NCBI RefSeq assembly: GCF_034314085.1
Contig: NZ_JAVIWI010000001.1
Location: 3,224,001 to 3,288,000 of the forward strand
Direction of reading: 5' to 3'
DNA length: 64,000 nucleotides
DNA from: Undibacterium sp. 5I1
GTDB lineage: Bacteria; Pseudomonadota; Gammaproteobacteria; Burkholderiales; Burkholderiaceae_D
Shown here: positions 1 through 64,000 of the stretch, one piece after another
Numbering within the stretch: the first letter of the stretch is position 1
Layout: every line of letters begins with the position of its first letter
Translations under genes and position numbers: made by a program
The notes under the pieces: model-generated
The model's input: only the letters and a program-made list of their open reading frames with translations
Databases searched by the model: none
Told to the model about the DNA's origin: nothing

Positions 1-643
1 GGATCAACACTTCGGTAGTTTCTGTTTGTACCCGAGTATATTTTTCATCCGACTGAAAAAACAAAATCTCCCTCGTGCTGATCATGCGCAGGCTGCTGCC
101 GACGCTAGCTTGTATCCAGCGCAGATAGTCGCGCTTGGCTTGCTTTTGCTGCGCAAGCTGGCTCAGCAAATCCATGATCTGCTGGTTTTGTTCAAGATTC
201 TTTGTTTGGTTTTGCGGCGCTTGTGATGGTGTGGCTTGTGCGGTCAAGGCCAAGCGCTTCTGCAATCGCTCGCAGGTTGCGCGCAATCGGTCTGCATCGA
301 CTGGCTTGAGTAAATAATCTAAAGCGCCCTGTTCAAACGCCTGCACCGCATACTCGTCATAGGCAGTGACGAATACGATATGCGATTGCCCTACCAGTTC
401 ACGTGCGGCCTCGATCCCGCTTTGTCCCGGCATGCGGATGTCGAGAAAAATAATGTCCGGGCGGTGTAAATTCGCCAGTTCGACCGCCGCCATGCCGTTG
501 CCCGCCTCGGCAATGATCTGCAACTCTGGCCAGACTTCGCGCAATCTGGCGCGTAACTGATCGCGCATCGGAGGTTCGTCATCCACGATGAGCGCGGTGA
601 GAGGTGTCAGAGGGGTCGAAGGGGGCGAGATTGGATTCGTCAT
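1..643 (-). CDS. LytTR-family response regulator, C-terminus cut by window edge
   Basis: About 214 residues are visible; the reading frame runs off the window start. Translation of the minus strand from the ATG at 643 gives a receiver domain (residues about 15-130) with the acidic pair D21-D22, the phospho-acceptor D68 in FLDIRMPG, and the KP motif in DYLLKPVD near residue 118. A Gln-rich linker follows, then the start of a LytTR DNA-binding domain near residue 175 (ISTREILFFQSDEKY). The family (LytR/AlgR) binds DNA when phosphorylated by a LytS-type kinase, and such a kinase lies just upstream on the same strand at 717-1604. The 70-bp gap between them suggests co-transcription. Target genes cannot be told from this window. 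Confidence 0.9.
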   Translation of the reverse strand, partial: MTNPISPPSTPLTPLTALIVDDEPPMRDQLRARLREVWPELQIIAEAGNGMAAVELANLHRPDIIFLDIRMPGQSGIEAARELVGQSHIVFVTAYDEYAVQAFEQGALDYLLKPVDADRLRATCERLQKRLALTAQATPSQAPQNQTKNLEQNQQIMDLLSQLAQQKQAKRDYLRWIQASVGSSLRMISTREILFFQSDEKYTRVQTETTEVLI

Positions 644-716
644 TTTTTGATTCACAAAAATTCTGTCAAAATTTACTCTACAAATTTAGATTTTGTACTT
701 GTTGATTCAATAGGAC

Positions 717-1604
717 TTAAGCACGTCCTGAATACGGTATGCGAATACTCACAATCGCTCCACCGGTAATCGGTGCCTCAATCATTAGCTGCGCATCTTG
801 TCCGTATAAAATTTTTAGTCGCTCACGGATATTACTTAAGCCTATGCCATCATCGGCGTGGACGTTAAAGCCAATGCCGCTGTCTCTGACATTGACTTGC
901 AAATAGTTGCCTGCGGCAGCGGCGCTGACATGGATTATGCCGCCTTCGGTCTTCGGTTCCAGACCATGTTTGATCGCATTTTCAACCAGGGTTTGTAACA
1001 TCATCGACGGGAAAGCAGCGTCTGCCAGATGCACCGGAACATCGAAATTGACTTGCAAACGTTCACGCATCCTGGCTTGCATAATATTGAGGTAAGCCCG
1101 CGATAGCGCAACCTGCTGCCCTAATCTGCCACCGCCCTGCTCGCGCATTTGCGGTAAAGCCGAGCGCAGATATTGAATCAGATGGGCGTGGATTTGTGCG
1201 GCCTGTAGCGGATCGGTTTCTATCAGCTGACCAATCAGGGCTAAGGTATTAAACAAAAAATGCGGCTCGATCTGTGCCTGCAAGGTTGCTATCTGCGCTT
1301 CCATCAAACGTCGCTCCAAGGCTTCGACATTGGCCTTGGTAGTGGCATCGGCCGCTTTTAAATCAGCCTGACGCTTGCCACCTGCCAGCACTTTGATTGC
1401 GACCGAGCTGATGGCAAAAAACGCGCCTAATTCAGGTGTCCGCAATATCGGGCCGACGACCATCATCACCGCAAAACAAACAATGGCCAGATTCTGCCAG
1501 GACACCACCGCCAGCCAATCAAAAAACCGCCACCACAATACGGTTGTGGTTTCAACGATGTCTAAAACGATCGTCAAAATACGATTATTTCCATTGGATT
1601 TCAT
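717..1604 (-). CDS. LytS/YehU-type sensor histidine kinase
   Basis: A 295-residue membrane kinase. Two hydrophobic segments lie at about residues 31-52 and 58-75. They are followed by a coiled stretch and the His_kinase domain, with the phospho-accepting H115 in IEPHFLFNT. The HATPase domain shows the N-box VENAIKHGLEP and a G-box DSGIGFN. There is no extracytoplasmic sensor domain, so the signal is probably sensed in or near the membrane. Its ATG overlaps the stop of the small upstream membrane protein (ATGA at 1601-1604), so the two are translationally coupled. The LytTR regulator follows, so the order is small membrane protein, kinase, regulator. Confidence 0.9.
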   Translation of the reverse strand: MKSNGNNRILTIVLDIVETTTVLWWRFFDWLAVVSWQNLAIVCFAVMMVVGPILRTPELGAFFAISSVAIKVLAGGKRQADLKAADATTKANVEALERRLMEAQIATLQAQIEPHFLFNTLALIGQLIETDPLQAAQIHAHLIQYLRSALPQMREQGGGRLGQQVALSRAYLNIMQARMRERLQVNFDVPVHLADAAFPSMMLQTLVENAIKHGLEPKTEGGIIHVSAAAAGNYLQVNVRDSGIGFNVHADDGIGLSNIRERLKILYGQDAQLMIEAPITGGAIVSIRIPYSGRA

Positions 1605-1966
1605 TGTCCACCGCCGCTCTGATCGCCCTGATCAGGATGACTCCCCGCTACTGAACGGGAATGCTCAAGACGTGTGGCGCGTTGACGACTTTTTCTGGTG
1701 GCTAAGACACTCACCAAAATTAAGAGCTTAATCATTAAAAAGCTAAGAAATAAAACCAGAGCCAAAGGCAAAATGGTCAACACGATGGCTAATGCAATTG
1801 ACAAGGTGAGCAATTGCGGCGCAGGCAAGCGGCGCACCCAACGCAGACCGGTGCGGGCAAGATCGATGACAGTCGTCCACAATTCGCTCAATAAAGCGGT
1901 AACAGCGTCGAATGTGCTTTCTGGTTTTTGTGTTTGCGAGTTGGTTTGTTGTGTTTGCTCTTGCAT
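1601..1966 (-). CDS. small membrane protein upstream of the LytS-type kinase
   Basis: A 121-residue protein of no family I recognise. A Gln/Thr-rich N-terminus is followed by an amphipathic segment and then a strongly hydrophobic stretch at about residues 50-85 (one long or two short membrane helices). The tail is charged and ends DQGDQSGGGQ. I place the start at 1966 because GGAG lies 7 bases upstream; the in-frame ATG at 1972 sits right against that GGAG. It overlaps the kinase start by four bases, which suggests it works with or modulates the kinase (inference). Confidence 0.65.
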   Translation of the reverse strand: MQEQTQQTNSQTQKPESTFDAVTALLSELWTTVIDLARTGLRWVRRLPAPQLLTLSIALAIVLTILPLALVLFLSFLMIKLLILVSVLATRKSRQRATRLEHSRSVAGSHPDQGDQSGGGQ

Positions 1967-2299
1967 GATCATGCTCCATTGGTTTGTTAGAAGTTCGCAA
2001 GGCATTGCTGCCGATATGCACACTATATTGAGGACCAGCCACCGTCACCAGCACCATACGACCGATTGCTGACTTAAGGGTTTTATTGGTCGATGTGCCG
2101 GATAAACGGTAGTCAGGCAAAAACCCAATGCTATCTGTACAAGGACTTCGGCCTTATCTCTGGCTAAATAGCTAATTGGCGCTTGTAACATACAATAGGA
2201 GAACTTCTGTAAGAAAAACATTATCTTAGCTGCGTCCGGTTTAACCAAATCATTTGAACTGCCCTTAATTTGAACTTCCCTTATTAACTGATTGTACAA
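1967..2299. other. divergent intergenic region, no gene seen
   Basis: 333 bases between the minus-strand kinase operon and a plus-strand lipoprotein gene. It must hold both promoters. An 84-codon minus-strand frame (2045-2299) is open but lacks a ribosome binding site and any recognisable protein character. I see no repeat or RNA. Confidence 0.5.
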
Positions 2300-2836
2300 A
2301 TGCCTTTATTTTTATCCTCAAAAATGCCAAGTCGTTACCCTCACCTGATCGCACTTGCTTGTGCATTTTTATTGTGTGCTTGCTCACCTAAATTCGATTG
2401 GCGTGAGGTTCGCGGCAGCGATGTACCTTACACAGTTTTAATGCCCGCCAAGCCCGCCAGTTTTTCACGCGATATGCAGTTGGAGGGTACGCAATTTAAA
2501 ATGGAAATGACAGGCGCAGACGTAGACGGCGTAAGCTTTGCCATCGGTACCGCTAAAATTGAGGATGCGAGCAAAATTGCTATGGTATTGGCAGCCATGA
2601 AAAATGGCATGATCAATAATATCCACGGGTCCATCGTGAGCGAAAAGCCAGGCAAACTTGAGCATTCAGTTGATGTTGAGGCGCACGGCAATTTGCAAAA
2701 TGGTCAGCCAGTGCTATTGGTCGCGCGGTTTATTACACGTGGACCCTGGGTGTATCAGGCGGTGATTATGGGGCGAGAAAAAGCCGTCACCCCTGATGTG
2801 ATTGATACTTTTATGACCTCATTTAAAATTAATTAA
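2300..2836 (+). CDS. putative lipoprotein of unknown function
   Basis: 178 residues. The N-terminus carries a hydrophobic signal ending LLCACSP, a lipobox-like site with the lipidated Cys at residue 28 (residue 20 if translation starts at the second Met, base 2324). Neither Met has a clear ribosome binding site, so the start is uncertain. The mature part is small, polar and ends in TFMTSFKIN. I recall short beta-proteobacterial lipoproteins of this kind but cannot name a family. The downstream gap to the DUF2805 gene is about 70 bases. Confidence 0.7.
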   Translation: MPLFLSSKMPSRYPHLIALACAFLLCACSPKFDWREVRGSDVPYTVLMPAKPASFSRDMQLEGTQFKMEMTGADVDGVSFAIGTAKIEDASKIAMVLAAMKNGMINNIHGSIVSEKPGKLEHSVDVEAHGNLQNGQPVLLVARFITRGPWVYQAVIMGREKAVTPDVIDTFMTSFKIN

Positions 2837-2858
2837 GTCATTGATTAAGTAAGTAATC

Positions 2859-2873
2859 GGACTTACGCAAAAC
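2859..2873 (+). repeat. solo GGACTTACGCAAAA half-element
   Basis: The sequence GGACTTACGCAAAAC occurs alone here, 33 bases before the DUF2805 gene. The same 14-mer forms the inverted ends of the elements at 42312-42510 and 51971-52069. This looks like a decayed or half copy. Confidence 0.6.
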
Positions 2874-2905
2874 CATTATCTTTTTATCTTTGAGACTCAC
2901 ACTGT

Positions 2906-3163
2906 ATGAAATTACCAGAACTTGATACCGCAACAGTCGACCGCGTCATACAAATGGCGTGGGAAGATAGGACGCCGTTTGAGGCAATCCAAGTACAATT
3001 CGGGCTGGATGAAAAAAACGTGATCGCTGTCATGCGTAAGTATATGAAGCGATCTAGTTTTGAGATGTGGCGCAAACGGGTCACAGGACGCAGTACCAAG
3101 CACCTAGCCTTGCGCGATCCTGAAGTGACGCGCTTCCGTTCAGAAGATCAGCGTACCCGTTGA
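2906..3163 (+). CDS. TIGR03643/DUF2805 family small protein
   Basis: 85 residues, full length for the family. The pattern MAWEDRTPFEAI followed by FGLDEKNVIAVMR and the Arg-rich end FEMWRKRVTGRSTKH is characteristic of this conserved family (TIGR03643). It resembles a short helix-turn-helix but has no assigned function. It is basic, so nucleic-acid binding is possible (inference). It is a stand-alone gene between a lipoprotein gene and a DUF1840 gene. Confidence 0.85.
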   Translation: MKLPELDTATVDRVIQMAWEDRTPFEAIQVQFGLDEKNVIAVMRKYMKRSSFEMWRKRVTGRSTKHLALRDPEVTRFRSEDQRTR

Positions 3164-3376
3164 TGTGACTTAAATAAGCTGAATGGGTTAAGAATTGCCG
3201 GGGCTAATTTTTAGGCATATCATTAATCCGAAGCTTAACTGAACTATTCATCAACCGGCACCAACGAAAAAAACTGTTATAGCAAGGCCGCGATAGCGGT
3301 TTTGTGCAAGCTCTGCCAGACTCCAACAAATTCAATCAAAAATAGCATCAGCTCATATTTATCAATAGGGAAAATC

Positions 3377-3721
3377 ATGTTAATCACGTTCAAATCGAAA
3401 GCCGCCACCGAAGTCACCATGTACAAAGAACATGCGCGTCGGATATTGGACATGCTGAATAAAAATGTCGATCAAGGCATTATCACTGCAGCAGAAACTG
3501 CGCATGCGATCCAGGTCATCGAGGCTGCGGTTGCTGACAGCAAGGCACATAGTGTGTCGGAAGAATTGCAACGCGATATTGATGCGCACCACCACGACGA
3601 TCAGCATGATAACGAGCATGAAAAAACAGAGACCGTCAGCTTCTCCAGCCGCGCGTATCCTCTGCTTGAAATGCTGCATGCAGCGCATAAAATGCAAAGA
3701 GAAGTAATGTGGGGCGTTTAG
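3377..3721 (+). CDS. DUF1840 family protein
   Basis: 114 residues starting MLITFKSKAATEV, with a GGG-containing ribosome binding site 6 bases upstream; the longer frame from 3302 has none. The family is a beta-proteobacterial protein of unknown function with a conserved MLITFKSKA start and a helical body ending in PLLEMLxxAH, both seen here. The middle carries a His/Asp-rich segment (IDAHHHDDQHDNEH) that could bind metal, an inference only. The hydrolase gene follows 24 bases later and may be co-transcribed. Confidence 0.85.
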   Translation: MLITFKSKAATEVTMYKEHARRILDMLNKNVDQGIITAAETAHAIQVIEAAVADSKAHSVSEELQRDIDAHHHDDQHDNEHEKTETVSFSSRAYPLLEMLHAAHKMQREVMWGV

Positions 3722-3745
3722 TTTAGTCCCGCGCCGGAGGCAGCA

Positions 3746-4612
3746 ATGACATCGCATATTGATAAAACGCTAGAGTTTAGTTTGTCCGCCAGTGACGGCA
3801 CGCCGCTATTTGTGCGTGACTGGCCATTGTCTCAGGCAGATGACAAAAAACCGGTGCACGATGGCATTGTGATCATGCATGGTCTGGGCGAGCATTGTGG
3901 TCGCTATGCACATGTGGCGCGGTTTTTTAACGCATTGGGATTTGCGGTACGCACTTATGATCATCGTGGCCATGGCGCATCTGGTGGTGCGCGTGGCGAT
4001 AGTCCTGACGAAGAATCTTTGCTGCGTGATGCCAGACTGGTGATTAATGATTTCAGCAAACATCTTACTGCGCCGCCGCTATTGTTAGGGCATAGCATGG
4101 GCGGCTTGTTTGCAGCGCGTTTTGCGACTGCTGGTTTGGCGCCTATCCGTGGATTGATTTTGTCCTCCCCAGCGTTGGCATTACCGATGTCTGGCATGCA
4201 GCTGGCATTACTCAAAGTTGCCAGTACCTTGTTCCCTGGTCTTGGTGTTTCTAATGGTTTAAAAACAAAGTATTTGTCGCATGATGCCGAGGTAATTCAG
4301 GCCTACATCAACGATACTCAGGTGCACTCCAAAATCAGCGCCCGCTTATTAAATAGTATGCTGGCCTCGATGGAATACGCCCATGATCACGCGCCACAAC
4401 TTAAAATCCCCGTGCTAATGATCGTGGCAGGTGATGATCACCTGGTTGACCCCGAGGGCAGCCAACGCTTTTTTGTCCGCTTACCGGAAGAAACTGCGCA
4501 AGCGTATTTTTACGATGGCTTTTATCACGAGATTTTTAATGAGCTGGAAGCCACCCGTGTCTTTGACGATGTGCGGACATGGCTGGTGCAGCGACATTTC
4601 ATCGCAGCCTGA
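3746..4612 (+). CDS. alpha/beta hydrolase, monoacylglycerol-lipase/lysophospholipase type
   Basis: 288 residues, a full-length S33-type hydrolase. The oxyanion region MHGLGEH (about residues 44-50), the nucleophile elbow GHSMGG with S117, the acid region GDDHLVDPEG and the terminal His in GFYHEIFNE give a complete catalytic triad. No signal peptide, so it is cytoplasmic. The family hydrolyses monoacylglycerols or lysophospholipids; the exact substrate is not readable from the sequence. The start has GGAGG about 6 bases upstream. A TACTCCC-type intergenic repeat lies 24 bases after its stop. Confidence 0.9.
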   Translation: MTSHIDKTLEFSLSASDGTPLFVRDWPLSQADDKKPVHDGIVIMHGLGEHCGRYAHVARFFNALGFAVRTYDHRGHGASGGARGDSPDEESLLRDARLVINDFSKHLTAPPLLLGHSMGGLFAARFATAGLAPIRGLILSSPALALPMSGMQLALLKVASTLFPGLGVSNGLKTKYLSHDAEVIQAYINDTQVHSKISARLLNSMLASMEYAHDHAPQLKIPVLMIVAGDDHLVDPEGSQRFFVRLPEETAQAYFYDGFYHEIFNELEATRVFDDVRTWLVQRHFIAA

Positions 4613-4635
4613 CCCCAGCTTAGTCACAAAACATA

Positions 4636-4719
4636 AATACTCCCAGTAGGTATATATTAGTTGTCCATATAAAACCTGCCTGATACATCATTTTTAAGAT
4701 AAAAATGAGGGAGTATATT
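4636..4719 (-). repeat. TACTCCC intergenic element, copy A
   Basis: 84 bp bounded by ATACTCCC and GGGAGTAT. Orientation is reversed relative to copies B, C and E: the AAAAATGAGGGAGTATATT end is on the right. The inner palindrome has decayed; only GTCCATAT remains. It starts 24 bases after the hydrolase stop codon. Confidence 0.85.
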
Positions 4720-4907
4720 AAAATCTAGGATATTTGATATTGGCTGATATTGAGTTATTAGTCATTCTCACGATCTCCTCCTTGCCTTTGCAATTCTCAG
4801 TGGCGAACGGTTTTACCTCAAAAGCTGGCTGACTGGAACGCGTTTTTAGCGAATACGCTGGCGCGGCTGTTACACTGGCAGCCAAAATTGTCTAAACGAA
4901 TGCACAT

Positions 4908-6632
4908 ATGCTACAACCGCCAAGAAAAACCTTAAAGATCACTAAAACTGCCGCATCAGGCGCTGTCCAAAAGGACAATAAGACCAATAAATCAGGCAGG
5001 CCAGCGACCTCTAAGCCATATGCAAAGTCCGGCCAACCGGCACGGTCGGCACCATTAGCACCAGGGCCAAAATCCTCCCCGTCATCTGATGGCATTGCAG
5101 ACCAGCGTAGGCTCGGCAAACCGGCGGCAACTGATGCAGCAGCGGCAAGACCTGTAGTGCCAGCCTCATTAAGCCCGTCAAGCTCATCAAACGCCCCTAG
5201 CGCGCAGCCAAACGCTTATGTGCACGACACATCGGGCATAGAGTATCTGGATATAAAAGCAGATTCGCTCGCCTTTAGTCTGGTGGGGGCGGCGCAAGCC
5301 GTAGCCTATGTATTAGACGGCGTGGCATTGCCACAAGCCTTGGCTAAAGTGTTTACACAAAGCAAGGCAACGCCGCAAATTAAAGGGGCGATTCAAGACA
5401 TTTCTTATCGCACTATGCGTCAGGTTGGTCGGGTTGATGCCTTACTCACTTTGATGACAACTAAAGCACCGGAACCGGCACTGTTATACGGATTGCTGTG
5501 TTGTGCGTTGACTTTGCTGGTCAAAAACGAGGCGGAAGAAGATCAGGAACTGCCTTACGAAGCCTTCGTGGTGGTCGACCAAGCAGTTAATGCGGCGGCA
5601 TCCAGTTCACACATGGCGCATGCCAAAAACATGGTCAACGCGATCTTGCGGCGCTTTCTGCGTGAGCAAGACAGTTTGCTGGCTACCGTGATCAAACAAC
5701 CAGCGGCGCTGTGGAATTATCCACAATGGTGGATTGATCAATGCAAGGCGGCGTACCCCGATCAATGGCAAGCAATTTTGCGCACAGGTAATCAACATCC
5801 GCCGATGACGCTGCGGGTGAATCGTCGTCAGATCACGACTGAGGCGTATCTACTAACGCTGGCAAGCGAACACATAGAGGCAATCCAAATCGGACCGTAT
5901 GCAGTGCGTCTGACAAAACCGGTGCCGGTGGCACAAATCCCTGGTTTTGAGCAAGGCTGGGTTTCAGTACAAGATGCAGGCGCACAATTAGCCGCAAGTT
6001 TGCTGGATGTACAAGACGGTATGCGAGTGCTAGATGCCTGCGCTGCTCCCGGCGGTAAGTCTTGCCATATTCTGGAAACAGCCAATGTCGATTTATTAGC
6101 CTTGGATGCAGACCCGCAACGCTTGGGGCGGATTGACGAAAATCTGGCGCGCTTGCAATTGTCAGCAGAGGTGAAAGAAGGCGATGCCAGCCGCTCTGGC
6201 TGGTGGGATAAACAAGGGTTTGACCGAATTTTGGCAGATATTCCTTGCACCGCATCCGGCGTGGTGCGCCGTCATCCGGATATCCGCTGGTTAAGGCGCA
6301 AGGCGGATGCAGTACAGTTATCGACCTTATCCGCCCGGATTTTAGACAATCTATGGCGCATGCTGAAACCGGAGGGCAAACTGCTGTTGGTCACTTGTTC
6401 TATCTGGCCGATGGAGTCTGAATTGCAGGCAGCAGCTTTTGCAAAACGTCATAACGCAATCCGTCTGGATGCACCTGGTCAACTTTTGCCGACCGCCATT
6501 CTGCCTAATCGGATAACTGCGCAGACAACGGAACAGACCGCCGAGCAAGCCACAGAATCAGACACAACGTCGGCTGAGAACAACGATCATGACGGTTTGT
6601 TCTACGCTTTGTTTCAAAAACCCGCCGCTTAG
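4908..6632 (+). CDS. rsmB: 16S rRNA (cytosine(967)-C(5))-methyltransferase RsmB
   Basis: 574 residues. RsmB makes m5C967 in 16S rRNA using SAM. A NusB-like RNA-binding domain lies at about residues 115-265. The methyltransferase domain shows motif I DACAAPGGKS (near 375-385), motif IV DIPCTASG (near 444-450), and motif VI VTCSIWPMESE (near 494) with the catalytic Cys. Unusual: about 110 extra Pro/Ala/Ser/Lys-rich residues precede the usual start (the family is near 430-450 residues), and a Thr/Glu-rich stretch (TAQTTEQTAEQATES) sits just before the C-terminal LFYALFQK. The gene heads the rsmB - DUF4390 - ntrYX order common in Burkholderiales. Confidence 0.95.
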   Translation: MLQPPRKTLKITKTAASGAVQKDNKTNKSGRPATSKPYAKSGQPARSAPLAPGPKSSPSSDGIADQRRLGKPAATDAAAARPVVPASLSPSSSSNAPSAQPNAYVHDTSGIEYLDIKADSLAFSLVGAAQAVAYVLDGVALPQALAKVFTQSKATPQIKGAIQDISYRTMRQVGRVDALLTLMTTKAPEPALLYGLLCCALTLLVKNEAEEDQELPYEAFVVVDQAVNAAASSSHMAHAKNMVNAILRRFLREQDSLLATVIKQPAALWNYPQWWIDQCKAAYPDQWQAILRTGNQHPPMTLRVNRRQITTEAYLLTLASEHIEAIQIGPYAVRLTKPVPVAQIPGFEQGWVSVQDAGAQLAASLLDVQDGMRVLDACAAPGGKSCHILETANVDLLALDADPQRLGRIDENLARLQLSAEVKEGDASRSGWWDKQGFDRILADIPCTASGVVRRHPDIRWLRRKADAVQLSTLSARILDNLWRMLKPEGKLLLVTCSIWPMESELQAAAFAKRHNAIRLDAPGQLLPTAILPNRITAQTTEQTAEQATESDTTSAENNDHDGLFYALFQKPAA

Positions 6633-6715
6633 CACTTATTGCTAAAACTTAATAAAATTCAGAGCGACTTTCAAGCTATGATGCGAAAAACCGCACTCAT
6701 ACTTATCAGACAATC

Positions 6716-7354
6716 ATGACCCTTGTTTCGCCTCATCATAATTTTATGATCAGACGCTCTATTCATTTACTAAACGGCCTGTTGGCCGGATGGTTGAACT
6801 TGCTGTTGATGCTGGCATTTGCCTGCGTTACTGCCTTAGCTGCACCAGCGGCCTTGGCCGCCGATGTTGAGGTGACCCTGGCAAAACTGGAAACCACCGA
6901 AGAAGGTTACCGAATTGCTACCGGTTTTGCTTTTGAGTTAAGTCACGGGCTGGAAGATGCGATCACCCGCGGCATACCGATGGTATTTACGACCGAGGTT
7001 GAGCTAAGCCGACCACGTTGGTACTGGTTTGACGAAAAAACCATACGCTCGTCTCAGACCGTCCGCATTGCCTACAACGTCTGGACACGTCAATATACCG
7101 CGGCAATCAATGGCGGTTTGCAGCAAAGTTTCAACTCTCTTGATGAAGCCATGGCCTTGGTATTGCGGCCAAGGCGCTGGATCGTCGTAGAACACGGCAT
7201 TTTGACCAACGGCGCGGTGTATAACGTCGCTGTGCGCTTAAAGCTGGACCTGAACCAGCTACCGAAACCGTTTTTGATCAGCGCTTTAAATAATAGCGAC
7301 TGGCGACTTGCGTCTGACTGGAAACAGTTCACCTTCAAGGCGGAAGAGAAGTGA
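6716..7354 (+). CDS. DUF4390 domain-containing exported protein
   Basis: 212 residues. A signal peptide (hydrophobic core LNLLLMLAFACVTALA, cleavage near AAPAALAA-D) is followed by a DUF4390 domain that recalls ELSRPRWYWFDEK and RQYTA motifs. Start 6716 is taken; Met11 (6746) is an alternative that shortens the signal region. Family function is unknown, but it is consistently encoded between rsmB and ntrY in beta-proteobacteria. Its stop overlaps the GTG start of ntrY (GTGA at 7351-7354), so it is translationally coupled to the kinase and may modulate it in the envelope (inference). Confidence 0.85.
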   Translation: MTLVSPHHNFMIRRSIHLLNGLLAGWLNLLLMLAFACVTALAAPAALAADVEVTLAKLETTEEGYRIATGFAFELSHGLEDAITRGIPMVFTTEVELSRPRWYWFDEKTIRSSQTVRIAYNVWTRQYTAAINGGLQQSFNSLDEAMALVLRPRRWIVVEHGILTNGAVYNVAVRLKLDLNQLPKPFLISALNNSDWRLASDWKQFTFKAEEK

Positions 7355-9705
7355 CACGTTTTCTCCGGTATGCCCTGATTATTGGCGGTGCTCTGATGAG
7401 CATCTTACTATTCTTTTTAACCACTGCATCCGAAAATTCTGCCAATTTTGAGCACTATTACGGCTGGTTGCTGGGCGCGAATGCAGTCATTGCTTTTGCG
7501 CTGTCGGTGTTAGTCATCACTCTTCTGTGGCGCCTGTTACGGCGGTACCGGACTAAGGAGTTTGGCTCGCGCCTGATGACGCGACTGGTGATGTTATTTG
7601 CGTTAGTGGGGATTTTGCCGGGCGCGGTGATTTACGTCGTGTCAGTGCAATTTGTGAGCCGGTCTATCGAATCCTGGTTTGATGTCAAAGTCGAGGCGGC
7701 GATTGAATCGGGCTTAAATCTGGGACGCAGTGCGCTCGAGTTCTCATTAGCCGATCTAGAATCCAAAGCCCAAAATATGTCCGGCCGCTTATCAGAACCA
7801 TCTGAAATGAGTTTGTCTATCCGGTTGGGACGCTTACGAGAACAGCTGGATGTGCAAGACGCCACCATCGTAAACAGCAAAGGGCGCGTCATTGCTACCG
7901 CCTCTGCCAATATGGGACGACTGGTGCCAGACTTGCCAACCCCAGCGATGATACGGCAGGCGCGGGTATCGCATGCGTATGCCGCGACTGAGGGCAATTC
8001 TGAACCGGTCTCGTTTATTGACAATAGTGCCGCTAATGCCGGCGCCAGCCGCCCCGTTCTGCCAGCGGAGCCACGCGATCTGTTACGTTCGCGCGTCGTG
8101 ATTGCCCTGCACTCCGCCACTGGCACCAACACAAGTGGTTTGTCTTTGCAAAATGAAGCAATTTATTTGCAATTAATCCATCCCGTACCTACCATGCTCG
8201 CCACGCATGCAGAAGCACTGCGCAATGCGTCGGCAGAATATCAAGTCCGCTCCTTAGGACGCGGCAGCTTGAAAACCATGTATATCTTTACCCTCACGCT
8301 GACTTTATTGCTGGCAATTTTTGCCGCAGTCACTAGCGCTTTTCTGATCTCAGGCGAGCTGGCGCGCCCTCTTCTGTTATTAGCCGAAGGTACCAAAGCG
8401 GTAGCAGAAGGTAATCTCTCACCACGCCCGATCATCACAACCTCGGATGAACTCGGCAGTCTGACGCAATCGTTTAACACGATGACTCGGCAGCTATTTG
8501 ATGCGCGTGCCGCAGTGGAGAAAAACCGTAGCGAGTTAGAAAACGCCAAAGCCTATTTAGAATCCGTATTGGCTAACATGTCCGCCGGTGTAATGGTGCT
8601 TGATCAGCATGCCAATTTAGTCACCTGTAACGAATCAGTAGAGCGGATTTTGCAACGCAGTTTAGAGCATGACATCGGCAAGCCAATTAGCGAGATCGAA
8701 GGCATGAGCGGCTTCGCCGTGGCAGTCGATAAAGCATTCTCTGAGCAGCATGCACAATCCGCCGCCGGTGGCGAGGATGAAAACGCGCAGCATTGGCAGC
8801 AGCAAATCGAAATCCCACGACTGCAAACCAACAGAACAGAAAGCACAGCGCCTAATAATACTGAAGAACAAGGCATTACCTTATTGGCACGCGGCTCACA
8901 TTTGCCGGTCTCTTCGGGCAACGGGTACGTAGTGGTATTTGATGACATCAGCAATATTATCTCGGCACAGCGCTCAATCGCCTGGGGCGAAGTGGCGCGA
9001 AGACTGGCGCATGAGATCAAAAATCCGCTGACACCGATCCAGTTATCTGCCGAACGTTTACAGATGAAGCTGCAAGACAAGCTGAGCGAAGCCGATGTTG
9101 CTATTCTTAAGAAAAGCACAACCACGATTGTCAATCAGGTAACCTCGATGAAGCGCATGGTGGATGATTTCCGCGATTACGCAAAAACACCGCCTGCCGT
9201 GCTGACACCGTTAAATCTGACCGCTTTAATTGATGAAGTACTGCATTTGTATATGGCTGGCGATGGGCGGGATGCGATCAAACTCAGGTTGGCCAGCAAT
9301 CTTCCCTTAGTCATGGGTGACGCTACCCAGCTGCGCCAGGTAATCCACAATCTTTTACAAAACGCGCAAGATGCGGTTGCTGACAACGCCAAACCAGGCG
9401 CGATCCCGCAAATTGATGTGGTCGCGGAGCTAGTTCGTTACACCAGCGCCGACAAGGCGGAACGCGCTGCGGTGCGGCTGTCTATCATCGATAACGGGCC
9501 CGGTTTTTCTAGTAAAATTTTAGCGCGCGCCTTTGAGCCGTATGCCACTTCCAAACCACGCGGCACCGGTTTAGGCCTGGCGATGGTGAAAAAAATTATT
9601 GATGAACATGGCGGTAGAATTGATATTCAAAATCGTAGCGATACAAACGGTGCAAAAATATCGATTTTGCTGTTAAAGTTAGCACCGGATTCAAATGTCG
9701 TTTAA
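7351..9705 (+). CDS. ntrY: NtrY-type transmembrane sensor histidine kinase
   Basis: 784 residues, GTG start with GGAAGAG upstream. Membrane helices lie near residues 8-25, 38-60 and 75-100, then a periplasmic stretch and another helix near 310-335. A HAMP domain (RPLLLLAEGTKAVAEGN) follows, then a PAS region (about 385-540) and the H-box RRLAHEIKNPLTP with the phospho-His near 554. The HATPase has the N-box NLLQNAQDAV and the G-boxes DNGPGFS and GTGLGLAMVKK. The family senses nitrogen or redox state and phosphorylates NtrX, encoded 84 bases downstream. The PAS-to-H-box segment holds a polar low-complexity stretch (TNRTESTAPNNTEEQG). Confidence 0.92.
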   Translation: MTRFLRYALIIGGALMSILLFFLTTASENSANFEHYYGWLLGANAVIAFALSVLVITLLWRLLRRYRTKEFGSRLMTRLVMLFALVGILPGAVIYVVSVQFVSRSIESWFDVKVEAAIESGLNLGRSALEFSLADLESKAQNMSGRLSEPSEMSLSIRLGRLREQLDVQDATIVNSKGRVIATASANMGRLVPDLPTPAMIRQARVSHAYAATEGNSEPVSFIDNSAANAGASRPVLPAEPRDLLRSRVVIALHSATGTNTSGLSLQNEAIYLQLIHPVPTMLATHAEALRNASAEYQVRSLGRGSLKTMYIFTLTLTLLLAIFAAVTSAFLISGELARPLLLLAEGTKAVAEGNLSPRPIITTSDELGSLTQSFNTMTRQLFDARAAVEKNRSELENAKAYLESVLANMSAGVMVLDQHANLVTCNESVERILQRSLEHDIGKPISEIEGMSGFAVAVDKAFSEQHAQSAAGGEDENAQHWQQQIEIPRLQTNRTESTAPNNTEEQGITLLARGSHLPVSSGNGYVVVFDDISNIISAQRSIAWGEVARRLAHEIKNPLTPIQLSAERLQMKLQDKLSEADVAILKKSTTTIVNQVTSMKRMVDDFRDYAKTPPAVLTPLNLTALIDEVLHLYMAGDGRDAIKLRLASNLPLVMGDATQLRQVIHNLLQNAQDAVADNAKPGAIPQIDVVAELVRYTSADKAERAAVRLSIIDNGPGFSSKILARAFEPYATSKPRGTGLGLAMVKKIIDEHGGRIDIQNRSDTNGAKISILLLKLAPDSNVV

Positions 9706-9789
9706 TTTGATTTCCACTATTGCTATGTGCGATGGAACCCACCAGAGGAACACTGCATGGTAATGGACCAGAATTTAATAAGGTAATTT

Positions 9790-10551
9790 ATGGCAAACAT
9801 ATTGGTCGTCGATGACGAAATGGGCATCCGGGAACTACTCTCGGAGATTTTAGGCGACGAGGGACACGTCGTTCAACTGGCAGAAAACGCCCAGCAAGCG
9901 CGCGAAGCAAGAGCGGCATCCCGCCCTGACTTGGTGTTGCTGGATATCTGGATGCCAGATACCGATGGCGTCACACTCCTCAAAGAATGGCAACGCGACG
10001 GTATGTTGACGATGCCCGTCATCATGATGTCTGGTCACGCCACCATCGACACTGCGGTCGAGGCCACTCGGATAGGCGCGCTGAACTTTTTAGAAAAACC
10101 CATCGCCCTGCAAAAACTGCTGAAAGCAGTTCAGCAAGGTCTGACGCGCACGCCAGAAGTAGCCCGTCCTGCGGCACCCGCTTTACGTGTCATCACTGGC
10201 GATTCGCTTGGCAACAGTGGTAACAGTGCTGGCAATAGCCTGAGTAACTCGAATAGCCTGACATCCAGTAGCTTCGCCTCCAGCGCGAGCAATTTTGATC
10301 AGCGCAATTTTACGACGGCGCAAAGTCCTCTACCGGCGGTGAATAATCAGTTTGCCAATCTGTCCTTTGATTTGCCGCTGAGAGAAGCACGCGATGCTTT
10401 TGAGCGTATTTATTTTGAATACCATCTCAACCGCGAAGGCGGCAGCATGACCCGCGTAGCAGAAAAAACAGGTTTAGAACGCACGCATCTGTATCGTAAA
10501 TTAAAGCAACTTGGAGTGGAGTCAGTTAAATACGCCAAACGCGGCGAATAA
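9790..10551 (+). CDS. NtrX-like response regulator without the AAA+ domain
   Basis: 253 residues, start with AAGG 6 bases upstream. Receiver domain at residues 1-120 (VVDDE, phospho-acceptor D52 in LLDIWMPD, K in FLEKPI). The C-terminus is a Fis-type helix-turn-helix (about 205-250; MTRVAEKTGLERTHLYRKLKQLG). The sigma-54-interacting AAA+ domain of classical NtrX (about 450 residues) is absent. In its place is a Ser/Asn-rich linker (GNSGNSAGNSLSNSNS). It should therefore bind DNA but not activate sigma-54 polymerase. Context directly after ntrY makes it the cognate regulator. Short forms occur in this neighbourhood in other Burkholderiales as far as I recall. Confidence 0.9.
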   Translation: MANILVVDDEMGIRELLSEILGDEGHVVQLAENAQQAREARAASRPDLVLLDIWMPDTDGVTLLKEWQRDGMLTMPVIMMSGHATIDTAVEATRIGALNFLEKPIALQKLLKAVQQGLTRTPEVARPAAPALRVITGDSLGNSGNSAGNSLSNSNSLTSSSFASSASNFDQRNFTTAQSPLPAVNNQFANLSFDLPLREARDAFERIYFEYHLNREGGSMTRVAEKTGLERTHLYRKLKQLGVESVKYAKRGE

Positions 10552-10557
10552 AACTGC

Positions 10558-11028
10558 ATGCAAGAACCTAACTTGCGCACGTTGCCCACATGTCCTACAT
10601 CAGTCACGCTGGTCAGCGGCGGCAGTTATCAGCAAAGAGAGTCTGCGATTGCTGCCGCTGTACAAAAGATGCAAGTCCTTGCCGGTATCCATAGCGCCAA
10701 TTCTTTCGGCGTCATACTGGAAGGCTTGCCCAGCGGTGAACTGGCACTCCAAGTCATCAACGATAGATTGTCTGATCCGGCAACAGCACCGCAGACAAAA
10801 TTAACACCTGCACTACAAATACAACGCATCGCACCCGGCTGTATGTGTTGCATTGGCAACCTCGCCATGCGCGTCACACTCAATCGTCTGTTACGACAAA
10901 AACCGAATTATCTGTTTCTGGCACTAGGTAATCCAGAACATTTAACACAACTGCGTGACTTTTTATCACAAGCGCCGTATGTCGACTTGTTAAGATGCGA
11001 TGCAGATATTATTTTAAGCTCTGGCTGA
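10558..11028 (+). CDS. CobW-like protein with CxCC motif, no P-loop
   Basis: 156 residues, starting 6 bases after the ntrX stop. The stretch PGCMCCIGN (about residues 96-104) followed by LNRLLRQKPNYLFLALGNPEHL matches the metal-binding GCxCC region and following helix/strand of CobW/COG0523 GTPases. The N-terminal strand LVSGGSYQQRES stands where the Walker A P-loop should be but lacks the GxxGxGKT pattern. It is thus shorter than the family (usually 300 or more) and probably cannot bind GTP in the usual way. It may be a metal-binding derivative or a decayed paralogue; the intact frame argues for function. Confidence 0.6.
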   Translation: MQEPNLRTLPTCPTSVTLVSGGSYQQRESAIAAAVQKMQVLAGIHSANSFGVILEGLPSGELALQVINDRLSDPATAPQTKLTPALQIQRIAPGCMCCIGNLAMRVTLNRLLRQKPNYLFLALGNPEHLTQLRDFLSQAPYVDLLRCDADIILSSG

Positions 11029-11049
11029 CAAAATAAAGCTCAAAAATTC

Positions 11050-11131
11050 ATATACTCCCCATCATTTTTACGAAAATAGCCATATTGTCCAATCATTATC
11101 TGGACAATAAAATATACTCCTACAGGTATAA
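11050..11131 (+). repeat. TACTCCC intergenic element, copy B
   Basis: 82 bp, 22 bases after the CobW-like stop. It begins ATATACTCCCC, carries the hairpin GTCCAATCATTATCTGGAC, and ends AATATACTCCTACAGGTAT. This and copy E are the best-preserved copies of the inner palindrome. Confidence 0.88.
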
Positions 11132-11421
11132 ATAAAATCATTTAATTGAGTCGGTCTCAATCATTCAATATTGAGCTATTTTCTTTAGCAAAGAATCCGC
11201 CTAAGTCCGAAAAAGCTAAAGCTCTGCGTTGCCCGGCCGTAACACTAATATGACAAAGATATAAAATTATTCCAGCAAGATGCAAAGTCAAAGGTAATAT
11301 GAGGTGATAAGCTAAAGAAGGCAGTTGTAGAGGGGAGGCTTGAAATCTGTGCAGATCAGCACCATGTCCTTAGTAACAGAAATTGAAACCACCAACGATT
11401 TCCGACCAGAAAGGGTGCAAA
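11132..11421. other. intergenic, nothing further recognised
   Basis: 290 bases between repeat copy B and the DUF3567 gene. It presumably holds the promoter of that gene. I see no ORF with a credible start and no strong hairpin. Confidence 0.4.
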
Positions 11422-11679
11422 ATGAATCTCATCTACAACAGCGAGCAATACAGCGTCTTTGAATACGGCGCCGACACTGACCATGAAGCTTTGCGCTTTG
11501 GCGGTTATGAAATCACCGACAAATCGGTGCGTCGCGAATGGTTTATCGGCGGCCCGCTAGCAGCCAACTTCCGCAAAGATGTCCACGAATTAATCGCCAG
11601 CGAACCTAGCATTGAAGATATCGATGATTTTCTGGGCCAGTTCGATTCTTACATGAAGCAATCGGTACAACTGCACTAA
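11422..11679 (+). CDS. DUF3567 family protein
   Basis: 85 residues beginning MNLIYNSEQYSVFEYG. The Met at 11422 follows AGAAAGGG and matches the family start; the frame is open from 11383 but without support. DUF3567 is a small beta-proteobacterial family of unknown function with conserved SxxYSVxEYG, GGYEIxDK and a C-terminal DDFLxxF, all visible. No membrane segment is present, so it is cytoplasmic. It appears monocistronic. Confidence 0.88.
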   Translation: MNLIYNSEQYSVFEYGADTDHEALRFGGYEITDKSVRREWFIGGPLAANFRKDVHELIASEPSIEDIDDFLGQFDSYMKQSVQLH

Positions 11680-11923
11680 GCACGCACTGTGCATATCAGT
11701 AAGTCAACTGTCGTAAAAGATCGCGATCTATTTGAATCACAGAAGCTCTACATGACCCTTGAGCACGCTCTGCGCTCAGGGTTATTCAATCATCTACCAG
11801 TGATGGCTTGCATACACTTAGCTGTATGCAATGAGATAGTAGAAATGCTATTGTCAGGCTTCATGCATTTTTGTCCTCACAAGTGCCAATAGGCGCTACT
11901 AAGCCTCACTAAACGCCTCCATC

Positions 11924-13932
<2,009 letters not shown>

Positions 13933-14052
13933 TGTAAGCTGATCTGACGAAGCGGTTTGAACTTTTGGCATATGCGTGTAGCGACTCGACTAAGACCAAC
14001 ATAACCAATACAAGTTGCGGCTTGTTTGCTACAACCGCTTGCCGCCAAATTA

Positions 14053-14138
14053 ATATACTCCCCATAAAATTTTAGCAATTAGGCTTGATGTCCAATCATT
14101 ATTTGGATGTCTAAAATATACTTACAGCAGTATATTTT
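14053..14138 (+). repeat. TACTCCC intergenic element, copy C
   Basis: 86 bp, 121 bases after the adenine deaminase stop. ATATACTCCCC at the left, inner GTCCAATCATTATTTGGAT, right end CTTACAGCAGTATATTTT. It shares 11 bases (GTCCAATCATT) with copies B and E. Confidence 0.82.
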
Positions 14139-14226
14139 CAATCACAAATTATCGCGGCAAAACAACGTCATATCAGATCGCATAAATTCAGATGCCCCCA
14201 ATTAAATTCGTAGTTAAATTTTAGGC

Positions 14227-14287
14227 AAAAAAAAGCCCGCAGAGTGTGCGGGCTGAAATCCAAACCTTTACGGTGTTGGAGGAGACA
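14227..14287 (-). ncRNA. candidate small RNA 1 (anti-Shine-Dalgarno type)
   Basis: Minus-strand unit of about 60 nt. A TATAGT box (14294-14299) with TTGTTT 16 bases upstream (14316-14321) gives a start near 14287. The RNA would begin UGUCUCCUCC, complementary to ribosome binding sites. It then folds CCAAcACC-GUAAA-GGUUUGG (seven pairs with one bulged C) and ends in a GCCCGC/GCGGGC terminator followed by eight U. Forty bases are identical to the second copy at 14511-14550. There is no ORF in it. It resembles the CUCCUCC-bearing cuckoo-type sRNAs, but I cannot confirm membership. Confidence 0.7.
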
Positions 14288-14484
14288 GGTGTAACTATAT
14301 CGCAGTGCAGCAAATAAACAAAACATTATTTTTGCATATCAATCATTCACAAAGCGAATATCAAATTACCGAGTCTTCCCTCTAAATTTTCCCTCAAAAT
14401 ATTACGCAACATCAAAGCGAATTTACTTCCATAGGAAAGCCCGTCATTTTCTATGCGGAACAAACTACTATTGATTTCATAGGC

Positions 14485-14549
14485 AAAAAAAAGCCCGCGA
14501 CCTTAAGGTTGCGGGCTGAAATCCAAACCTTTACGGTGTTGGAGGAGAC
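14485..14549 (-). ncRNA. candidate small RNA 2, tandem copy
   Basis: Second copy, 263 bases away, same strand. It has the identical 40-base core (14511-14550) with the CUCCUCC 5' end and the small hairpin. The terminator stem has diverged and lengthened (GCCCGCGACCTT/AAGGTTGCGGGC, 12 pairs with a wobble) before a run of U. The stem has changed in both arms while pairing is kept, which supports a functional RNA. The -10 is TAAAGT (14556-14561); the block TTGCTGCxCTGCGATA upstream is conserved in both copies. Confidence 0.7.
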
Positions 14550-14656
14550 AACTGAACTTTATCGCAGCGCAGCAAATAAGGCTGCTTTATTTTTCGTATA
14601 CCAGTCATTTCCAAAACACATAATGTTCATTTGGAGCAACAAGTTAATAAGTAGAA

Positions 14657-15679
14657 TTACCCACCGCTGGATTCATTTAAATGACATGCTGAAAAATGTT
14701 GCGGTGCTATCTCTCTGAGAGCGGGCTGTTCGACTGCGCAACGCGGCATGGCATGCGGACAGCGTGGATGAAAATAGCATCCAGCGGGTGGATTCAGTGG
14801 GGATGGAATTTCACCCTTAATGGCAAAAAATGTGGTTTTTTTCACCTCTAGCTTAGGTGCTGCGGCCATCAATGCTTGCGTATAAGGATGGTTGGCGTGT
14901 CCAAATATCTCTTCTGCAGGTGCCGACTCCACCACTTTGCCCAAATACATAATCACTACACGATCTGATAAATGGCGTACGACGCCAAGATCATGGCTAA
15001 TAAACAAATAAGTCAGATTCAATTCCTGCCGCAGCTGCATGAACAAGTTCAGCACTTGCGCCTGAATCGACACATCTAACGCAGCGACGGCTTCATCACA
15101 GACCAAAAATTCGGGCTTCACGGCCAGCGCGCGGGCAATTCCTATCCGCGCACGCTGTCCGCCAGAAAACTGATGTGGAAAGCGTCGTAAAACAGCGGGA
15201 TCTAAACCAACTCGCTGCAACAAATTTTCTACATAAGACTTTTGTTCAGAGCCTGAAATAATCTGATGTACAACAGGCGCTTCGCCAATAATGCCTTGCA
15301 CTCGCATACGAGGATTCAGCGATGCATACGGATCTTGAAAAATCATTTGTATGCCAAGCTGTACCTTGCGCTGCGCAGCGCGATCCATTTGCTTGACTTC
15401 TTGTCCTCGCCACCAACGCGATCCCTCAGACAACGAATGCAAACCGACCGCCATGCGTCCTAGAGTCGATTTGCCACAACCAGATTCACCGACCAGACCA
15501 ACCACCTCACCGGCTTGCACCACCAGATTCACTTGATCAACCGCGTGCACGGTCTGTTGCTGCATATTGGCACCAAACACATTGGCGATCTTGGCGGCGG
15601 TATCCAATGGTTTGACGAAACGTTTGCTGACATTGCGTAGCTCTAATATCGGTGTAGCGTCAGAGTGAATAATGCTCAT
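14657..15679 (-). CDS. oligopeptide/dipeptide ABC transporter ATP-binding protein (OppF/DppF type)
   Basis: 340 residues from the ATG at 15679, which overlaps the stop of the upstream ATPase gene (ATGA); the frame extends to 15766 but that would run inside the neighbour. Walker A GESGCGKST, signature FSGGQRARIGIARAL, Walker B FLVCDEAVAALD, and the C-terminal oligo_HPY region (HPYTQALMAAAP, then a Cys-containing CYFHPRCPHAMPRC). It energises peptide import with the other ATPase. It is the last gene of the operon SBP - permease - permease - ATPase - ATPase. Slightly unusual is DEAVAALD in place of DEPVSALD. Confidence 0.93.
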   Translation of the reverse strand: MSIIHSDATPILELRNVSKRFVKPLDTAAKIANVFGANMQQQTVHAVDQVNLVVQAGEVVGLVGESGCGKSTLGRMAVGLHSLSEGSRWWRGQEVKQMDRAAQRKVQLGIQMIFQDPYASLNPRMRVQGIIGEAPVVHQIISGSEQKSYVENLLQRVGLDPAVLRRFPHQFSGGQRARIGIARALAVKPEFLVCDEAVAALDVSIQAQVLNLFMQLRQELNLTYLFISHDLGVVRHLSDRVVIMYLGKVVESAPAEEIFGHANHPYTQALMAAAPKLEVKKTTFFAIKGEIPSPLNPPAGCYFHPRCPHAMPRCAVEQPALREIAPQHFSACHLNESSGG

Positions 15680-16686
15680 GCGACTAACTCGCTCTCTGCG
15701 GGTATTGGGTGAAAACAACGCACAGCGCGACCATCGATCTCTGTTAAAGCTGGCACATTGGCACAATCGCTCTGCGCCTGACTACAACGCTCACGAAAAG
15801 CACAACCGACTGGCAAGTTTAATAAAGAGGGTGTCATTCCGGGAATCTGATGTAAAGCCTGACCACGCGGGTTGCGTGACGGCGCCGAGGCGATCAAGCC
15901 ATAGGTATAAGGGTGACGTGGTTGGTTCAGCACTTGCTCCACCGTGCCGCTCTCAACAATCCGGCCAGCATACATTACGCTCACGGTATCGGCCAATCCG
16001 GCGATCACCGATAAGTCATGCGTGATCCAGATTAAGGAGGTACCGGATTCGCGGCAAAGTTTTTGCATCTCAAACAGAATTTGTCCTTGTATCGTCACGT
16101 CCAAGGCCGTTGTCGGCTCGTCGCAAATAATCAGATCAGGTTTATTCAGCAGAGCAATCGCAATCGCCACGCGTTGACGCATGCCGCCAGAAAATTGATG
16201 CGGATACGACATCAACCGCTCGTCCGGTGAAGGAATGCCTACCCGCACCAAAGCATCACGTGCCATTTCCATCGCAGCAGATTTACTTACTTTGTGATGG
16301 GCGAAAATGGCCTCGGTCATTTGCGTATCTATCCGCAATACCGGATTTAAAGTCATCATCGGATCTTGAAAAATCATCGCAATGCGGTCACCTCTTACCT
16401 GGCGCATTTGCTCTGCAGACATCGCCCGCAAGTCCTGACCTTTGAGTAAAATTTGACCACCCACGACTTTACCCGGCGCATCAATCAAACCCATGATGGA
16501 ATAACCGGTCATCGATTTGCCCGAACCAGACTCCCCCACTAATCCCATAATTTGACCAGGCATCACCGAGAACGAGACATCATTCACTGCGGTTGCTATT
16601 CCTGCGCGGGTATGGAATTCGGTCGTCAATCCTTCGACAATCAGAGTAGGTTGCGTAGGTTGCGTTGCTTGTTTTAGTTCTGGCAT
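15676..16686 (-). CDS. oligopeptide/dipeptide ABC transporter ATP-binding protein (OppD/DppD type)
   Basis: 336 residues. Start ATG at 16686 is preceded by AGAGGACGTG; a GTG directly before it is possible too. Walker A GESGSGKSM, signature FSGGMRQRVAIAIAL, Walker B LIICDEPTTALD, switch His in WITHDLSV, and the C-terminal oligo_HPY domain (HPYTYGLIASAPS, CAFRERCSQAQSDC). It forms a heterodimeric ATPase with the downstream gene product on the cytoplasmic face of the permease. It lies 10 bases after the second permease gene. Confidence 0.93.
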   Translation of the reverse strand: MPELKQATQPTQPTLIVEGLTTEFHTRAGIATAVNDVSFSVMPGQIMGLVGESGSGKSMTGYSIMGLIDAPGKVVGGQILLKGQDLRAMSAEQMRQVRGDRIAMIFQDPMMTLNPVLRIDTQMTEAIFAHHKVSKSAAMEMARDALVRVGIPSPDERLMSYPHQFSGGMRQRVAIAIALLNKPDLIICDEPTTALDVTIQGQILFEMQKLCRESGTSLIWITHDLSVIAGLADTVSVMYAGRIVESGTVEQVLNQPRHPYTYGLIASAPSRNPRGQALHQIPGMTPSLLNLPVGCAFRERCSQAQSDCANVPALTEIDGRAVRCFHPIPAESELVA

Positions 16687-16695
16687 CACGTCCTC

Positions 16696-17613
16696 TTATT
16701 GTGTCTGCAAACGCGGATTGAGCACATCGCGCAACTGATCGGCTACCAGGTTGATGGACACTACCGTCACTAATAAAGCGATGCCCGGGAAGAAACTGAT
16801 CCAGTATTTACCCGACAGCAGATATTGGAAGCCATTTGCAATCAGCAATCCCAGTGAGGGTTCAGTGACTGGCAAACCCAAACCTAAAAAGGATAACGTC
16901 GCCTCTAGTGAAATCGCCGAAGCTACCTGCAATGCAGCGATCACAATCAACGGCGGTAAGCAATTAGGTAGCAGATGTCGCAAAATAATCCGGGCAGGTG
17001 ACAAACCCAAGCCTATTGCAGCTTCCACATATTCCTTTTTGCGCTCCACCAAGGCTGCGCTCCTTGCGGTGCGGGCGTAGTAAGCCCATTGCACTGCGAC
17101 CAGCGCGATGATGATTTTGCCCACGCCCTGCCCGCTCAGCGCCAGCAAAATCAAGGCAATCAAAATCGGAGGAAACGACAATTGGATATCGGCAATCCGC
17201 ATAATTAACGATTCGATCTTGCCACCTGCATAGCCAGCGAACAGCCCCAACGTTAAGCCAATCACCAAAGCAATCACGGTACTGCTAACACCAACCATCA
17301 CTGAAATACGTAAGCCGTAAATAATCGCAGAGAGCATGTCACGTCCCTGCTCATCAGTGCCCATCAGAAAACGTAATTTGCCATCGGCCGACATCTGACC
17401 AGGCTCTAGCCGCGAATCCATCACATCTAAATTGCTGAGATCGTAGGGATTTTGCGGCGATATCCAGGGGGCGAAAAGTGCTGCTAACAAAATCAAGACC
17501 AGCAACACTAAGCCTGCTGTAGCGATTTTGCTTTCAAAAAATTGACGGGTAAATCGCCGGAACGGCGTATCCGCTTTAAACGGCGCTGCTGGTTTTTGCA
17601 ATGTCGTCGTCAT
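16696..17613 (-). CDS. peptide ABC transporter permease (DppC/OppC type)
   Basis: 305 residues. An N-terminal cytoplasmic part and one helix (TAGLVLLVLILLAALFAPW) are followed by the DppC domain with the signature MGTDEQGRDMLSAIIYGLRIS. Five more helices carry the EAA loop (EAAIGLGLSPARIILRHLLPN), which docks on the ATPases. The start overlaps the stop of the upstream permease by four bases. It is an inner-membrane channel subunit of the importer. Confidence 0.93.
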   Translation of the reverse strand: MTTTLQKPAAPFKADTPFRRFTRQFFESKIATAGLVLLVLILLAALFAPWISPQNPYDLSNLDVMDSRLEPGQMSADGKLRFLMGTDEQGRDMLSAIIYGLRISVMVGVSSTVIALVIGLTLGLFAGYAGGKIESLIMRIADIQLSFPPILIALILLALSGQGVGKIIIALVAVQWAYYARTARSAALVERKKEYVEAAIGLGLSPARIILRHLLPNCLPPLIVIAALQVASAISLEATLSFLGLGLPVTEPSLGLLIANGFQYLLSGKYWISFFPGIALLVTVVSINLVADQLRDVLNPRLQTQ

Positions 17614-18587
17614 GATTTGCTCTCAGAAAGTCGGACTCGTGGATCGAGCAAAGAATACAAAACATCTACCACCAGATTAATCAAAATAAACATCGTCACA
17701 ATCAGCAGCAAATACGCCACGATGACTGGTCGATCCAATACGCGGATAGAATCAATAATCAGCTTACCCATGCCCGGCCAGGCGAACACCGATTCCGTCA
17801 CAATCGCGAACGCAATAATCGAACCAAATTGCAAAGCAATCACGGTAATGATCGGTATTAAAATATTTTTGAGTACATGCACGCCAATGATGCGGCTATT
17901 TCGCAAACCCTTGGCACGTGCAAATTTGACATAGTCTTGCAACAGCGCTTCTTGCGCACCAGCGCGCGTCAGGCGTATGACCAATGCGACGTTAAACAAG
18001 GCCAGATTAAATGCGGGCATCAGTATATGTCGCAGACCGTCCCAACTTAAAAAACTTACGGGAATACCGAAGAGCAAACTGGTTTCGCCACGTCCACTGG
18101 AGGGCAACCAGCCTAACTGCACGGCAAACACCATAATCAGCATCAACCCTACCCAAAATGTAGGCAATGAAAAACCGAAAATGGAAACCGCCATAATCGT
18201 TTTTCCCGCTACGCCGTTGGGACGCAAACCCGCCCACAAACCAAGCGGTATGCCCATCACGACCGACAAAAAGATGGCGCAGACGGCGAGCTCCATCGTT
18301 GCTGGCATGCGTTCAAAAATCAGGGCAAGAGCGGGCGTAGAAAAAGCAAACGAGCGTCCCATATCACCGCTGAGTGCATTTTTTAAAAATATAAAATATT
18401 GCTCCACCATCGGTTTATCTAAACCAAATGCGGCAATGGTGCGGGCACGCTCTAGCTGATCGGCGTCTGGGCTAATCAATACATCAATCGGGTTACCGAT
18501 TGCGTACACGCCGGCAAACACCAGCAGCGACATCACCAGTAAAACGATGACGCTTTGCATCAGACGTCGAATAATAAAAACCAACAT
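17610..18587 (-). CDS. peptide ABC transporter permease (DppB/OppB type)
   Basis: 325 residues from MLVFIIRRLMQSV at 18587, preceded by AGGAAGCA. The frame is open to a GTG at 18656, but that part is repeat sequence and not protein-like. The typical DppB start (IIRRLMQSVIVLLVMSLLVF), six membrane helices and the EAA loop (DYVKFARAKGLRNSRIIGVHVLKN) are present. It is separated from the binding-protein gene upstream by about 220 bases that hold a long palindrome. Confidence 0.92.
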   Translation of the reverse strand: MLVFIIRRLMQSVIVLLVMSLLVFAGVYAIGNPIDVLISPDADQLERARTIAAFGLDKPMVEQYFIFLKNALSGDMGRSFAFSTPALALIFERMPATMELAVCAIFLSVVMGIPLGLWAGLRPNGVAGKTIMAVSIFGFSLPTFWVGLMLIMVFAVQLGWLPSSGRGETSLLFGIPVSFLSWDGLRHILMPAFNLALFNVALVIRLTRAGAQEALLQDYVKFARAKGLRNSRIIGVHVLKNILIPIITVIALQFGSIIAFAIVTESVFAWPGMGKLIIDSIRVLDRPVIVAYLLLIVTMFILINLVVDVLYSLLDPRVRLSESKS

Positions 18588-18611
18588 GCTGCTTCCTGTT
18601 CCACTGTCAAA

Positions 18612-18775
18612 ACTTACATCAATAGGAATTACGCAAAAACCAAAACCCCTCACCACAGAGACACAGAGGAAGAATAAATACCGAGAAAATCAATAGAACA
18701 GCAAAACCTGCCTTTCTCTTTTTTTGTTGTTCCTCTGTGTCTCTGTGTCTCTGTGCCTCTGTGGTGAGGGGTCTT
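18612..18775. repeat. long CTCACCACAGAGACACAGAGG palindrome between binding-protein and permease genes
   Basis: Left arm CCCCTCACCACAGAGACAC... (18647-18670); right arm ends CTCTGTGGTGAGGGG near 18771 and contains extra CTCTGTGT units. The left flank AGGAATTACGCAAAAA is a variant of the GGACTTACGCAAAA end. The same arms recur in the element at 42312-42510. This is a dispersed intergenic repeat able to form a strong hairpin in the dpp-type mRNA. Confidence 0.8.
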
Positions 18776-18809
18776 GATGCTTTAGACACTTATCGATATT
18801 TAGGTCTGA

Positions 18810-20414
18810 TTATTTGGCACTAAAATCGTAGGCATGAGTACGTTCGTCGGTACGGGGAATATAGGTAATATTCTTCTTCATCGCCCAGGTCGTCACCTGT
18901 TGATGAATCGGAATGATCTCGGCATCATTGATCACTAGCGCAGTAGCATCTTGCAATAACTTCAGGCGGACTTTATCGTCTACCGTGTTCATTGCCTTAC
19001 CTAAGATTTCATTCACTTTAGGATTGCAATATTTGAGGTAGTTGTTACCGCCAAACCCTTTTTCAGGCTCATCACAGGCGGCAATCGCGCGTAAAGGGGA
19101 AGAGACTTCACCCGTCTGCGCGCCCCAGCCGAGCAAGCCGATTGAGTATTCGCGCTTAATTCCACGGGAGGCGTAGATCGACATTGGCATACCTTCTACC
19201 TTAGCTGCAATACCAATTTTTGACAGCATTTGGGCAATTGTTTGGGTAATTTTCTCATCATTGACATAACGATTATTCGGGGTCTGGATGGTGACACTAA
19301 AGCCGTTGGGATAACCAGCCTCGGTCAATAATTTTTTAGCCATATCTGGATCGTATTTCATGACTTTGAGTTCGGGATTATGCCCAAATAAAGTGATAGG
19401 AACCAAGTTGGCAGTCGGCTGTGACAGTCCTTCCATAACACGATCTTTAATCGCGTCACGATTGATCGCCATCGAAATCGCTTTACGGACACGGATATCT
19501 TTCAATGGATTTTTATCCATAGGCTTGCCATCTTTGTCCGTGATGAAAGGAGATTTATCGCGGGTACCGTCCAGATATAAATAGATCAGGCGGTGCGATA
19601 CTTTTGACATCATGGTCAAATTGGTGTCGCTACGGATACGGGCAACATCGGGGGTGGGTACGTTCTCTAAGGCTTGCACATCACCCGCTAACAAAGCCGC
19701 AATACGGGTCGCACCGTTAGGAATAAAACGCAAAGTCACTTTGCTCCATTTACCGGCTTTTTTACCCCAATATCCATCGAAGCGGTCCATCTCAATCCTG
19801 TCATCCCGCAGGAACTTCACGAATTTATACGGACCTGTTCCGACCATCCCTTTGCCGCTAGAAAAATCGTCGCTGGTCAAACCTTGGGTCGCTTTTTTAG
19901 AGACAATATAAATCGCGGACAAATCTGGCAACATCAGTGGATAAGGCTCTTTAGTCGTCAGCCGAATCGTATAAGCATCAACAACCTTCTTGTTAATGAT
20001 TGCCTTGGTGTAGACATCAAACTTGCCAGGGCTGCCAACGATATTTGCAGGACGATCCAATGACCAGATCACATCATCGGCCGTCATTTCAGAACCATCA
20101 TGAAATTTAATGCCTTTACGCAGCTTTAACTCCCAAGTCAAGTTATTGACCAGCGTCCATGACTCCGCGAGGCCAGGAATAATATGGCTATCGGCATCCA
20201 TGGTGACTAAAGTCTCAAACATATGGTCTGAGACATTGAGATTTGGAAAGACGTTATAAAAATGGGGGTCGAGCGACGTTGGTGGCGAACTCATCGCCAA
20301 TTTAAATTCCTGCGCAAAGCTGATCGGCGACACCACGAGGAAAGCCGAGATACTTGCAGCTAACAACACGGTGCGTGGTTTGATTTTGCTCTTAATTTTA
20401 TGCAACATCGACAT
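18810..20414 (-). CDS. peptide ABC transporter substrate-binding protein (SBP family 5)
   Basis: 534 residues from MSMLHKIKSK; AAGGAG lies 6 bases upstream, so I prefer 20414 to the longer frame (20453). A signal peptide (TVLLAASISAFLVVSPISFAQ) is followed by the SBP_bac_5 fold, with typical LAESWTLVNNLTWELKLRKGIKF, GTGPYKFV and KLLTEAGYPNGF segments. It is periplasmic and captures peptides for the permeases encoded downstream. It is divergent to an M20 amidohydrolase at 20767, which may process imported substrates. Confidence 0.93.
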   Translation of the reverse strand: MSMLHKIKSKIKPRTVLLAASISAFLVVSPISFAQEFKLAMSSPPTSLDPHFYNVFPNLNVSDHMFETLVTMDADSHIIPGLAESWTLVNNLTWELKLRKGIKFHDGSEMTADDVIWSLDRPANIVGSPGKFDVYTKAIINKKVVDAYTIRLTTKEPYPLMLPDLSAIYIVSKKATQGLTSDDFSSGKGMVGTGPYKFVKFLRDDRIEMDRFDGYWGKKAGKWSKVTLRFIPNGATRIAALLAGDVQALENVPTPDVARIRSDTNLTMMSKVSHRLIYLYLDGTRDKSPFITDKDGKPMDKNPLKDIRVRKAISMAINRDAIKDRVMEGLSQPTANLVPITLFGHNPELKVMKYDPDMAKKLLTEAGYPNGFSVTIQTPNNRYVNDEKITQTIAQMLSKIGIAAKVEGMPMSIYASRGIKREYSIGLLGWGAQTGEVSSPLRAIAACDEPEKGFGGNNYLKYCNPKVNEILGKAMNTVDDKVRLKLLQDATALVINDAEIIPIHQQVTTWAMKKNITYIPRTDERTHAYDFSAK

Positions 20415-20766
20415 CGACGACTCCTTTAAAATCGGTTGGGACAGTGCCAGCAATCAAACTATCAGGATGAAAAACCAACTCAATTCTGATTGAGGCAAAA
20501 TGATTTACACTTGAACTTATTAATACTGTTTCTAAGCACTACTTTTTAAACCCGTTGATATCACTGACTTTTACAACAAGCATTGACGACAAGAACATAG
20601 TGCGATTGCTCCCCAACGAACCGACGACGGCGTGCGTTGCAAGATTAATTGCCAGTCTGCATTGTGCAACAACATACACTGCGCACTCTTTTGGCGCAAC
20701 AAATTAGCAAGTATCCTGAGTGAACTCTTAGCGCTGCAATCACTCACTATTTGTCCGGAGAACATC
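20415..20766. other. divergent promoter region of the peptide-transport and M20 hydrolase genes
   Basis: 352 bases between oppositely oriented genes. It must hold both promoters. I see no strong operator-like palindrome or RNA. Frames running through it from 20632 lack a ribosome binding site. Confidence 0.5.
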
Positions 20767-21966
20767 ATGCATTTGATTGACCCTATCCTTCAGTTTCATA
20801 CCGAACTTCAACAAATCCGACGCGACATTCACGCGCATCCCGAGCTAAGTTTCGAAGAACACCGTACCTCAGACGTGGTCGCCCACAAGTTACAAGAATG
20901 GGGCATCCCTGTCATTCGTGGCCTTGGAACTACCGGCGTTGTCGGCATCATCAAAAACGGTACCAGCCAACGGGCCATCGGCTTGCGTGCCGACATTGAT
21001 GCTTTACCCATGCAAGAATTTAATACCTTTCCTCACGCATCAAAAAACGAAGGCAAAATGCATGCCTGCGGCCATGATGGCCATACGGCGATGCTGTTGG
21101 GCGCAGCGCATTACTTGTCTCAACATCGGGAATTTGACGGAACGGTCTATGCCATCTTCCAACCGGCGGAAGAAGGTGGTGGTGGTGCTAAGCGCATGAT
21201 GGATGATGGTTTGTTTGAACAATGTCCGATGGAAGCCGTATTTGGTATGCATAACTGGCCCGGTGCAGCAGCTGGCAGTTTCGGGGTCACTGCCGGACCG
21301 ATGATGGCATCCTCCAACGAATTTGAAGTCACCATCAAAGGTAAAGGCGCGCATGCGGCGCAACCTCATAAGGGCATCGATCCTATTATGGTCGCTGTGC
21401 AAATTGCGCAGAGCTGGCAAACGATTATCACCCGCAACAAAAGTCCGCTGGATACTGCTGTGCTGTCCATTACCCAAATTCATGCCGGCAGCGCCACCAA
21501 CGTCATACCCGATGAAGCCAGCTTAATCGGTACGGTACGCGGCTTTACCACATCGGTAGTTGATCTGCTGGAAAACCGGATGCGCGCGATTGCAGAACAC
21601 ACTGCCGCTGCATTTGACGCCTCGGTCGACTTTAACTTTAAACGCAACTATCCACCGCTGATCAATCATGCCAAAGAAACCGCCTTTGCAGTCGATGTGA
21701 TGCGCTCCATCGTTGGGAACGACCGCGTCGATGCACAGGTAGAACCCACCATGGGCGCAGAAGATTTCGCGTTTATGTTGCAGGCCAAGCCTGGCTGCTA
21801 TGTTTTCTTAGGGAATGGCGATGGCGAGCACCGCGATATTGGCCATGGCTTGGGGCCATGCAATCTACACAACCCCAGTTATGACTTTAACGATGATTTG
21901 CTACCAATCGGCGCAACTTATTGGGTCAGACTGGCAGAAGCCTACTTGAAAAATCCAAGCCCATAG
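20767..21966 (+). CDS. M20 family amidohydrolase (hippurate-hydrolase-like)
   Basis: 399 residues from MHLIDPILQFH, with CCGGAG 8 bases upstream; the frame is open from 20632 but that part is non-coding in character. M20D motifs: HAHPELSFEE, metal-binding ACGHDGHTAMLLG, the catalytic Glu pair in FQPAEEGGGGA, VFGMHNWPG, and the late His in DIGHGLGPCNLHNPSYDFND. The family hydrolyses N-acyl amino acids, hippurate or short peptides in the cytoplasm. Divergent from the peptide ABC operon, so a role in degrading imported peptides or N-acyl amino acids is likely. Confidence 0.9.
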   Translation: MHLIDPILQFHTELQQIRRDIHAHPELSFEEHRTSDVVAHKLQEWGIPVIRGLGTTGVVGIIKNGTSQRAIGLRADIDALPMQEFNTFPHASKNEGKMHACGHDGHTAMLLGAAHYLSQHREFDGTVYAIFQPAEEGGGGAKRMMDDGLFEQCPMEAVFGMHNWPGAAAGSFGVTAGPMMASSNEFEVTIKGKGAHAAQPHKGIDPIMVAVQIAQSWQTIITRNKSPLDTAVLSITQIHAGSATNVIPDEASLIGTVRGFTTSVVDLLENRMRAIAEHTAAAFDASVDFNFKRNYPPLINHAKETAFAVDVMRSIVGNDRVDAQVEPTMGAEDFAFMLQAKPGCYVFLGNGDGEHRDIGHGLGPCNLHNPSYDFNDDLLPIGATYWVRLAEAYLKNPSP

Positions 21967-22028
21967 CCATCTAACAAAAGTTATACAAAATTTTCCTCAT
22001 TTCACCAATCCAACCAAGCGATAATATT

Positions 22029-22607
22029 ATGGCCGACGAAAATAACAACGACAGCGCACCACGTAGCCCTTTTCTGGAAGAAAAAGCCTTTAAATCACGG
22101 ACCGTGCTGGTGTTTGGCACGATCAACGATAAGATGGCAGCCGATGTGAGCAATCGCCTGATTGCGCTGGCGGCAGAGTCCAAAGAGCCGATCACAGTTC
22201 TCGTATCGTCGCCTGGTGGTCACGTGGAATCCGGCGATGTCATCCATGATATCGTCAAATTTATCGATGCTCCGGTCAATATGGTTGGCACGGGCTGGGT
22301 CGGCAGCGCCGCAGTGAATGTATTTTTGGCCGTGCCAAAAGAGCGTCGCTTCTGCTTGACTAATACCCGCTTCCTGATCCATCAACCAAGCGGCGGCGCT
22401 GGCGGACAAGCCAGTGACATCGCAATCCAGGCGCGTGAAATCGTCAAAGTTCGTGAACGTATTGCAGCATTGATTGCAAAAGAGTCAGGACAGTCGTTGG
22501 AGAGAGTCACCACCGACATCGACCGCGACTATTGGATGAATGCGTCTGAGGCCAGTGAATACGGCTTGGTATCGCGCATTATTGTCCAGCAAACTGAATT
22601 AAGTTAA
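22029..22607 (+). CDS. stand-alone ClpP-like (S14) protease
   Basis: 192 residues, ClpP length. The catalytic triad appears present: S93 in GWVGSAAV, H118 in FLIHQPSGG, and an Asp in the TTDIDRDYWM segment (about 163-167). SSPGGHVESGD matches the oxyanion loop SPGG. Compared with housekeeping ClpP the nucleophile context is GWVGS rather than GQAAS, and the handle helix region differs. No clpX, clpA or trigger factor gene is near, so it is a paralogue, not the main clpP. It might assemble with the housekeeping subunit or use a different ATPase. A plus-strand terminator lies at 22791-22838. Confidence 0.85.
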   Translation: MADENNNDSAPRSPFLEEKAFKSRTVLVFGTINDKMAADVSNRLIALAAESKEPITVLVSSPGGHVESGDVIHDIVKFIDAPVNMVGTGWVGSAAVNVFLAVPKERRFCLTNTRFLIHQPSGGAGGQASDIAIQAREIVKVRERIAALIAKESGQSLERVTTDIDRDYWMNASEASEYGLVSRIIVQQTELS

Positions 22608-22617
22608 TTACCTGAAA

Positions 22618-22703
22618 ATACATACTCCCACTATGTATATTTTATTGTCCATGTAATCTCTGGACAATATTGCGTTTTTAGTAAAAATTAGGGGGAGTAT
22701 ATT
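22618..22703 (-). repeat. TACTCCC intergenic element, copy D
   Basis: 86 bp, 11 bases after the ClpP-like stop, reversed orientation. Left ATACATACTCCC, inner TTGTCCATGTAATCTCTGGACAA palindrome, right AAAAATTAGGGGGAGTATAT. Confidence 0.88.
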
Positions 22704-22790
22704 GTTTTGCAGATGTTTTTTTATGGTTAAGGTATCGCAATAGCACTACCTTAGCGTCTGGTGAGTTTCAGATTTTAGACATGCTTAAGA

Positions 22791-22838
22791 ACCTGTCAGC
22801 TTGGTATTCAATACACCAGCTGGCAGGGGGTTTTTCTT
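22791..22838 (+). terminator. rho-independent terminator after the ClpP-like gene
   Basis: CCTGTCAGCT...AGCTGGCAGG forms a stem of about 13 pairs, followed by GGGTTTTTCTT on the plus strand. It lies between two converging genes. Confidence 0.75.
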
Positions 22839-24576
22839 AGAACTCTTCCCAATCATCCGTTTCTGCCGTGGCGACTTTAGACTTTGCTGCGCTAGAATTA
22901 CCATTACGCGGAGCTGACATGACTGGCTTTGGAAGTACGCGGGTTGCAGGTTTGGGCTTGTTTGCCATAGGCGCTGAACGTGCAACGATGACAGCTGGTT
23001 TACCGGCTGAAGTCTGGTTGACGCTAGTTTGATCAAGTTTGAATACACTGACGACCTGACTCAATTTAGCGGCCTGATCCTGCAAGGATTTTGCTGCGGC
23101 AGCAGCCTCCTCTACCAATGCCGCATTCTGTTGCGTGACCTCATCCATTTGTGTGATGGCAGTATTGATCTGATTAATCCCTGAGTTTTGTTCTGCGCCC
23201 GCGGCAGTGATCTCGCTGATGATATCGCTGACCCGTCTAACGCTTTCAACCACCTCATTCATCGTATTGCCAGCCTGATCCACCAGTCGAGACCCCTGAC
23301 CTACTTTTTCGACCGAATCATTGATCAATTCTTTAATCTCTTTTGCTGCGCTGGCAGAACGTTGGGCCAGATTACGCACTTCTGAAGCAACCACGGCAAA
23401 TCCACGTCCCTGCTCACCCGCACGGGCAGCCTCAACCGCAGCATTCAATGCCAGAATATTCGTCTGAAAAGCGATGCTGTCGATCACACCGATAATATCG
23501 ACGATTTTTTTCGATGAGGCATTAATCGACCCGATTGTGTCGACCACTTGTGAGACCACATCACCGCCTTTTATCGCTACCTGCGTGGCAGAAATTGAAA
23601 GCTGATTTGCTTGCCGTGCATTGTCACTGTTATGCCTGACCGTGGAGGTCAGCTCCTCCATGGAAGAGGCGGTTTCTTCCAATGAACTGGCCTGAGTTTC
23701 GGTGCGGTTGGATAAATCCATATTACCTTCCGCGATTTGCATCGACGCAGACGCAATTTGATCAGTTCCGTTACGGACTTCACTGACAACTTTCAGCAGA
23801 CTTGCGTTCATTTCTTTGAGCGCCTGCAACAACATCCCAGTCTCATCCTTGCTGTTCACATTGATCTGGCTAGTCAGATCACCAGATGCTACCGTTTGCG
23901 CTACCTTGACTGCATACTGCAAAGGACTGGAGACAACGTGAGCAATCCAGTACGCCAAAGTCAGCCCTAACAAAATGCTTGCGGCAAGAACGCCAATAAT
24001 CCACGAGCGCGAGCTCTTATATACCTCAGTACTATGTTGATAGGAGGCAGCGCCGCCCTCACTGTTAATCTTCACCAATTTGTCGACCATCGTGCGAATT
24101 TGGGTATTTAGCTTGGATGATTCATTACGCAAAATTGCGGTCGCATCCTTATTGTTACCATCATGCGCTAGGGTCGCCATTTTGTCTGAGAGTGCAAGAT
24201 AGCTACTCATCAATTTCAGATACTCGTCGAACTCGGCTTTTTCTTCTGGCAGGCTGATCAAAACCTGATATTTTTTTTCATATTCTCTGAGCCCGGCAAC
24301 GGCCTCTTTGACCCGTCCGGCATATTTATCAGCTTCTTCGGGACTCTCTGCAGAGACGACTTGCGCCTCTTGTGAGCGAATACGGGAGATACGCTCTTTA
24401 ATACCCATCCCGGCATCGACGCTTGGCAACCAATTAGTACCAAGCTCCGTGGCGGTCTGGTTAACCTGCGCTAACTGATAGATAGAAAACACACCGAGAA
24501 AGCAGGTGAGCAATAGCAGGGTGATAAAGCCCACAAATAGTTTTGCCGAAATCTTCAAGTCATAAACCAATTTCAC
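22837..24576 (-). CDS. methyl-accepting chemotaxis protein with C-terminal xWxxF tether
   Basis: 579 residues. I choose the GTG at 24576: GGAAGGAC lies just upstream and [13 protein letters not shown] is a typical MCP start; the longer frame to 24807 is not protein-like. TM1 (about 12-32), a four-helix-bundle ligand domain, TM2 (about 190-210), HAMP, then the signalling domain with hairpin tip [19 protein letters not shown] and [18 protein letters not shown]. The last residues DDWEEF fit the CheR/CheB-binding pentapeptide, so it is a high-abundance type receptor. It is adjacent to a second MCP and to binding-protein/porin genes. Confidence 0.92.
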
Positions 24577-24785
24577 GGTAAGTCCTTCCAATGAAGTAAA
24601 AACGATGGGGAATTGCCAAACAAGATGCAGAAAAATACTGATGAATGAATATATGCGTAACGAGTAAGACGAACGAATGTTTGAATAATAAACGTATGGG
24701 TAATTATCAAAAATGTATCGCTTTGGACGCCTGAACAACGGTATTGATTCAATTTGCACGCAATTTGCATTCAATTTTTCAGGCA

Positions 24786-24817
24786 TAAAAAATCCGCTTG
24801 AAACCAATCAAGCGGAT
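24786..24817 (-). terminator. rho-independent terminator after the second chemoreceptor
   Basis: Stem ATCCGCTTGA/TCAAGCGGAT (10 pairs, 6-base loop) followed by T6 on the minus strand. It lies 47 bases downstream of the MCP ending at 24865. Confidence 0.85.
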
Positions 24818-24864
24818 GGGAGGAAACGAATTGATCTCAGTATTCTGACATCAGACCCGAGGAT

Positions 24865-26469
24865 CTAATCCATTCCTATCGCCGTTGCCTGGTAGGCCTT
24901 TGTCTTAACAGCAGGACTAGCTGGTCGTGCTTTGCCGCCATATGCCGGTGCCACAGACGATAACTTGAATACATCGAGTGCTTGGGTCAGATGATCGGCT
25001 TGCTCTTCCAGCGACTCTGCAGCCGCAGCGGCCTGTTCTACCAAGGCGGAGTTTTGCTGAGTCATCTCATCCATTTGGCCAATAGCAACGCTGACCTCTT
25101 GTATGCCCGCACTTTGCTCTTGGCTGGCTGATGTAATCTCCGCCATGATGTCGCTGACGCGTTTAACCGAGGCAACGATCTCATCCATCGTATTACCAGC
25201 CTGATCCACCAATTGCGAACCGATATTAACTTTATCGACTGAATCACCGATCAATGTTTTGATTTCTTTAGCGGCGGCGGCACTTCTTTGCGCCAAATTA
25301 CGCACCTCGGAGGCAACGACTGCAAAACCACGGCCTTGCTCACCGGCACGCGCGGCTTCTACCGCCGCGTTCAGTGCCAGAATATTCGTTTGAAAAGCGA
25401 TACCATCAATTACCGCAATAATATCGACGATCTTTTTAGAGGACTGGTTAATCTCTGCCATGGTTGTTACCACCTGGCTCACCACATTACCACCTTTGAC
25501 CGCCACACCGGAGGCGCTTTGTACCAACTGATTTGCCTGACGTGCATTGTCGGCATTTTGTTTTACGGTATCGGTTAATGTCTCCATCGAGCTTGCGGTT
25601 TCTTCCAGGCTGCTGGCTTGCGATTCGGTACGGCTGGATAAGTCTGCATTACCCGAAGCGATCTCTGAGCTAGCAACTTTAATGGTTTCTGCAGAAGTTT
25701 TAATATCTGCCACCATAGACTGCAAACGCACCTGCATTTCTTGCAGGGCAGATAGCAAACTCGTTCCATGTTCACCATCGATACTGATCTCCATACTCAA
25801 ATCACCGGCGGCAACGGCAGCAGCGATTTCGCGGGCATATTCTGGCTCACCACCTAATTGCTGCCAGATCGTACGCACGACAAAGAAGGATACGACACCC
25901 AGAGAAACTGTCACCATCAGTGCAACCAGAATTGCGGTATAGAGCACATTGCGCACGTTATCGCCGCTTTTCTCAATACCCATGGTGAATTGACTTTGGG
26001 CAGTGTCTACGGTTTTGGTCAAATCAGCTTGTAAGATTTTTAACGCACTTTGCATGGTGCCAATCTCTGCTTGCGGATCACCCTGCTCAATTTCCAGCAT
26101 AATCTTGGCGACCTTTAAGGCTGGTGCATAGTAGGCGTCAAACTCGCCGCTTAATTTATCAGCGAGTGCTTTTTGGCCAGGCACGTCACCTAATTTTTTG
26201 AGTTTTTCTTTGACTTTTTTGGCCGTCTCAGCGACCGCATCAATACGTTTTTTATCACCTTCAGATACCGCGTCCCTCAACATGTCTGTCAAACCCTGAA
26301 CGTCTGAGGATAAAATTTTCGCGCGGTCGAGTACGGGATAGTCGACATCAGCAGTAGCTTTGATCGACGAAATCGCTAAGGTAGAAAAATATACACTGAC
26401 TGCCAGACCAACACCGAAAATGACCGTGGCAATGACTGGTAAGGCCCATATTCTGCGTTTAATGCTCAT
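24865..26469 (-). CDS. methyl-accepting chemotaxis protein
   Basis: 534 residues. TM1 at about 8-32, a helical ligand domain, TM2 at about 185-208 followed by the WQQLGGEPEYAREI segment common after TM2 in this class, a HAMP-like linker, and the signalling domain with tip [20 protein letters not shown]. Unlike the neighbour at 22837 it ends GMD, without an xWxxF tether, so it would rely on other receptors for methylation. The two have near-identical signalling domains but different ligand domains. Signal unknown; the adjacent phosphate-type binding protein gene makes a nutrient signal plausible. Confidence 0.92.
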   Translation of the reverse strand: MSIKRRIWALPVIATVIFGVGLAVSVYFSTLAISSIKATADVDYPVLDRAKILSSDVQGLTDMLRDAVSEGDKKRIDAVAETAKKVKEKLKKLGDVPGQKALADKLSGEFDAYYAPALKVAKIMLEIEQGDPQAEIGTMQSALKILQADLTKTVDTAQSQFTMGIEKSGDNVRNVLYTAILVALMVTVSLGVVSFFVVRTIWQQLGGEPEYAREIAAAVAAGDLSMEISIDGEHGTSLLSALQEMQVRLQSMVADIKTSAETIKVASSEIASGNADLSSRTESQASSLEETASSMETLTDTVKQNADNARQANQLVQSASGVAVKGGNVVSQVVTTMAEINQSSKKIVDIIAVIDGIAFQTNILALNAAVEAARAGEQGRGFAVVASEVRNLAQRSAAAAKEIKTLIGDSVDKVNIGSQLVDQAGNTMDEIVASVKRVSDIMAEITSASQEQSAGIQEVSVAIGQMDEMTQQNSALVEQAAAAAESLEEQADHLTQALDVFKLSSVAPAYGGKARPASPAVKTKAYQATAIGMD

Positions 26470-26759
26470 GTCTTACGCCTTTATTTGCTGATAATTCAAA
26501 TGAACGAAATCGTTGTTAAATACAAAATTTCTCTGCTACCAAACACGATACGTGTAAACCAAAAGATACAGGGAACTACCCCAGCTTGTTTTATCAAAAT
26601 AATGAAAAATATTGTGTCTTCGCATTCGTTTTGCTCCTATCTTGGCTGAATGAGCATCAGCTTAACTTGCACTTAGATTGTTAATCGGTTTTTTTGACTC
26701 TCGCTGGGGTCAAGCATAAAAAGAAATCTCCTCTCAACTACATCGATTCACAACAGCCG

Positions 26760-27176
26760 TTAATTCGCGATCACTTTAACGGTCGCATCTACACTGGATT
26801 TTTCAATATAGCCGATGGCATTCATGTCAGATGCTACTGCTTTCTTCACCTCGGCGCTGGAGCCATATTCTTTAGGTAAAGTACCTTTGCCGGTGAAGAC
26901 TAATTTTGACCAAATTGCCTTTACTTGGGAGGGCTCTTTATCAGCTACCTTTTTATAAAACTCTGCCCGTATGGCGGAGTTTTCAGGCTGATCTACCGGC
27001 GTAAAAGTAGTGGATTTACCGAGAAAATACTGCGCCACTTGTTCCGGCGTCATATTTGCTACCGGGTTTTTAGGATTGACCACGATCACGACATCTGCCA
27101 TGGCTGGCAATGCTGTTGCGGTTAAAGTGAAGGTCAAACCCAAGGCCAAAAAAATACGGGGGGAAATTGTTTTCAT
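26760..27176 (-). CDS. small phosphate-binding-protein-like periplasmic protein, copy 1
   Basis: 138 residues. Signal peptide ending ALPAMA-D, then a single PBP-like domain: VIVVNPKNPVANMTPEQVAQYFLGKS, FYKKVADKEPSQVKAIWSKLVFTGKG and IGYIEKSSVD. These match one lobe of PstS-type proteins, but the protein is less than half PstS length. It lies 10 bases downstream of a porin gene, and the same pair is repeated next door. Such short proteins are often annotated as phosphate ABC transporter substrate-binding proteins; no transporter is adjacent, so a chemoreceptor- or porin-linked binding role is possible. Confidence 0.82.
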   Translation of the reverse strand: MKTISPRIFLALGLTFTLTATALPAMADVVIVVNPKNPVANMTPEQVAQYFLGKSTTFTPVDQPENSAIRAEFYKKVADKEPSQVKAIWSKLVFTGKGTLPKEYGSSAEVKKAVASDMNAIGYIEKSSVDATVKVIAN

Positions 27177-27185
27177 GTCGCCTCC

Positions 27186-28391
27186 TTAAAATACAAAATC
27201 AATCGCAGCCGCGAATACATTTACAGGCCCTTGGAATGTTGGTTTGGCATTGATGAAAGTACCCGATCCATTTTCAGGGGAAAACCGATCAAACTGCAAT
27301 TTCAGATCGGCAGATTTATTAAAGTCCCAACGCAGACCGATGCTATTACTGGTTTGTATCGGTGCCAGTGACGCAAATATATTAGCGCCCGCAGTCAATC
27401 CGGCCAAAGGCCCGGTAGTAGGTAAGCCAGCAACTGTTCTAGGACTGTCTTGCTTGACCGAAGCATGGGTAAAGTAAGGCGTAAATTTACCCATCCTGTA
27501 ACCAAACATGGTGTACCAGGAGCTGGTATCAGGTAGCGACAAACTCTCTGATTTACGTTTGCCATATTCAGATTGCACCAGAATATTTTTCCAGTCGATC
27601 CCTAAACCGAGTGAAGTAAACGTGGCTTTGTTATCGTGAACCTTGATGCTATTAGCTTGTGAGACGAAGCCGAATTGGGTCAGTCCGCCAACCACTGCAT
27701 TTAATGGCGCGGAGTCATCTACACTAAATTTGGTATATATGTGACCAAAGCGCACTGTAAAAGGTCCATTCTCTAGCAATAGATTCACACCGGCGATGGT
27801 ATTAAATTTTGCGGTATAGGAATTACCTGCACTTTTTGTTTCGCTTTTTCCTAAAGCGACCTGGCTCGTGAACGTGTTTTCACCAAACGATGTCTGGTAA
27901 ATTGCGTCAATACCATCCACACGCTCCAAATTAACCTGGCTATACATTTCTACCGGAGGACGTAAGTAGGTATTGGAATAGCCGACATTAAGATAATCGG
28001 AGATCATGTATACCGGCAAACCCATCCGGCCAACCCGAAAACTCAAATTATCAGAGGCTTTAAATTTAGCGAATGCCCAGCTCAATTCGGCTCCGAATTC
28101 ATCAGTAATTTGTTTGCGTACTAAACCTTGAGCCGTCAGTGATAGCCAATCATTCATTTTGGCAGTAGCTTGAATACCAAAATTGGAATCAGGTCCTGTT
28201 TTAGCCGTCGTTTTGACTCCGGCTATCTGTATAACACGGGCGAATTCTGCGTCATCTGTGGAGGCGCGGGTTAAGGCTGCTGTGCCAAAACCGCTGATCG
28301 TAATCGTCGGGCCATCGGGTGTATCGGCGGCATAAGCTGTGGAGATTGCCATTGGCAATGCAAGCAGACTGAGATAAGGTTTGAATTTCAT
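27186..28391 (-). CDS. porin-like outer-membrane protein, copy 1
   Basis: 401 residues from MKFKPYLSLLALP; GAGGTG lies about 5 bases upstream. A signal peptide (cleavage after AYAA) is followed by an alternating beta-strand pattern and a C-terminal FAAAIDFVF, the aromatic end needed for outer-membrane assembly. The N-terminus TITISGFGTAALTRAS resembles the start of gram-negative porins. It is highly similar to the gene at 29028-30233 over its whole length, so it is a tandem duplicate. Substrate unknown; linkage to a PstS-like protein suggests anions. Confidence 0.85.
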   Translation of the reverse strand: MKFKPYLSLLALPMAISTAYAADTPDGPTITISGFGTAALTRASTDDAEFARVIQIAGVKTTAKTGPDSNFGIQATAKMNDWLSLTAQGLVRKQITDEFGAELSWAFAKFKASDNLSFRVGRMGLPVYMISDYLNVGYSNTYLRPPVEMYSQVNLERVDGIDAIYQTSFGENTFTSQVALGKSETKSAGNSYTAKFNTIAGVNLLLENGPFTVRFGHIYTKFSVDDSAPLNAVVGGLTQFGFVSQANSIKVHDNKATFTSLGLGIDWKNILVQSEYGKRKSESLSLPDTSSWYTMFGYRMGKFTPYFTHASVKQDSPRTVAGLPTTGPLAGLTAGANIFASLAPIQTSNSIGLRWDFNKSADLKLQFDRFSPENGSGTFINAKPTFQGPVNVFAAAIDFVF

Positions 28392-28553
28392 AAGCACCTC
28401 TTTTATATTGAATATCATGCATGTGAATACAACGGAAAATCATCAAAAAAATGAAATGAACCGCCAATACCAAAAACGCACAACAACAAACTAAATTGCA
28501 AATCTAAAGAGATTACGACTGAAGCTGAATTCGAAAATGAAATCAAAACTAAA

Positions 28554-28591
28554 GCGCTCTGTTATAAGAATATTTATTCACAACAGAGCGC
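28554..28591 (-). terminator. hairpin between the two porin units
   Basis: GCGCTCTGTT/AACAGAGCGC, 10 perfect pairs with an 18-base AT-rich loop, 15 bases after the copy-2 binding protein stop. Followed on the minus strand by TTTAGTTTTGATTTC, a weak T tract. Probably terminates or trims the upstream unit. Confidence 0.55.
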
Positions 28592-28606
28592 GCACCTGAA
28601 CAAGAC

Positions 28607-29017
28607 TTATGGAAGACTGACGACTACTTTGACACTGGAATCAACCGCAGATTTTTCGATATAGCCAATCAAATTAGTATCAGCAGCAACGGCTTTTTTA
28701 ACATCGCCACTTGAGCCGTATTCTTTTGGCAGAGTGCCTTTGCCAGTGAAGACTAATTTTGACCAAATTGATTTGACCTGAGATGGTTCTTTGTCCGCCA
28801 CTTTTTTATAAAACTCCGAGCGAATTGCAGAACTTTCCGGCTGATCTACTGGTGTTAATTTAGCAGATTTACCTAGGAAAAATTGTGACACTTCATCTGC
28901 CGACATAGCAGAAGCTGCACTTTTTGCACTAACGATGGCAACAACTTCAGCCATTGCCGGAACTGCAAAAAATGTCAGGCTGGCGGCAGCAAGACTGGCT
29001 TGAATAATTTTTTTCAT
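28607..29017 (-). CDS. small phosphate-binding-protein-like periplasmic protein, copy 2
   Basis: 136 residues from MKKIIQASLAAAS, with AAGGGGG upstream. Signal peptide ending PAMA-E, then the same half-PBP domain as copy 1 (SQFFLGKSAKLTPVDQPESSAIRSEF... reduced to key parts; IWSKLVFTGKGTLPKEYGSS is shared exactly). It lies 10 bases after the second porin gene, repeating the copy-1 arrangement. The N-terminal half has diverged more than the C-terminal half between the copies. Confidence 0.82.
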   Translation of the reverse strand: MKKIIQASLAAASLTFFAVPAMAEVVAIVSAKSAASAMSADEVSQFFLGKSAKLTPVDQPESSAIRSEFYKKVADKEPSQVKSIWSKLVFTGKGTLPKEYGSSGDVKKAVAADTNLIGYIEKSAVDSSVKVVVSLP

Positions 29018-29027
29018 GTCGTCCCCC

Positions 29028-30233
29028 TTAAAATACAAAATCAATAGCAGCCGCAACGACATTCACGGGACCCTGGAATGTTGGCTTGGCGTTCACGAAG
29101 GTACCGGAGCCATTTTCTGGGGATAATCTGTCGAATTGTATTTTCAGATCTGCGGATTTGTTGAAGTCCCAACGTACACCAATACTATTACTGGTTTGTA
29201 TCGGTGCCAGTGATGCAAATATGTTAGCGCCTGCCGTTAATCCTGCCAAAGGTCCTGTCGTTGGTAATCCTGCGACGGTTCTTGGGCTGTCTTGTTTGAC
29301 AGAGCCATGAGTGAAATACGGTGTAAATTTGCCAAAACGGTAGCCAAACATCGTGTACCAGGAGGAGGTATCTGGTAACGAGACGCTTTCTGATTTACGT
29401 TTTCCGTATTCCGTTTGCACTAAAATATTTTTCCAGTCGACGGTGAGTCCGAGTGAAGTAAAAGTCGCTTTGTTGTCGTGAAGTTTGACGCTGTTGGCTT
29501 GAGATGTAAAACCAAATTGGTTTAAACCGCCGACCACGGCGTTTAAGGATGGGGAGTCATCAACGCTAAATTTTGTGTAGATGTGTCCGAAGCGAACGGT
29601 AAAAGGACCGTTCTCTAAGACCATGTTGAGTCCGGCAATGCTTTTAAATTTCGCCGTGTACGAGTTGCCACTGCCCTTTGTTTCACTTTGTCCAGCAGCG
29701 ACCTGCGTTGTCAGCGTAGTGTCGCCAAAAGAGCTTTGATAAATCGCGTCAACTCCGTCGACATTTTCTAAGTTGACCTGACTGTACATTTCTACCGGTG
29801 GACGCAAATAGGTGCTGGCATAGCCCACGTTGAGGTAGTCAGAAATCATGTATACCGGAAGTCCCATACGACCTACGCGGACATTTAAATTGTCATTCAC
29901 TTTGAATTTGGCGAATGCCCAGGCGAGTTCTCCGCCAAACTCGTCCGTGACGCGTTTGCGGACAAGACCTTGCGCTGTAAATGAGAGCCAGTCATTCATA
30001 TTGGCGGTAGCTTGAATACCAAAATTGGAGTCAGGTCCTGTCTTAGCTGTCGTTTTGACCCCGCCTAATTGTAGAACACGGGCAAATTCTGCGTCGTCCG
30101 TGGAGGCGCGGGTTAAGGCTGCTGTGCCAAAACCGCTGATCGTAATAGTCGGGCCATCTGGTATATCGGCGGCATAGGCTGTGGAGATTGCCAGTGGCAA
30201 TGCAAGCAGACCGAGGTAAGGCTTTAGTTTCAT
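29028..30233 (-). CDS. porin-like outer-membrane protein, copy 2
   Basis: 401 residues from MKLKPYLGLLALP, with AAAGGGA upstream. Same architecture as copy 1, with the same C-terminal AAAIDFVF. Differences cluster in presumed loops (for example VLQLGGVKTT versus VIQIAGVKTT) while strands are almost identical, so the duplication is recent or maintained by gene conversion. First gene of the four-gene array reading on the minus strand; the promoter should lie in 30234-30566. Confidence 0.85.
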   Translation of the reverse strand: MKLKPYLGLLALPLAISTAYAADIPDGPTITISGFGTAALTRASTDDAEFARVLQLGGVKTTAKTGPDSNFGIQATANMNDWLSFTAQGLVRKRVTDEFGGELAWAFAKFKVNDNLNVRVGRMGLPVYMISDYLNVGYASTYLRPPVEMYSQVNLENVDGVDAIYQSSFGDTTLTTQVAAGQSETKGSGNSYTAKFKSIAGLNMVLENGPFTVRFGHIYTKFSVDDSPSLNAVVGGLNQFGFTSQANSVKLHDNKATFTSLGLTVDWKNILVQTEYGKRKSESVSLPDTSSWYTMFGYRFGKFTPYFTHGSVKQDSPRTVAGLPTTGPLAGLTAGANIFASLAPIQTSNSIGVRWDFNKSADLKIQFDRLSPENGSGTFVNAKPTFQGPVNVVAAAIDFVF

Positions 30234-30566
30234 ATAGTCCCTTTTAAGTAAAACGTAGTGGTAAATTACTCTCTCAAACAACCGGTGTTCATCTCTCGTG
30301 GTGAGAGACTTGAGTGATTTTGTATGATCTGAAATGCGCGGACAGATGGTCGAAACTGCTCAATAATTATTCGATTTATGTCCGGTTTGCGCTCAAGGGG
30401 CGCTAAGTCACCACAAAGCAACGAATTAGGGGTAATGCTCTATTTTTATTTGTACCCTAGCTTAGCCGATTGGTATTTTTTATCAAGCTTGAAAAATGAT
30501 TGCGGGCAATTTCGCAACAAGAAAAAAATTTGCTCGCTGGGAATAAGATTTCCACTCTTTTTTAGT
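30234..30566. other. intergenic region upstream of the porin array
   Basis: 333 bases. It should contain the porin-array promoter. CACTCT...AGAGTG near 30553-30576 can form a weak hairpin at the end of the small ORF. No further gene is seen. Confidence 0.4.
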
Positions 30567-30632
30567 TTAGAGTGATTGGTTAGCTAGCTTTATTTTCTTT
30601 TCCGCTACCTGTCTTGCATCTTGTTTTTTCAT
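30567..30632 (-). CDS. 21-residue small protein with perfect Shine-Dalgarno
   Basis: Minus-strand ATG at 30632 and TAA at 30569-30567 encode MKKQDARQVAEKK... ending NQSL, a basic, helix-prone peptide without a membrane segment. AAGGAGGT sits 7 bases upstream and overlaps the stop codon region of the twin-TonB lipoprotein gene, so the peptide would be translated from the same mRNA. I do not recognise a family. The strength of the ribosome binding site is the main evidence, and a chance ORF cannot be excluded. Confidence 0.45.
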   Translation of the reverse strand: MKKQDARQVAEKKIKLANQSL

Positions 30633-30645
30633 CTAAGCGACCTCC

Positions 30646-31680
30646 TTAGTTAGCCTGCTTTAGACTGAACTCCAGTATTTTTGTCTGTGGGCTGGAGATT
30701 GGTGCGTATTTCCACTGCGAAGCAGCGGCGATAACTTCTTTATCAAATAATTTAGTTGGTTTAGATTTAATAATCTCGACCGCGCTTACCTTGCCATCTG
30801 TACCAATGTTGATACGGGCACTGACCAGACCTTCTGTCACGCCAGCCTGAGTTGCGGTGGCAGGAAATACAGGCTGCACGCTTGACAATAATTTGAGGGC
30901 ACTTTGAAAACTCAATTCCACTATTTTTGTTTGCGGGCTGGTCAGCGGTGCGTATCTCCATTGCGATACTGCGGCAATCACTTCTTTATCGAACACTTTA
31001 GTCGGTCTGGCTTTGACAATCTCAACTTGCACTACTTTACCGTCGGTACCAATGCTGACGCGCGCAGTCACAGAGCCCTCAGTCACACCAGCCAACGTAG
31101 CGGTAACCGGGAATGTCGGCTGAACACTAGACAATAGTTTTGGCTGATTTTGCTCTGAATTATCTTGTGATTGTGCTTGCGCAGGCGTTGGCGCTGCAAC
31201 TACTGCTGGCGCAGGTTTGGGTGATACCGTAGCCACCTGGAGCGGCGGTGTGTCCACCGGTTTTATTGCGGTGGTGGCTGGTGGGGTAGCTACAGCAACA
31301 GTTGTTTTTACCGGGTCATGTGCTACCGCTGCCGCCGGTGAAATTGTGGTCGTTTTGGCTGCAAGAGCTTTAGCATCCAAAGCTAATTTAGCCTCTTGCT
31401 CCAGCTTCGTATCTTTGGCGACTTTCGCTAATCTCGCCTCTTCAGCAAGTTGTGCAGGCGTTTTACTTGATGCCATTTCCATCCACTTGGTGACATCGGC
31501 AGTCTCCTCGGTATGGCGTATCGCATTTTTTACGATGCCGGTTGGCGCGGTCGCCGATGCGGCCGCCTGATCGGCTGATGCAGTCGCAGCAGAATTATCT
31601 GGTACTGGTTTTTTTTGGCAAGCTGAGACCAATACCACGACACCCGATAGTCCAAAAAGCAGATGAGAAAATGGTCTCAT
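30646..31680 (-). CDS. lipoprotein with two tandem TonB C-terminal domains
   Basis: 344 residues. Lipoprotein signal with lipobox LVSAC (Cys21). Then an Ala/Lys/Thr/Pro-rich periplasm-spanning region (about 22-185), and two TonB_C domains of about 80 residues each (about 185-262 and 263-344). These are about 75 percent alike (LLSSVQP, IGTDGKV, FDKEVIAA, QWRYAP/QWKYAP), so they arose by internal duplication. Canonical TonB is anchored by an inner-membrane helix that contacts ExbB/ExbD; here the anchor is lipid, so energy coupling is not obvious. It could be an outer-membrane-side partner or adaptor. Neighbour of a TonB-dependent receptor. Confidence 0.82.
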   Translation of the reverse strand: MRPFSHLLFGLSGVVVLVSACQKKPVPDNSAATASADQAAASATAPTGIVKNAIRHTEETADVTKWMEMASSKTPAQLAEEARLAKVAKDTKLEQEAKLALDAKALAAKTTTISPAAAVAHDPVKTTVAVATPPATTAIKPVDTPPLQVATVSPKPAPAVVAAPTPAQAQSQDNSEQNQPKLLSSVQPTFPVTATLAGVTEGSVTARVSIGTDGKVVQVEIVKARPTKVFDKEVIAAVSQWRYAPLTSPQTKIVELSFQSALKLLSSVQPVFPATATQAGVTEGLVSARINIGTDGKVSAVEIIKSKPTKLFDKEVIAAASQWKYAPISSPQTKILEFSLKQAN

Positions 31681-31911
31681 AATGTGTCCAATAAAAAGCT
31701 GATGAGCGATACCCTAGCCGATTATATTACGCTGAACACATCAAAATGTGGCGATCAAACTGCATTCCTGGTTGGTGTATTGGCAATAAAATTAAACCAG
31801 AGAACATTTTGCTAGGCAGTAACTCACCTACATATTCAACAGAATAGAAGTGAAAATAACGACCTGAATATTCTGTTAAATAAGCACATTAACATCAACG
31901 AAAATGCCAAT

Positions 31912-31952
31912 AAAAAAGCTCTTCCGGCAGACACCACCGAAAGAGCTTTTTT
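31912..31952. terminator. bidirectional terminator after the TonB-dependent receptor
   Basis: A6 - AGCTCTTCCGG ... CCGAAAGAGCT - T6, stem of about 11 pairs with one mismatch. It lies 36 bases beyond the receptor stop on the minus strand and could act in both directions. The rest of 31681-31987 holds the promoter of the lipoprotein gene; nothing else seen. Confidence 0.85.
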
Positions 31953-31987
31953 AATTTCAGTCAAAAATTTGATACGTAATTTCAGTC

Positions 31988-34228
31988 TCAGAAATCTGCA
32001 CTGAGCGATACAGCCCAGCTACGCTCTGGTTGAAATGTATATTGATCAAAAGCAGCACCTTTACTATTTACAGAAATAGACGTTGTATCTAATTTGTTCA
32101 ACAGATTATTGATACCCACTTGTGCTCTGACGTTTTTAACCATGCCGCCAATATCTTTCCAGCGATAACCGACGGTCATATCTGCGGTTGTATAGCCGGC
32201 GATTTTATAGGCGGCCGGCTCTCCATCTTTGGCATATTGGGAACCGACCATTTTGGCAATCAGTGATCCATATAAACCGTTCGCTTTGTAGAGCAAACCC
32301 AAAGCCGATGTGGAGTCTGGGGCTTTAGCTACTTGCAATCCTGTGTCTTTGGCTTTAGCGCTATTCAATGATGCATTCGCGTGTACCGAGAAACCGCTAC
32401 CCACATAGTAAGTCGCCGCCGCCTCTATACCCTTGTACACAACACCGCCCTGGTTGTAATACACCAGATCATTGCCTGTACCTGTGGAGGCAATTTTATT
32501 ATTGAAGTCGATGTAATAAATATCTGCATCCAGTGTCAGATTTTGTGACTGATGCACCGTGCCTAACTGGTAGTTAGTCGAAGTCTGTGGCTTTGGTGTG
32601 CTGAGTAGCGGATTGTTCACATAGAACAAGGATAAATCTGGTACCAGAAAACCTTTAGCAACTTGTGCATAAGCTGACCACTCTTTATTGACGCTGTAAT
32701 TCACCGTCAGAAATGGCAAGGTGGCTGTATAAGTCTGATCAGTCTGGGTAGCAATCCGCGTAGTCTGATTCACTGTCGCGTCCAGAGAACGTTGGAAATT
32801 GAGATACTTCAGTCCTGGCGTTACTGTCCATTGCGGCGCGACTGCCCATTCAAACTCAACAAATGGTTGGTATTGTTTCCATGATGAACGCTGATCATAA
32901 GATACTGATTTAGGCGCAGTTGTCTCTTTCGGATTTGGCAAACCCAGCGTCCAATCCAGATCGTAAGTGTGACGATTGGTGTTGGAGCTTTCTAACCAGA
33001 TCCCGGCACGCAGCAAGCCTGCATTCAGTTGATTAGTCGCCTTAAAAATATCCCCAGTAACACGATAAGAATTGAGCTTGTTATAACCAGGTACATCTTT
33101 ATTACCCGTGGCTGCTGCCTTGGTGCCGTTAGCAGTTGCGCCGCTTGCATCTTGGCCAGAATAGGTATCGTTGTTGTAAGCGTAGGTGTACAAAGTATTG
33201 TCGATACCCCAGCCAGCCAACTTGGATTGCACGCGGATATAGTCAAAATCCGTCGTTTTATTGTTGAAGTTATAACCGTAATAATTTTGGCTGGTAGGGT
33301 CATTATTTAGGGCATAGTTTTTTCCAAATTGAGCAACCTGACTCAGGGTGACGCCACCTTTATCAGGAACATAACTTTGAATCGTGTTGTAAGTTGAAAA
33401 CACGGTCACTACGGTATCACTGCCAAATTTGCGTTGAGCTTTGAATTGATAATTTTCTTCCGTCACACCACTGTAGGTAAGATATCCATCCGTCGTCAGC
33501 TTTGATGCGTTGAACATGAAATTGGCGTCACCCAGACTAGCTAGCATGCCACTATCGATTTGCGCACCTAGCATCTTGGTATTCCAAGACCCAAAAGTCG
33601 CATACGGTGTGAAATGAAAATCGTGTGATAACTCTTTAGAAAATAAATTAATCGAGCCGCCAAAAGTAGCCTGCCCAAGATTACTAGCGTTGCCAGGACC
33701 TCGCTCGATCACCATACCGCCGATGATACGAGCCGGAAAATACGAGGTCGAATGATGGGTAGGATTATTGGTATCGCCGAATGGAATACCGTCATACGTC
33801 ATATTGTATTCACCATCCTGAAAGCCACGTAATGTGACTTTAGTTTCTGCCAACCCAGGACCGTTTGGTGACGTTCCAGACCCAACGCTAGGTGCAATCC
33901 GTGCTACCGCATTAAAGTCCGCCAGTGGTGTGACGGCTTGCTCAATAAAGGTGGCAGAGATAACCGATTGTGGCTGTGTGGCTTTTAATGAACTCTGCAC
34001 AGGTGCGCGATTGGCAACGCGAGAACCATTAATCACGACTTTATCTTTAATCGCATTGGCATCCAGCGCAGAACCTGACTCAACTATTGATGAAGCAGAA
34101 TTTTCAGCAGTTTGCGCATTGGAATTGGCATGGGACGCCATCAATGCCACAGCGATCACGACCTGTGTTGATAGCAGCGAGCGATTAAATTTCTGTCGTG
34201 GATTATGGTTTTGTGTGCGATTCATCAT
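31988..34228 (-). CDS. TonB-dependent outer-membrane receptor, putative Pho regulon member
   Basis: 746 residues. A signal peptide ending NSNAQTA is followed by a plug domain (about 60-190; KVVINGSRV as a TonB-box-like strand, VTLRGFQDGEYNMTYDGIPFGD). A 22-strand barrel follows, ending SWAVSLSADF. No iron-siderophore hallmark is decisive. GGAAGG lies upstream of the paired ATGs. Four GTCAT-type half sites at 11-bp spacing precede it (34286-34323), so phosphate starvation control by PhoB is likely. With a metallophosphoesterase lipoprotein as the next gene, uptake of a phosphorylated compound is a reasonable inference. Confidence 0.9.
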   Translation of the reverse strand: MMNRTQNHNPRQKFNRSLLSTQVVIAVALMASHANSNAQTAENSASSIVESGSALDANAIKDKVVINGSRVANRAPVQSSLKATQPQSVISATFIEQAVTPLADFNAVARIAPSVGSGTSPNGPGLAETKVTLRGFQDGEYNMTYDGIPFGDTNNPTHHSTSYFPARIIGGMVIERGPGNASNLGQATFGGSINLFSKELSHDFHFTPYATFGSWNTKMLGAQIDSGMLASLGDANFMFNASKLTTDGYLTYSGVTEENYQFKAQRKFGSDTVVTVFSTYNTIQSYVPDKGGVTLSQVAQFGKNYALNNDPTSQNYYGYNFNNKTTDFDYIRVQSKLAGWGIDNTLYTYAYNNDTYSGQDASGATANGTKAAATGNKDVPGYNKLNSYRVTGDIFKATNQLNAGLLRAGIWLESSNTNRHTYDLDWTLGLPNPKETTAPKSVSYDQRSSWKQYQPFVEFEWAVAPQWTVTPGLKYLNFQRSLDATVNQTTRIATQTDQTYTATLPFLTVNYSVNKEWSAYAQVAKGFLVPDLSLFYVNNPLLSTPKPQTSTNYQLGTVHQSQNLTLDADIYYIDFNNKIASTGTGNDLVYYNQGGVVYKGIEAAATYYVGSGFSVHANASLNSAKAKDTGLQVAKAPDSTSALGLLYKANGLYGSLIAKMVGSQYAKDGEPAAYKIAGYTTADMTVGYRWKDIGGMVKNVRAQVGINNLLNKLDTTSISVNSKGAAFDQYTFQPERSWAVSLSADF

Positions 34229-34285
34229 ATTGCCTTCCTAAATAATTCTCGGTGGGTAAAAATTCCACGAGTGTAGGAAAACGGT

Positions 34286-34323
34286 ATGACGGCAGCATGA
34301 AACACAGATGACCATTTGATGAC
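34286..34323 (-). promoter_or_regulatory. double Pho box upstream of the TonB-dependent receptor
   Basis: On the minus strand GTCAT, GTCAT, TTCAT and GTCAT begin at exact 11-bp steps, the spacing of PhoB half sites (CTGTCAT-AWAW-CTGTCAY). Ten bases after the last repeat is TACACT, a plausible -10 (34270-34275), matching the arrangement in which PhoB replaces the -35 element. The sites lie 58-95 bases before the receptor start codon. Confidence 0.72.
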
Positions 34324-34343
34324 GCGACAACAAAATCTAAAAC

Positions 34344-34377
34344 AAAAAAGCGAGACAAATAAATGTCTCGCTTTTTT
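34344..34377. terminator. bidirectional terminator between metallophosphoesterase and receptor genes
   Basis: A6-GCGAGACA-AATAAA-TGTCTCGC-T6, a perfect stem. It ends the metallophosphoesterase transcript on the minus strand and insulates the Pho-box promoter of the receptor. Confidence 0.92.
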
Positions 34378-34421
34378 CACAATGCCGCTAAAAAAAACCA
34401 ATATCGATGTGACTGTTCTTC

Positions 34422-35879
34422 CTATTGCGCGGCAGCCTCACAAGTAGTTTTGCCATTTTTAAGCAAACAATTAGTCATCAACTTGCCGTCTTTATTCCAG
34501 GCTTGCATCTTCCAGCCCTGTACTTCACGCTCCATCGTCATAAAGCCAACGTCATTGGTATTGCTGAAATAATCCACCTCAGCACCCATAAATGGTGTCG
34601 CCGTAGCAGGACGTACATTAGGCATAGGAATGTCCAGCGACGAGCCGCCATTGCCAGTCACAAATTGCGTCGGGTGATCGGTTTTGAAGGTAATCGCCTC
34701 AAACAAATGTACATGGCCGGATAAAACGGCTTGTACATTGTCTGGGAACAGACGGGCAAAATGAATGTTTTGCATCAGATCTTGCAAGGCGGCGTTACCT
34801 GGTTTGAAATCAATCGCGCCACCTTTTTTCTTCTCCGGTGCAAACCCGAGTATAGGATGGTGGTCGACAAAAATATTGAAGCTAGCTTGCTTTGACAGTT
34901 GCTCTACCTGATTGAACTGGTTCATATACAAGGCATAAGCAGGGTCGGTTTTTGCCAAGACTTTATTCGGAACTTTGGCAGAATCGAATACGATCAGTTG
35001 CGCATCATCAGTCCCGATCTTACCCAAAGGCACGCCATACGGTGCGCTGTAGTCGCCGCTTAAATCATCTTGGGGCAGGTTACAATCACGCCCCACCAGC
35101 AAAGGGCGCGGGTCCATCAAGCGCCACCAGCCCTGGCCTGCGCGAACGCAGCTCTCATGATTGCCACGGACAAATACCCAAGGTGCAACACGCAATAAAG
35201 GTGCGGCTGGCGCAAAAAAATCGGCATTCCAGGTATCCCAGCCATAACCCCAAGGACTGCCGGCGCAATCCGCATTGCCGTCGGGGCAGCGATTTTCCCG
35301 GTAGTGATAATCGCCGACATGGATGACTAAATCGGGTTTAAATGTAGCAGCAGTTTTAATCACGTCATGGAATGCCCATTTGCTGACGTCATTACACGGT
35401 TGGTAATAATTATCCGTCTTCTTCATACGGCAACCGGTGTCACCGATTACGATAATTTTTTGCGGCGCGGCTTTAGGAAGTGGCAAATTTTGACCCGCAA
35501 TACTGGCCGATTTGATCGCAGGGCTTAATGTCGCTTCGCACGTCAGGATAGGAAAATCAGAAGGCTTAGAATCCTCCGCACTACTGGCGGTTACACGTTG
35601 CGTCACAGTGCCCGCAGCGGCGCGCACCTGCATAATTTGCGTTGTGCCATCAATGATCATAGACGGGCAAACCGCGTCTTGCGTCACACTGCGCGCCACC
35701 GCTTGGCCGTTTTCACCCAACACTACCCACGAATACAGCACGCTACTTTTAGCGGCGGTGGATGATGAAGCCTGGTCTGGTGCCGATGTAGTTTTTACCG
35801 TGCTACAGGCGCTCAGCACCGCAAGCAGTGATAAAGCACTCAAACGCACCAGCGGCGACCGAAATTGATATAACGACAT
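34422..35879 (-). CDS. metallophosphoesterase lipoprotein
   Basis: 485 residues. Lipobox LSAC with Cys25, so outside the cytoplasmic membrane. Calcineurin-like phosphoesterase motifs in order: VIGDTGC (near 150), HVGDYHYR, RGNHESC, DHHPILG and GHVHLFEA, together giving the two-metal site. An N-terminal region of about 100 residues (26-140) precedes the catalytic domain. The closest type I recall is purple-acid-phosphatase-like or alkaline phosphatase of this fold. Released phosphate or its ester could be taken up through neighbouring outer-membrane proteins. Start has GAGG 7 bases upstream. Confidence 0.88.
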   Translation of the reverse strand: MSLYQFRSPLVRLSALSLLAVLSACSTVKTTSAPDQASSSTAAKSSVLYSWVVLGENGQAVARSVTQDAVCPSMIIDGTTQIMQVRAAAGTVTQRVTASSAEDSKPSDFPILTCEATLSPAIKSASIAGQNLPLPKAAPQKIIVIGDTGCRMKKTDNYYQPCNDVSKWAFHDVIKTAATFKPDLVIHVGDYHYRENRCPDGNADCAGSPWGYGWDTWNADFFAPAAPLLRVAPWVFVRGNHESCVRAGQGWWRLMDPRPLLVGRDCNLPQDDLSGDYSAPYGVPLGKIGTDDAQLIVFDSAKVPNKVLAKTDPAYALYMNQFNQVEQLSKQASFNIFVDHHPILGFAPEKKKGGAIDFKPGNAALQDLMQNIHFARLFPDNVQAVLSGHVHLFEAITFKTDHPTQFVTGNGGSSLDIPMPNVRPATATPFMGAEVDYFSNTNDVGFMTMEREVQGWKMQAWNKDGKLMTNCLLKNGKTTCEAAAQ

Positions 35880-36000
35880 ACATGGTCCTCAACAAATGAT
35901 TAATTTTGCGAAAACCAGTAGCTTATGCCGAGATTGTTTCTGGTAGATGAAATATTTGAAATACAGGAAATAATGATGGTTTAAGTGTTTGAAAATAGAC

Positions 36001-36060
36001 GTCCAATCATTCTGCGGCTTACAAGCCTAAAGTAGCCCAGAAGCCGCAGAATGATTGGAC
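36001..36060. repeat. perfect 20-bp inverted repeat with GTCCAATCATT core, copy 1
   Basis: GTCCAATCATTCTGCGGCTT (36001-36020) and its exact complement (36041-36060) around a 20-base spacer; four more pairs with one mismatch lie outside. A second copy is at 46416-46475. The first 11 bases equal the core of the TACTCCC elements. Located between the minimal TonB gene (stop at 36160) and the metallophosphoesterase gene. Confidence 0.9.
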
Positions 36061-36159
36061 ATCTAAATTTGACTTTTCAAACTTAGTTTGAAATTCAGTT
36101 TGAAATTCAGTTTCAAATTCAAATCAACCAATTCTTGCAATACGGACGAAACGCAAACC

Positions 36160-36513
36160 TTATTCCATCACCCACACGAACGAGATATTGCTCCAGTTTT
36201 TGGCGACTAACTGAGCGGTCGCTACCGGCTTAAAATTGCATTCTTTTACCGCATTCAGTGACGCATTATCCAGACTGCGATGTCCGCTAGACTGGACTAC
36301 TTTGGCATCGACCACCTTGCCTGCGGCATCGGTTACAAACTGCAACTTGACCATGCCTTCTTCACTTTGGCTGAGTGATTTATCTGGATAAGCAGGCATT
36401 TCACAGTTCTTCGTATCGAAAGGACTTTTGATCTCTGCCGCGAATGTAGGAGCAGAAGCGACCGCCAGTAACAAGGCAGCAATGGCGTAGCAATGACGAG
36501 TAGTTGCAGACAT
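36160..36513 (-). CDS. minimal TonB C-terminal domain protein, periplasmic
   Basis: 117 residues. Cleavable signal peptide (cleavage near TFAA-E) followed only by a TonB_C-like domain: CEMPAYPDKSLSQSEEGMVKLQF, DAAGKVVDAKVVQSSGHRSLD, and a final strand ISFVWVME. There is no membrane anchor and no Pro-rich spacer, so it cannot be a conventional TonB. Strong CCGGAGG ribosome binding site. It lies upstream of the metallophosphoesterase/receptor genes. A soluble competitor or adaptor of TonB-receptor contact is one possibility (inference). Confidence 0.8.
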   Translation of the reverse strand: MSATTRHCYAIAALLLAVASAPTFAAEIKSPFDTKNCEMPAYPDKSLSQSEEGMVKLQFVTDAAGKVVDAKVVQSSGHRSLDNASLNAVKECNFKPVATAQLVAKNWSNISFVWVME

Positions 36514-36912
36514 AAAACCTCCGGGGAATGTGGTGAAATCAAATAAGAAGCAAATAAATGCGCGATAACAAAAGTAGATTTTTTAACGTTACATTTGCAG
36601 CAAAACCGCTCTTGGTGACTTCAATATACTGCAGTGCACAAATCTATAAAAATTGATTATTCGTATAGGAGATATTCGCAAAAACCATATTAGTTGCCGC
36701 GCATCAACATGGTGCAATGGCATATAGCCAGGCTGGGGGATTTTTCTCAGATGGTGTGCAAATGCTGGCTGCACCGCACTATTGGCGTGCTTTTTATCCG
36801 AGTTGGTGCAAGATAAAAAGTGAAAGTCGCAGAGTAAATATTGTTGGAGTGTGTGTGAATTACGCACAGATTGCGTAAAGCTGGCGCGCTAACAAGTCGG
36901 TCTTAAGTCGCT

Positions 36913-36945
36913 ACTAACTAGACACTAAGTAGATACTAAATAGAG
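36913..36945. repeat. three 11-bp direct repeats ACTAANTAGAN
   Basis: ACTAACTAGAC, ACTAAGTAGAT and ACTAAATAGAG follow each other without a gap, in phase with the DNA helix. They lie about 400 bases upstream of the minimal TonB gene. The rest of 36514-37150 holds repeat copy E and no credible gene. Confidence 0.6.
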
Positions 36946-36996
36946 ATAAGGAGTTTTTTGAGCGACTTAATAAAATCAAATAACTACTAAAGATAA

Positions 36997-37086
36997 ATAT
37001 ACTCCCCTATTTTTTTGGTAAAAGCCCTTTATTGTCCAATCATTATATGGACAACTTAAATATACTTATAGGGAGTAATTTATTTT
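36997..37086 (+). repeat. TACTCCC intergenic element, copy E
   Basis: 90 bp. ATATACTCCCC at left, ATTGTCCAATCATTATAT followed by GGACAA in the centre, GGGAGTAA at right. It lies 65 bases beyond the ogt stop codon (minus strand). One of the most complete copies. Confidence 0.88.
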
Positions 37087-37150
37087 CAAGTTATGGATCC
37101 ACCTGACTTACGGGCCATTCCATGAGGTTTTCATCAGTGCAAAATCTGCT

Positions 37151-37636
37151 TCACAGCAAAGAACGATGACCTTCTAGCGCCAGCAACCACTGCTTATTCT
37201 GCAAACCACCCGCATAACCCGTCAACGCGCCGGAGCTGGCGATCACTCGGTGGCAAGGGACAATAATCGACAGCGGATTGCGACCATTGGCAGCGCCTAC
37301 CGCACGCACTGCGCCCGGGTTGTTGAGCTGTTGAGCGATCTCGCCGTAGCTCATGGTGCTGCCATAAGGAATGCTGCGTAAGATTTGCCACACCGCTTTT
37401 TGAAACGCCGTCCCAAGCGAATCAGCCAGCGGGATATCAAACATCTGGCGCTGTCCTGAAAAATACTCGTCCAGTTGCTGCGCGGCGAGTTGCAAGACCG
37501 GATGGCTGTCGTGCCTGATCCAGCCCTCACTGCCTTTAAAATGGCTATGCCGCTCAAAATACACGCCAGCCAAACCTTGTTCGGTCGCGGCTAACAAAAT
37601 GGTCTTGAGCGGGCTATTGATTTGGGTATAAAACAT
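37151..37636 (-). CDS. ogt: methylated-DNA-[protein]-cysteine S-methyltransferase (Ogt)
   Basis: 161 residues. Ogt removes methyl groups from O6-methylguanine and O4-methylthymine by irreversible transfer to its own Cys. Motifs: IPYGSTMSYGEIAQQL, the helix-turn-helix region with GAVRAVGAANGRNPLSI, the active-site IVPCHRVI, and the closing TGYAGGLQNKQWLLALE. Length is normal for Ogt. It lies downstream of an Ada-AlkA fusion gene on the same strand (130-base gap), forming an alkylation-repair pair. Confidence 0.95.
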   Translation of the reverse strand: MFYTQINSPLKTILLAATEQGLAGVYFERHSHFKGSEGWIRHDSHPVLQLAAQQLDEYFSGQRQMFDIPLADSLGTAFQKAVWQILRSIPYGSTMSYGEIAQQLNNPGAVRAVGAANGRNPLSIIVPCHRVIASSGALTGYAGGLQNKQWLLALEGHRSLL

Positions 37637-37765
37637 GATGGTTCTCGGATCACTATAAAATTATTTGAAAGCTTGCATTAATTATCTGATTAGTAGCACC
37701 AGTAAAAGAGATCATGATTTTTCGATGGCTGCCAAGCGCATCAATCTGATCTGTGTAATCCGCTC

Positions 37766-39280
37766 TTATTTTCCCTCTTTACTTTCCTTACTCAGTGATT
37801 GCCATAACAGCAGTGCGGCATACGCGCGCCAGGGCGACCAGGCGTTTGCGCGCTGGTGCAACTGCTTCTCGGTCAGCCGGACTTCCGGCAATACAGCCGC
37901 GGCTTTTTGCAGTGCTAAATCACCCGCAGGGAAAGCGTCGGGGTGACGCAAAGCACGCAAGGCGATGTATTGAGCAGTCCATTCGCCGATGCCACCCACC
38001 GTTTTTAACTGGGTAACGACTTCATTAAAATTAAGTCCCAGTTGCCGTTGTAAGCCACCGTCAAGCGCGAATCGTGCGACGTTTTGGATAGTCGCGGCGC
38101 GGCTTTTTGGGACGCCAATCTGCGCGATGTCTTCCACCGATAAGTGCGCCAGTCTGGCGGGGCTAGGGAAGTGAAAACCGATGGCCGCAAACGGCGTGCT
38201 GGTCACCTCACCAAACCGCTGCACCAGTCGGCCAGAGACGGTGGTCGCGCCGGCGACGCTGACTTGCTGCCCAAGTACGGCGCGGATCGCCAGCTCAAAC
38301 ACATCAAACGCACCCGGAACCCGCAAACCCGGGGTGCGGTCTATTTGTGCCGCCAGCAAGGGATCATTTGCCAGATGCGATTGAATCACTACGGGATTCG
38401 CTTCCAGATCACAAAGCTGGCGCACCTTAGCGATTAAGGGCATCAGCACGGACGACAATGCGGGGGCAAGTTTTAAGGCGAGTTGCTGTTTGTCTGGCAC
38501 ATGGGTAATTTGCAGCCAGCCGGTTTTCCCCTCCAATTGCACAGTGCGGACATAAGAGGAAGACCCATTGTGATCCAATACCGCCTCCAGCCCCGGCATG
38601 GCGCGCCCGCGCAAATACCCCATCAACGCATCCCAGGCATAAGGCGGGCGATACGCCAGACGCAAGACCAAACCCTCACTCTCTTCTGACGCCGTGCGAC
38701 GTATCGATCCGGGCGCCATTTTGTAACGACTGGCAAACAACGCATTAAAGCGCCGCACGCTGCCAAAGCCTGCGGCGTAAGCCACTTCTGCCATTGGCAA
38801 GTGAGTTTCTTGCAGCAGTTTTTTAGCGAATAAAAGCCGCTGCGTCTGCGCCAGTTCAACCGGCGTCACCCCAAACTGCTGTAACAACACGCGGCGTAAT
38901 TGGCGCGAAGACAAACCGACTTGCAGCGCCAACGCTTCTATCCCGGCATCATTCAAGGCACCGGCGGCAATTCGCTGCCACACGGCATACGCCAGATTTT
39001 GTTGTAAAGCATAGGGCGCAAGCTCAGGACGACAGCGCAGACAAGGCCGGAAACCCGCTGCCTCTGCCGCCGCAGCGGTATCAAAAAAATGACAAGAAGA
39101 TGCGCGTGGTGTTTTGACCCGGCAAACCGGACGACAATAAATGCCCGTGGTGCTGATACCGGCAAAAAATACGCCGTCAAAGCGACTGTCCTTGGCGGAC
39201 AAAGCACGATAAAAATACTGGTCGCGTTCGGCAGTATCGTTAAACGTAGTAGAGAAATCGGATAAATTTATCGTGCTCAT
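37766..39280 (-). CDS. Ada-type activator fused to AlkA 3-methyladenine DNA glycosylase
   Basis: 504 residues in three parts. Ada zinc domain (about 20-90) with C49, C53, C80 and C83; C49 in GIYCRPVC is the methylphosphotriester acceptor. AraC-type helix-turn-helix (about 95-195; LALQVGLSSRQLRRVL, VAYAAGFGSVRRFNALF). AlkA N-terminal and HhH-GPD glycosylase domain (about 200-490), with GGIGEWTAQYIALRA and the catalytic Asp region FPAGDLALQKA. It senses methylated DNA, activates repair genes and excises alkylated bases. The O6-methylguanine transferase half of Ada is absent and is supplied by ogt next door. Confidence 0.94.
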   Translation of the reverse strand: MSTINLSDFSTTFNDTAERDQYFYRALSAKDSRFDGVFFAGISTTGIYCRPVCRVKTPRASSCHFFDTAAAAEAAGFRPCLRCRPELAPYALQQNLAYAVWQRIAAGALNDAGIEALALQVGLSSRQLRRVLLQQFGVTPVELAQTQRLLFAKKLLQETHLPMAEVAYAAGFGSVRRFNALFASRYKMAPGSIRRTASEESEGLVLRLAYRPPYAWDALMGYLRGRAMPGLEAVLDHNGSSSYVRTVQLEGKTGWLQITHVPDKQQLALKLAPALSSVLMPLIAKVRQLCDLEANPVVIQSHLANDPLLAAQIDRTPGLRVPGAFDVFELAIRAVLGQQVSVAGATTVSGRLVQRFGEVTSTPFAAIGFHFPSPARLAHLSVEDIAQIGVPKSRAATIQNVARFALDGGLQRQLGLNFNEVVTQLKTVGGIGEWTAQYIALRALRHPDAFPAGDLALQKAAAVLPEVRLTEKQLHQRANAWSPWRAYAALLLWQSLSKESKEGK

Positions 39281-39587
39281 AGCAGCTTAAATTGTGATGA
39301 CCAAGGCCATATCGGCATGCGATTTTTTCGCTTCTGAAGCCATCTTTATACGGCATCCGTCTGACTATTTCTAGCCATTTTCGGACAGATAAGCAAACCC
39401 AGCTTGATTGACTGCCATGACAAAAGAAGCAATCACACTCTGGCTGAGTTAGTACGCGCTGATAGCTCGCATCAGAAAGCATATAGAGTCTAGGTCGAAC
39501 CCAAATCCACAAAGTTTGCGCTACACTCGAAGTGAGTATCGTCAACGCTCAAACCCTTTACCAACATCATCAATACAAAGGTCTGCC

Positions 39588-40790
39588 ATGTTCTTGCCAC
39601 AAGCCCGCCCTATCGTCCAGCAACTCGGTGCATCACAGATACGTGAAGTGGCAAATGCAGGCATAGGTATGACGGATGTTTTGCCTTTTTGGTTTGGCGA
39701 ACCCGATCAGATGACGCCGCAATTTATCCGCGATGTGGCAAAACAGGCGCTGGATGCTGGCGATACTTTTTACACCCATAACTACGGTATTCCTGCATTG
39801 CGGCAAGCCATTGCAAGTTACCTGTCACGCTTGCATCAGCCCATCAGCATGGAACGTATTGCCGTGACTTCATCTGGCGTATCGGCCTTAATGCTGGTGG
39901 CGCAGACCATCTTGAATCCCGGCGAAAGAGTCGTCGCAGTCACACCGCTGTGGCCAAACTTAACCGAAATTCCCAAGATACTCGGTGCAAACATGGTCAC
40001 TGTGCCTCTGCAATTTGGTTTGAGCTGGGAATTAGATTTGCCATTGCTGCTAAATGCTTTAACGCCCGATACCAAAATGCTGATGCTCAACTCACCGAAT
40101 AATCCGACCGGCTGGGTCATGCCGCGTGATCAGCAAGAAATCGTCTTGGCACATTGTCGTCAACATGGCATCTGGATTTTGGCAGACGATGTGTATGAGC
40201 GTCTGGTGTACAACGATAGCAGTAGCGTCAGTGGAAGCGTCAGCAACGATCCATCGGCATTAGCATGCGCGCCCTCGTTTTTGGATATCGTCAGCCCAGA
40301 AGATAGGGTAATTTCTACCAATAGTTTTTCAAAATCCTGGCTCATGACGGGCTGGCGTCTAGGCTGGATCGTCGCACCATTAAGCGTGATGGCAGACCTC
40401 GGCAAGCTGATCGAATTTAATACTTCCTGCGCCCCCGGCTTCATCCAAACCGCTGCCATCGCCGCACTGGAACAAGGCGAACCCATCGTACAAAATACAT
40501 TGATACGTTATCAGGCCGCGCGCGATTTTCTATATCAAAGTCTGAATGATTTACCCGGCATTACGACACCCAAACCCAAGGGTGCGATGTATTTATTTTT
40601 CCGTTTTGACGGCGCAACCGACACACTCAGTTTATGCAAACGTCTGGTGAAAGAAGCAGGGCTAGGGCTGGCACCCGGCAGCGCTTTTGGTAATGAAGGC
40701 GAAGGCTATGTGCGCTGGTGCTTTGCCAGCTCTTTAGACAAACTGGAGTTGGGTGTGCAACGTCTGCAAAGGTTTATGGAAAAAGGTTGA
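39588..40790 (+). CDS. PLP-dependent class I/II aminotransferase
   Basis: 400 residues from MFLPQARPIVQQLG, with AAAGG upstream; the frame open from 39516 has no support. Fold-type I features: LNSPNNPTGWVM, the DDVYERLVY segment, the PLP Lys in TNSFSKSWLMTGWRLGW, and APGSAFGNEGEGYVRWCF. Reaction: transfer of the amino group between an amino acid and a 2-oxo acid; substrate not readable. Ser-rich insertion of about 16 residues (SSSVSGSVSNDPSALA) between DDVYERLVY and the FLDIVSPEDRV segment, where relatives are short. Confidence 0.92.
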   Translation: MFLPQARPIVQQLGASQIREVANAGIGMTDVLPFWFGEPDQMTPQFIRDVAKQALDAGDTFYTHNYGIPALRQAIASYLSRLHQPISMERIAVTSSGVSALMLVAQTILNPGERVVAVTPLWPNLTEIPKILGANMVTVPLQFGLSWELDLPLLLNALTPDTKMLMLNSPNNPTGWVMPRDQQEIVLAHCRQHGIWILADDVYERLVYNDSSSVSGSVSNDPSALACAPSFLDIVSPEDRVISTNSFSKSWLMTGWRLGWIVAPLSVMADLGKLIEFNTSCAPGFIQTAAIAALEQGEPIVQNTLIRYQAARDFLYQSLNDLPGITTPKPKGAMYLFFRFDGATDTLSLCKRLVKEAGLGLAPGSAFGNEGEGYVRWCFASSLDKLELGVQRLQRFMEKG

Positions 40791-40933
40791 GCTCTTAGTC
40801 GGAGCGGCATCGAATTGCAGACAACATACGATATTCCTTTTTAAACACTAAACCAAAATCATATATATAAATCTGCTTCAAGTTCAGCACCTGCTTGGTT
40901 TTTGCCAGACATCGGCGACTTACTTACCATTGC

Positions 40934-41692
40934 TTATTCTTTGTTGGATGCTTCATGGAGGCGCGTCTGGTGAGAGCTTAATTCACGCATGATCGTACTA
41001 GGTACTGCAATCTCCAGATTAGCGAGTGCACGGATTTCGTCCGATGCGATACCGGTCAGTGCCGCATTGCGCAAAGATCTTGCCTCATCATCTTTTCCCA
41101 GTCCCTCTAAGACAGTCGCACCTAGTATCACGTCCCGCATAAAATTCATCAGCTCGGCAGCTAACCGCGGCGCCACAGAGATCGGCGGGAACAGGGGTAA
41201 CTGAGCCGCCAACTGATTCAATTCCTTTAATCGAGGTAATGGGTCCGCAAGGTAGCGAGTCGCCAGAACAAAGTCCTCAGCCTCCACTATGGCGGGCAAA
41301 GCAAAAGAAGCTTCACGGTGTGCGAACGTCGGCTGGAGCGACAAGAGTTGCTTGAATAGCTCATATGTCGCACGGGTATAGTTGAGCGTTTCGTTCATAT
41401 TCACGATGACCCCAAATCGTGAATGCGGGCAGGCGACTGCGCGAGTACCAAAGATATCGTCGCCATTAAGCAGGTAGACCACCTCTTCATCACGGGCGCT
41501 GACTAAGGCCTCATATGCTGGATGGTATTCTGCGCACAATTGACTCCATTCGAACATCGTGATGAAGTAGGACTCATCGGTGCCAGGAACGCTTTCCCTT
41601 ATGCGGTCAAATACCCCTCTCAACAGTCGCATTGCGTCTTCGTAGAGTCCCTCCGACCTGGCCATAACGGCATCCTGCACGATAGATTCCAT
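40934..41692 (-). CDS. hypothetical protein, all-helical
   Basis: 252 residues, no signal peptide or membrane segment. The N-terminal SEGLYEDAMRLLRGVFDRI and other repeats of short amphipathic helices suggest a TPR-like fold. I recognise no family or catalytic motif. GAAGG lies upstream of the ATG. It stands alone between the aminotransferase and a small secreted protein, with no repeat of either in the window. Possibly an accessory gene. Confidence 0.7.
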   Translation of the reverse strand: MESIVQDAVMARSEGLYEDAMRLLRGVFDRIRESVPGTDESYFITMFEWSQLCAEYHPAYEALVSARDEEVVYLLNGDDIFGTRAVACPHSRFGVIVNMNETLNYTRATYELFKQLLSLQPTFAHREASFALPAIVEAEDFVLATRYLADPLPRLKELNQLAAQLPLFPPISVAPRLAAELMNFMRDVILGATVLEGLGKDDEARSLRNAALTGIASDEIRALANLEIAVPSTIMRELSSHQTRLHEASNKE

Positions 41693-41865
41693 AGTTCCGA
41701 CACCTTCCTGTTCAAAGTAAATTAACGATGAAGAACATCTTACTCAACTTAGTGGAGCATACGTTTCTCGCCAATTCCAGCGACATGCGAAATCACTCTC
41801 AGTTTTTTCAAGCAGCTGTAAGACCTACAAAACCTCGTACGCTCCCGGTCGCTAAGCATTGCGGC

Positions 41866-42213
41866 TCATTCCATCTTTGGCTTTCTCGTGTTACTACAAA
41901 ACTGTTTGGCCGCAGCCTTATTTTTTGACTCAACTTGAAGCTCAAACTCACCGAGTTTTTCCATGACCGATTTACTTCGACGATATTTCTTTTTCAGTTC
42001 AGCGAGCTTTAGGTCGATACCTGTGCATGACTGACAGACAAACCAATTAATGTCAGCTTGCCGCTCTTCGTCGTAACCAGGTTCCCCGCGCCAATGGTCG
42101 CAAGATTCACGTGCGGTTAGAAAGGCGGTAACGTCCTTTGGAAATTCAGATATTGCCGCCCACCCCGACTGATGCATTGAACCAATCAGCAGAAAAATAT
42201 GAATAAATTTCAT
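41866..42213 (-). CDS. small secreted hypothetical protein
   Basis: 115 residues from MKFIHIFLLIGSM at 42213; the longer frame to 42279 lacks character. A signal peptide with cleavage near GWAA-I is followed by a charged mature part with four Cys (SCDHW, CQSC, FCSN), so disulfides are likely in the periplasm. A helical Lys-rich stretch AELKKKYRRSKS follows. No family recognised. Same strand as the gene at 40934 but 173 bases away. Confidence 0.65.
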   Translation of the reverse strand: MKFIHIFLLIGSMHQSGWAAISEFPKDVTAFLTARESCDHWRGEPGYDEERQADINWFVCQSCTGIDLKLAELKKKYRRSKSVMEKLGEFELQVESKNKAAAKQFCSNTRKPKME

Positions 42214-42311
42214 ATGTAGCCCTATGCTTGTCTTGGAGATCATTAGGTGAATTGAGACATAACAGTCTGGTACTGGCAAGTTTGTGACAACTTGCCAAGA
42301 GGATATTTATT

Positions 42312-42510
42312 AGGACTTACGCAAAAAACAAAACCCCTCACCACAGATTCACAGAGACGCGTAGGAATAACAAAGAAAGAGACAGGCAGGATTTCGCTGT
42401 TCTCCTGATTTTCTCTGTGTCTCTGTTGTGAGAGGTCTTGATGTTTTATATTAAGCCATCTGATTCCGTGTGGATAGCAGCGAGTAGCTTTCCGTTTTTG
42501 CGTAAGTCCT
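42312..42510. mobile_element. MITE-like element bounded by 16-bp AGGACTTACGCAAAAA inverted repeats
   Basis: AGGACTTACGCAAAAA at 42312-42327 and its exact complement at 42495-42510. Inside are the CCCCTCACCACAG/CTGTTGTGAGAGG arms also seen at 18647-18771. No ORF inside, so if mobile it would be non-autonomous. Flanking TT/AA is too short to call a target duplication. It fills most of the 527-base gap before the indolepyruvate oxidoreductase gene. Confidence 0.65.
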
Positions 42511-42740
42511 AAAACAGATTATTTTAATATATTAGCAATACCATTTTAATATTGGTGCGTAGTAATTCGACCCGGATTACAGTCGTGCTTTTGGCCAAAT
42601 TCGCATAAAATGGTGGCAACCTCAGCCACCGCAATGAGAACCGATTTTTGATACCTCGCTATCGGTTCTGAGCAAACCTGTGTCTTACCGGATACCGCGC
42701 ATGTTCTTTGCAATCTAAATCACAAATTTTGGAGTATCAC

Positions 42741-45700
42741 ATGTCATCTGACACCAGCTTGGAGTCTGCCGAACACTCTTCAGTGCAGCCGCTCGCCCTA
42801 CCTTCTACACCAGCCGCACCAGCTACCATAGTAACAACGCCTCCTCAGTTGCACGACGTCAAACTTGACGATAAATACACATCCACTAGCGGCACCATTT
42901 TTCTGTCCGGCATTCAGGCATTAGTGCGCTTGCCGATGATACAAAAATTACGTGATCAGGCCGCAGGTTTGAATACAGCCGGATTTATTTCTGGCTATCG
43001 TGGTTCACCTTTAGGTGGTCTGGACGAAACCTTGTGGAAGACACAAAAATTACTGGATGCGAGCCACGTCAAGTTTGTGCCAGGCGTAAATGAAGATTTG
43101 GCAGCCACCGCAGTATGGGGTACCCAGACAGTCGATCTGATTGGCCCTGCAAAATACGATGGCGTGTTTGCCATGTGGTACGGCAAAGGCCCAGGCGTAG
43201 ATCGTTGCGGCGACGTGTTTAAGCATATGAATCATGCTGGTACTGCACAATATGGCGGCGTCTTATTGGTGGCGGGTGATGATCATGGTGCTTACTCCTC
43301 AACTTTGCCGCATCAGTCTGATCATATTTTTTCTGCTTGCATGATCCCTATGTTGTACCCCTGCAATGTGCAGGAATATCTGGATTTAGGTTTGCATGCA
43401 TGGGCTATGTCGCGCTTCTCTGGTTGCGCTGTGGGCTTTAAAGCCTTGGCTGATACTGTTGAGTCTAGTTCGTCCGCGGATGCTGATCCTTTCCGTCTCA
43501 AGATTACGATCCCAGAAGATTTTGTGATGCCCGAAGGTGGCTTGAATACGCGTTTGTCACTAGATACCTTGGGCATACAGGCACGTAAGCAAGAAGCCTT
43601 GATGCAAGACTACAAAATCTACGCAGCACTTGCCTACGCGCGCGCCAACAAACTCAATCACACAACGATTGATAGCCCTAACGCCAAGCTCGGTATTGTT
43701 GCCTCTGGCAAGTCCTACCTCGATGTGCTGGAGGCGATGGAAGAACTTGGCATTGATGAGAAATTCGCTGCCGAGATTGGTATCCGCCTTTATAAGGTTT
43801 CAATGCCGTGGCCGCTGGAGCCAGATGGTGTGCGGGAATTTGCACAAGGTTTGGATGAGATTCTGGTGGTAGAAGAAAAACGCCAGATGGTCGAGTATCA
43901 ACTTAAAGAACAACTTTACAATTGGCGCGATGATGTGCGTCCGCGAGTGATCGGTAAGTTCGATGAAAAAGGCGAATGGGTACATCCACGTGGTGACTGG
44001 TTGCTGACGTCCAAAGCAGATTTTTCTGTCGCCCAAATTGCTCGCGTTATCGCGGCAAGGATTGCACGCTTCCACACTAGTGATTTGATTAAGGCACGCC
44101 TGGCGTTTTTAGAAGCAAAAGATGTGGTACTGAACAAGGATGTGAATACGCCTCCGCGTCCGGCATATTACTGCTCCGGTTGCCCGCACAATACGTCGAC
44201 CAAAGTACCGGAAGGTAGTCTCGCGCTGGCAGGTATTGGTTGCCACGTCATGGCGACCGCCATTTATCCCGAATTTAATAAACTGACGACGCACATGGGT
44301 GGTGAAGGTGCTCCTTGGATTGGACAAGCTGCGTTTTCGACGTTGCCGCATGTATTTCAAAATCTGGGTGACGGCACATATTTCCACTCTGGTTATTTGG
44401 CGATCCGTGCTGCTGTGGCTGCCAAGGTCAATATCACGTACAAGATTTTGTATAACGACGCCGTTGCGATGACCGGCGGTCAACCAGTTGACGGCACGAT
44501 CAGCGTCCACATGATGGCGCAGCAAATGGCGGCAGAAGGCGTAAAGCGGATTGCTCTGGTGACTGAAGATCTTTCCCGCTATACAGACCGCTCTGCATTA
44601 CCCGATCTGGTGACGCTACATGATCGCAAAGATATGGATGCAGTTCAGCGTGAAATGCGTGAACTGACCGGTGCCAGCGTCTTGATCTACGACCAGACCT
44701 GCGCCGCGGAAAAGCGTCGTCGCCGCAAAAAGAAAGAGTTCCCCGATCCAAATCAGCGCATGTTTATCAATGAAGCGGTATGCGAAGGCTGCGGTGATTG
44801 CGGCGTGCAATCCAACTGCACTTCCATCATGCCGCTGGAAACTGAATTTGGCCGCAAACGCACGATTGATCAATCCTCCTGCAATAAAGATTATTCCTGC
44901 GTCAAAGGATTTTGCCCTAGTTTTGTCACGGTAGAGGGCGGCACCTTGCGCAAGTCTAAAACCGGGACAGCAAAAACCGACGACTTCGGCAGTTTGCCGG
45001 CTCCGGTTTTGCCGACCTGTGCTGTGCCGTACAACATTTTGCTGAATGGTATCGGCGGGACCGGTGTAATTACTATCGGTGCATTAATCGGCATGGCGGC
45101 GCATCTGGAAGGCAAGGGTGTGTCGGTATTAGACATGACAGGTATGTCGCAAAAAAATGGCTCTGTTACGTCACACATCCGCATTGCTGACAATGTTGCA
45201 CGTTTGCGCGCACAACGGATTGCCACTGGTGAGGCTGATTTGATTTTGGGTTGCGATATGTTGACGGCCGGTGCCCATGATGCGATTTCTAAAATGCGCG
45301 CTGGTCGTACCCGTGCGGTGGTGAACACGCATGAACAACCGACCGGACCTTTCGCTAAAAATCCTGATTGGCAGTTCCCCGCTGAATCTGTCGAACAGCT
45401 CATTGCCGAAGCGGTCGGCAATCAGGTCGACTTTATTAATGCGACTAAATTAGCGACCGCATTGATGGGCGACTCCATCGCGACGAATTTATTTATGCTG
45501 GGCTTCGCTTACCAAAAAGGCGCTATTCCCGTATCTGAAGCTGCTTTAATGCGCGCAGTGGAATTGAACGGCGTTGCGATCGAATCCAATAAAAAAGCTT
45601 TTTTATGGGGACGTCGTGCCGCAGTGGATTTAGCTAAAGTAGAAAAAATTGCCATACCGACTTCACCTGTCGTCGTGCAAATGCCGCAAAGTCTGGATAG

Positions 45701-46346
45701 CGTAATCAAACGTCGTGTCGAGTATCTGACCGCCTACCAAAATGCCGCTTATGCACAGCAATATCAGGATTTGGTCAACCAGGTCCGCGTGGCAGAGGCT
45801 GCACTAGGCGCGGGGAATAAGTTAGCAACAGCGGTCGCCAAGTATGCATTTAAGTTGATGGCGTATAAGGACGAATACGAAGTAGCACGTTTGTACACCG
45901 ACGGACAATTTACTGACAAACTCAAGCAGCAGTTTGAAGGCGATTTTTCCCTCAAGTTCAACTTAGCGCCGCCGCTATTTTCTAAAAAAGACGGACAAGG
46001 TCATTTGGTTAAAGCGCAGTATGGCTCCTGGGTATGGCAAGCCTTTAAATTAATGGCCAAGCTCAAGGGTTTGCGCGGCAGCAAACTGGATATCTTCGGC
46101 TACACAGAAGAGCGCAAATCCGAGCGCGCCCTGATCGTGAATTATAGCGATACGGTGTTAAGCCTGATTGCCAACTTAAACCAAGATAATCTGGACAAGG
46201 CAGTGCAAGTCGCCAATTTGCCCGAGAAAGTCCGTGGTTTTGGTCATGTCAAAGAAAAAGCCATGCAAACTTATTATGCTGAACAAGCTAACTTATTAAA
46301 GGCGTCAGCAAGTAAGAACTACGCAGAAATCATACACGCCGCTTAA
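42741..46346 (+). CDS. indolepyruvate ferredoxin oxidoreductase, fused alpha/beta type
   Basis: 1,201 residues from MSSDTSLESAEHS, with TTGGAG 8 bases upstream. Thiamine-diphosphate enzyme that oxidatively decarboxylates aryl- or branched 2-oxo acids to acyl-CoA. N-terminal pyrimidine-type domain (GYRGSPLGGLDE), TPP-binding domain (YCSGCPHNTSTKVPEGS; NDAVAMTGGQPVDG), a ferredoxin-like segment with Cys clusters (CEGCGDCG near 683, CNKDYSCVKGFCP), then the gamma domain (NGIGGTGVITIGALIG, DMTGMSQKNGSVTSHIR) and a C-terminal DUF6537-type region. This single-chain form is typical of proteobacteria. Preceding aminotransferase at 39588 could supply 2-oxo acids, but linkage is loose. Confidence 0.94.
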   Translation: MSSDTSLESAEHSSVQPLALPSTPAAPATIVTTPPQLHDVKLDDKYTSTSGTIFLSGIQALVRLPMIQKLRDQAAGLNTAGFISGYRGSPLGGLDETLWKTQKLLDASHVKFVPGVNEDLAATAVWGTQTVDLIGPAKYDGVFAMWYGKGPGVDRCGDVFKHMNHAGTAQYGGVLLVAGDDHGAYSSTLPHQSDHIFSACMIPMLYPCNVQEYLDLGLHAWAMSRFSGCAVGFKALADTVESSSSADADPFRLKITIPEDFVMPEGGLNTRLSLDTLGIQARKQEALMQDYKIYAALAYARANKLNHTTIDSPNAKLGIVASGKSYLDVLEAMEELGIDEKFAAEIGIRLYKVSMPWPLEPDGVREFAQGLDEILVVEEKRQMVEYQLKEQLYNWRDDVRPRVIGKFDEKGEWVHPRGDWLLTSKADFSVAQIARVIAARIARFHTSDLIKARLAFLEAKDVVLNKDVNTPPRPAYYCSGCPHNTSTKVPEGSLALAGIGCHVMATAIYPEFNKLTTHMGGEGAPWIGQAAFSTLPHVFQNLGDGTYFHSGYLAIRAAVAAKVNITYKILYNDAVAMTGGQPVDGTISVHMMAQQMAAEGVKRIALVTEDLSRYTDRSALPDLVTLHDRKDMDAVQREMRELTGASVLIYDQTCAAEKRRRRKKKEFPDPNQRMFINEAVCEGCGDCGVQSNCTSIMPLETEFGRKRTIDQSSCNKDYSCVKGFCPSFVTVEGGTLRKSKTGTAKTDDFGSLPAPVLPTCAVPYNILLNGIGGTGVITIGALIGMAAHLEGKGVSVLDMTGMSQKNGSVTSHIRIADNVARLRAQRIATGEADLILGCDMLTAGAHDAISKMRAGRTRAVVNTHEQPTGPFAKNPDWQFPAESVEQLIAEAVGNQVDFINATKLATALMGDSIATNLFMLGFAYQKGAIPVSEAALMRAVELNGVAIESNKKAFLWGRRAAVDLAKVEKIAIPTSPVVVQMPQSLDSVIKRRVEYLTAYQNAAYAQQYQDLVNQVRVAEAALGAGNKLATAVAKYAFKLMAYKDEYEVARLYTDGQFTDKLKQQFEGDFSLKFNLAPPLFSKKDGQGHLVKAQYGSWVWQAFKLMAKLKGLRGSKLDIFGYTEERKSERALIVNYSDTVLSLIANLNQDNLDKAVQVANLPEKVRGFGHVKEKAMQTYYAEQANLLKASASKNYAEIIHAA

Positions 46347-46415
46347 TGAGGAGTATCCAAGTTGCGGCATGGTTTTAGCTAATTTTATGGCTATACTTGA
46401 TCTCGATTTTTGATC

Positions 46416-46475
46416 GCCCAATCATTCTGCGGCTTTCAACCTATTTTTGGCCTGGAAGCCGCAGAATAATTGGAC
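46416..46475. repeat. inverted repeat with GTCCAATCATT core, copy 2
   Basis: GCCCAATCATTCTGCGGCTT and the complement of GTCCAATTATTCTGCGGCTT, two mismatches, around a 20-base spacer. Same family as 36001-36060. It lies 70 bases after the oxidoreductase stop. Confidence 0.85.
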
Positions 46476-46732
46476 TTTTAAAAAGGTATTCTAAAAATTC
46501 TTGAACCGAGATGCATTTCTAGCCGTTGTAGTCGTTGTCGCCGTTGTAGGGTGCGCCATGCGCACCGCAGCAAATCATAGCCAACCGCGAGGAACAGCAA
46601 TGCAAAGAAAAGTAGGCCGATGCGCACGTCGTAGCCTACATTTTGTAGCTTTAGGCTGGCTAATTGAGAAAGTCTTTTTAGAAACTCGCTAAATCCTATC
46701 TCAACAAGACACTCGCAACACAGATATCGCTC
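46476..46732. other. intergenic region with GGGTGCGCCATGCGCACC palindrome
   Basis: 257 bases between the hairpin and guaD. GGTGCGCCATGCGCACC near 46548-46564 is a palindrome of a kind widespread between proteobacterial genes. A second imperfect hairpin (GTAGGCCGATG...CGTCGTAGCCTAC) lies near 46612-46639. No gene seen. Confidence 0.5.
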
Positions 46733-48061
46733 ATGACACAGCCAAGTAATCCAACCCAAGCCTACCGGGCTAGCCTGTTGCACTTTACAGATGATCCTTT
46801 GCATAACGAGCAAGCCACGCAATGGTATGAGGACGGTCTATTAATTGTTACTGATGGCCGAGTGCAGGCGGCGGGTGATTACGCTAAGCTCAAAGCCAGC
46901 TTGTCCGCCGACGTTGAAGTTCGTCACTTCCCAGGCAAAATCATCACGCCCGGGTTTATCGATAGCCATGTCCATTATCCACAAACCGACATCATCGCCT
47001 CGCCCGCACCGGGCTTGTTGCCTTGGCTGGAGCAATACACTTTTCCGGCCGAAAGACGCTTCCAGGATCCGCAACACGCCAGCGATGTCGCGGCGTTTTT
47101 TTTGGATGAACTAACGCGTTGCGGCACCACCACGGCGATGGTGTATTGCACGGTACATCCAGAGTCCGTCGATGCTTTTTTTGAGCAAAGCCAGGCACGC
47201 AATCTGCGCATGATCGCGGGCAAAGTGCTGATGGACAGAAACTGCCCCGACTTTCTGCAAGACACGGCAGAAAGTGGTGCACACGATACGGAGGCACTGA
47301 TCAAAAAATGGCATAACAATGGTCGCCAACTCTATGCCATTACCCCACGTTTCGCCCCAACTTCAACACCGGCACAACTGCAACTGACCGGTGAATTAGC
47401 GCGAACATATCCAGATACATTTATCCAATCGCACGTGGCAGAAAATAAGGATGAATGCGCCTGGGCCAGATCACTCTTCCCGGAAGCACGCAGTTATCTG
47501 GACATCTACGATCGCTACGGATTGATGCGTCAGCGCGCCATGTACGGTCACTGCATCTGGCTGGACGACCAAGACCGCGCCCGCATGGCAGCAAGCCAAT
47601 CTGCGGTAGCACTCTGCCCGACTTCTAATCTATTTTTGGGTAGCGGCTTATTCGATTTTAAACAAGCCGATGCAGCACGCGTGCCAATGGCACTGGCTAC
47701 GGATGTGGGCGGCGGAACGACGTTCTCGATGCTACAAACCATGAACGAAACCTACAAGGTCGCCCGCATGGGCGGCAGCTATTTATCCGCTACCCGCATG
47801 TTTTATCTTGCAACGCTGGGCGGTGCACGCAGTATGCAACTGGAAGGTACCATCGGGAATTTTGCCGCCAATACCGAAGCCGATTTTATCGTCCTCGACC
47901 CGCAGGCAACTCCACTACTGGCACGCCGCAGCGCGCAAGCAAATAATCTTGAAGAGTTACTATTTGCAATGGCCTTGTTGGGAGATGATCGAAGCGTCGC
48001 GATGACATTTGTAGCTGGGCAGCGGGCTTATGCTGCGGTTTACAGTAGCCCAAAATACTAA
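46733..48061 (+). CDS. guaD: guanine deaminase
   Basis: 442 residues. Converts guanine to xanthine and ammonia. Amidohydrolase fold with zinc ligands HVHYPQTD (about 85), a His in FIQSHVAENKDE, YGHCIWLDD, and the Asp in ATDVGGGTTFSM; the closing FIVLDPQATP region is typical. Works in the same pathway as the xdhC/adenine deaminase pair 33 kb away: adenine and guanine both enter xanthine dehydrogenase. It is alone here, with no xdh genes beside it. Confidence 0.94.
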   Translation: MTQPSNPTQAYRASLLHFTDDPLHNEQATQWYEDGLLIVTDGRVQAAGDYAKLKASLSADVEVRHFPGKIITPGFIDSHVHYPQTDIIASPAPGLLPWLEQYTFPAERRFQDPQHASDVAAFFLDELTRCGTTTAMVYCTVHPESVDAFFEQSQARNLRMIAGKVLMDRNCPDFLQDTAESGAHDTEALIKKWHNNGRQLYAITPRFAPTSTPAQLQLTGELARTYPDTFIQSHVAENKDECAWARSLFPEARSYLDIYDRYGLMRQRAMYGHCIWLDDQDRARMAASQSAVALCPTSNLFLGSGLFDFKQADAARVPMALATDVGGGTTFSMLQTMNETYKVARMGGSYLSATRMFYLATLGGARSMQLEGTIGNFAANTEADFIVLDPQATPLLARRSAQANNLEELLFAMALLGDDRSVAMTFVAGQRAYAAVYSSPKY

Positions 48062-48130
48062 TGCGTTAAGGTAGTCCTGAGCGGGTGCTCCAGAGCGAAT
48101 AACAAAGTCTTAAAAAACTTGAAAAAATGG

Positions 48131-48214
48131 ATACTCCCCTATTTTTATAAAAAATATCGTCTATAGTCCATTTAATACATGGACTACTTAAATATACTAG
48201 ATATGAGTATATTT
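48131..48214 (+). repeat. TACTCCC intergenic element, copy F
   Basis: 84 bp, 70 bases after the guaD stop. ATACTCCCCTATTTTTAT at left, TAGTCCATTTAATACATGGACTA perfect-armed hairpin in the centre, ATATGAGTATATT at right. The loop differs from copies B and E while the GTCCA/TGGAC pairing is kept. Confidence 0.85.
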
Positions 48215-48296
48215 AAGACATCTTCAATCAATATCCATTTTGGCGTTGAACAGAACATCGGCTAAAAGCACTTGCTGCCAAATATGTTTCACCGTT

Positions 48297-48400
48297 TTGC
48301 GTCATTCCGGCGTGCCTTTAGCCGGAATCCAGTGACGTCCGCGACCAGACCACCATCGTAGGTCGCTGGGTCCCAGCAAAAAACACGCTGGGATGACGTA
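48297..48400. repeat. GTCATTCCGGC-type dispersed repeat
   Basis: GCGTCATTCCGGCGTGCCTTTAGCCGGAATCCAGTGACG, followed by CGCTGGGTCCCAGC and CGCTGGGATGACG. This nested palindrome is of the kind found between genes in many proteobacteria. It lies between guaD and the LLM oxidoreductase. Nothing else seen in 48215-48591. Confidence 0.6.
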
Positions 48401-48591
48401 GCTAAATAGTTTGAGGTTGTAACAATCGCCATATCGCTTATCTCACAAATACCGCAAACCCATTCGCCCCTGGCAAAACCGACTCCAGACAAAAGGACTA
48501 CACTGTTTGCTCACGCCTTGAGCAAACTCAAGTCCTGCATAAGCCACCACTTGTCGCTTGTGTTTTCTGCTTTAGTACCAATTTGAATGCT

Positions 48592-49608
48592 ATGAAACCT
48601 ATCACACCTCTGTCGATTCTCGACCTTTCCCCCATCACCCAAGGGAGCGATGCTGCGCAGTCGTTCCGTAACTCGCTGGATTTGGCGCAGCATGGTGAGC
48701 GCTGGGGATTTAAGCGATATTGGCTGGCGGAACATCACGGCATGCCGGGGATTGCCAGCGCAGCGACGGCGGTATTGATCGGGCATGTGGCGGCGGGTAC
48801 CTCGACCATTCGTGTCGGTGCAGGTGGAATTATGTTGCCGAATCATTCGCCCCTGGTGATTGCGGAGCAATTTGGGACTTTAGAATCGTTATTCCCTGGC
48901 CGGATTGATTTGGGTCTGGGACGTGCGCCGGGGTCTGATCAACTGACTGCGCGGGCTTTGCGGCGTAATTTGGGATCGGATGCGGATGAGTTCCCGCAAG
49001 ATGTGGCGGAGCTGATGGATTATTTTTCTGCTGAACCACGGCAAGCGGTGCGAGCGGTACCCGGCACGGGTTTAAAAGTACCGGTCTGGATTTTAGGTTC
49101 CAGCCTATTTGGCGCGCAACTGGCAGCGGCGATGGGCTTGCCGTATGCATTTGCGTCCCACTTTGCGCCACAGCAAATGATGCAGGCGGTTGCGCTGTAT
49201 CGCGCCAACTTCCGTCCGTCTGCGCAATTGGCAAAACCGTATGTCATGCTGGGTTTTAATGTATTTGCAGCGGACACCGATGAAGAGGCGCAGTTCCGTG
49301 CAACCTCGATGAAGCAGGCTTTTATTAATCTGCGTAGCGCTCGTCCAGCCAAGCTGCCGCCACCAGTAGAAAACTACAATAAGCTGATCGGTCCGCAAGA
49401 ACATGCCTTACTCGATCAAATTCTGTCTTGCTCTGCGATCGGTGCGCCAGACACTGTGGCGCAAGGCATCCGCGATTTTATTGAGCGTACCGGTGCTGAT
49501 GAGTTGATGATGACTTCACAGATTTTCGATCATCAGGCACGTTTGCGGTCGTATGAGATTGCGGCGAGCGTTTGCGGTTTGAACAAGCTGGATGCGGTGG
49601 CGGCTTAA
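48592..49608 (+). CDS. LLM class flavin-dependent oxidoreductase (YhbW type)
   Basis: 338 residues from [14 protein letters not shown]; a TTG nine bases earlier in frame is less likely. Bacterial luciferase-like TIM barrel: [56 protein letters not shown]. The family uses FMNH2 or F420-type flavin in monooxygenation; substrate unknown. The pattern DLSPITQGS...[11 protein letters not shown] fits the alkanal-monooxygenase-like COG2141 group. Monocistronic. Confidence 0.92.
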
Positions 49609-49626
49609 TCGAAACAACCAATCAAC

Positions 49627-51102
49627 TTAACGCGCAGGGAAAGAAAAACTCAGACAAGTTCCCTTAGCGGCAGATACTTGCTGCAAATTGCGAATCGTAA
49701 AATGTCCGCCGTGTAGCTCAACGATGGTTTTAATAATCACCGATCCCAACCCAAGAGAAATCTCTGCCTTACCAGGAGCGATCAGCACACGCTGATCGCG
49801 GCGTTGTCCAAAACTGCGTATCACTTCTTCTGACATTCCGTCGCCATCATCTTGCACCGTAATCTCTATGCGATCTGCCTTACGGATAATGTGGGTACGC
49901 ACGCTTGATCTTGCGTAGCGGGCGGCGTTCTCATAGACGTTATGAAATAGCCGGGATATCAGATAGGCGTCGCCGATGATGTGATAATCCTGCGCTGTCG
50001 TAGACACGGTGGCGGACGCTGCGGTGGACACTACGCCGGCAACTACAGCAGCACCCGCCGGGATGGCTTCCATCTCAAACAAAATGGTGCCGCCACGATT
50101 ATGGTTACTGTTTTGGGCATTGCGCATTTCTATCGTAGCCAGTTCAAACAAATCGACGCTACTGGCTTGTTTGCGATAACGTGGCTCGTCAATATTGGCG
50201 ATAAAAAACAGGTCGTCAATCAGCTTAGTGAAGTAATCAATCTCACTACTGACAACAGCAAAAAATTCAGCGCGTTCATCCTCACTCATATTCTCGCCAT
50301 GCACCGAGAGCGTATCGATTGAAGTACGCAAACTGGTCAGCGGCGTGCGCAGATCATGACCTAGTTCTTGCAAGAGTTCGCGCCGGGTGCGTTCTATGGC
50401 TTGCAGTTGCGTGACCAGACGCTGAATCTCGTCTGCCATCTGATTAAAGTTCAACATCAGGCCACCCACAGCATCAAGCTTACCCGCTTTAAAACGTGCA
50501 CTCAGATTGCCGGATTCCATTTGCTGTATCACTTGCTTTGCCTCGGATGAACGACCGCGCAAGTACAGCATGGTCATCAATAGCCCCAGCAAAATTGCGC
50601 CTATCAGCGTCGTGACAAACAACAAAGACATACTAAAAAATGTCCCGCGTGCGGCATTGCCAGGATTGCGCACCAGCAGATAGACCGGTTGGCTGGCACT
50701 TAGGCGAATGATCGCCGTAGCAGGACCGCCAGAAAAAAAGCGACCTCGCGTGATCAGCTCATGCACCTGCACTGGCTTGGCTCGTTGCAGCAATCCAAGC
50801 GGTGGGGCCGCATTGGTACTGCTGGCTACAATTTGATTCTCCGCGTTGATAACCCATAGCTCCAGCGGCATAGCAGGTGATTCACTCCGGTAGCGTTGTA
50901 CTTGTGCAAGAGCATCTTGATATGCCAGACCAGAATTGGATTGCTGCTCTACGATTTGCGTAATAAACAGATAGACGCTGCGTTGCACTTCTTCTGTCGG
51001 ACGACCTGTGATTTCGCGCAGCACGAGCACATAACCAGTACTGAGCACGCAGGCGAAAAAAATACTGATACCAAAAAATCGTAACCACAATGATCGGTTC
51101 AT
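49627..51102 (-). CDS. sensor histidine kinase of an OmpR-type pair
   Basis: 491 residues. TM1 (about 8-30), a periplasmic domain of about 130 residues, TM2 (about 160-185), HAMP, HisKA with ELGHDLRTPLTSL, and HATPase with VYENAARYA, DDGDGMSEE and LGLGSVIIKTIVELHGG. Between the first HATPase strand and the N-box is an Ala/Val/Ser/Thr insertion (AVVAGVVSTAASATVSTTA) not expected in the family. Its ATG overlaps the regulator stop (ATGA), so the pair is translationally coupled. Signal unknown. Confidence 0.92.
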   Translation of the reverse strand: MNRSLWLRFFGISIFFACVLSTGYVLVLREITGRPTEEVQRSVYLFITQIVEQQSNSGLAYQDALAQVQRYRSESPAMPLELWVINAENQIVASSTNAAPPLGLLQRAKPVQVHELITRGRFFSGGPATAIIRLSASQPVYLLVRNPGNAARGTFFSMSLLFVTTLIGAILLGLLMTMLYLRGRSSEAKQVIQQMESGNLSARFKAGKLDAVGGLMLNFNQMADEIQRLVTQLQAIERTRRELLQELGHDLRTPLTSLRTSIDTLSVHGENMSEDERAEFFAVVSSEIDYFTKLIDDLFFIANIDEPRYRKQASSVDLFELATIEMRNAQNSNHNRGGTILFEMEAIPAGAAVVAGVVSTAASATVSTTAQDYHIIGDAYLISRLFHNVYENAARYARSSVRTHIIRKADRIEITVQDDGDGMSEEVIRSFGQRRDQRVLIAPGKAEISLGLGSVIIKTIVELHGGHFTIRNLQQVSAAKGTCLSFSFPAR

Positions 51103-51884
51103 GCGGACTCCAGTTTGTAGCCGACGCCATAGATCGCGACGATACGCACATCGGACCCGGCATCTTTGAGTTTGCGTCTTAAATGGCTGAGGTGGGAATC
51201 AATCGTCCGGTCGTAGATCGAATGATCGATGTCCTTGTCATTGGCAGCGCTACTTTCCTGGAACTGATCCAGAATCTGCTCACGGGTAATCGCATCGCCC
51301 GCTGCACGGACTAGCAACAAGAGCACTTCATATTCTTTTTTACCTAGAGGAATAATAGTGCCATTAACACTAGCGGTACGCCGCTGCAAATCCATGCTAA
51401 GGCCACCGAACACCGCTAATACCCTGTCTTTTTGTCTTGTGTCAAACGGCTTTAGCAAACGCCGCATACGTGCTGCCAGCTCTAATAATCCACAAGGCTT
51501 GCGGATGTAATCATCAGCGCCCCCGTCTATGCCAGCTACCGCAGTTGCCTCATCGGTACGTGCTGAAAGTATTAAGATCGGCGTGTGTGGCTGAATGTGG
51601 GACAAATTATTAGACTTATAACTCTTCTGGCGATGACTTGTCTGGCTGGCGCGCAACTGGCGGCATAAGCTGATGCCGTCACCATCGGGCAATCCGACAT
51701 CTAACATAATCAAATCAAACGGCGATGCCGGATGCTGTAGCGGGCGCTGCACCAAAATACTATTTGCCTCCGCGATGCTTGCAGCTAGCATCAGCTCAAA
51801 GCCCTCGTAACGCAAACCCATCATAAGCGTGCGTGCAATCATTGGATCGTCTTCAACTAGAAGCACTTGGTACGCAGAAGTCAT
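51099..51884 (-). CDS. OmpR/PhoB-family response regulator
   Basis: 261 residues. Receiver domain with D11-D13 region LVEDDP, phospho-acceptor D62 in IMLDVGLPDGDG, and K in DDYIRKP. Between helix 3 and strand 4 is a polar insertion of about 18 residues (about 80-98; QTSHRQKSYKSNNLSH). The C-terminal winged helix (about 160-258) has KEYEVLLLLVRAAG and IDSHLSHLRRKL. The insertion sits next to the alpha4-beta5-alpha5 dimer surface but likely loops out. First gene of a two-gene operon with the kinase. Confidence 0.92.
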   Translation of the reverse strand: MTSAYQVLLVEDDPMIARTLMMGLRYEGFELMLAASIAEANSILVQRPLQHPASPFDLIMLDVGLPDGDGISLCRQLRASQTSHRQKSYKSNNLSHIQPHTPILILSARTDEATAVAGIDGGADDYIRKPCGLLELAARMRRLLKPFDTRQKDRVLAVFGGLSMDLQRRTASVNGTIIPLGKKEYEVLLLLVRAAGDAITREQILDQFQESSAANDKDIDHSIYDRTIDSHLSHLRRKLKDAGSDVRIVAIYGVGYKLESA

Positions 51885-51970
51885 AGGGGTTTGGCGATAA
51901 ATTTAAAATGGGTAGCGCAACGACACGATAAAAAAGTCTTCAGGCCGTTTTGGTCAATTTTAAAGATCCA

Positions 51971-52069
51971 GGACTTACGCAAAATTGTCCCGGCAAGGCG
52001 TAGCGACGAAGATAGTACTTGAGTACAGCAAGGAGCTACAACGCAGCCGGGACGGTTTTGCGTAAGTCC
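51971..52069. mobile_element. 99-bp palindromic element with GGACTTACGCAAAA ends
   Basis: Left arm GGACTTACGCAAAATTGTCC... and right arm ...GGACGGTTTTGCGTAAGTCC pair over 24 bases with two mismatches. The middle (GTAGCGACGAAGATAGTAC, GAGCTACAACGCAG) can fold further. No ORF. Same ends as 42312-42510. Nothing else seen in 51885-52219 apart from promoters. Confidence 0.7.
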
Positions 52070-52219
52070 CAAGATCATTTTGCCATAGCAAATAGACACA
52101 ATACTGTTTCCACAAAAATTACAGAATTGATCAATACAATGCAAATCATGATGTGAGCATCTGTAGATCATATGGTGGTCATCTTGTGAATGCGATCTGG
52201 TAAATGTGACGGGGAGAAT

Positions 52220-53407
52220 ATGATGCGCCATTTTTTTGAAACTCATTCTGAGTCTGAAGCTGAATCTAGTGCTGAATATCGTGCCGTTCTTCATAACATT
52301 AACTGGAAGCGTCTGTTAGCCAGAACCACGCCGCTTGCCATTACGGCGACAAGTACCGTCTTGTTTTTAAGTGCGTGCGGCGGCGGTTCTGCTGACCCGA
52401 CTGCAAGCACTGCACAAAACGCAGCTGCAGTATCCAGCGCCGGTACCAGTGACACGGTAAGCACACCCGATGCCTCAAGCGCGATATATAGCGCGGCTAT
52501 CGCTGCGGCCCAAAAATCTGCCGCTACTGATCCTTTATGCGCGGTATCCAAACTAGGAGATTTTTATTGGGAAATCGGTAATAGCATCAGCGCCAAACCG
52601 ATTGCTTCTGGTTCTCTGGGTACCGGTAGTGTGGTGGCATCGTCATATTTCAATATCGCTTCGGCATCAAAATGGATCTTTGGTGCGTATGTGGTAGAGA
52701 AAAAAGGCATAGAGTCCGTGCGCAATACCGTCTCGCTCAGCGATGGCTTACGATTTTTATCTGGTTACACCGGACTTAACGATACTGCCTGCGCTGGTAC
52801 CGGTTCGGTCAACGCCTGTTTTATCGCCGGAATGAACGGCAATACCAGCCAACCCGACCCCACCACCGTCGGCAAGTTTGATTATGACGGTGGGCATGAC
52901 CAAAAACTAGCCGCCATCGATCTGGGATTAGGCAACTTTACGGCAGCACAACTGACGGCCGAATACCAAAACACGCCGGGTTTGAGTAAGGGGTTCAATA
53001 TGGCACCGCTGGATCCTTTAATGGCTGGAGGCATGATGGGCACGGCAACCGATTACGCTTTATTCCTACGCAAAATGATGAACCAGCAATTAGTAATCGG
53101 CAGCCACCTAGGCGAGAATGCAGTCTGTACTTTGCCAGGTAACTGTCCGGGCAAAGTAGCGTATTCGCCGATTGTCGCACTACAAGAACCATGGACCTAT
53201 TCTTACAACCACTGGGTAGAATCGCAATACGGCAATGGCAGCATTGATGCATATTCCAGCCCAGGGAAATGGGGTTTCTATCCTTGGATTTCTAGCGATA
53301 AAAAATACTACGGCATCGTCTCCAGGCACGACACCAACCCAACTGCCTACGCCGTCTCGGTACTGTGCGGCAGACAAATCCGTAAGGCATTTTTAGGTGC
53401 GCTTTGA
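52220..53407 (+). CDS. beta-lactamase-fold serine hydrolase, lipoprotein
   Basis: 395 residues from the ATG pair at 52220/52223 after GGGGAG. A long N-terminus of about 45 residues precedes a lipobox FLSAC, then a Ser/Ala/Thr linker. The catalytic SxxK is in NIASASKWIFG. Later features include FDYDGGHD and MGTATDYALFLRKM. The second YxN and third KTG boxes of class C enzymes are not obvious, so the substrate is open (esterase or peptidase rather than resistance). The exported protein would face the periplasm. No partner gene nearby. Confidence 0.75.
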   Translation: MMRHFFETHSESEAESSAEYRAVLHNINWKRLLARTTPLAITATSTVLFLSACGGGSADPTASTAQNAAAVSSAGTSDTVSTPDASSAIYSAAIAAAQKSAATDPLCAVSKLGDFYWEIGNSISAKPIASGSLGTGSVVASSYFNIASASKWIFGAYVVEKKGIESVRNTVSLSDGLRFLSGYTGLNDTACAGTGSVNACFIAGMNGNTSQPDPTTVGKFDYDGGHDQKLAAIDLGLGNFTAAQLTAEYQNTPGLSKGFNMAPLDPLMAGGMMGTATDYALFLRKMMNQQLVIGSHLGENAVCTLPGNCPGKVAYSPIVALQEPWTYSYNHWVESQYGNGSIDAYSSPGKWGFYPWISSDKKYYGIVSRHDTNPTAYAVSVLCGRQIRKAFLGAL

Positions 53408-53582
53408 AAACTTTTGGTGAATCTTTGAGGGAATATTGAGTTCGTTTTTGAGCGCATTTTGAGAAATTTTAAAACCCGCAAGCTTATAATCTAAGCCGCT
53501 ACCCAAGCTGGCAACGAAGCGTAAAAGATTGCATGAGTACGTTCTGATAATAAAATTCTCAGACGTATTTATGCAGTTTTGC

Positions 53583-53669
53583 ATATACTCCCCATTATTT
53601 TTCATAAAAATAGCCCATTCCCCATTATTTACGTTGACACCTTTAATATACTTATAAGGAATATATTTT
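53583..53669 (+). repeat. TACTCCC intergenic element, copy G
   Basis: 87 bp, 176 bases after the serine hydrolase stop. ATATACTCCCC and TTATTTTTCATAAAAATAGCCC are kept; the centre has decayed to CCCCATTATTTACG, and the right end is TATAAGGAATATATTT. A degenerate copy. The rest of 53408-53814 shows no gene. Confidence 0.75.
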
Positions 53670-53814
53670 AAATAACTGAATGAAAAATCTAAGATTCAGT
53701 TAAAACTGATGGCAATTTGTCCAAAAAATAACCGTAGTAATCTTATCTATTTGTTGAGAAGATGGCGGCTCTCAGACACAATTCGGTTAAACGGACAACA
53801 GAAGAAGCTACTCT

Positions 53815-55275
53815 ATGCCAACGACGACACCGCAAAATGCGCCTGCAATAACACCCTCCACTGGCATCAAAAAAATACTCCGCTGGCCTTTGCGCATCAT
53901 CGGCGGACTACTTGGCCTGATAATTTTATTACTTACTATTTTTGTCCTACTCAATTTACGTGACTCGCAACTCACACCTGTAGCCCAAACTTTGTTGAAA
54001 GAACCGAGCTACCTGGTTCCTGATGAGCAAAATGGCTTCTTTATCCTGCGAGCGATGCAGGCCGACGCCAGCCTGGATGCGCTGACAACTGGTAAAAATA
54101 GTGTACATGCAGAAGAAACAAGTTACCGTGCAGACCCTGGTCATTTCGACCTTGGGCGCGTTGCGGATACGTACAAGAGAGCACCAAGTTTTGTATGGGA
54201 TGGCCATGCGTGTAGTAATACACAACAAAATTGCGTTGCAGAGAACTTAATTCAGCGTGCCAATCGGACAGAACAAATCAATGCGAATGCGTTGTTGCTC
54301 CAACGTTATGCACAAATGCAAGCACTACAAGGCTATGAAGAACACATGATTCCTATAGGGGCTGCGGTGACGCCAGCTTATTCCTATTTAACCAAAGCGT
54401 CTGAGATGACGATTACTATGGCTGAGTTTGAGATTGCTGACGGGCATCTGCAAAACGGCATCGCAATACTACAAAAAAATGATCGCTATCTACGTTTATT
54501 GACGGAAAAAAGCGCCAGTCTTATCTCAAAAATGGTGACTTTGTCTATGCTGCGCAAGCAGGCCAGAACCATCAGCGAGCTAGTCAATAAGTATCCAAAA
54601 TTAGCAAGCGACTATGGCGACTCATTCAGCGCATTAGTGCATCCGCTGACGCAAAGTGAATTGGATTTTTCCAGAGCATTGATGGCGGAAGCACGCTTCG
54701 TCAATTTTTTCTTAACCATCGATTATGCTCAAACTAGAGCCATCCAAGATCCAGCTGATTCGCAAATTGCCTTCAATGTTTGTGAGTATTTGTGTAAGCT
54801 TTTTTTTCAACCCAACGCGACTGTGAATGACATGGCAGCATATTGGCAAGCACGCATCGCCACCGCAAATCAGCCAGCGTCGCATTACACGCAGATACGG
54901 CAGACACTCATTGCACAAAAATCAAACCAGCAAGCTGTATTTAAGTACCTGCGCTATGCCTATAACCCAGTCGGCAAAATTCTGACGGATGTTGCTGCGC
55001 AAAATCCAGATACTTATCTGAGCTACATGGAGAAAAGTGCTGACATTGATGCCTACTTGCGGCTAGTCGGATTACAAATCAAGCTGCGCCAGAATAAGAT
55101 TGCTGACAACGCAATTGCCGATTATGTGGCGCATGCGGCAGAACCTCTCCGCAGTCCTTATGATGGCTCTGCGATGATCTGGAATGCAAAAGAGAAACAG
55201 CTAGAATTTGTAGGAAGACAAAGCGCTTCAGGGAATTTTAATCCAGGCAAACGTTTTGTCATAAAGATGAGCTGA
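53815..55275 (+). CDS. membrane-anchored protein of unknown function
   Basis: 486 residues. A 20-residue cytoplasmic N-terminus and one membrane helix (about 29-50; IIGGLLGLIILLLTIFVLL) anchor a large periplasmic domain. That domain is mostly helical, with a conserved-looking QNGFFILRAMQAD near the start and two Cys pairs (ACSNTQQNC, CEYLC). I recognise no enzymatic motif. GAAGAAGC precedes the ATG. It is flanked by TACTCCC elements on both sides (copies G and H) and has no partner gene. Confidence 0.75.
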   Translation: MPTTTPQNAPAITPSTGIKKILRWPLRIIGGLLGLIILLLTIFVLLNLRDSQLTPVAQTLLKEPSYLVPDEQNGFFILRAMQADASLDALTTGKNSVHAEETSYRADPGHFDLGRVADTYKRAPSFVWDGHACSNTQQNCVAENLIQRANRTEQINANALLLQRYAQMQALQGYEEHMIPIGAAVTPAYSYLTKASEMTITMAEFEIADGHLQNGIAILQKNDRYLRLLTEKSASLISKMVTLSMLRKQARTISELVNKYPKLASDYGDSFSALVHPLTQSELDFSRALMAEARFVNFFLTIDYAQTRAIQDPADSQIAFNVCEYLCKLFFQPNATVNDMAAYWQARIATANQPASHYTQIRQTLIAQKSNQQAVFKYLRYAYNPVGKILTDVAAQNPDTYLSYMEKSADIDAYLRLVGLQIKLRQNKIADNAIADYVAHAAEPLRSPYDGSAMIWNAKEKQLEFVGRQSASGNFNPGKRFVIKMS

Positions 55276-55312
55276 GCCGATAAGAAATTACCGTTAAATT
55301 TAAATAAAATCA

Positions 55313-55390
55313 ATATACTCCCAATAATTTTTTATAAAAATTACATATGATCCAGTAAATTAAAAGAGGACTGAAATTTACTATATGGGT
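55313..55390 (+). repeat. TACTCCC intergenic element, copy H
   Basis: 78 bp, 38 bases after the unknown membrane protein stop. ATATACTCCCAATAATTTTTT kept, centre decayed (ATGATCCAG), right end ACTATATGGG. A degenerate copy between converging genes. Confidence 0.7.
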
Positions 55391-55416
55391 GTGCTTGTTT
55401 TAGTATAGCAAAAAAT

Positions 55417-56352
55417 TCACTGAGCTGCGATTGTAGCAGGCTGACGTCCGGCGTCCGTCAACACAAATTGACTGACGGCATCCAAGGTTGGCGCCAAACC
55501 TCGCAATGGCCAGGACATGCTGCCGATCAGACTCACGTGGCTGGTCTTATCAAAATGAAATTCTTGCACCGGCACGCCTGCCGCACGTAATTTGTTAGCG
55601 AGTCCGGTAGTGTTACGGATGGGATTCACCAGTTTGTCATCCACTGGCGCGATCAATAAACTCGGTATCGAACTGGCGCTGACATGGTTAATCGGTTGAG
55701 AATCTACAGGCGTATCCGGATAAAAAAATACTGGCTTCGCTTCTTCATTAGTGATGGGAATAAAGTCATACGGCCCGGCCAAACCGATCCAGCCACGCAA
55801 GGCCGAAGGCTGCATACCGACCGCCGCCAACCAGCGCGGATCGAGCGCGATCATCGCCGCGTTGTAGGCGCCGGCGCTGTGCCCCATCACAAAAAGGCGC
55901 TTGGGATCACCGCCGTAACGCTGGATTTCTTTACTCACATAGGCCATGGCTAATGCGCCGTCTTGCAAAAATGCCGGATACCGGACTTGCGGATACAAAC
56001 GGTAATCTGCCAACACACAAAGAATGCCGCGTGAGGTCAACGCTTCTGCCACGAATAGATAATCAGCACGCGAGCCCGAATTCCAGGTGCCACCATAAAA
56101 AAACACCACGACCGGCCACGAAGCCTTGGGCGTGCTATTGGCATTGCTAGACGATGCTGGGGGATTGGCGGTGGGCGTGTAAATATCCATCTTTTGCCGC
56201 GGGTCGGTGCCGTAAGCAATATCGGCAACTTTGCTATACGACGAGCTTGGCGTCAGTGCATTGATGGTACGTACCGGTGAACAGGCAGCGATAACGCCAA
56301 ACAGAATTAGTACCGTCGCTATAGAAATAATGAGTTTTAGCCAAGCTGCCAC
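55417..56352 (-). CDS. alpha/beta hydrolase lipoprotein (carboxylesterase type)
   Basis: 311 residues with a GTG start; AGGAG lies 6 bases upstream. Lipobox IAACS (Cys24). Oxyanion region FFYGGTWNSGSR (an HGG-like GG), nucleophile in GHSAGAYNAAM, acid in APVDDKLVN, and His in DKTSHVSLIG. The closest type is the BD-FAE/feruloyl-esterase or kynurenine-formamidase-like group. It is probably attached to a membrane facing the periplasm. Stand-alone gene, convergent with the unknown membrane protein. Confidence 0.88.
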   Translation of the reverse strand: MAAWLKLIISIATVLILFGVIAACSPVRTINALTPSSSYSKVADIAYGTDPRQKMDIYTPTANPPASSSNANSTPKASWPVVVFFYGGTWNSGSRADYLFVAEALTSRGILCVLADYRLYPQVRYPAFLQDGALAMAYVSKEIQRYGGDPKRLFVMGHSAGAYNAAMIALDPRWLAAVGMQPSALRGWIGLAGPYDFIPITNEEAKPVFFYPDTPVDSQPINHVSASSIPSLLIAPVDDKLVNPIRNTTGLANKLRAAGVPVQEFHFDKTSHVSLIGSMSWPLRGLAPTLDAVSQFVLTDAGRQPATIAAQ

Positions 56353-56540
56353 AGTAGCTCCTAGAAGATGGGTATGACTTTATTCGCAGTAAAACCGCGT
56401 TTGGATTCAAATCAACGGCTTTGTTGAGTATTGCTGTTACTCCGGCAACTCTTAAAATACCTCATTCCTGCCTTCGCAGGAGCGACGAAGTGAGTATCAA
56501 ATTGAGCCAGCATATTGAATTGCCGAATCAATCAATTATG

Positions 56541-57521
56541 TTAGCGGGTACTTGCCAGCACATCGTCCTGCAATCTGGCGACACCGGATTTAATTAAGTC
56601 AGCAAGCAAGGAGTTCATTAAGGGCTCTACAGCTTCATCAACGATCTGCGAAGACGCTCGCATGATGCGGTTTTGCGTCAGCGATTGCCGGATGGCGCTT
56701 ACTGGTAATTGCTGCGTCTCTAATAACTGAAACGCGATCATCACCTTCAGGGCATTGCGGGCATTGCGTTTGGGATCAGCCGCCAGATAATCGAGCCTGC
56801 TGTGGGCACGCTCAAGCGCCTCAGCAACATCGGTAAAAGGCGCGCCGTGGCCTGGAACAACGATGCGTACCTCCAGCTCGCTAATCATCTGCAAGACCGC
56901 CGCTTGCTCGGCAAAACCGGACTCGCCTTCCAGTTCAGGAAAGATCACGCCAAAACCGTTTTGCCACAAGGCATCGGCGGAAATCAAAATTGCCTCGCTG
57001 GCGCAATACAGCATCAGCGAATGCGGATCATGACCGGGTGCCGCCAATACTTGCCATTGCAAACCAGCTAAAGTCATCTGCTGACCCGGCGACAAACTGG
57101 CATCAAAACTAAATTGCTGGCAACGTTGCCCGGTCGCCTTGTAGGTCAGGACATCTTCATCCCAAGCCGCAACCGCCGGCGCATCTGCCACCGGGATCAG
57201 CGTGCGGCAAGCATAAGTCTGTTGTAGGATGGCGTTACCACCACAATGATCTGAATGCAGGTGAGTATTGATCAGCAAATCTAATGGACGCCCTTGCAGC
57301 GCATGCTGAACCAGCGCCAGGGTTTGACCGGCATGCGTCAGATAACCGCTGTCAACCAATGCGGTCGTGTGTTCGTCTACCAAAAGAATATTGTTGGACG
57401 AGAGCCAGCCGCGTTCAAAGACTTGCATACCAGCGGGCAATTGCAGACCAACCGGACTTGCTGACGAGATGGATGAGGACATTGCTGGCTGAATATTCTG
57501 AGTATTAGTTGTGGCTGGCAT
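56541..57521 (-). CDS. MBL-fold metallo-hydrolase
   Basis: 326 residues. Zinc site in NTHLHSDHCGGN (HxHxDH), further ligands in APGHDPHSL and SADALW, and VPGHGAPF. The C-terminal domain of about 80 helical residues (RLDYLAADPKRNARNALK and after) matches the winged-helix extension found in the glyoxalase II-like/LACTB2 group. No signal peptide. Reaction is thioester or similar hydrolysis; substrate open. The next gene, DUF1289, follows on the same strand at 57824, upstream of it. Confidence 0.9.
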   Translation of the reverse strand: MPATTNTQNIQPAMSSSISSASPVGLQLPAGMQVFERGWLSSNNILLVDEHTTALVDSGYLTHAGQTLALVQHALQGRPLDLLINTHLHSDHCGGNAILQQTYACRTLIPVADAPAVAAWDEDVLTYKATGQRCQQFSFDASLSPGQQMTLAGLQWQVLAAPGHDPHSLMLYCASEAILISADALWQNGFGVIFPELEGESGFAEQAAVLQMISELEVRIVVPGHGAPFTDVAEALERAHSRLDYLAADPKRNARNALKVMIAFQLLETQQLPVSAIRQSLTQNRIMRASSQIVDEAVEPLMNSLLADLIKSGVARLQDDVLASTR

Positions 57522-57584
57522 GGAGCTTTTGTCTGAATGCGGTGGAATATTAATATTAGCTAAGGCCGTAAGTCCTCATCATTT

Positions 57585-57824
57585 CTAAGCAAACATCCGC
57601 TCCTTAACCTGTATCCAGATCTGGCGCTTAATGTCGTTGCTGGCGGTGCTCCAGCCAGTCAGTTCCGGTATGGTTCGAAAACATCCGGCACACCAGCCGT
57701 TGACCTGATCCATTTTGCAAATGCCGATACAAGGTGAGGGCACATCGCCGGTACTGTTTTCAGGATCGTAATCGTATAAAACGTTTTTGCTTGTGCCGCT
57801 GTTAAGATTATTTCCATTACTCAT
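57585..57824 (-). CDS. DUF1289 domain-containing protein
   Basis: 79 residues. DUF1289 features: PSPCIGICKMD, NGWCAGCFRT and an end WIQVKERM. The four Cys (CxxxC and CxxC) suggest a small Fe-S or zinc site. The first 25 residues are polar and variable. Function unknown; the family often sits beside metabolic or tRNA-related genes. It starts 7 bases after the stop of the YbaK-like gene, so they are one operon. Confidence 0.9.
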   Translation of the reverse strand: MSNGNNLNSGTSKNVLYDYDPENSTGDVPSPCIGICKMDQVNGWCAGCFRTIPELTGWSTASNDIKRQIWIQVKERMFA

Positions 57825-57831
57825 AAATTAC

Positions 57832-58329
57832 TCATAAAGATGTTTTCAGTGCGATGTCTGCCAATGGCGCTTGGGTCATGGCGATTAATTGTGTTGGGGT
57901 GAGTTTAAAGACGGCATGCGGATGTCCGGCAGCCGCCCAGACCGCAGGGTATTGCATCAAGTCCTGATCAATCAAGACTAATGTCTTTTCCAGATGACCG
58001 ATAGGGCAAACGCCACCGATGGCATAACCGATTTTTTCTTTTACAAACCTCGCATCGGCTTTGCCCAGTGCGCCGACAATCGCGGCAACTTTGTTCTCAT
58101 CAACGCGGTTGCTGCCACTGGCAACGACCATCACGGCAGCATCATCCGACAAACGGCGGAATACAATCGACTTAGCGATTTCGGCAACACTGCAACCCAG
58201 ACCTGCAGCCGCTTCTGCCGAGGTTTTGCCGCTGGCTGGCAGCATGACAATGGCTTGGTCGTGACCTAAATGTTGGAGTAAACCGGCAACGCGTTGTACG
58301 GTTTCGGGAAGAGCTTGATCTGTGGACAT
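57832..58329 (-). CDS. YbaK/ProX-like aminoacyl-tRNA deacylase
   Basis: 165 residues from the ATG at 58329; a TTG at 58344 is in frame but less likely. YbaK fold motifs: ETVQRVAGLLQ, AAGLGCSVAEIAKSIVF, VASGSNRVDENKV, IGGVCPIGH and AGHPHAVFKLTP. Family members hydrolyse mischarged tRNAs (for example Ala- or Cys-tRNAPro). The conserved Lys in EIAKSIVF is present. It is the first gene of an operon with DUF1289. Confidence 0.9.
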   Translation of the reverse strand: MSTDQALPETVQRVAGLLQHLGHDQAIVMLPASGKTSAEAAAGLGCSVAEIAKSIVFRRLSDDAAVMVVASGSNRVDENKVAAIVGALGKADARFVKEKIGYAIGGVCPIGHLEKTLVLIDQDLMQYPAVWAAAGHPHAVFKLTPTQLIAMTQAPLADIALKTSL

Positions 58330-58371
58330 GAGCGTAAAGTTCAAACGGGACAGATCAATTTATAACATAAG

Positions 58372-58393
58372 CCGCACAAGGATGCTTGTGCGG
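58372..58393. terminator. small GC hairpin between PilZ and YbaK-like genes
   Basis: CCGCACAAG-GATG-CTTGTGCGG, nine perfect pairs, 71 bases past the PilZ stop. There is no T run on either strand, so terminator function is uncertain. Confidence 0.4.
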
Positions 58394-58463
58394 GTGTAGC
58401 GATGTGATATTGCGAGGGGGCGCTTAAGAAAGGTTTGGTAGCAAGGAATCCAGCAAAATCTGC

Positions 58464-58811
58464 TTACTCCATCGTTACAGCGACTTTGCCACCCCAGCTA
58501 TTGAGCAGAGCCTGATGTTGTGCAGGCACATCAAAATACTTCATACCGGCACGGTATTCACTGCCGCTTAAAATACTATAAAGACAAGTCGCTTTACAAA
58601 TAACCTGCGTCCGTTGGGAGGCGTCACGCTGATCTGGCACTTCCATCATCATTTGATAAATTTGTCCGTCCTTTAATAAATGCGAACATTGCACCTGAAT
58701 ACCAGAACCAGAAAAATTAAGGATTTTGGAGGCCACAATATTACCGGGGGAAATCAGGATGGCAGAACGCCAGGACACATTAGAGCGAGGACTAGTGCGG
58801 GACTCATTCAT
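58464..58811 (-). CDS. PilZ-domain protein
   Basis: 115 residues from MNESRTSPRSNVSWRS; the frame is open to 58895 but without support. A PilZ-like domain covers nearly all of it: an Arg-rich N-terminal segment (PRSNVSWRSAI) and NFSGSGIQV, the [D/N]xSxxG motif. Canonical c-di-GMP binding needs RxxxR before the strand; here the second Arg spacing is not perfect, so binding is likely but not certain. Single-domain PilZ proteins act as c-di-GMP effectors on motility or secretion. Monocistronic. Confidence 0.8.
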   Translation of the reverse strand: MNESRTSPRSNVSWRSAILISPGNIVASKILNFSGSGIQVQCSHLLKDGQIYQMMMEVPDQRDASQRTQVICKATCLYSILSGSEYRAGMKYFDVPAQHQALLNSWGGKVAVTME

Positions 58812-59034
58812 GACAAAACACAGACTAGAAAAACAGAACTGAAATTGATTAGAAGTTGAAAGAAAAAATTCAAATTGACGTCTTGATTGTACCAAATTTT
58901 TCCATAGCGCAACTTAAATTTTATTGAGGACTTTTGCAAAATGGTACCTGCATGACATAGCTATCTGGATGCTACTTTAAGATTAAGCGTTAGGATGCCA
59001 ATGCATGGATTTACGTAAGCCACAGTTCAGCTCA

Positions 59035-60390
59035 TCAACTAAGCTTAGCTAAGCGATCAAGCACTCCCAAACCGGCCTGCCTGCCGCTGGCAAAACAGGC
59101 TGTTAATAAATATCCTCCGGTTGGTGCCTCCCAATCCAGCATCTCGCCTGCACAAAATACCCCGGGCAAATTCTGCAACATCAGCTTGTCGTTAAGGGCA
59201 TCAAACATCACGCCACCTGCACTGCTGATGGCTTCATCAATTGGTCTTGCTGCATGCAAAGTGAGTGGCAGCGCTTTGATCGCTGCTGCTAGCGAGGCAG
59301 GTTGTTGGAATTGTTCTGCAGTCAGGCACTCTCGCAGCAAGCCGATCTTTAAGGGATCAAGCCCGACTTTGCTTTGTAAATGACTAGAGAGCGAGCGAGA
59401 TCCTCGTGGATGCATTACCTCTTGGATGATGCGCTCTGCACTTTTACCGGGCGCAAGGTCCAGGTGCATTACGGCCTTGCCTTGGCTAGCGATACGCTTA
59501 CGCAGCAGTGCTGATATAGCATAAATCAGGCTGCCTTCTACACCGCCTTCTGTCATGACAAATTGCCCTTGGCGTGCGAGTGGCGTGCCATCATCTTGAA
59601 TAAAATGCGCAACTACCGTGATGAGCGCTTGGCCTGCAAAACGCTGACGAAAGTGTTCAGACCAGCCAATATCAAAACCACAATTGGCAGGCTGCAAAGG
59701 CGCAACGTCGATACCTCGCTGCTGTAAGGGAGTAACCCACGCACCATCTGACCCGAGGCGTGCCCAACTACCACCACCTAATGCCAATACAACGGCATCG
59801 GCTTGTACAGTTTGCTCGCCTTCTGGCGTACTAAAACGTAGTGCATCACCATCCCAGCCCAACCAACGATGCCGCATGTGAAAGCCAACGCCAGCAGCTC
59901 GCAACCGATGTAACCATGCACGTAAAAGCGGTGCAGCTTTCATATCGGTGGGAAAGACGCGACCAGAACTACCGACAAACGTCGTGACGCCCAGCGCCTC
60001 TGCCCAGGCTCTTAATTCGGTAGCTGCAAAACTCGCTAACATGCCAGCTAAATATTGTTGGCGATCTCCATAGCGCGCCAGAAAAGCGTCGCTAGATTCG
60101 GAGTGGGTGAGGTTCATCCCGCCTTTACCAGCGAGTAAAAACTTGCGCCCGACTGAGGGCATAGCATCATATACATCCACCTGCACATCCACCTGCACAT
60201 CCACCTGCACATCCACCTGCACATCCGTCTGAACAGTAAGCTGCGTGGCATCGCTACTAATCGCTTGCGATACCGTTTCTGCCGCCATCAAACCTGCGGG
60301 ACCACCGCCAATAATGACTACCTTATGCTTGGTGGTTTTTACACTAGTTTTTTTGCTTGCTTTTATGATTGTTTCTGCACCTGTCTGCAT
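59035..60390 (-). CDS. HI0933/TIGR03862-type flavoprotein with coding minisatellite
   Basis: 451 residues from MQTGAETIIKAS; GGAAG lies 5 bases upstream. FAD-binding Rossmann motif VVIIGGGPAGLMAAE, GRKFLLAGKGGMNLTHSE, GGGSWARLGSDG, and the closing CAGEMLDWEAPTGGYLL. The family is a flavin oxidoreductase of unknown substrate. Odd: between the first helix and second strand of the Rossmann fold is a repeated QVDV stretch encoded by four perfect 12-bp units (60173-60220). The insertion keeps the frame and lies in a loop, so the protein may tolerate length change. Confidence 0.9.
   Translation of the reverse strand: MQTGAETIIKASKKTSVKTTKHKVVIIGGGPAGLMAAETVSQAISSDATQLTVQTDVQVDVQVDVQVDVQVDVYDAMPSVGRKFLLAGKGGMNLTHSESSDAFLARYGDRQQYLAGMLASFAATELRAWAEALGVTTFVGSSGRVFPTDMKAAPLLRAWLHRLRAAGVGFHMRHRWLGWDGDALRFSTPEGEQTVQADAVVLALGGGSWARLGSDGAWVTPLQQRGIDVAPLQPANCGFDIGWSEHFRQRFAGQALITVVAHFIQDDGTPLARQGQFVMTEGGVEGSLIYAISALLRKRIASQGKAVMHLDLAPGKSAERIIQEVMHPRGSRSLSSHLQSKVGLDPLKIGLLRECLTAEQFQQPASLAAAIKALPLTLHAARPIDEAISSAGGVMFDALNDKLMLQNLPGVFCAGEMLDWEAPTGGYLLTACFASGRQAGLGVLDRLAKLS
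60173..60232. repeat. 12-bp coding minisatellite
   Basis: ACATCCACCTGC repeated four times exactly, then one diverged unit ACATCCGTCTGA. Each unit is four codons, so slippage changes length without a frameshift. Confidence 0.95.
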
Positions 60391-60438
60391 ACTGCTTCCA
60401 TCTTTTATGAATGGAGACATTGTAAAGGCTAAAAACCG

Positions 60439-60498
60439 CAAAACATGACAAACAAAGGGTCAATGGTTTCCCACTCACCCTTTGTTTGTCATGTTTTG
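60439..60498. repeat. 22-bp perfect inverted repeat, 16-base loop
   Basis: CAAAACATGACAAACAAAGG... (60439-60460) pairs exactly with 60477-60498. It lies between the binding-protein stop (60563) and the flavoprotein start (60390), 49 bases upstream of the latter, without a T run. Could be an operator or a transcript-stabilising hairpin. Confidence 0.9.
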
Positions 60499-60562
60499 GA
60501 TTATTGATGTTTTCTGTGCGCTATCAATATCTACTTACTACTTCTAACTTATCAATATGAAA

Positions 60563-61678
60563 TTATTTAGCCCAAATTTTTAAATACTGATTACGGTAAT
60601 CGTTATCAGGATCAAACATATTCTTTGGTCCGCCGTCATACGCAATATTTTGATTGGTAACTAAATGTACAGGAGTGACATAGCCACTGGGTGCCACACC
60701 AGAAAAAGCACGATTCATTTCATCTACTAACTGCCAGCCATGCATGAACAGTGGTTCTGGTACGGTACCAATTTGTAATAAGTTACCCCGAATCCGCTTG
60801 AAAGCACTGTAAGAGCCATCACCAGCAGAAAGACCTATCACTTTGTTCGTACCCATCAGAGCAGAAATAGTTGGTTTTTCCATCAGATCAAAATACACGT
60901 CATTAACGCCAATAGCATGGGTCCATTTAGTCCCGAATTTTTTTTCTAAGTTCTCTACTACTTTGGACATTTTTGTATATGCCTCTGCTACCGGCACATC
61001 TTCAACGCTCAACAGGCGACAATTTTCGCACTGCTTAATCACCTCGACAATCGCATTGGATTTAGCAGCGGTGTAAGGGCTGGACATATCGGAGAAAACG
61101 ACAATACCTGCCTTGCTGTTCGATTCCACCACACCATACAAAGCAGCAATTTGTGCTGCCTCTTTTGGGTTAGAGGTGATATTGGTAAACAAGCCTTCAG
61201 ACGGTCCGCTCTTCACCATAGAATGCCACCCGACAACAGGTACTTTTGCTTTGGCAGCAGCGGCTAATCCCTTGGCCTGACTCGTTGCATCCACGCCCGC
61301 TAAAATAATGCCGTTCGGTGCCATATCCAGAGCCTGACTTACAATCGCCGCGCCTTGATTGCATCTGCCCCGACAATCGATATATAACAGTTCCCAGTCA
61401 GCACCTTTCACAGCCTCTTTAATCCCGTTGAAAACTCCAACGATACCTGGGTCACTTAAGTCGGCTGCGATAAAAACGATTTTTTTCTTCTTTTGCAGCT
61501 TAGGACCCTCTGCAGGTACTTCCCATGATTTAGTCAACCCCGCCGCTTTCGCCACTACTGCGTTAGCACGGCTAAGGAACAGCATAGGATTTTCCTGTGC
61601 ATTGGCTGCACCAATCATACTGATGGAGCAAAACGCAACAAGCAACAAGGTCAAGCACTTACTTTGAATAGCAGTCAT
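60563..61678 (-). CDS. orphan periplasmic sugar-type substrate-binding protein
   Basis: 371 residues. Signal peptide with cleavage near NAQA/ANA-Q, then a type I periplasmic-binding fold (Peripla_BP_4, RbsB-like): KKIVFIAADLSDPGIVGVFNGIK, GIILAGVDATSQAKG, VPVVGWHS, GIVVFSDMSS, and HAIGVNDVYFD. No permease, ATPase or chemoreceptor lies next to it, so it is either an orphan for a transporter elsewhere or a sensor subunit. The CRGRCNQG and CENC Cys could form disulfides. Confidence 0.88.
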   Translation of the reverse strand: MTAIQSKCLTLLLVAFCSISMIGAANAQENPMLFLSRANAVVAKAAGLTKSWEVPAEGPKLQKKKKIVFIAADLSDPGIVGVFNGIKEAVKGADWELLYIDCRGRCNQGAAIVSQALDMAPNGIILAGVDATSQAKGLAAAAKAKVPVVGWHSMVKSGPSEGLFTNITSNPKEAAQIAALYGVVESNSKAGIVVFSDMSSPYTAAKSNAIVEVIKQCENCRLLSVEDVPVAEAYTKMSKVVENLEKKFGTKWTHAIGVNDVYFDLMEKPTISALMGTNKVIGLSAGDGSYSAFKRIRGNLLQIGTVPEPLFMHGWQLVDEMNRAFSGVAPSGYVTPVHLVTNQNIAYDGGPKNMFDPDNDYRNQYLKIWAK

Positions 61679-62031
61679 GATTCTGGATCGGTCAAGTTGA
61701 GTAAAAAACCGGCATGCCTGAAAGTGATCTGCAGACAGTCCGCACCGCTGATGAAACTTATTTTACAAATGCGGGTTGATTATTGCAGAAAATTGTCGTG
61801 TGTAAATAGAGTTTCACTACCAAGCGGTCACGGAAGAATATTAAACTGGATCATATCAACGAAACTGACTTTTATTCTTTGAAACTTATTTTTATCAGAA
61901 TAAACTTTAATAATAAGTGGTTGCGGTGCGACAAAATCAGCGCTTTAGAGCAGATACAAAACTGCCCCGGCGAAGCAACCAAGAGCGGCAACTTAGCTAG
62001 GGCAGTTTTATGTCAGTCTGGAGTTAACAAC
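61679..62031. other. intergenic region with a weak palindrome
   Basis: 353 bases. AAAACTGCCC (61958-61967) and GGGCAGTTTT (62000-62009) form a 10-bp stem; the inside resembles the middle of the element at 51971-52069 in outline. Frames of 72 and 103 codons here lack ribosome binding sites and I do not call them. Confidence 0.45.
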
Positions 62032-62862
62032 TCATTGCCAGTTAACTTCTCCCGAGCCAGAGCTCTGTACTGTACGTTTAGTAGGATTGCCGTAAATTCT
62101 AGCGTCGCCGCTGCCGCTGAGACGTACTTTGACTTCTTGCGTTGCCGTGATCTTTGCGTCAGAAGAGCCACTGGCATTGAGTACCGCTAGATTTGCGCGT
62201 AAAGCCACGGCGTCGAGATTGCCCGACCCACTCATTTTTGCCGTCAGTAGTTTAGTTTGACCTTTTAGATTGATATTGCCAGACCCCATAGCGGTCAGTT
62301 CAATATTGTCACTGTTGGGCAAGACCAGATTGACATCGCCGCTGCCAACCGCATTGGCCAGTACTTGCTGATAATCGCCCTCAAACTGGAGGTTGCCAGA
62401 GCCACGCAAGATGGTTTCAAACTGTCTTCCATGAAAGCCTTTGATCATGGCATCACCACTACCCTGCATTTGCAATTTTTCTAGCGCAGGTAGCGCCATC
62501 TCTATACGCAAGGGCTGACGGATCACGATGAACATGCCACGGGTGCCGATATACAAAGTATTGCCTTCGATTCTGGTAGTCACGCGAGCCAACATATTAG
62601 GTTCGCCATGCACCATCAACTCAGGTACTGCCGCTTGTTTCAGCACCAGATCAATCGGCCCGTTCATCACGATATTGACGATGGAAGCATAAACAGGTCG
62701 CACCTCGCTATTGGCGGCAGATGATGTAACTGATGCGGCTGACGCAGCGGATATCACTATTGAGACAGATGCTGCATGCGCCCGCATTACGACCGCGCTT
62801 AAGCCAATTAAAACGATGGCGAGTAACAACATGCCTAGACCTGTTTTGATGATATTTCTCAT
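62032..62862 (-). CDS. GIN-domain (DUF2807) exported adhesin-like protein
   Basis: 276 residues from MRNIIKTGLGMLL; AGGAG lies 6 bases upstream. N-terminal membrane helix or signal (about 8-28). The mature part is a beta-solenoid-like GIN domain with repeats of GSGDxxx/GSGNxxx (NAVGSGDVNLVL, AMGSGNINLKG, MSGSGNLDAV, LSGSGDARIYG), ending SSGSGEVNWQ. Function unknown; family members sit next to HAAS/DUF1700 and PadR regulators. The DUF1700-type gene lies just upstream, 71 bases away, on the same strand. Confidence 0.88.
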   Translation of the reverse strand: MRNIIKTGLGMLLLAIVLIGLSAVVMRAHAASVSIVISAASAASVTSSAANSEVRPVYASIVNIVMNGPIDLVLKQAAVPELMVHGEPNMLARVTTRIEGNTLYIGTRGMFIVIRQPLRIEMALPALEKLQMQGSGDAMIKGFHGRQFETILRGSGNLQFEGDYQQVLANAVGSGDVNLVLPNSDNIELTAMGSGNINLKGQTKLLTAKMSGSGNLDAVALRANLAVLNASGSSDAKITATQEVKVRLSGSGDARIYGNPTKRTVQSSGSGEVNWQ

Positions 62863-62933
62863 GATTTTCTCCTGCAAATAAATAAACAAATAACGTGGGT
62901 GCAAAAATTAAAATGATGTTTTAGGCTGGGTTC

Positions 62934-63821
62934 TCAGGCAGTTGCGTGAGCAGGCAAGCGCAGCAGCGAAATATTCCATTGCAAGTAATTTTTGAAGCCG
63001 ATGAAAGTGTATTTCGTCATAAAGAGACACAGCATGAATAAGGCAATACCACCGAGCAGAAGGCCAATACCTTGCATGACATGGTATCGATTCAAACCAT
63101 TGTCAACATTGACTTGAATACCGCCTTGCTCACCCTTGCTTTCTATTGCGATGGTGGTTGCACCGAGAGTGTTGCTGGCTACAGCACTAGATGCGCTATT
63201 CGCTACAATGCTGGAGGCGCTATTGACTGGATTATTGGTAGTTGTTTTAGAACCGGTGGAAGACATCGGCTCCACAGAATCAGACGACGCGGTATCACCA
63301 TCTTCAGTATTAATTCCGCCTGGCGTAATATCGACGGTGACATTTTTACGACCATGGAATTTGAGATCATGGTCATCCATGATCACCACATGATGGTTGT
63401 GCGACGGCATGTCAAATTTAAAATGTTCTACGCCGGACAGACCACCTGCTGCAATCGCAATGCCAGCAACATAGAAACTTAATGAAGTGACGTAGGCTGC
63501 CACGAGCATGCTGACATACACAATCGCCGGAATAATCATAAATAAGTTAAACACCATCACGCCTAACAGAGCCACCAGCAAAGCCGCCAGATTAGCCGGG
63601 CTAGCGCGATGCTTAAACGCATCCAGGCGCGCTTTACTGCGTTGTTGCGCAGCGACCAATTGTGGCGAAGGCAAACTGGCAGCAACTTGCTCTTCGCTGC
63701 GCCCCGCCATTAAAGCGTCAATAAATTTGCTCTCGTAAGCCCACATGGTTTCTTCCACTACCGCTGTAGGTAAGCCATCCAGCGATTGCTTGAGGGCATT
63801 CATATATTCTGATTTGTTCAT
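62934..63821 (-). CDS. HAAS/DUF1700-domain membrane protein
   Basis: 295 residues from MNKSEYMNALKQSLDGLP; GAGGAGA lies 5 bases upstream (the frame is open to 63887). N-terminal HAAS domain (about 1-55; LKQSLDGLPTAVVEETMWAYESKF), then a cluster of three to four membrane helices (about 75-145). A low-complexity Ser/Thr/Asn spacer (SSDSVEPMSSTGSKTTTN) follows, and a last helix near 260-280. It includes a segment DMPSHNHHVVIMDDHDLKFH with clustered His/Asp that could bind metal. It is upstream of the GIN gene in what is likely one operon; a regulator gene may lie beyond the window. Confidence 0.85.
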   Translation of the reverse strand: MNKSEYMNALKQSLDGLPTAVVEETMWAYESKFIDALMAGRSEEQVAASLPSPQLVAAQQRSKARLDAFKHRASPANLAALLVALLGVMVFNLFMIIPAIVYVSMLVAAYVTSLSFYVAGIAIAAGGLSGVEHFKFDMPSHNHHVVIMDDHDLKFHGRKNVTVDITPGGINTEDGDTASSDSVEPMSSTGSKTTTNNPVNSASSIVANSASSAVASNTLGATTIAIESKGEQGGIQVNVDNGLNRYHVMQGIGLLLGGIALFMLCLFMTKYTFIGFKNYLQWNISLLRLPAHATA

Positions 63822-64000
63822 TTTGTTCTCCTCTGATGCTCTGTGGGTAGTCATAACGGATTGCGTAGAGTGACTGTAAGCAATCACGCTGCATGGCGCT
63901 ACCGGGATGCGACAGTACGCAAGATAGTGGGATCAGATTGCGAGAGACGGTGATAGTTGGCTGGACGAACCAATAGAAAACGGGCAGGTAGATTACCTAA
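63822..64000. other. window end, no gene assigned
   Basis: A minus-strand frame is open from 64000 to a stop at 63899-63901 (33 codons visible). It could be the end of a gene outside the window, but nothing in it is recognisable. Confidence 0.3.

Follow-up and report, generated by a model that had tools for sequence, protein, structure and literature searches.

Between an adenosine deaminase gene and a peptide transporter operon of Undibacterium sp. 5I1 stand two short repeated units on the minus strand, and the question that they raise is what kind of RNA they encode and what controls it. In this study, we analysed the 64,000-nucleotide stretch of DNA that holds them (the window, whose positions are used below), together with the genome that it comes from and genomes of the genus and order. 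An earlier reading of the letters alone (the original prediction) had proposed tandem small RNAs (sRNAs) with an anti-Shine-Dalgarno 5' end, promoters of their own and, upstream, a possible operator.

Two tandem RNAs of the RF02278 family

Read from the sequence, unit A runs from 14287 to 14227 and unit B from 14550 to 14485 on the minus strand, and both are tandem sRNAs of the kind proposed, with matches to RF02278, open 5' ends and -10 boxes. The start given earlier for A, 14287, held, whereas that of B lies at 14550 and not at 14549. The shared stretch, previously put at 40 bases, comprises 41 identical 5' bases in the alignment, UGUCUCC through GCCCGCA. The units and their neighbours are as follows.

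12904..13932, plus strand: adenosine deaminase gene (PF00962), downstream neighbour, convergent
14227..14287, minus strand: sRNA A, RF02278 match (cmscan 50.7 bits, cut-off 50; fold z -4.19)
14278..14287, minus strand: 5' end UGUCUCCUCC of A (sequence; first 7 nt unpaired in the fold and complementary to Shine-Dalgarno sequences)
14259..14280, minus strand: hairpin 1 of A, 5+3 pairs, loop GUAAA (fold, pair test in aligned RNAs)
14227..14254, minus strand: intrinsic terminator and U run of A (fold)
14485..14550, minus strand: sRNA B, RF02278 match just below the cut-off (cmscan 47.8 bits, E = 2.6e-8; fold z -4.35)
14541..14550, minus strand: 5' end UGUCUCCUCC of B (sequence, fold)
14522..14543, minus strand: hairpin 1 of B, same as that of A (fold, pair test in aligned RNAs)
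14485..14517, minus strand: intrinsic terminator and U run of B (fold)
14657..15766, minus strand: oligopeptide/dipeptide ABC transporter ATPase gene (PF00005, PF08352), upstream neighbour, same direction

A and B are firmly identified as members of RF02278 (Betaproteobacteria toxic sRNA, the "double-hairpin" RNAs; covariance-model cut-off 50 bits). All of the family hallmarks, the 5' UGUCUCCUCC, a hairpin and a terminator with a U run, are present in both, and the predicted fold of each leaves the first 7 nt of the 5' end open, continues with a hairpin of eight pairs interrupted by a one-base bulge and closes with a GC-rich terminator followed by a U run, none of 200 shuffles being as stable for either unit. 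In A and B, the loop of the first hairpin lacks the second CU-rich stretch that is usual but not required by the model; it reads GUAAA, in contrast to UCCUAA in most of 20 chosen and aligned siblings from the genus. This leaves chiefly the 5' end free to pair. Across these 20 RNAs, residues G2-C9 of the 5' end do not vary and standard pairs fill 94.6% of the pair cells, compared with at most 52.2% when partners are slid. Two-sided changes are seen at three pairs, a number that 10 of 500 shuffles reach, and in seven cells (0 of 500), while the number of further pair types among the same RNAs is not above that of shuffles (316 of 500 reach it). The two-sided changes lend support to the compensation that had been claimed for the terminators, whereas A and B alone show little of it, since their GCCCGC/GCGGGC pairs are common and the differences between them are mainly apical.

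Other Rfam matches fell far below their cut-offs (Bp1_781, 25.2 bits against 80; anti-hemB, 22.3 against 49.5; also Trp_leader and Pseudomon-1/ErsA). A resemblance to cuckoo-type RNAs, which are alphaproteobacterial and have CUCCUCC-type loops, had also been suggested. Kinship with them finds no support, as the units belong to RF02278, and RF00519 (MmgR/suhB), the one such alphaproteobacterial family to turn up in the scan, gave 18.2 bits against a cut-off of 41. A role as part of a known mRNA leader is ruled out as far as can be seen, because each unit has its own terminator and there is no minus-strand ORF of at least 60 aa between B and A. Beyond A, the only such ORFs start at 14078 and 14065; they lie ~150 nt farther on than the terminator of A, in antisense orientation to the adenosine deaminase gene.

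The genome itself has five RF02278 matches at three places. One of these, C1:2987105-2987353, is again a tandem; its two RNAs are diverged relatives scoring 36.6 and 32.1 bits, their anti-Shine-Dalgarno ends have changed, and no PhaR-like site was found there. The family was detected in 49 of 60 relatives searched and, by the covariance search that had been advised, in 98 of 150 genomes of the order, and by our own count 25 of 36 genus genomes have at least two matches within 1 kb. A pattern scan yielded six stretches: three in Undibacterium, two in one Oxalobacteraceae MAG and one in Noviherbaspirillum. Nine matches, the most per genome among the matches listed for the order, occur in a genome of the same family (G060).

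A PhaR/PhbF-like site upstream of the -10 boxes

The -10 boxes and upstream block that had been described as conserved are found in both units, as TATAGT/TAAAGT and TTTGCTGCRCTGCGATA, respectively. The promoter features are listed here.

14294..14299, minus strand: -10 box of A, TATAGT (exact-distance count across genus RNAs)
14300..14312, minus strand: PhaR/PhbF-like operator of A, TGCTGCACTGCGA (phasin matrix 6.6 bits, 13th best place in the 64-kb window)
14316..14321, minus strand: possible weak -35 of A, TTGTTT, spacer 16 (by eye, unscored)
14334..14346, minus strand: conserved upstream element of A, ATGATTGATATGC (near-fixed distance in the genus; own-genome search)
14556..14561, minus strand: -10 box of B, TAAAGT (sequence; 5 nt before the RNA)
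14562..14574, minus strand: PhaR/PhbF-like operator of B, TGCTGCGCTGCGA (phasin matrix 8.2 bits, 9th best place in the 64-kb window)
14596..14608, minus strand: conserved upstream element of B, ATGACTGGTATAC (near-fixed distance in the genus; own-genome search)

By eye, no -35 as good as TTGTTT of A was seen for B. The conserved element sits 46-59 nt before the RNA in the genus and is possibly an activator site; allowing at most one mismatch, ATGAYTGRTATRC occurs at 63 places in the genome compared with 19 for the reversed control, and two exact copies outside the window appear to be unrelated.

The block before the -10 boxes has the form TGCTGC-N3-GCGA. The operator of PhbF (PhaR) in Herbaspirillum seropedicae is TG[N]TGC[N]3GCAA, and this repressor is reported to bind PHB granules in vitro and to be pulled from solution (PMC3206438). 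The operator suspected before the promoter is a probable one, with the form of a PhaR/PhbF site. Promoters of phasin genes in the genus carry the same motif, often twice, and a matrix was built from the 29 strict sites, 19 of them distinct, that 16 of the 28 phasin promoters examined contain, two of 30 loci being left out as incomplete and no sRNA sequence being included in the training. Both window sites are weak by this matrix, their right half being GCG instead of the consensus GCA. The singleton RF02278 RNA of the same genome has a 16.0-bit site, and its phasin site, itself part of the training set, scores 28.8 bits. There is one phaR and one Hfq in the genome. Elsewhere in the window, plus-strand PhaR-like sites at 36623 and 36688 (18.1 and 11.6 bits) lie 65 bp apart, near the phasin-promoter spacing, and precede an ORF with a TonB-C domain on the minus strand (36160..36513), possibly another target of PhaR.

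For comparison across the order, sites of at least 8 bits were sought in the ~130 nt before 217 RF02278 matches with DNA, 91 from 26 of the 36 genus genomes searched for the family and 126 from 80 other genomes; weak matches are mostly omitted from this sample, and the RNAs of other genera are from among the matches listed. Sites precede 68 of the 91 genus RNAs and 59 of 97 RNAs in other genera with phaR, but only 2 of 29 RNAs from genomes without it. By genome, the proportions are 24/26 in the genus, 44/59 in others with phaR and 2/21 without phaR, where for nine of the 21 "without" means absent among the phaR matches listed and assumes the same 150-genome sample in both searches. The difference persists by genus (35/45 against 2/14) and by family (21/26 against 2/11; Fisher p = 6e-4), although such tests overstate independence and their p values are inflated, since phaR and the site both follow phylogeny.

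Several controls accompany these counts. No site was found in the 141 nt before SRP RNA (0/30) or 6S RNA (0/30), for the best 30 matches of each, 37 of these 60 RNAs being from phaR-bearing genomes. When the matrix was set aside, the published motif TGnTGCn3GCA occurred near 31 of the 97 RNAs in other genera with phaR and far from 8, and the core TGCn3GCA near 55 and far from 17, whereas four control cores occurred near only 1 to 7 of the 97. The corresponding values in genomes without phaR were 2/29 near and 1/28 far for the motif, and 5 and 3 for the core. Among the 97 RNAs, the bin 76-100 nt before the RNA holds the most site centres (29), followed by 51-75 nt (12), 26-50 nt (10), 1-25 nt (6) and 101-125 nt (6), with 1-3 in bins farther upstream and 0-5 in downstream bins; singleton RNAs have their PhaR-like site farther upstream. 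A first, cruder test (6 bits, 60-nt windows) had given a weak result for other genera with phaR (20/97 against 51/582 control windows), with 65/91 against 41/546 in the genus and 1/29 against 1/172 without phaR. Its control windows were not clean, as they took in neighbouring array copies and the sites that leader-bearing RNAs have at 60-130 nt, and the position profile and the SRP/6S controls were picked after its result was known.

The correspondence with phaR is incomplete in both directions. No site of at least 8 bits precedes 38 of the 97 RNAs, and 15 of the 59 phaR-bearing genomes have no near site; six of the 15 are of the phasin type described below and nine are not, two of the nine being just under 8 bits. 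Conversely, two RNAs of genomes lacking phaR have matches of 10.5 and 9.3 bits, and within family f43 one genome (G122) has phaR and no site while another (G078) has a site and no phaR.

A physical connection to the PHB genes was found in seven genomes, in which an RF02278 match lies 0.26-1.1 kb from a phaR domain and divergent to phaR; as they belong to three families only (f22, f29 and f42), they represent few independent events. In the six from f22 and f29 (L247-L252), the RNA starts 0-66 nt 3' of a phasin gene, with PF09361 found in all six ORFs preceding the RNA (in one at 25.1 bits, barely above the cut-off of 24.9), and the stretch before the phasin gene, which it shares with the divergent phaR, carries PhaR-type sites. 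This RNA, with the predicted start GUCUCCUCC, is probably a phasin 3'-region sRNA. The seventh genome (f42) has two PhaR-type sites 58 bp apart, as in phasin promoters, directly before the RNA. Variation also exists within arrays, as the last copy in three of them (G006, G007:C3 and G015) keeps the -10 box and the upstream element and has no TGC block. The core promoter can therefore occur without the block, and sibling RNAs within an array may be wired differently. Loss from the last copy is not general, as A, the last copy in the window, keeps the block.

Function of A and B and competing explanations

Taken together, the sequence comparisons make control of the RF02278 family by PhaR well supported and that of the window copies A and B moderately so. 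Our preferred reading, to which we assign a probability of roughly 70%, is that A and B are PHB-responsive RF02278 sibling sRNAs that damp carbon uptake and catabolism upon granule formation. Its starting points, namely family membership, predicted structure, operator-like sites and the tie to phaR and phasin genes, come from the analysis itself. We infer from them that PhaR represses the promoters of A and B, and, in Undibacterium, that it binds there and that the RNAs are induced and take effect. A and B would be trans-acting siblings, each with its own promoter, which free PhaR at the operator just before the -10 box would hold off. When PHB granules form, under carbon excess with growth limited otherwise, they would draw PhaR away, the sRNA and phasin promoters would open together, and the short RNAs would accumulate alongside the phasins. 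The open 5' end UGUCUCC would then pair with ribosome-binding sites of mRNAs, probably with Hfq, so that synthesis of transporters and catabolic enzymes would fall and uptake would be braked once carbon is stored. This suggests a function for A and B in Undibacterium in restraining feeding after carbon reserves have been laid down. As a search of the genome for mRNA starts with a long complement gave one place, no target list backs that function.

An alternative that we consider unlikely retains A and B as RF02278 siblings and takes the TGC-rich block for an unusual promoter element or for a place where a different regulator binds, the RNAs responding to starvation or stringent signals rather than to PHB, as reported for the NmsRs (RelA). 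The low scores of the window sites (6.6 and 8.2 bits) would fit, as would the further conserved element at 46-59 nt, the nine phaR-bearing genomes with neither site nor phasin arrangement, and the rise of NmsR in a relA deletion of N. meningitidis (PMC5362039). However, in form the block agrees with the published PhbF operator and with phasin promoters, the frequency of sites differs with the presence of phaR (59/97 against 2/29, and 0/60 for control RNAs), and RF02278 is linked to phasin or phaR genes in seven genomes.

Considerably less probable is that A and B are released mainly from the 3' end of the peptide transporter operon by read-through and RNase E, with their promoters playing a minor part. 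They do follow, in the same direction, a dpp-type peptide ABC transporter operon whose last gene, the ATPase gene, ends at 14657, and the transporter gene adjoins the array in four other genomes (G004, G011, G019 and G035; most loci are too short to judge). Processing by RNase E out of a longer RNA is reported for S17 of B. pertussis (PMC11722255), and some relatives stand behind phasin genes. Against this, TATAGT/TAAAGT stands exactly 6 nt before the RNA in 57 of the 91 genus RNAs by a strict count, in which B is placed among 29 "others" because its -10 box lies at 5 nt, and A, behind B, keeps its own promoter even though B ends in a terminator. That A and B are decayed duplicates without function is very improbable, for although B is below the Rfam cut-off and the loop lacks the CU-rich stretch of most of the 20 aligned siblings, the 5' end, stems, terminators and -10 boxes are all retained, and two or more matches within 1 kb recur in 25 of the 36 genus genomes.

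The preferred reading of A and B as PHB-responsive siblings can be extended to the family as a whole, a wider reading that we hold to be about evenly balanced: RF02278 would be the RNA arm of the Burkholderiales PHB-storage response, including an origin in the phasin 3' region, the NmsRs as freed descendants and MmgR as parallel wiring. In most sampled phaR-bearing families, RF02278 would be made from a PhaR-operated promoter or lie behind a phasin gene, probably on the phasin mRNA, and granule formation would free a general anti-RBS brake on carbon uptake. The family may have begun as a phasin 3'-region RNA from which copies later spread to stand alone. The Neisseria NmsRs would descend from such RNAs and have escaped PhaR when it was lost, and the alphaproteobacterial MmgR would be a separate, parallel case of an sRNA placed under PhaR. 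Should PhaR govern the family, the quantity of polymer in store would act directly on a widespread post-transcriptional brake on carbon uptake. The induction published for glucose medium, biofilm and starvation would agree with this, PhaR would become a candidate for the repressor that is postulated for S17, and bioplastic yield in non-pathogenic producer strains could be influenced by this route.

Comparison with known systems

Members of RF02278 are reported to be toxic to E. coli when cloned and to carry CU-rich anti-RBS stretches (PMC5688073, PMC4603805, PMC7011215, PMC11722255, PMC10987360). Overexpression of ncS27 slows growth, predicted or affected targets of the family lie in transport and carbon metabolism, and levels of the RNAs are described as higher in biofilm, starvation and glucose medium (PMC5688073, PMC4603805, PMC7011215, PMC10987360). 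The anti-Shine-Dalgarno mechanism is therefore not new, and the pairing with ribosome-binding sites expected by the original prediction agrees with this published reading. For A and B, RBS pairing, growth attenuation, Hfq, RNase E and PhbF granule binding would apply by analogy, being transferred from papers on relatives. What appears to be new here is the recognition of the upstream "operator" as a site of PhaR/PhbF form. Among the open-literature papers listed, none was found to connect RF02278, or any named member of it, with PhaR or PHB, and subscription papers may do so.

The Burkholderia cenocepacia RNAs ncS03, ncS05, ncS27 and ncS62 resemble A and B in covariance-model match, anti-RBS 5' end, intrinsic terminator and multiple copies. 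A and B differ in having one CU-rich stretch only and in standing in tandem, which the Burkholderia copies are reported not to do (PMC5688073). An upstream motif common to three of the four copies is unexplained in the text of PMC5688073, which calls the regulator of their accumulation unknown; in contrast to the B. cenocepacia papers, we assign the upstream block to a PhaR-type site. Word searches of the text of PMC5688073, PMC11722255 and PMC4603805 gave no mention of PhaR, PHB or phasin.

The 5' region of Bordetella pertussis S17/S17S is an excellent match to RF02278 RNAs, and RBS pairing and Hfq are reported for it, but S17S arises from a 190-nt precursor through cleavage by RNase E and did not show similar toxicity in E. 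coli (PMC11722255). Its authors postulate an unknown repressor at the S17 promoter (PMC11722255), which may be PhaR.

The Neisseria RNAs NmsR / NgncR_162-163 are likewise tandem siblings with anti-Shine-Dalgarno stretches and metabolic gene targets (PMC5362039). A tandem pair in an order member without phaR (G079) weakly matches RF02278 (E 3.3e-5 and 1.3e-4) and, when anchored on the first published NmsRA landmark, fits two of the three remaining landmarks and not the last. This NmsR-like pair has neither phaR nor an operator-like site, whereas for the Neisseria NmsRs an effect of RelA is reported. NmsR-like RNAs with weak RF02278 matches were seen at L206 (G079), L266 (G160), L256 (G062) and L263 (G183). 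In the phaR-bearing family f27, a 10.3-bit PhaR-like site precedes the same 30 nt as in NmsR-like RNAs, compared with none in G079, and G160, which has no phaR, has a 10.5-bit match farther upstream of its NmsR-like RNA.

Two systems bear on the proposed regulator. The PhbF/PhaR regulon of H. seropedicae shares the operator form, repression and binding to PHB granules, and the PhbF promoters described in PMC3206438 are those of PHB-related genes, with no sRNA among them. MmgR (alpha-r8) of Sinorhizobium meliloti is an Hfq-dependent sRNA under negative control by AniA (PhaR), with a control dyad between the -35 and -10 of its promoter (PMC8401924). MmgR is alphaproteobacterial, and by its covariance model A and B are not members of its family; MmgR under AniA represents a precedent for the wiring proposed here, in which an sRNA would answer to the regulator of the stored polymer.
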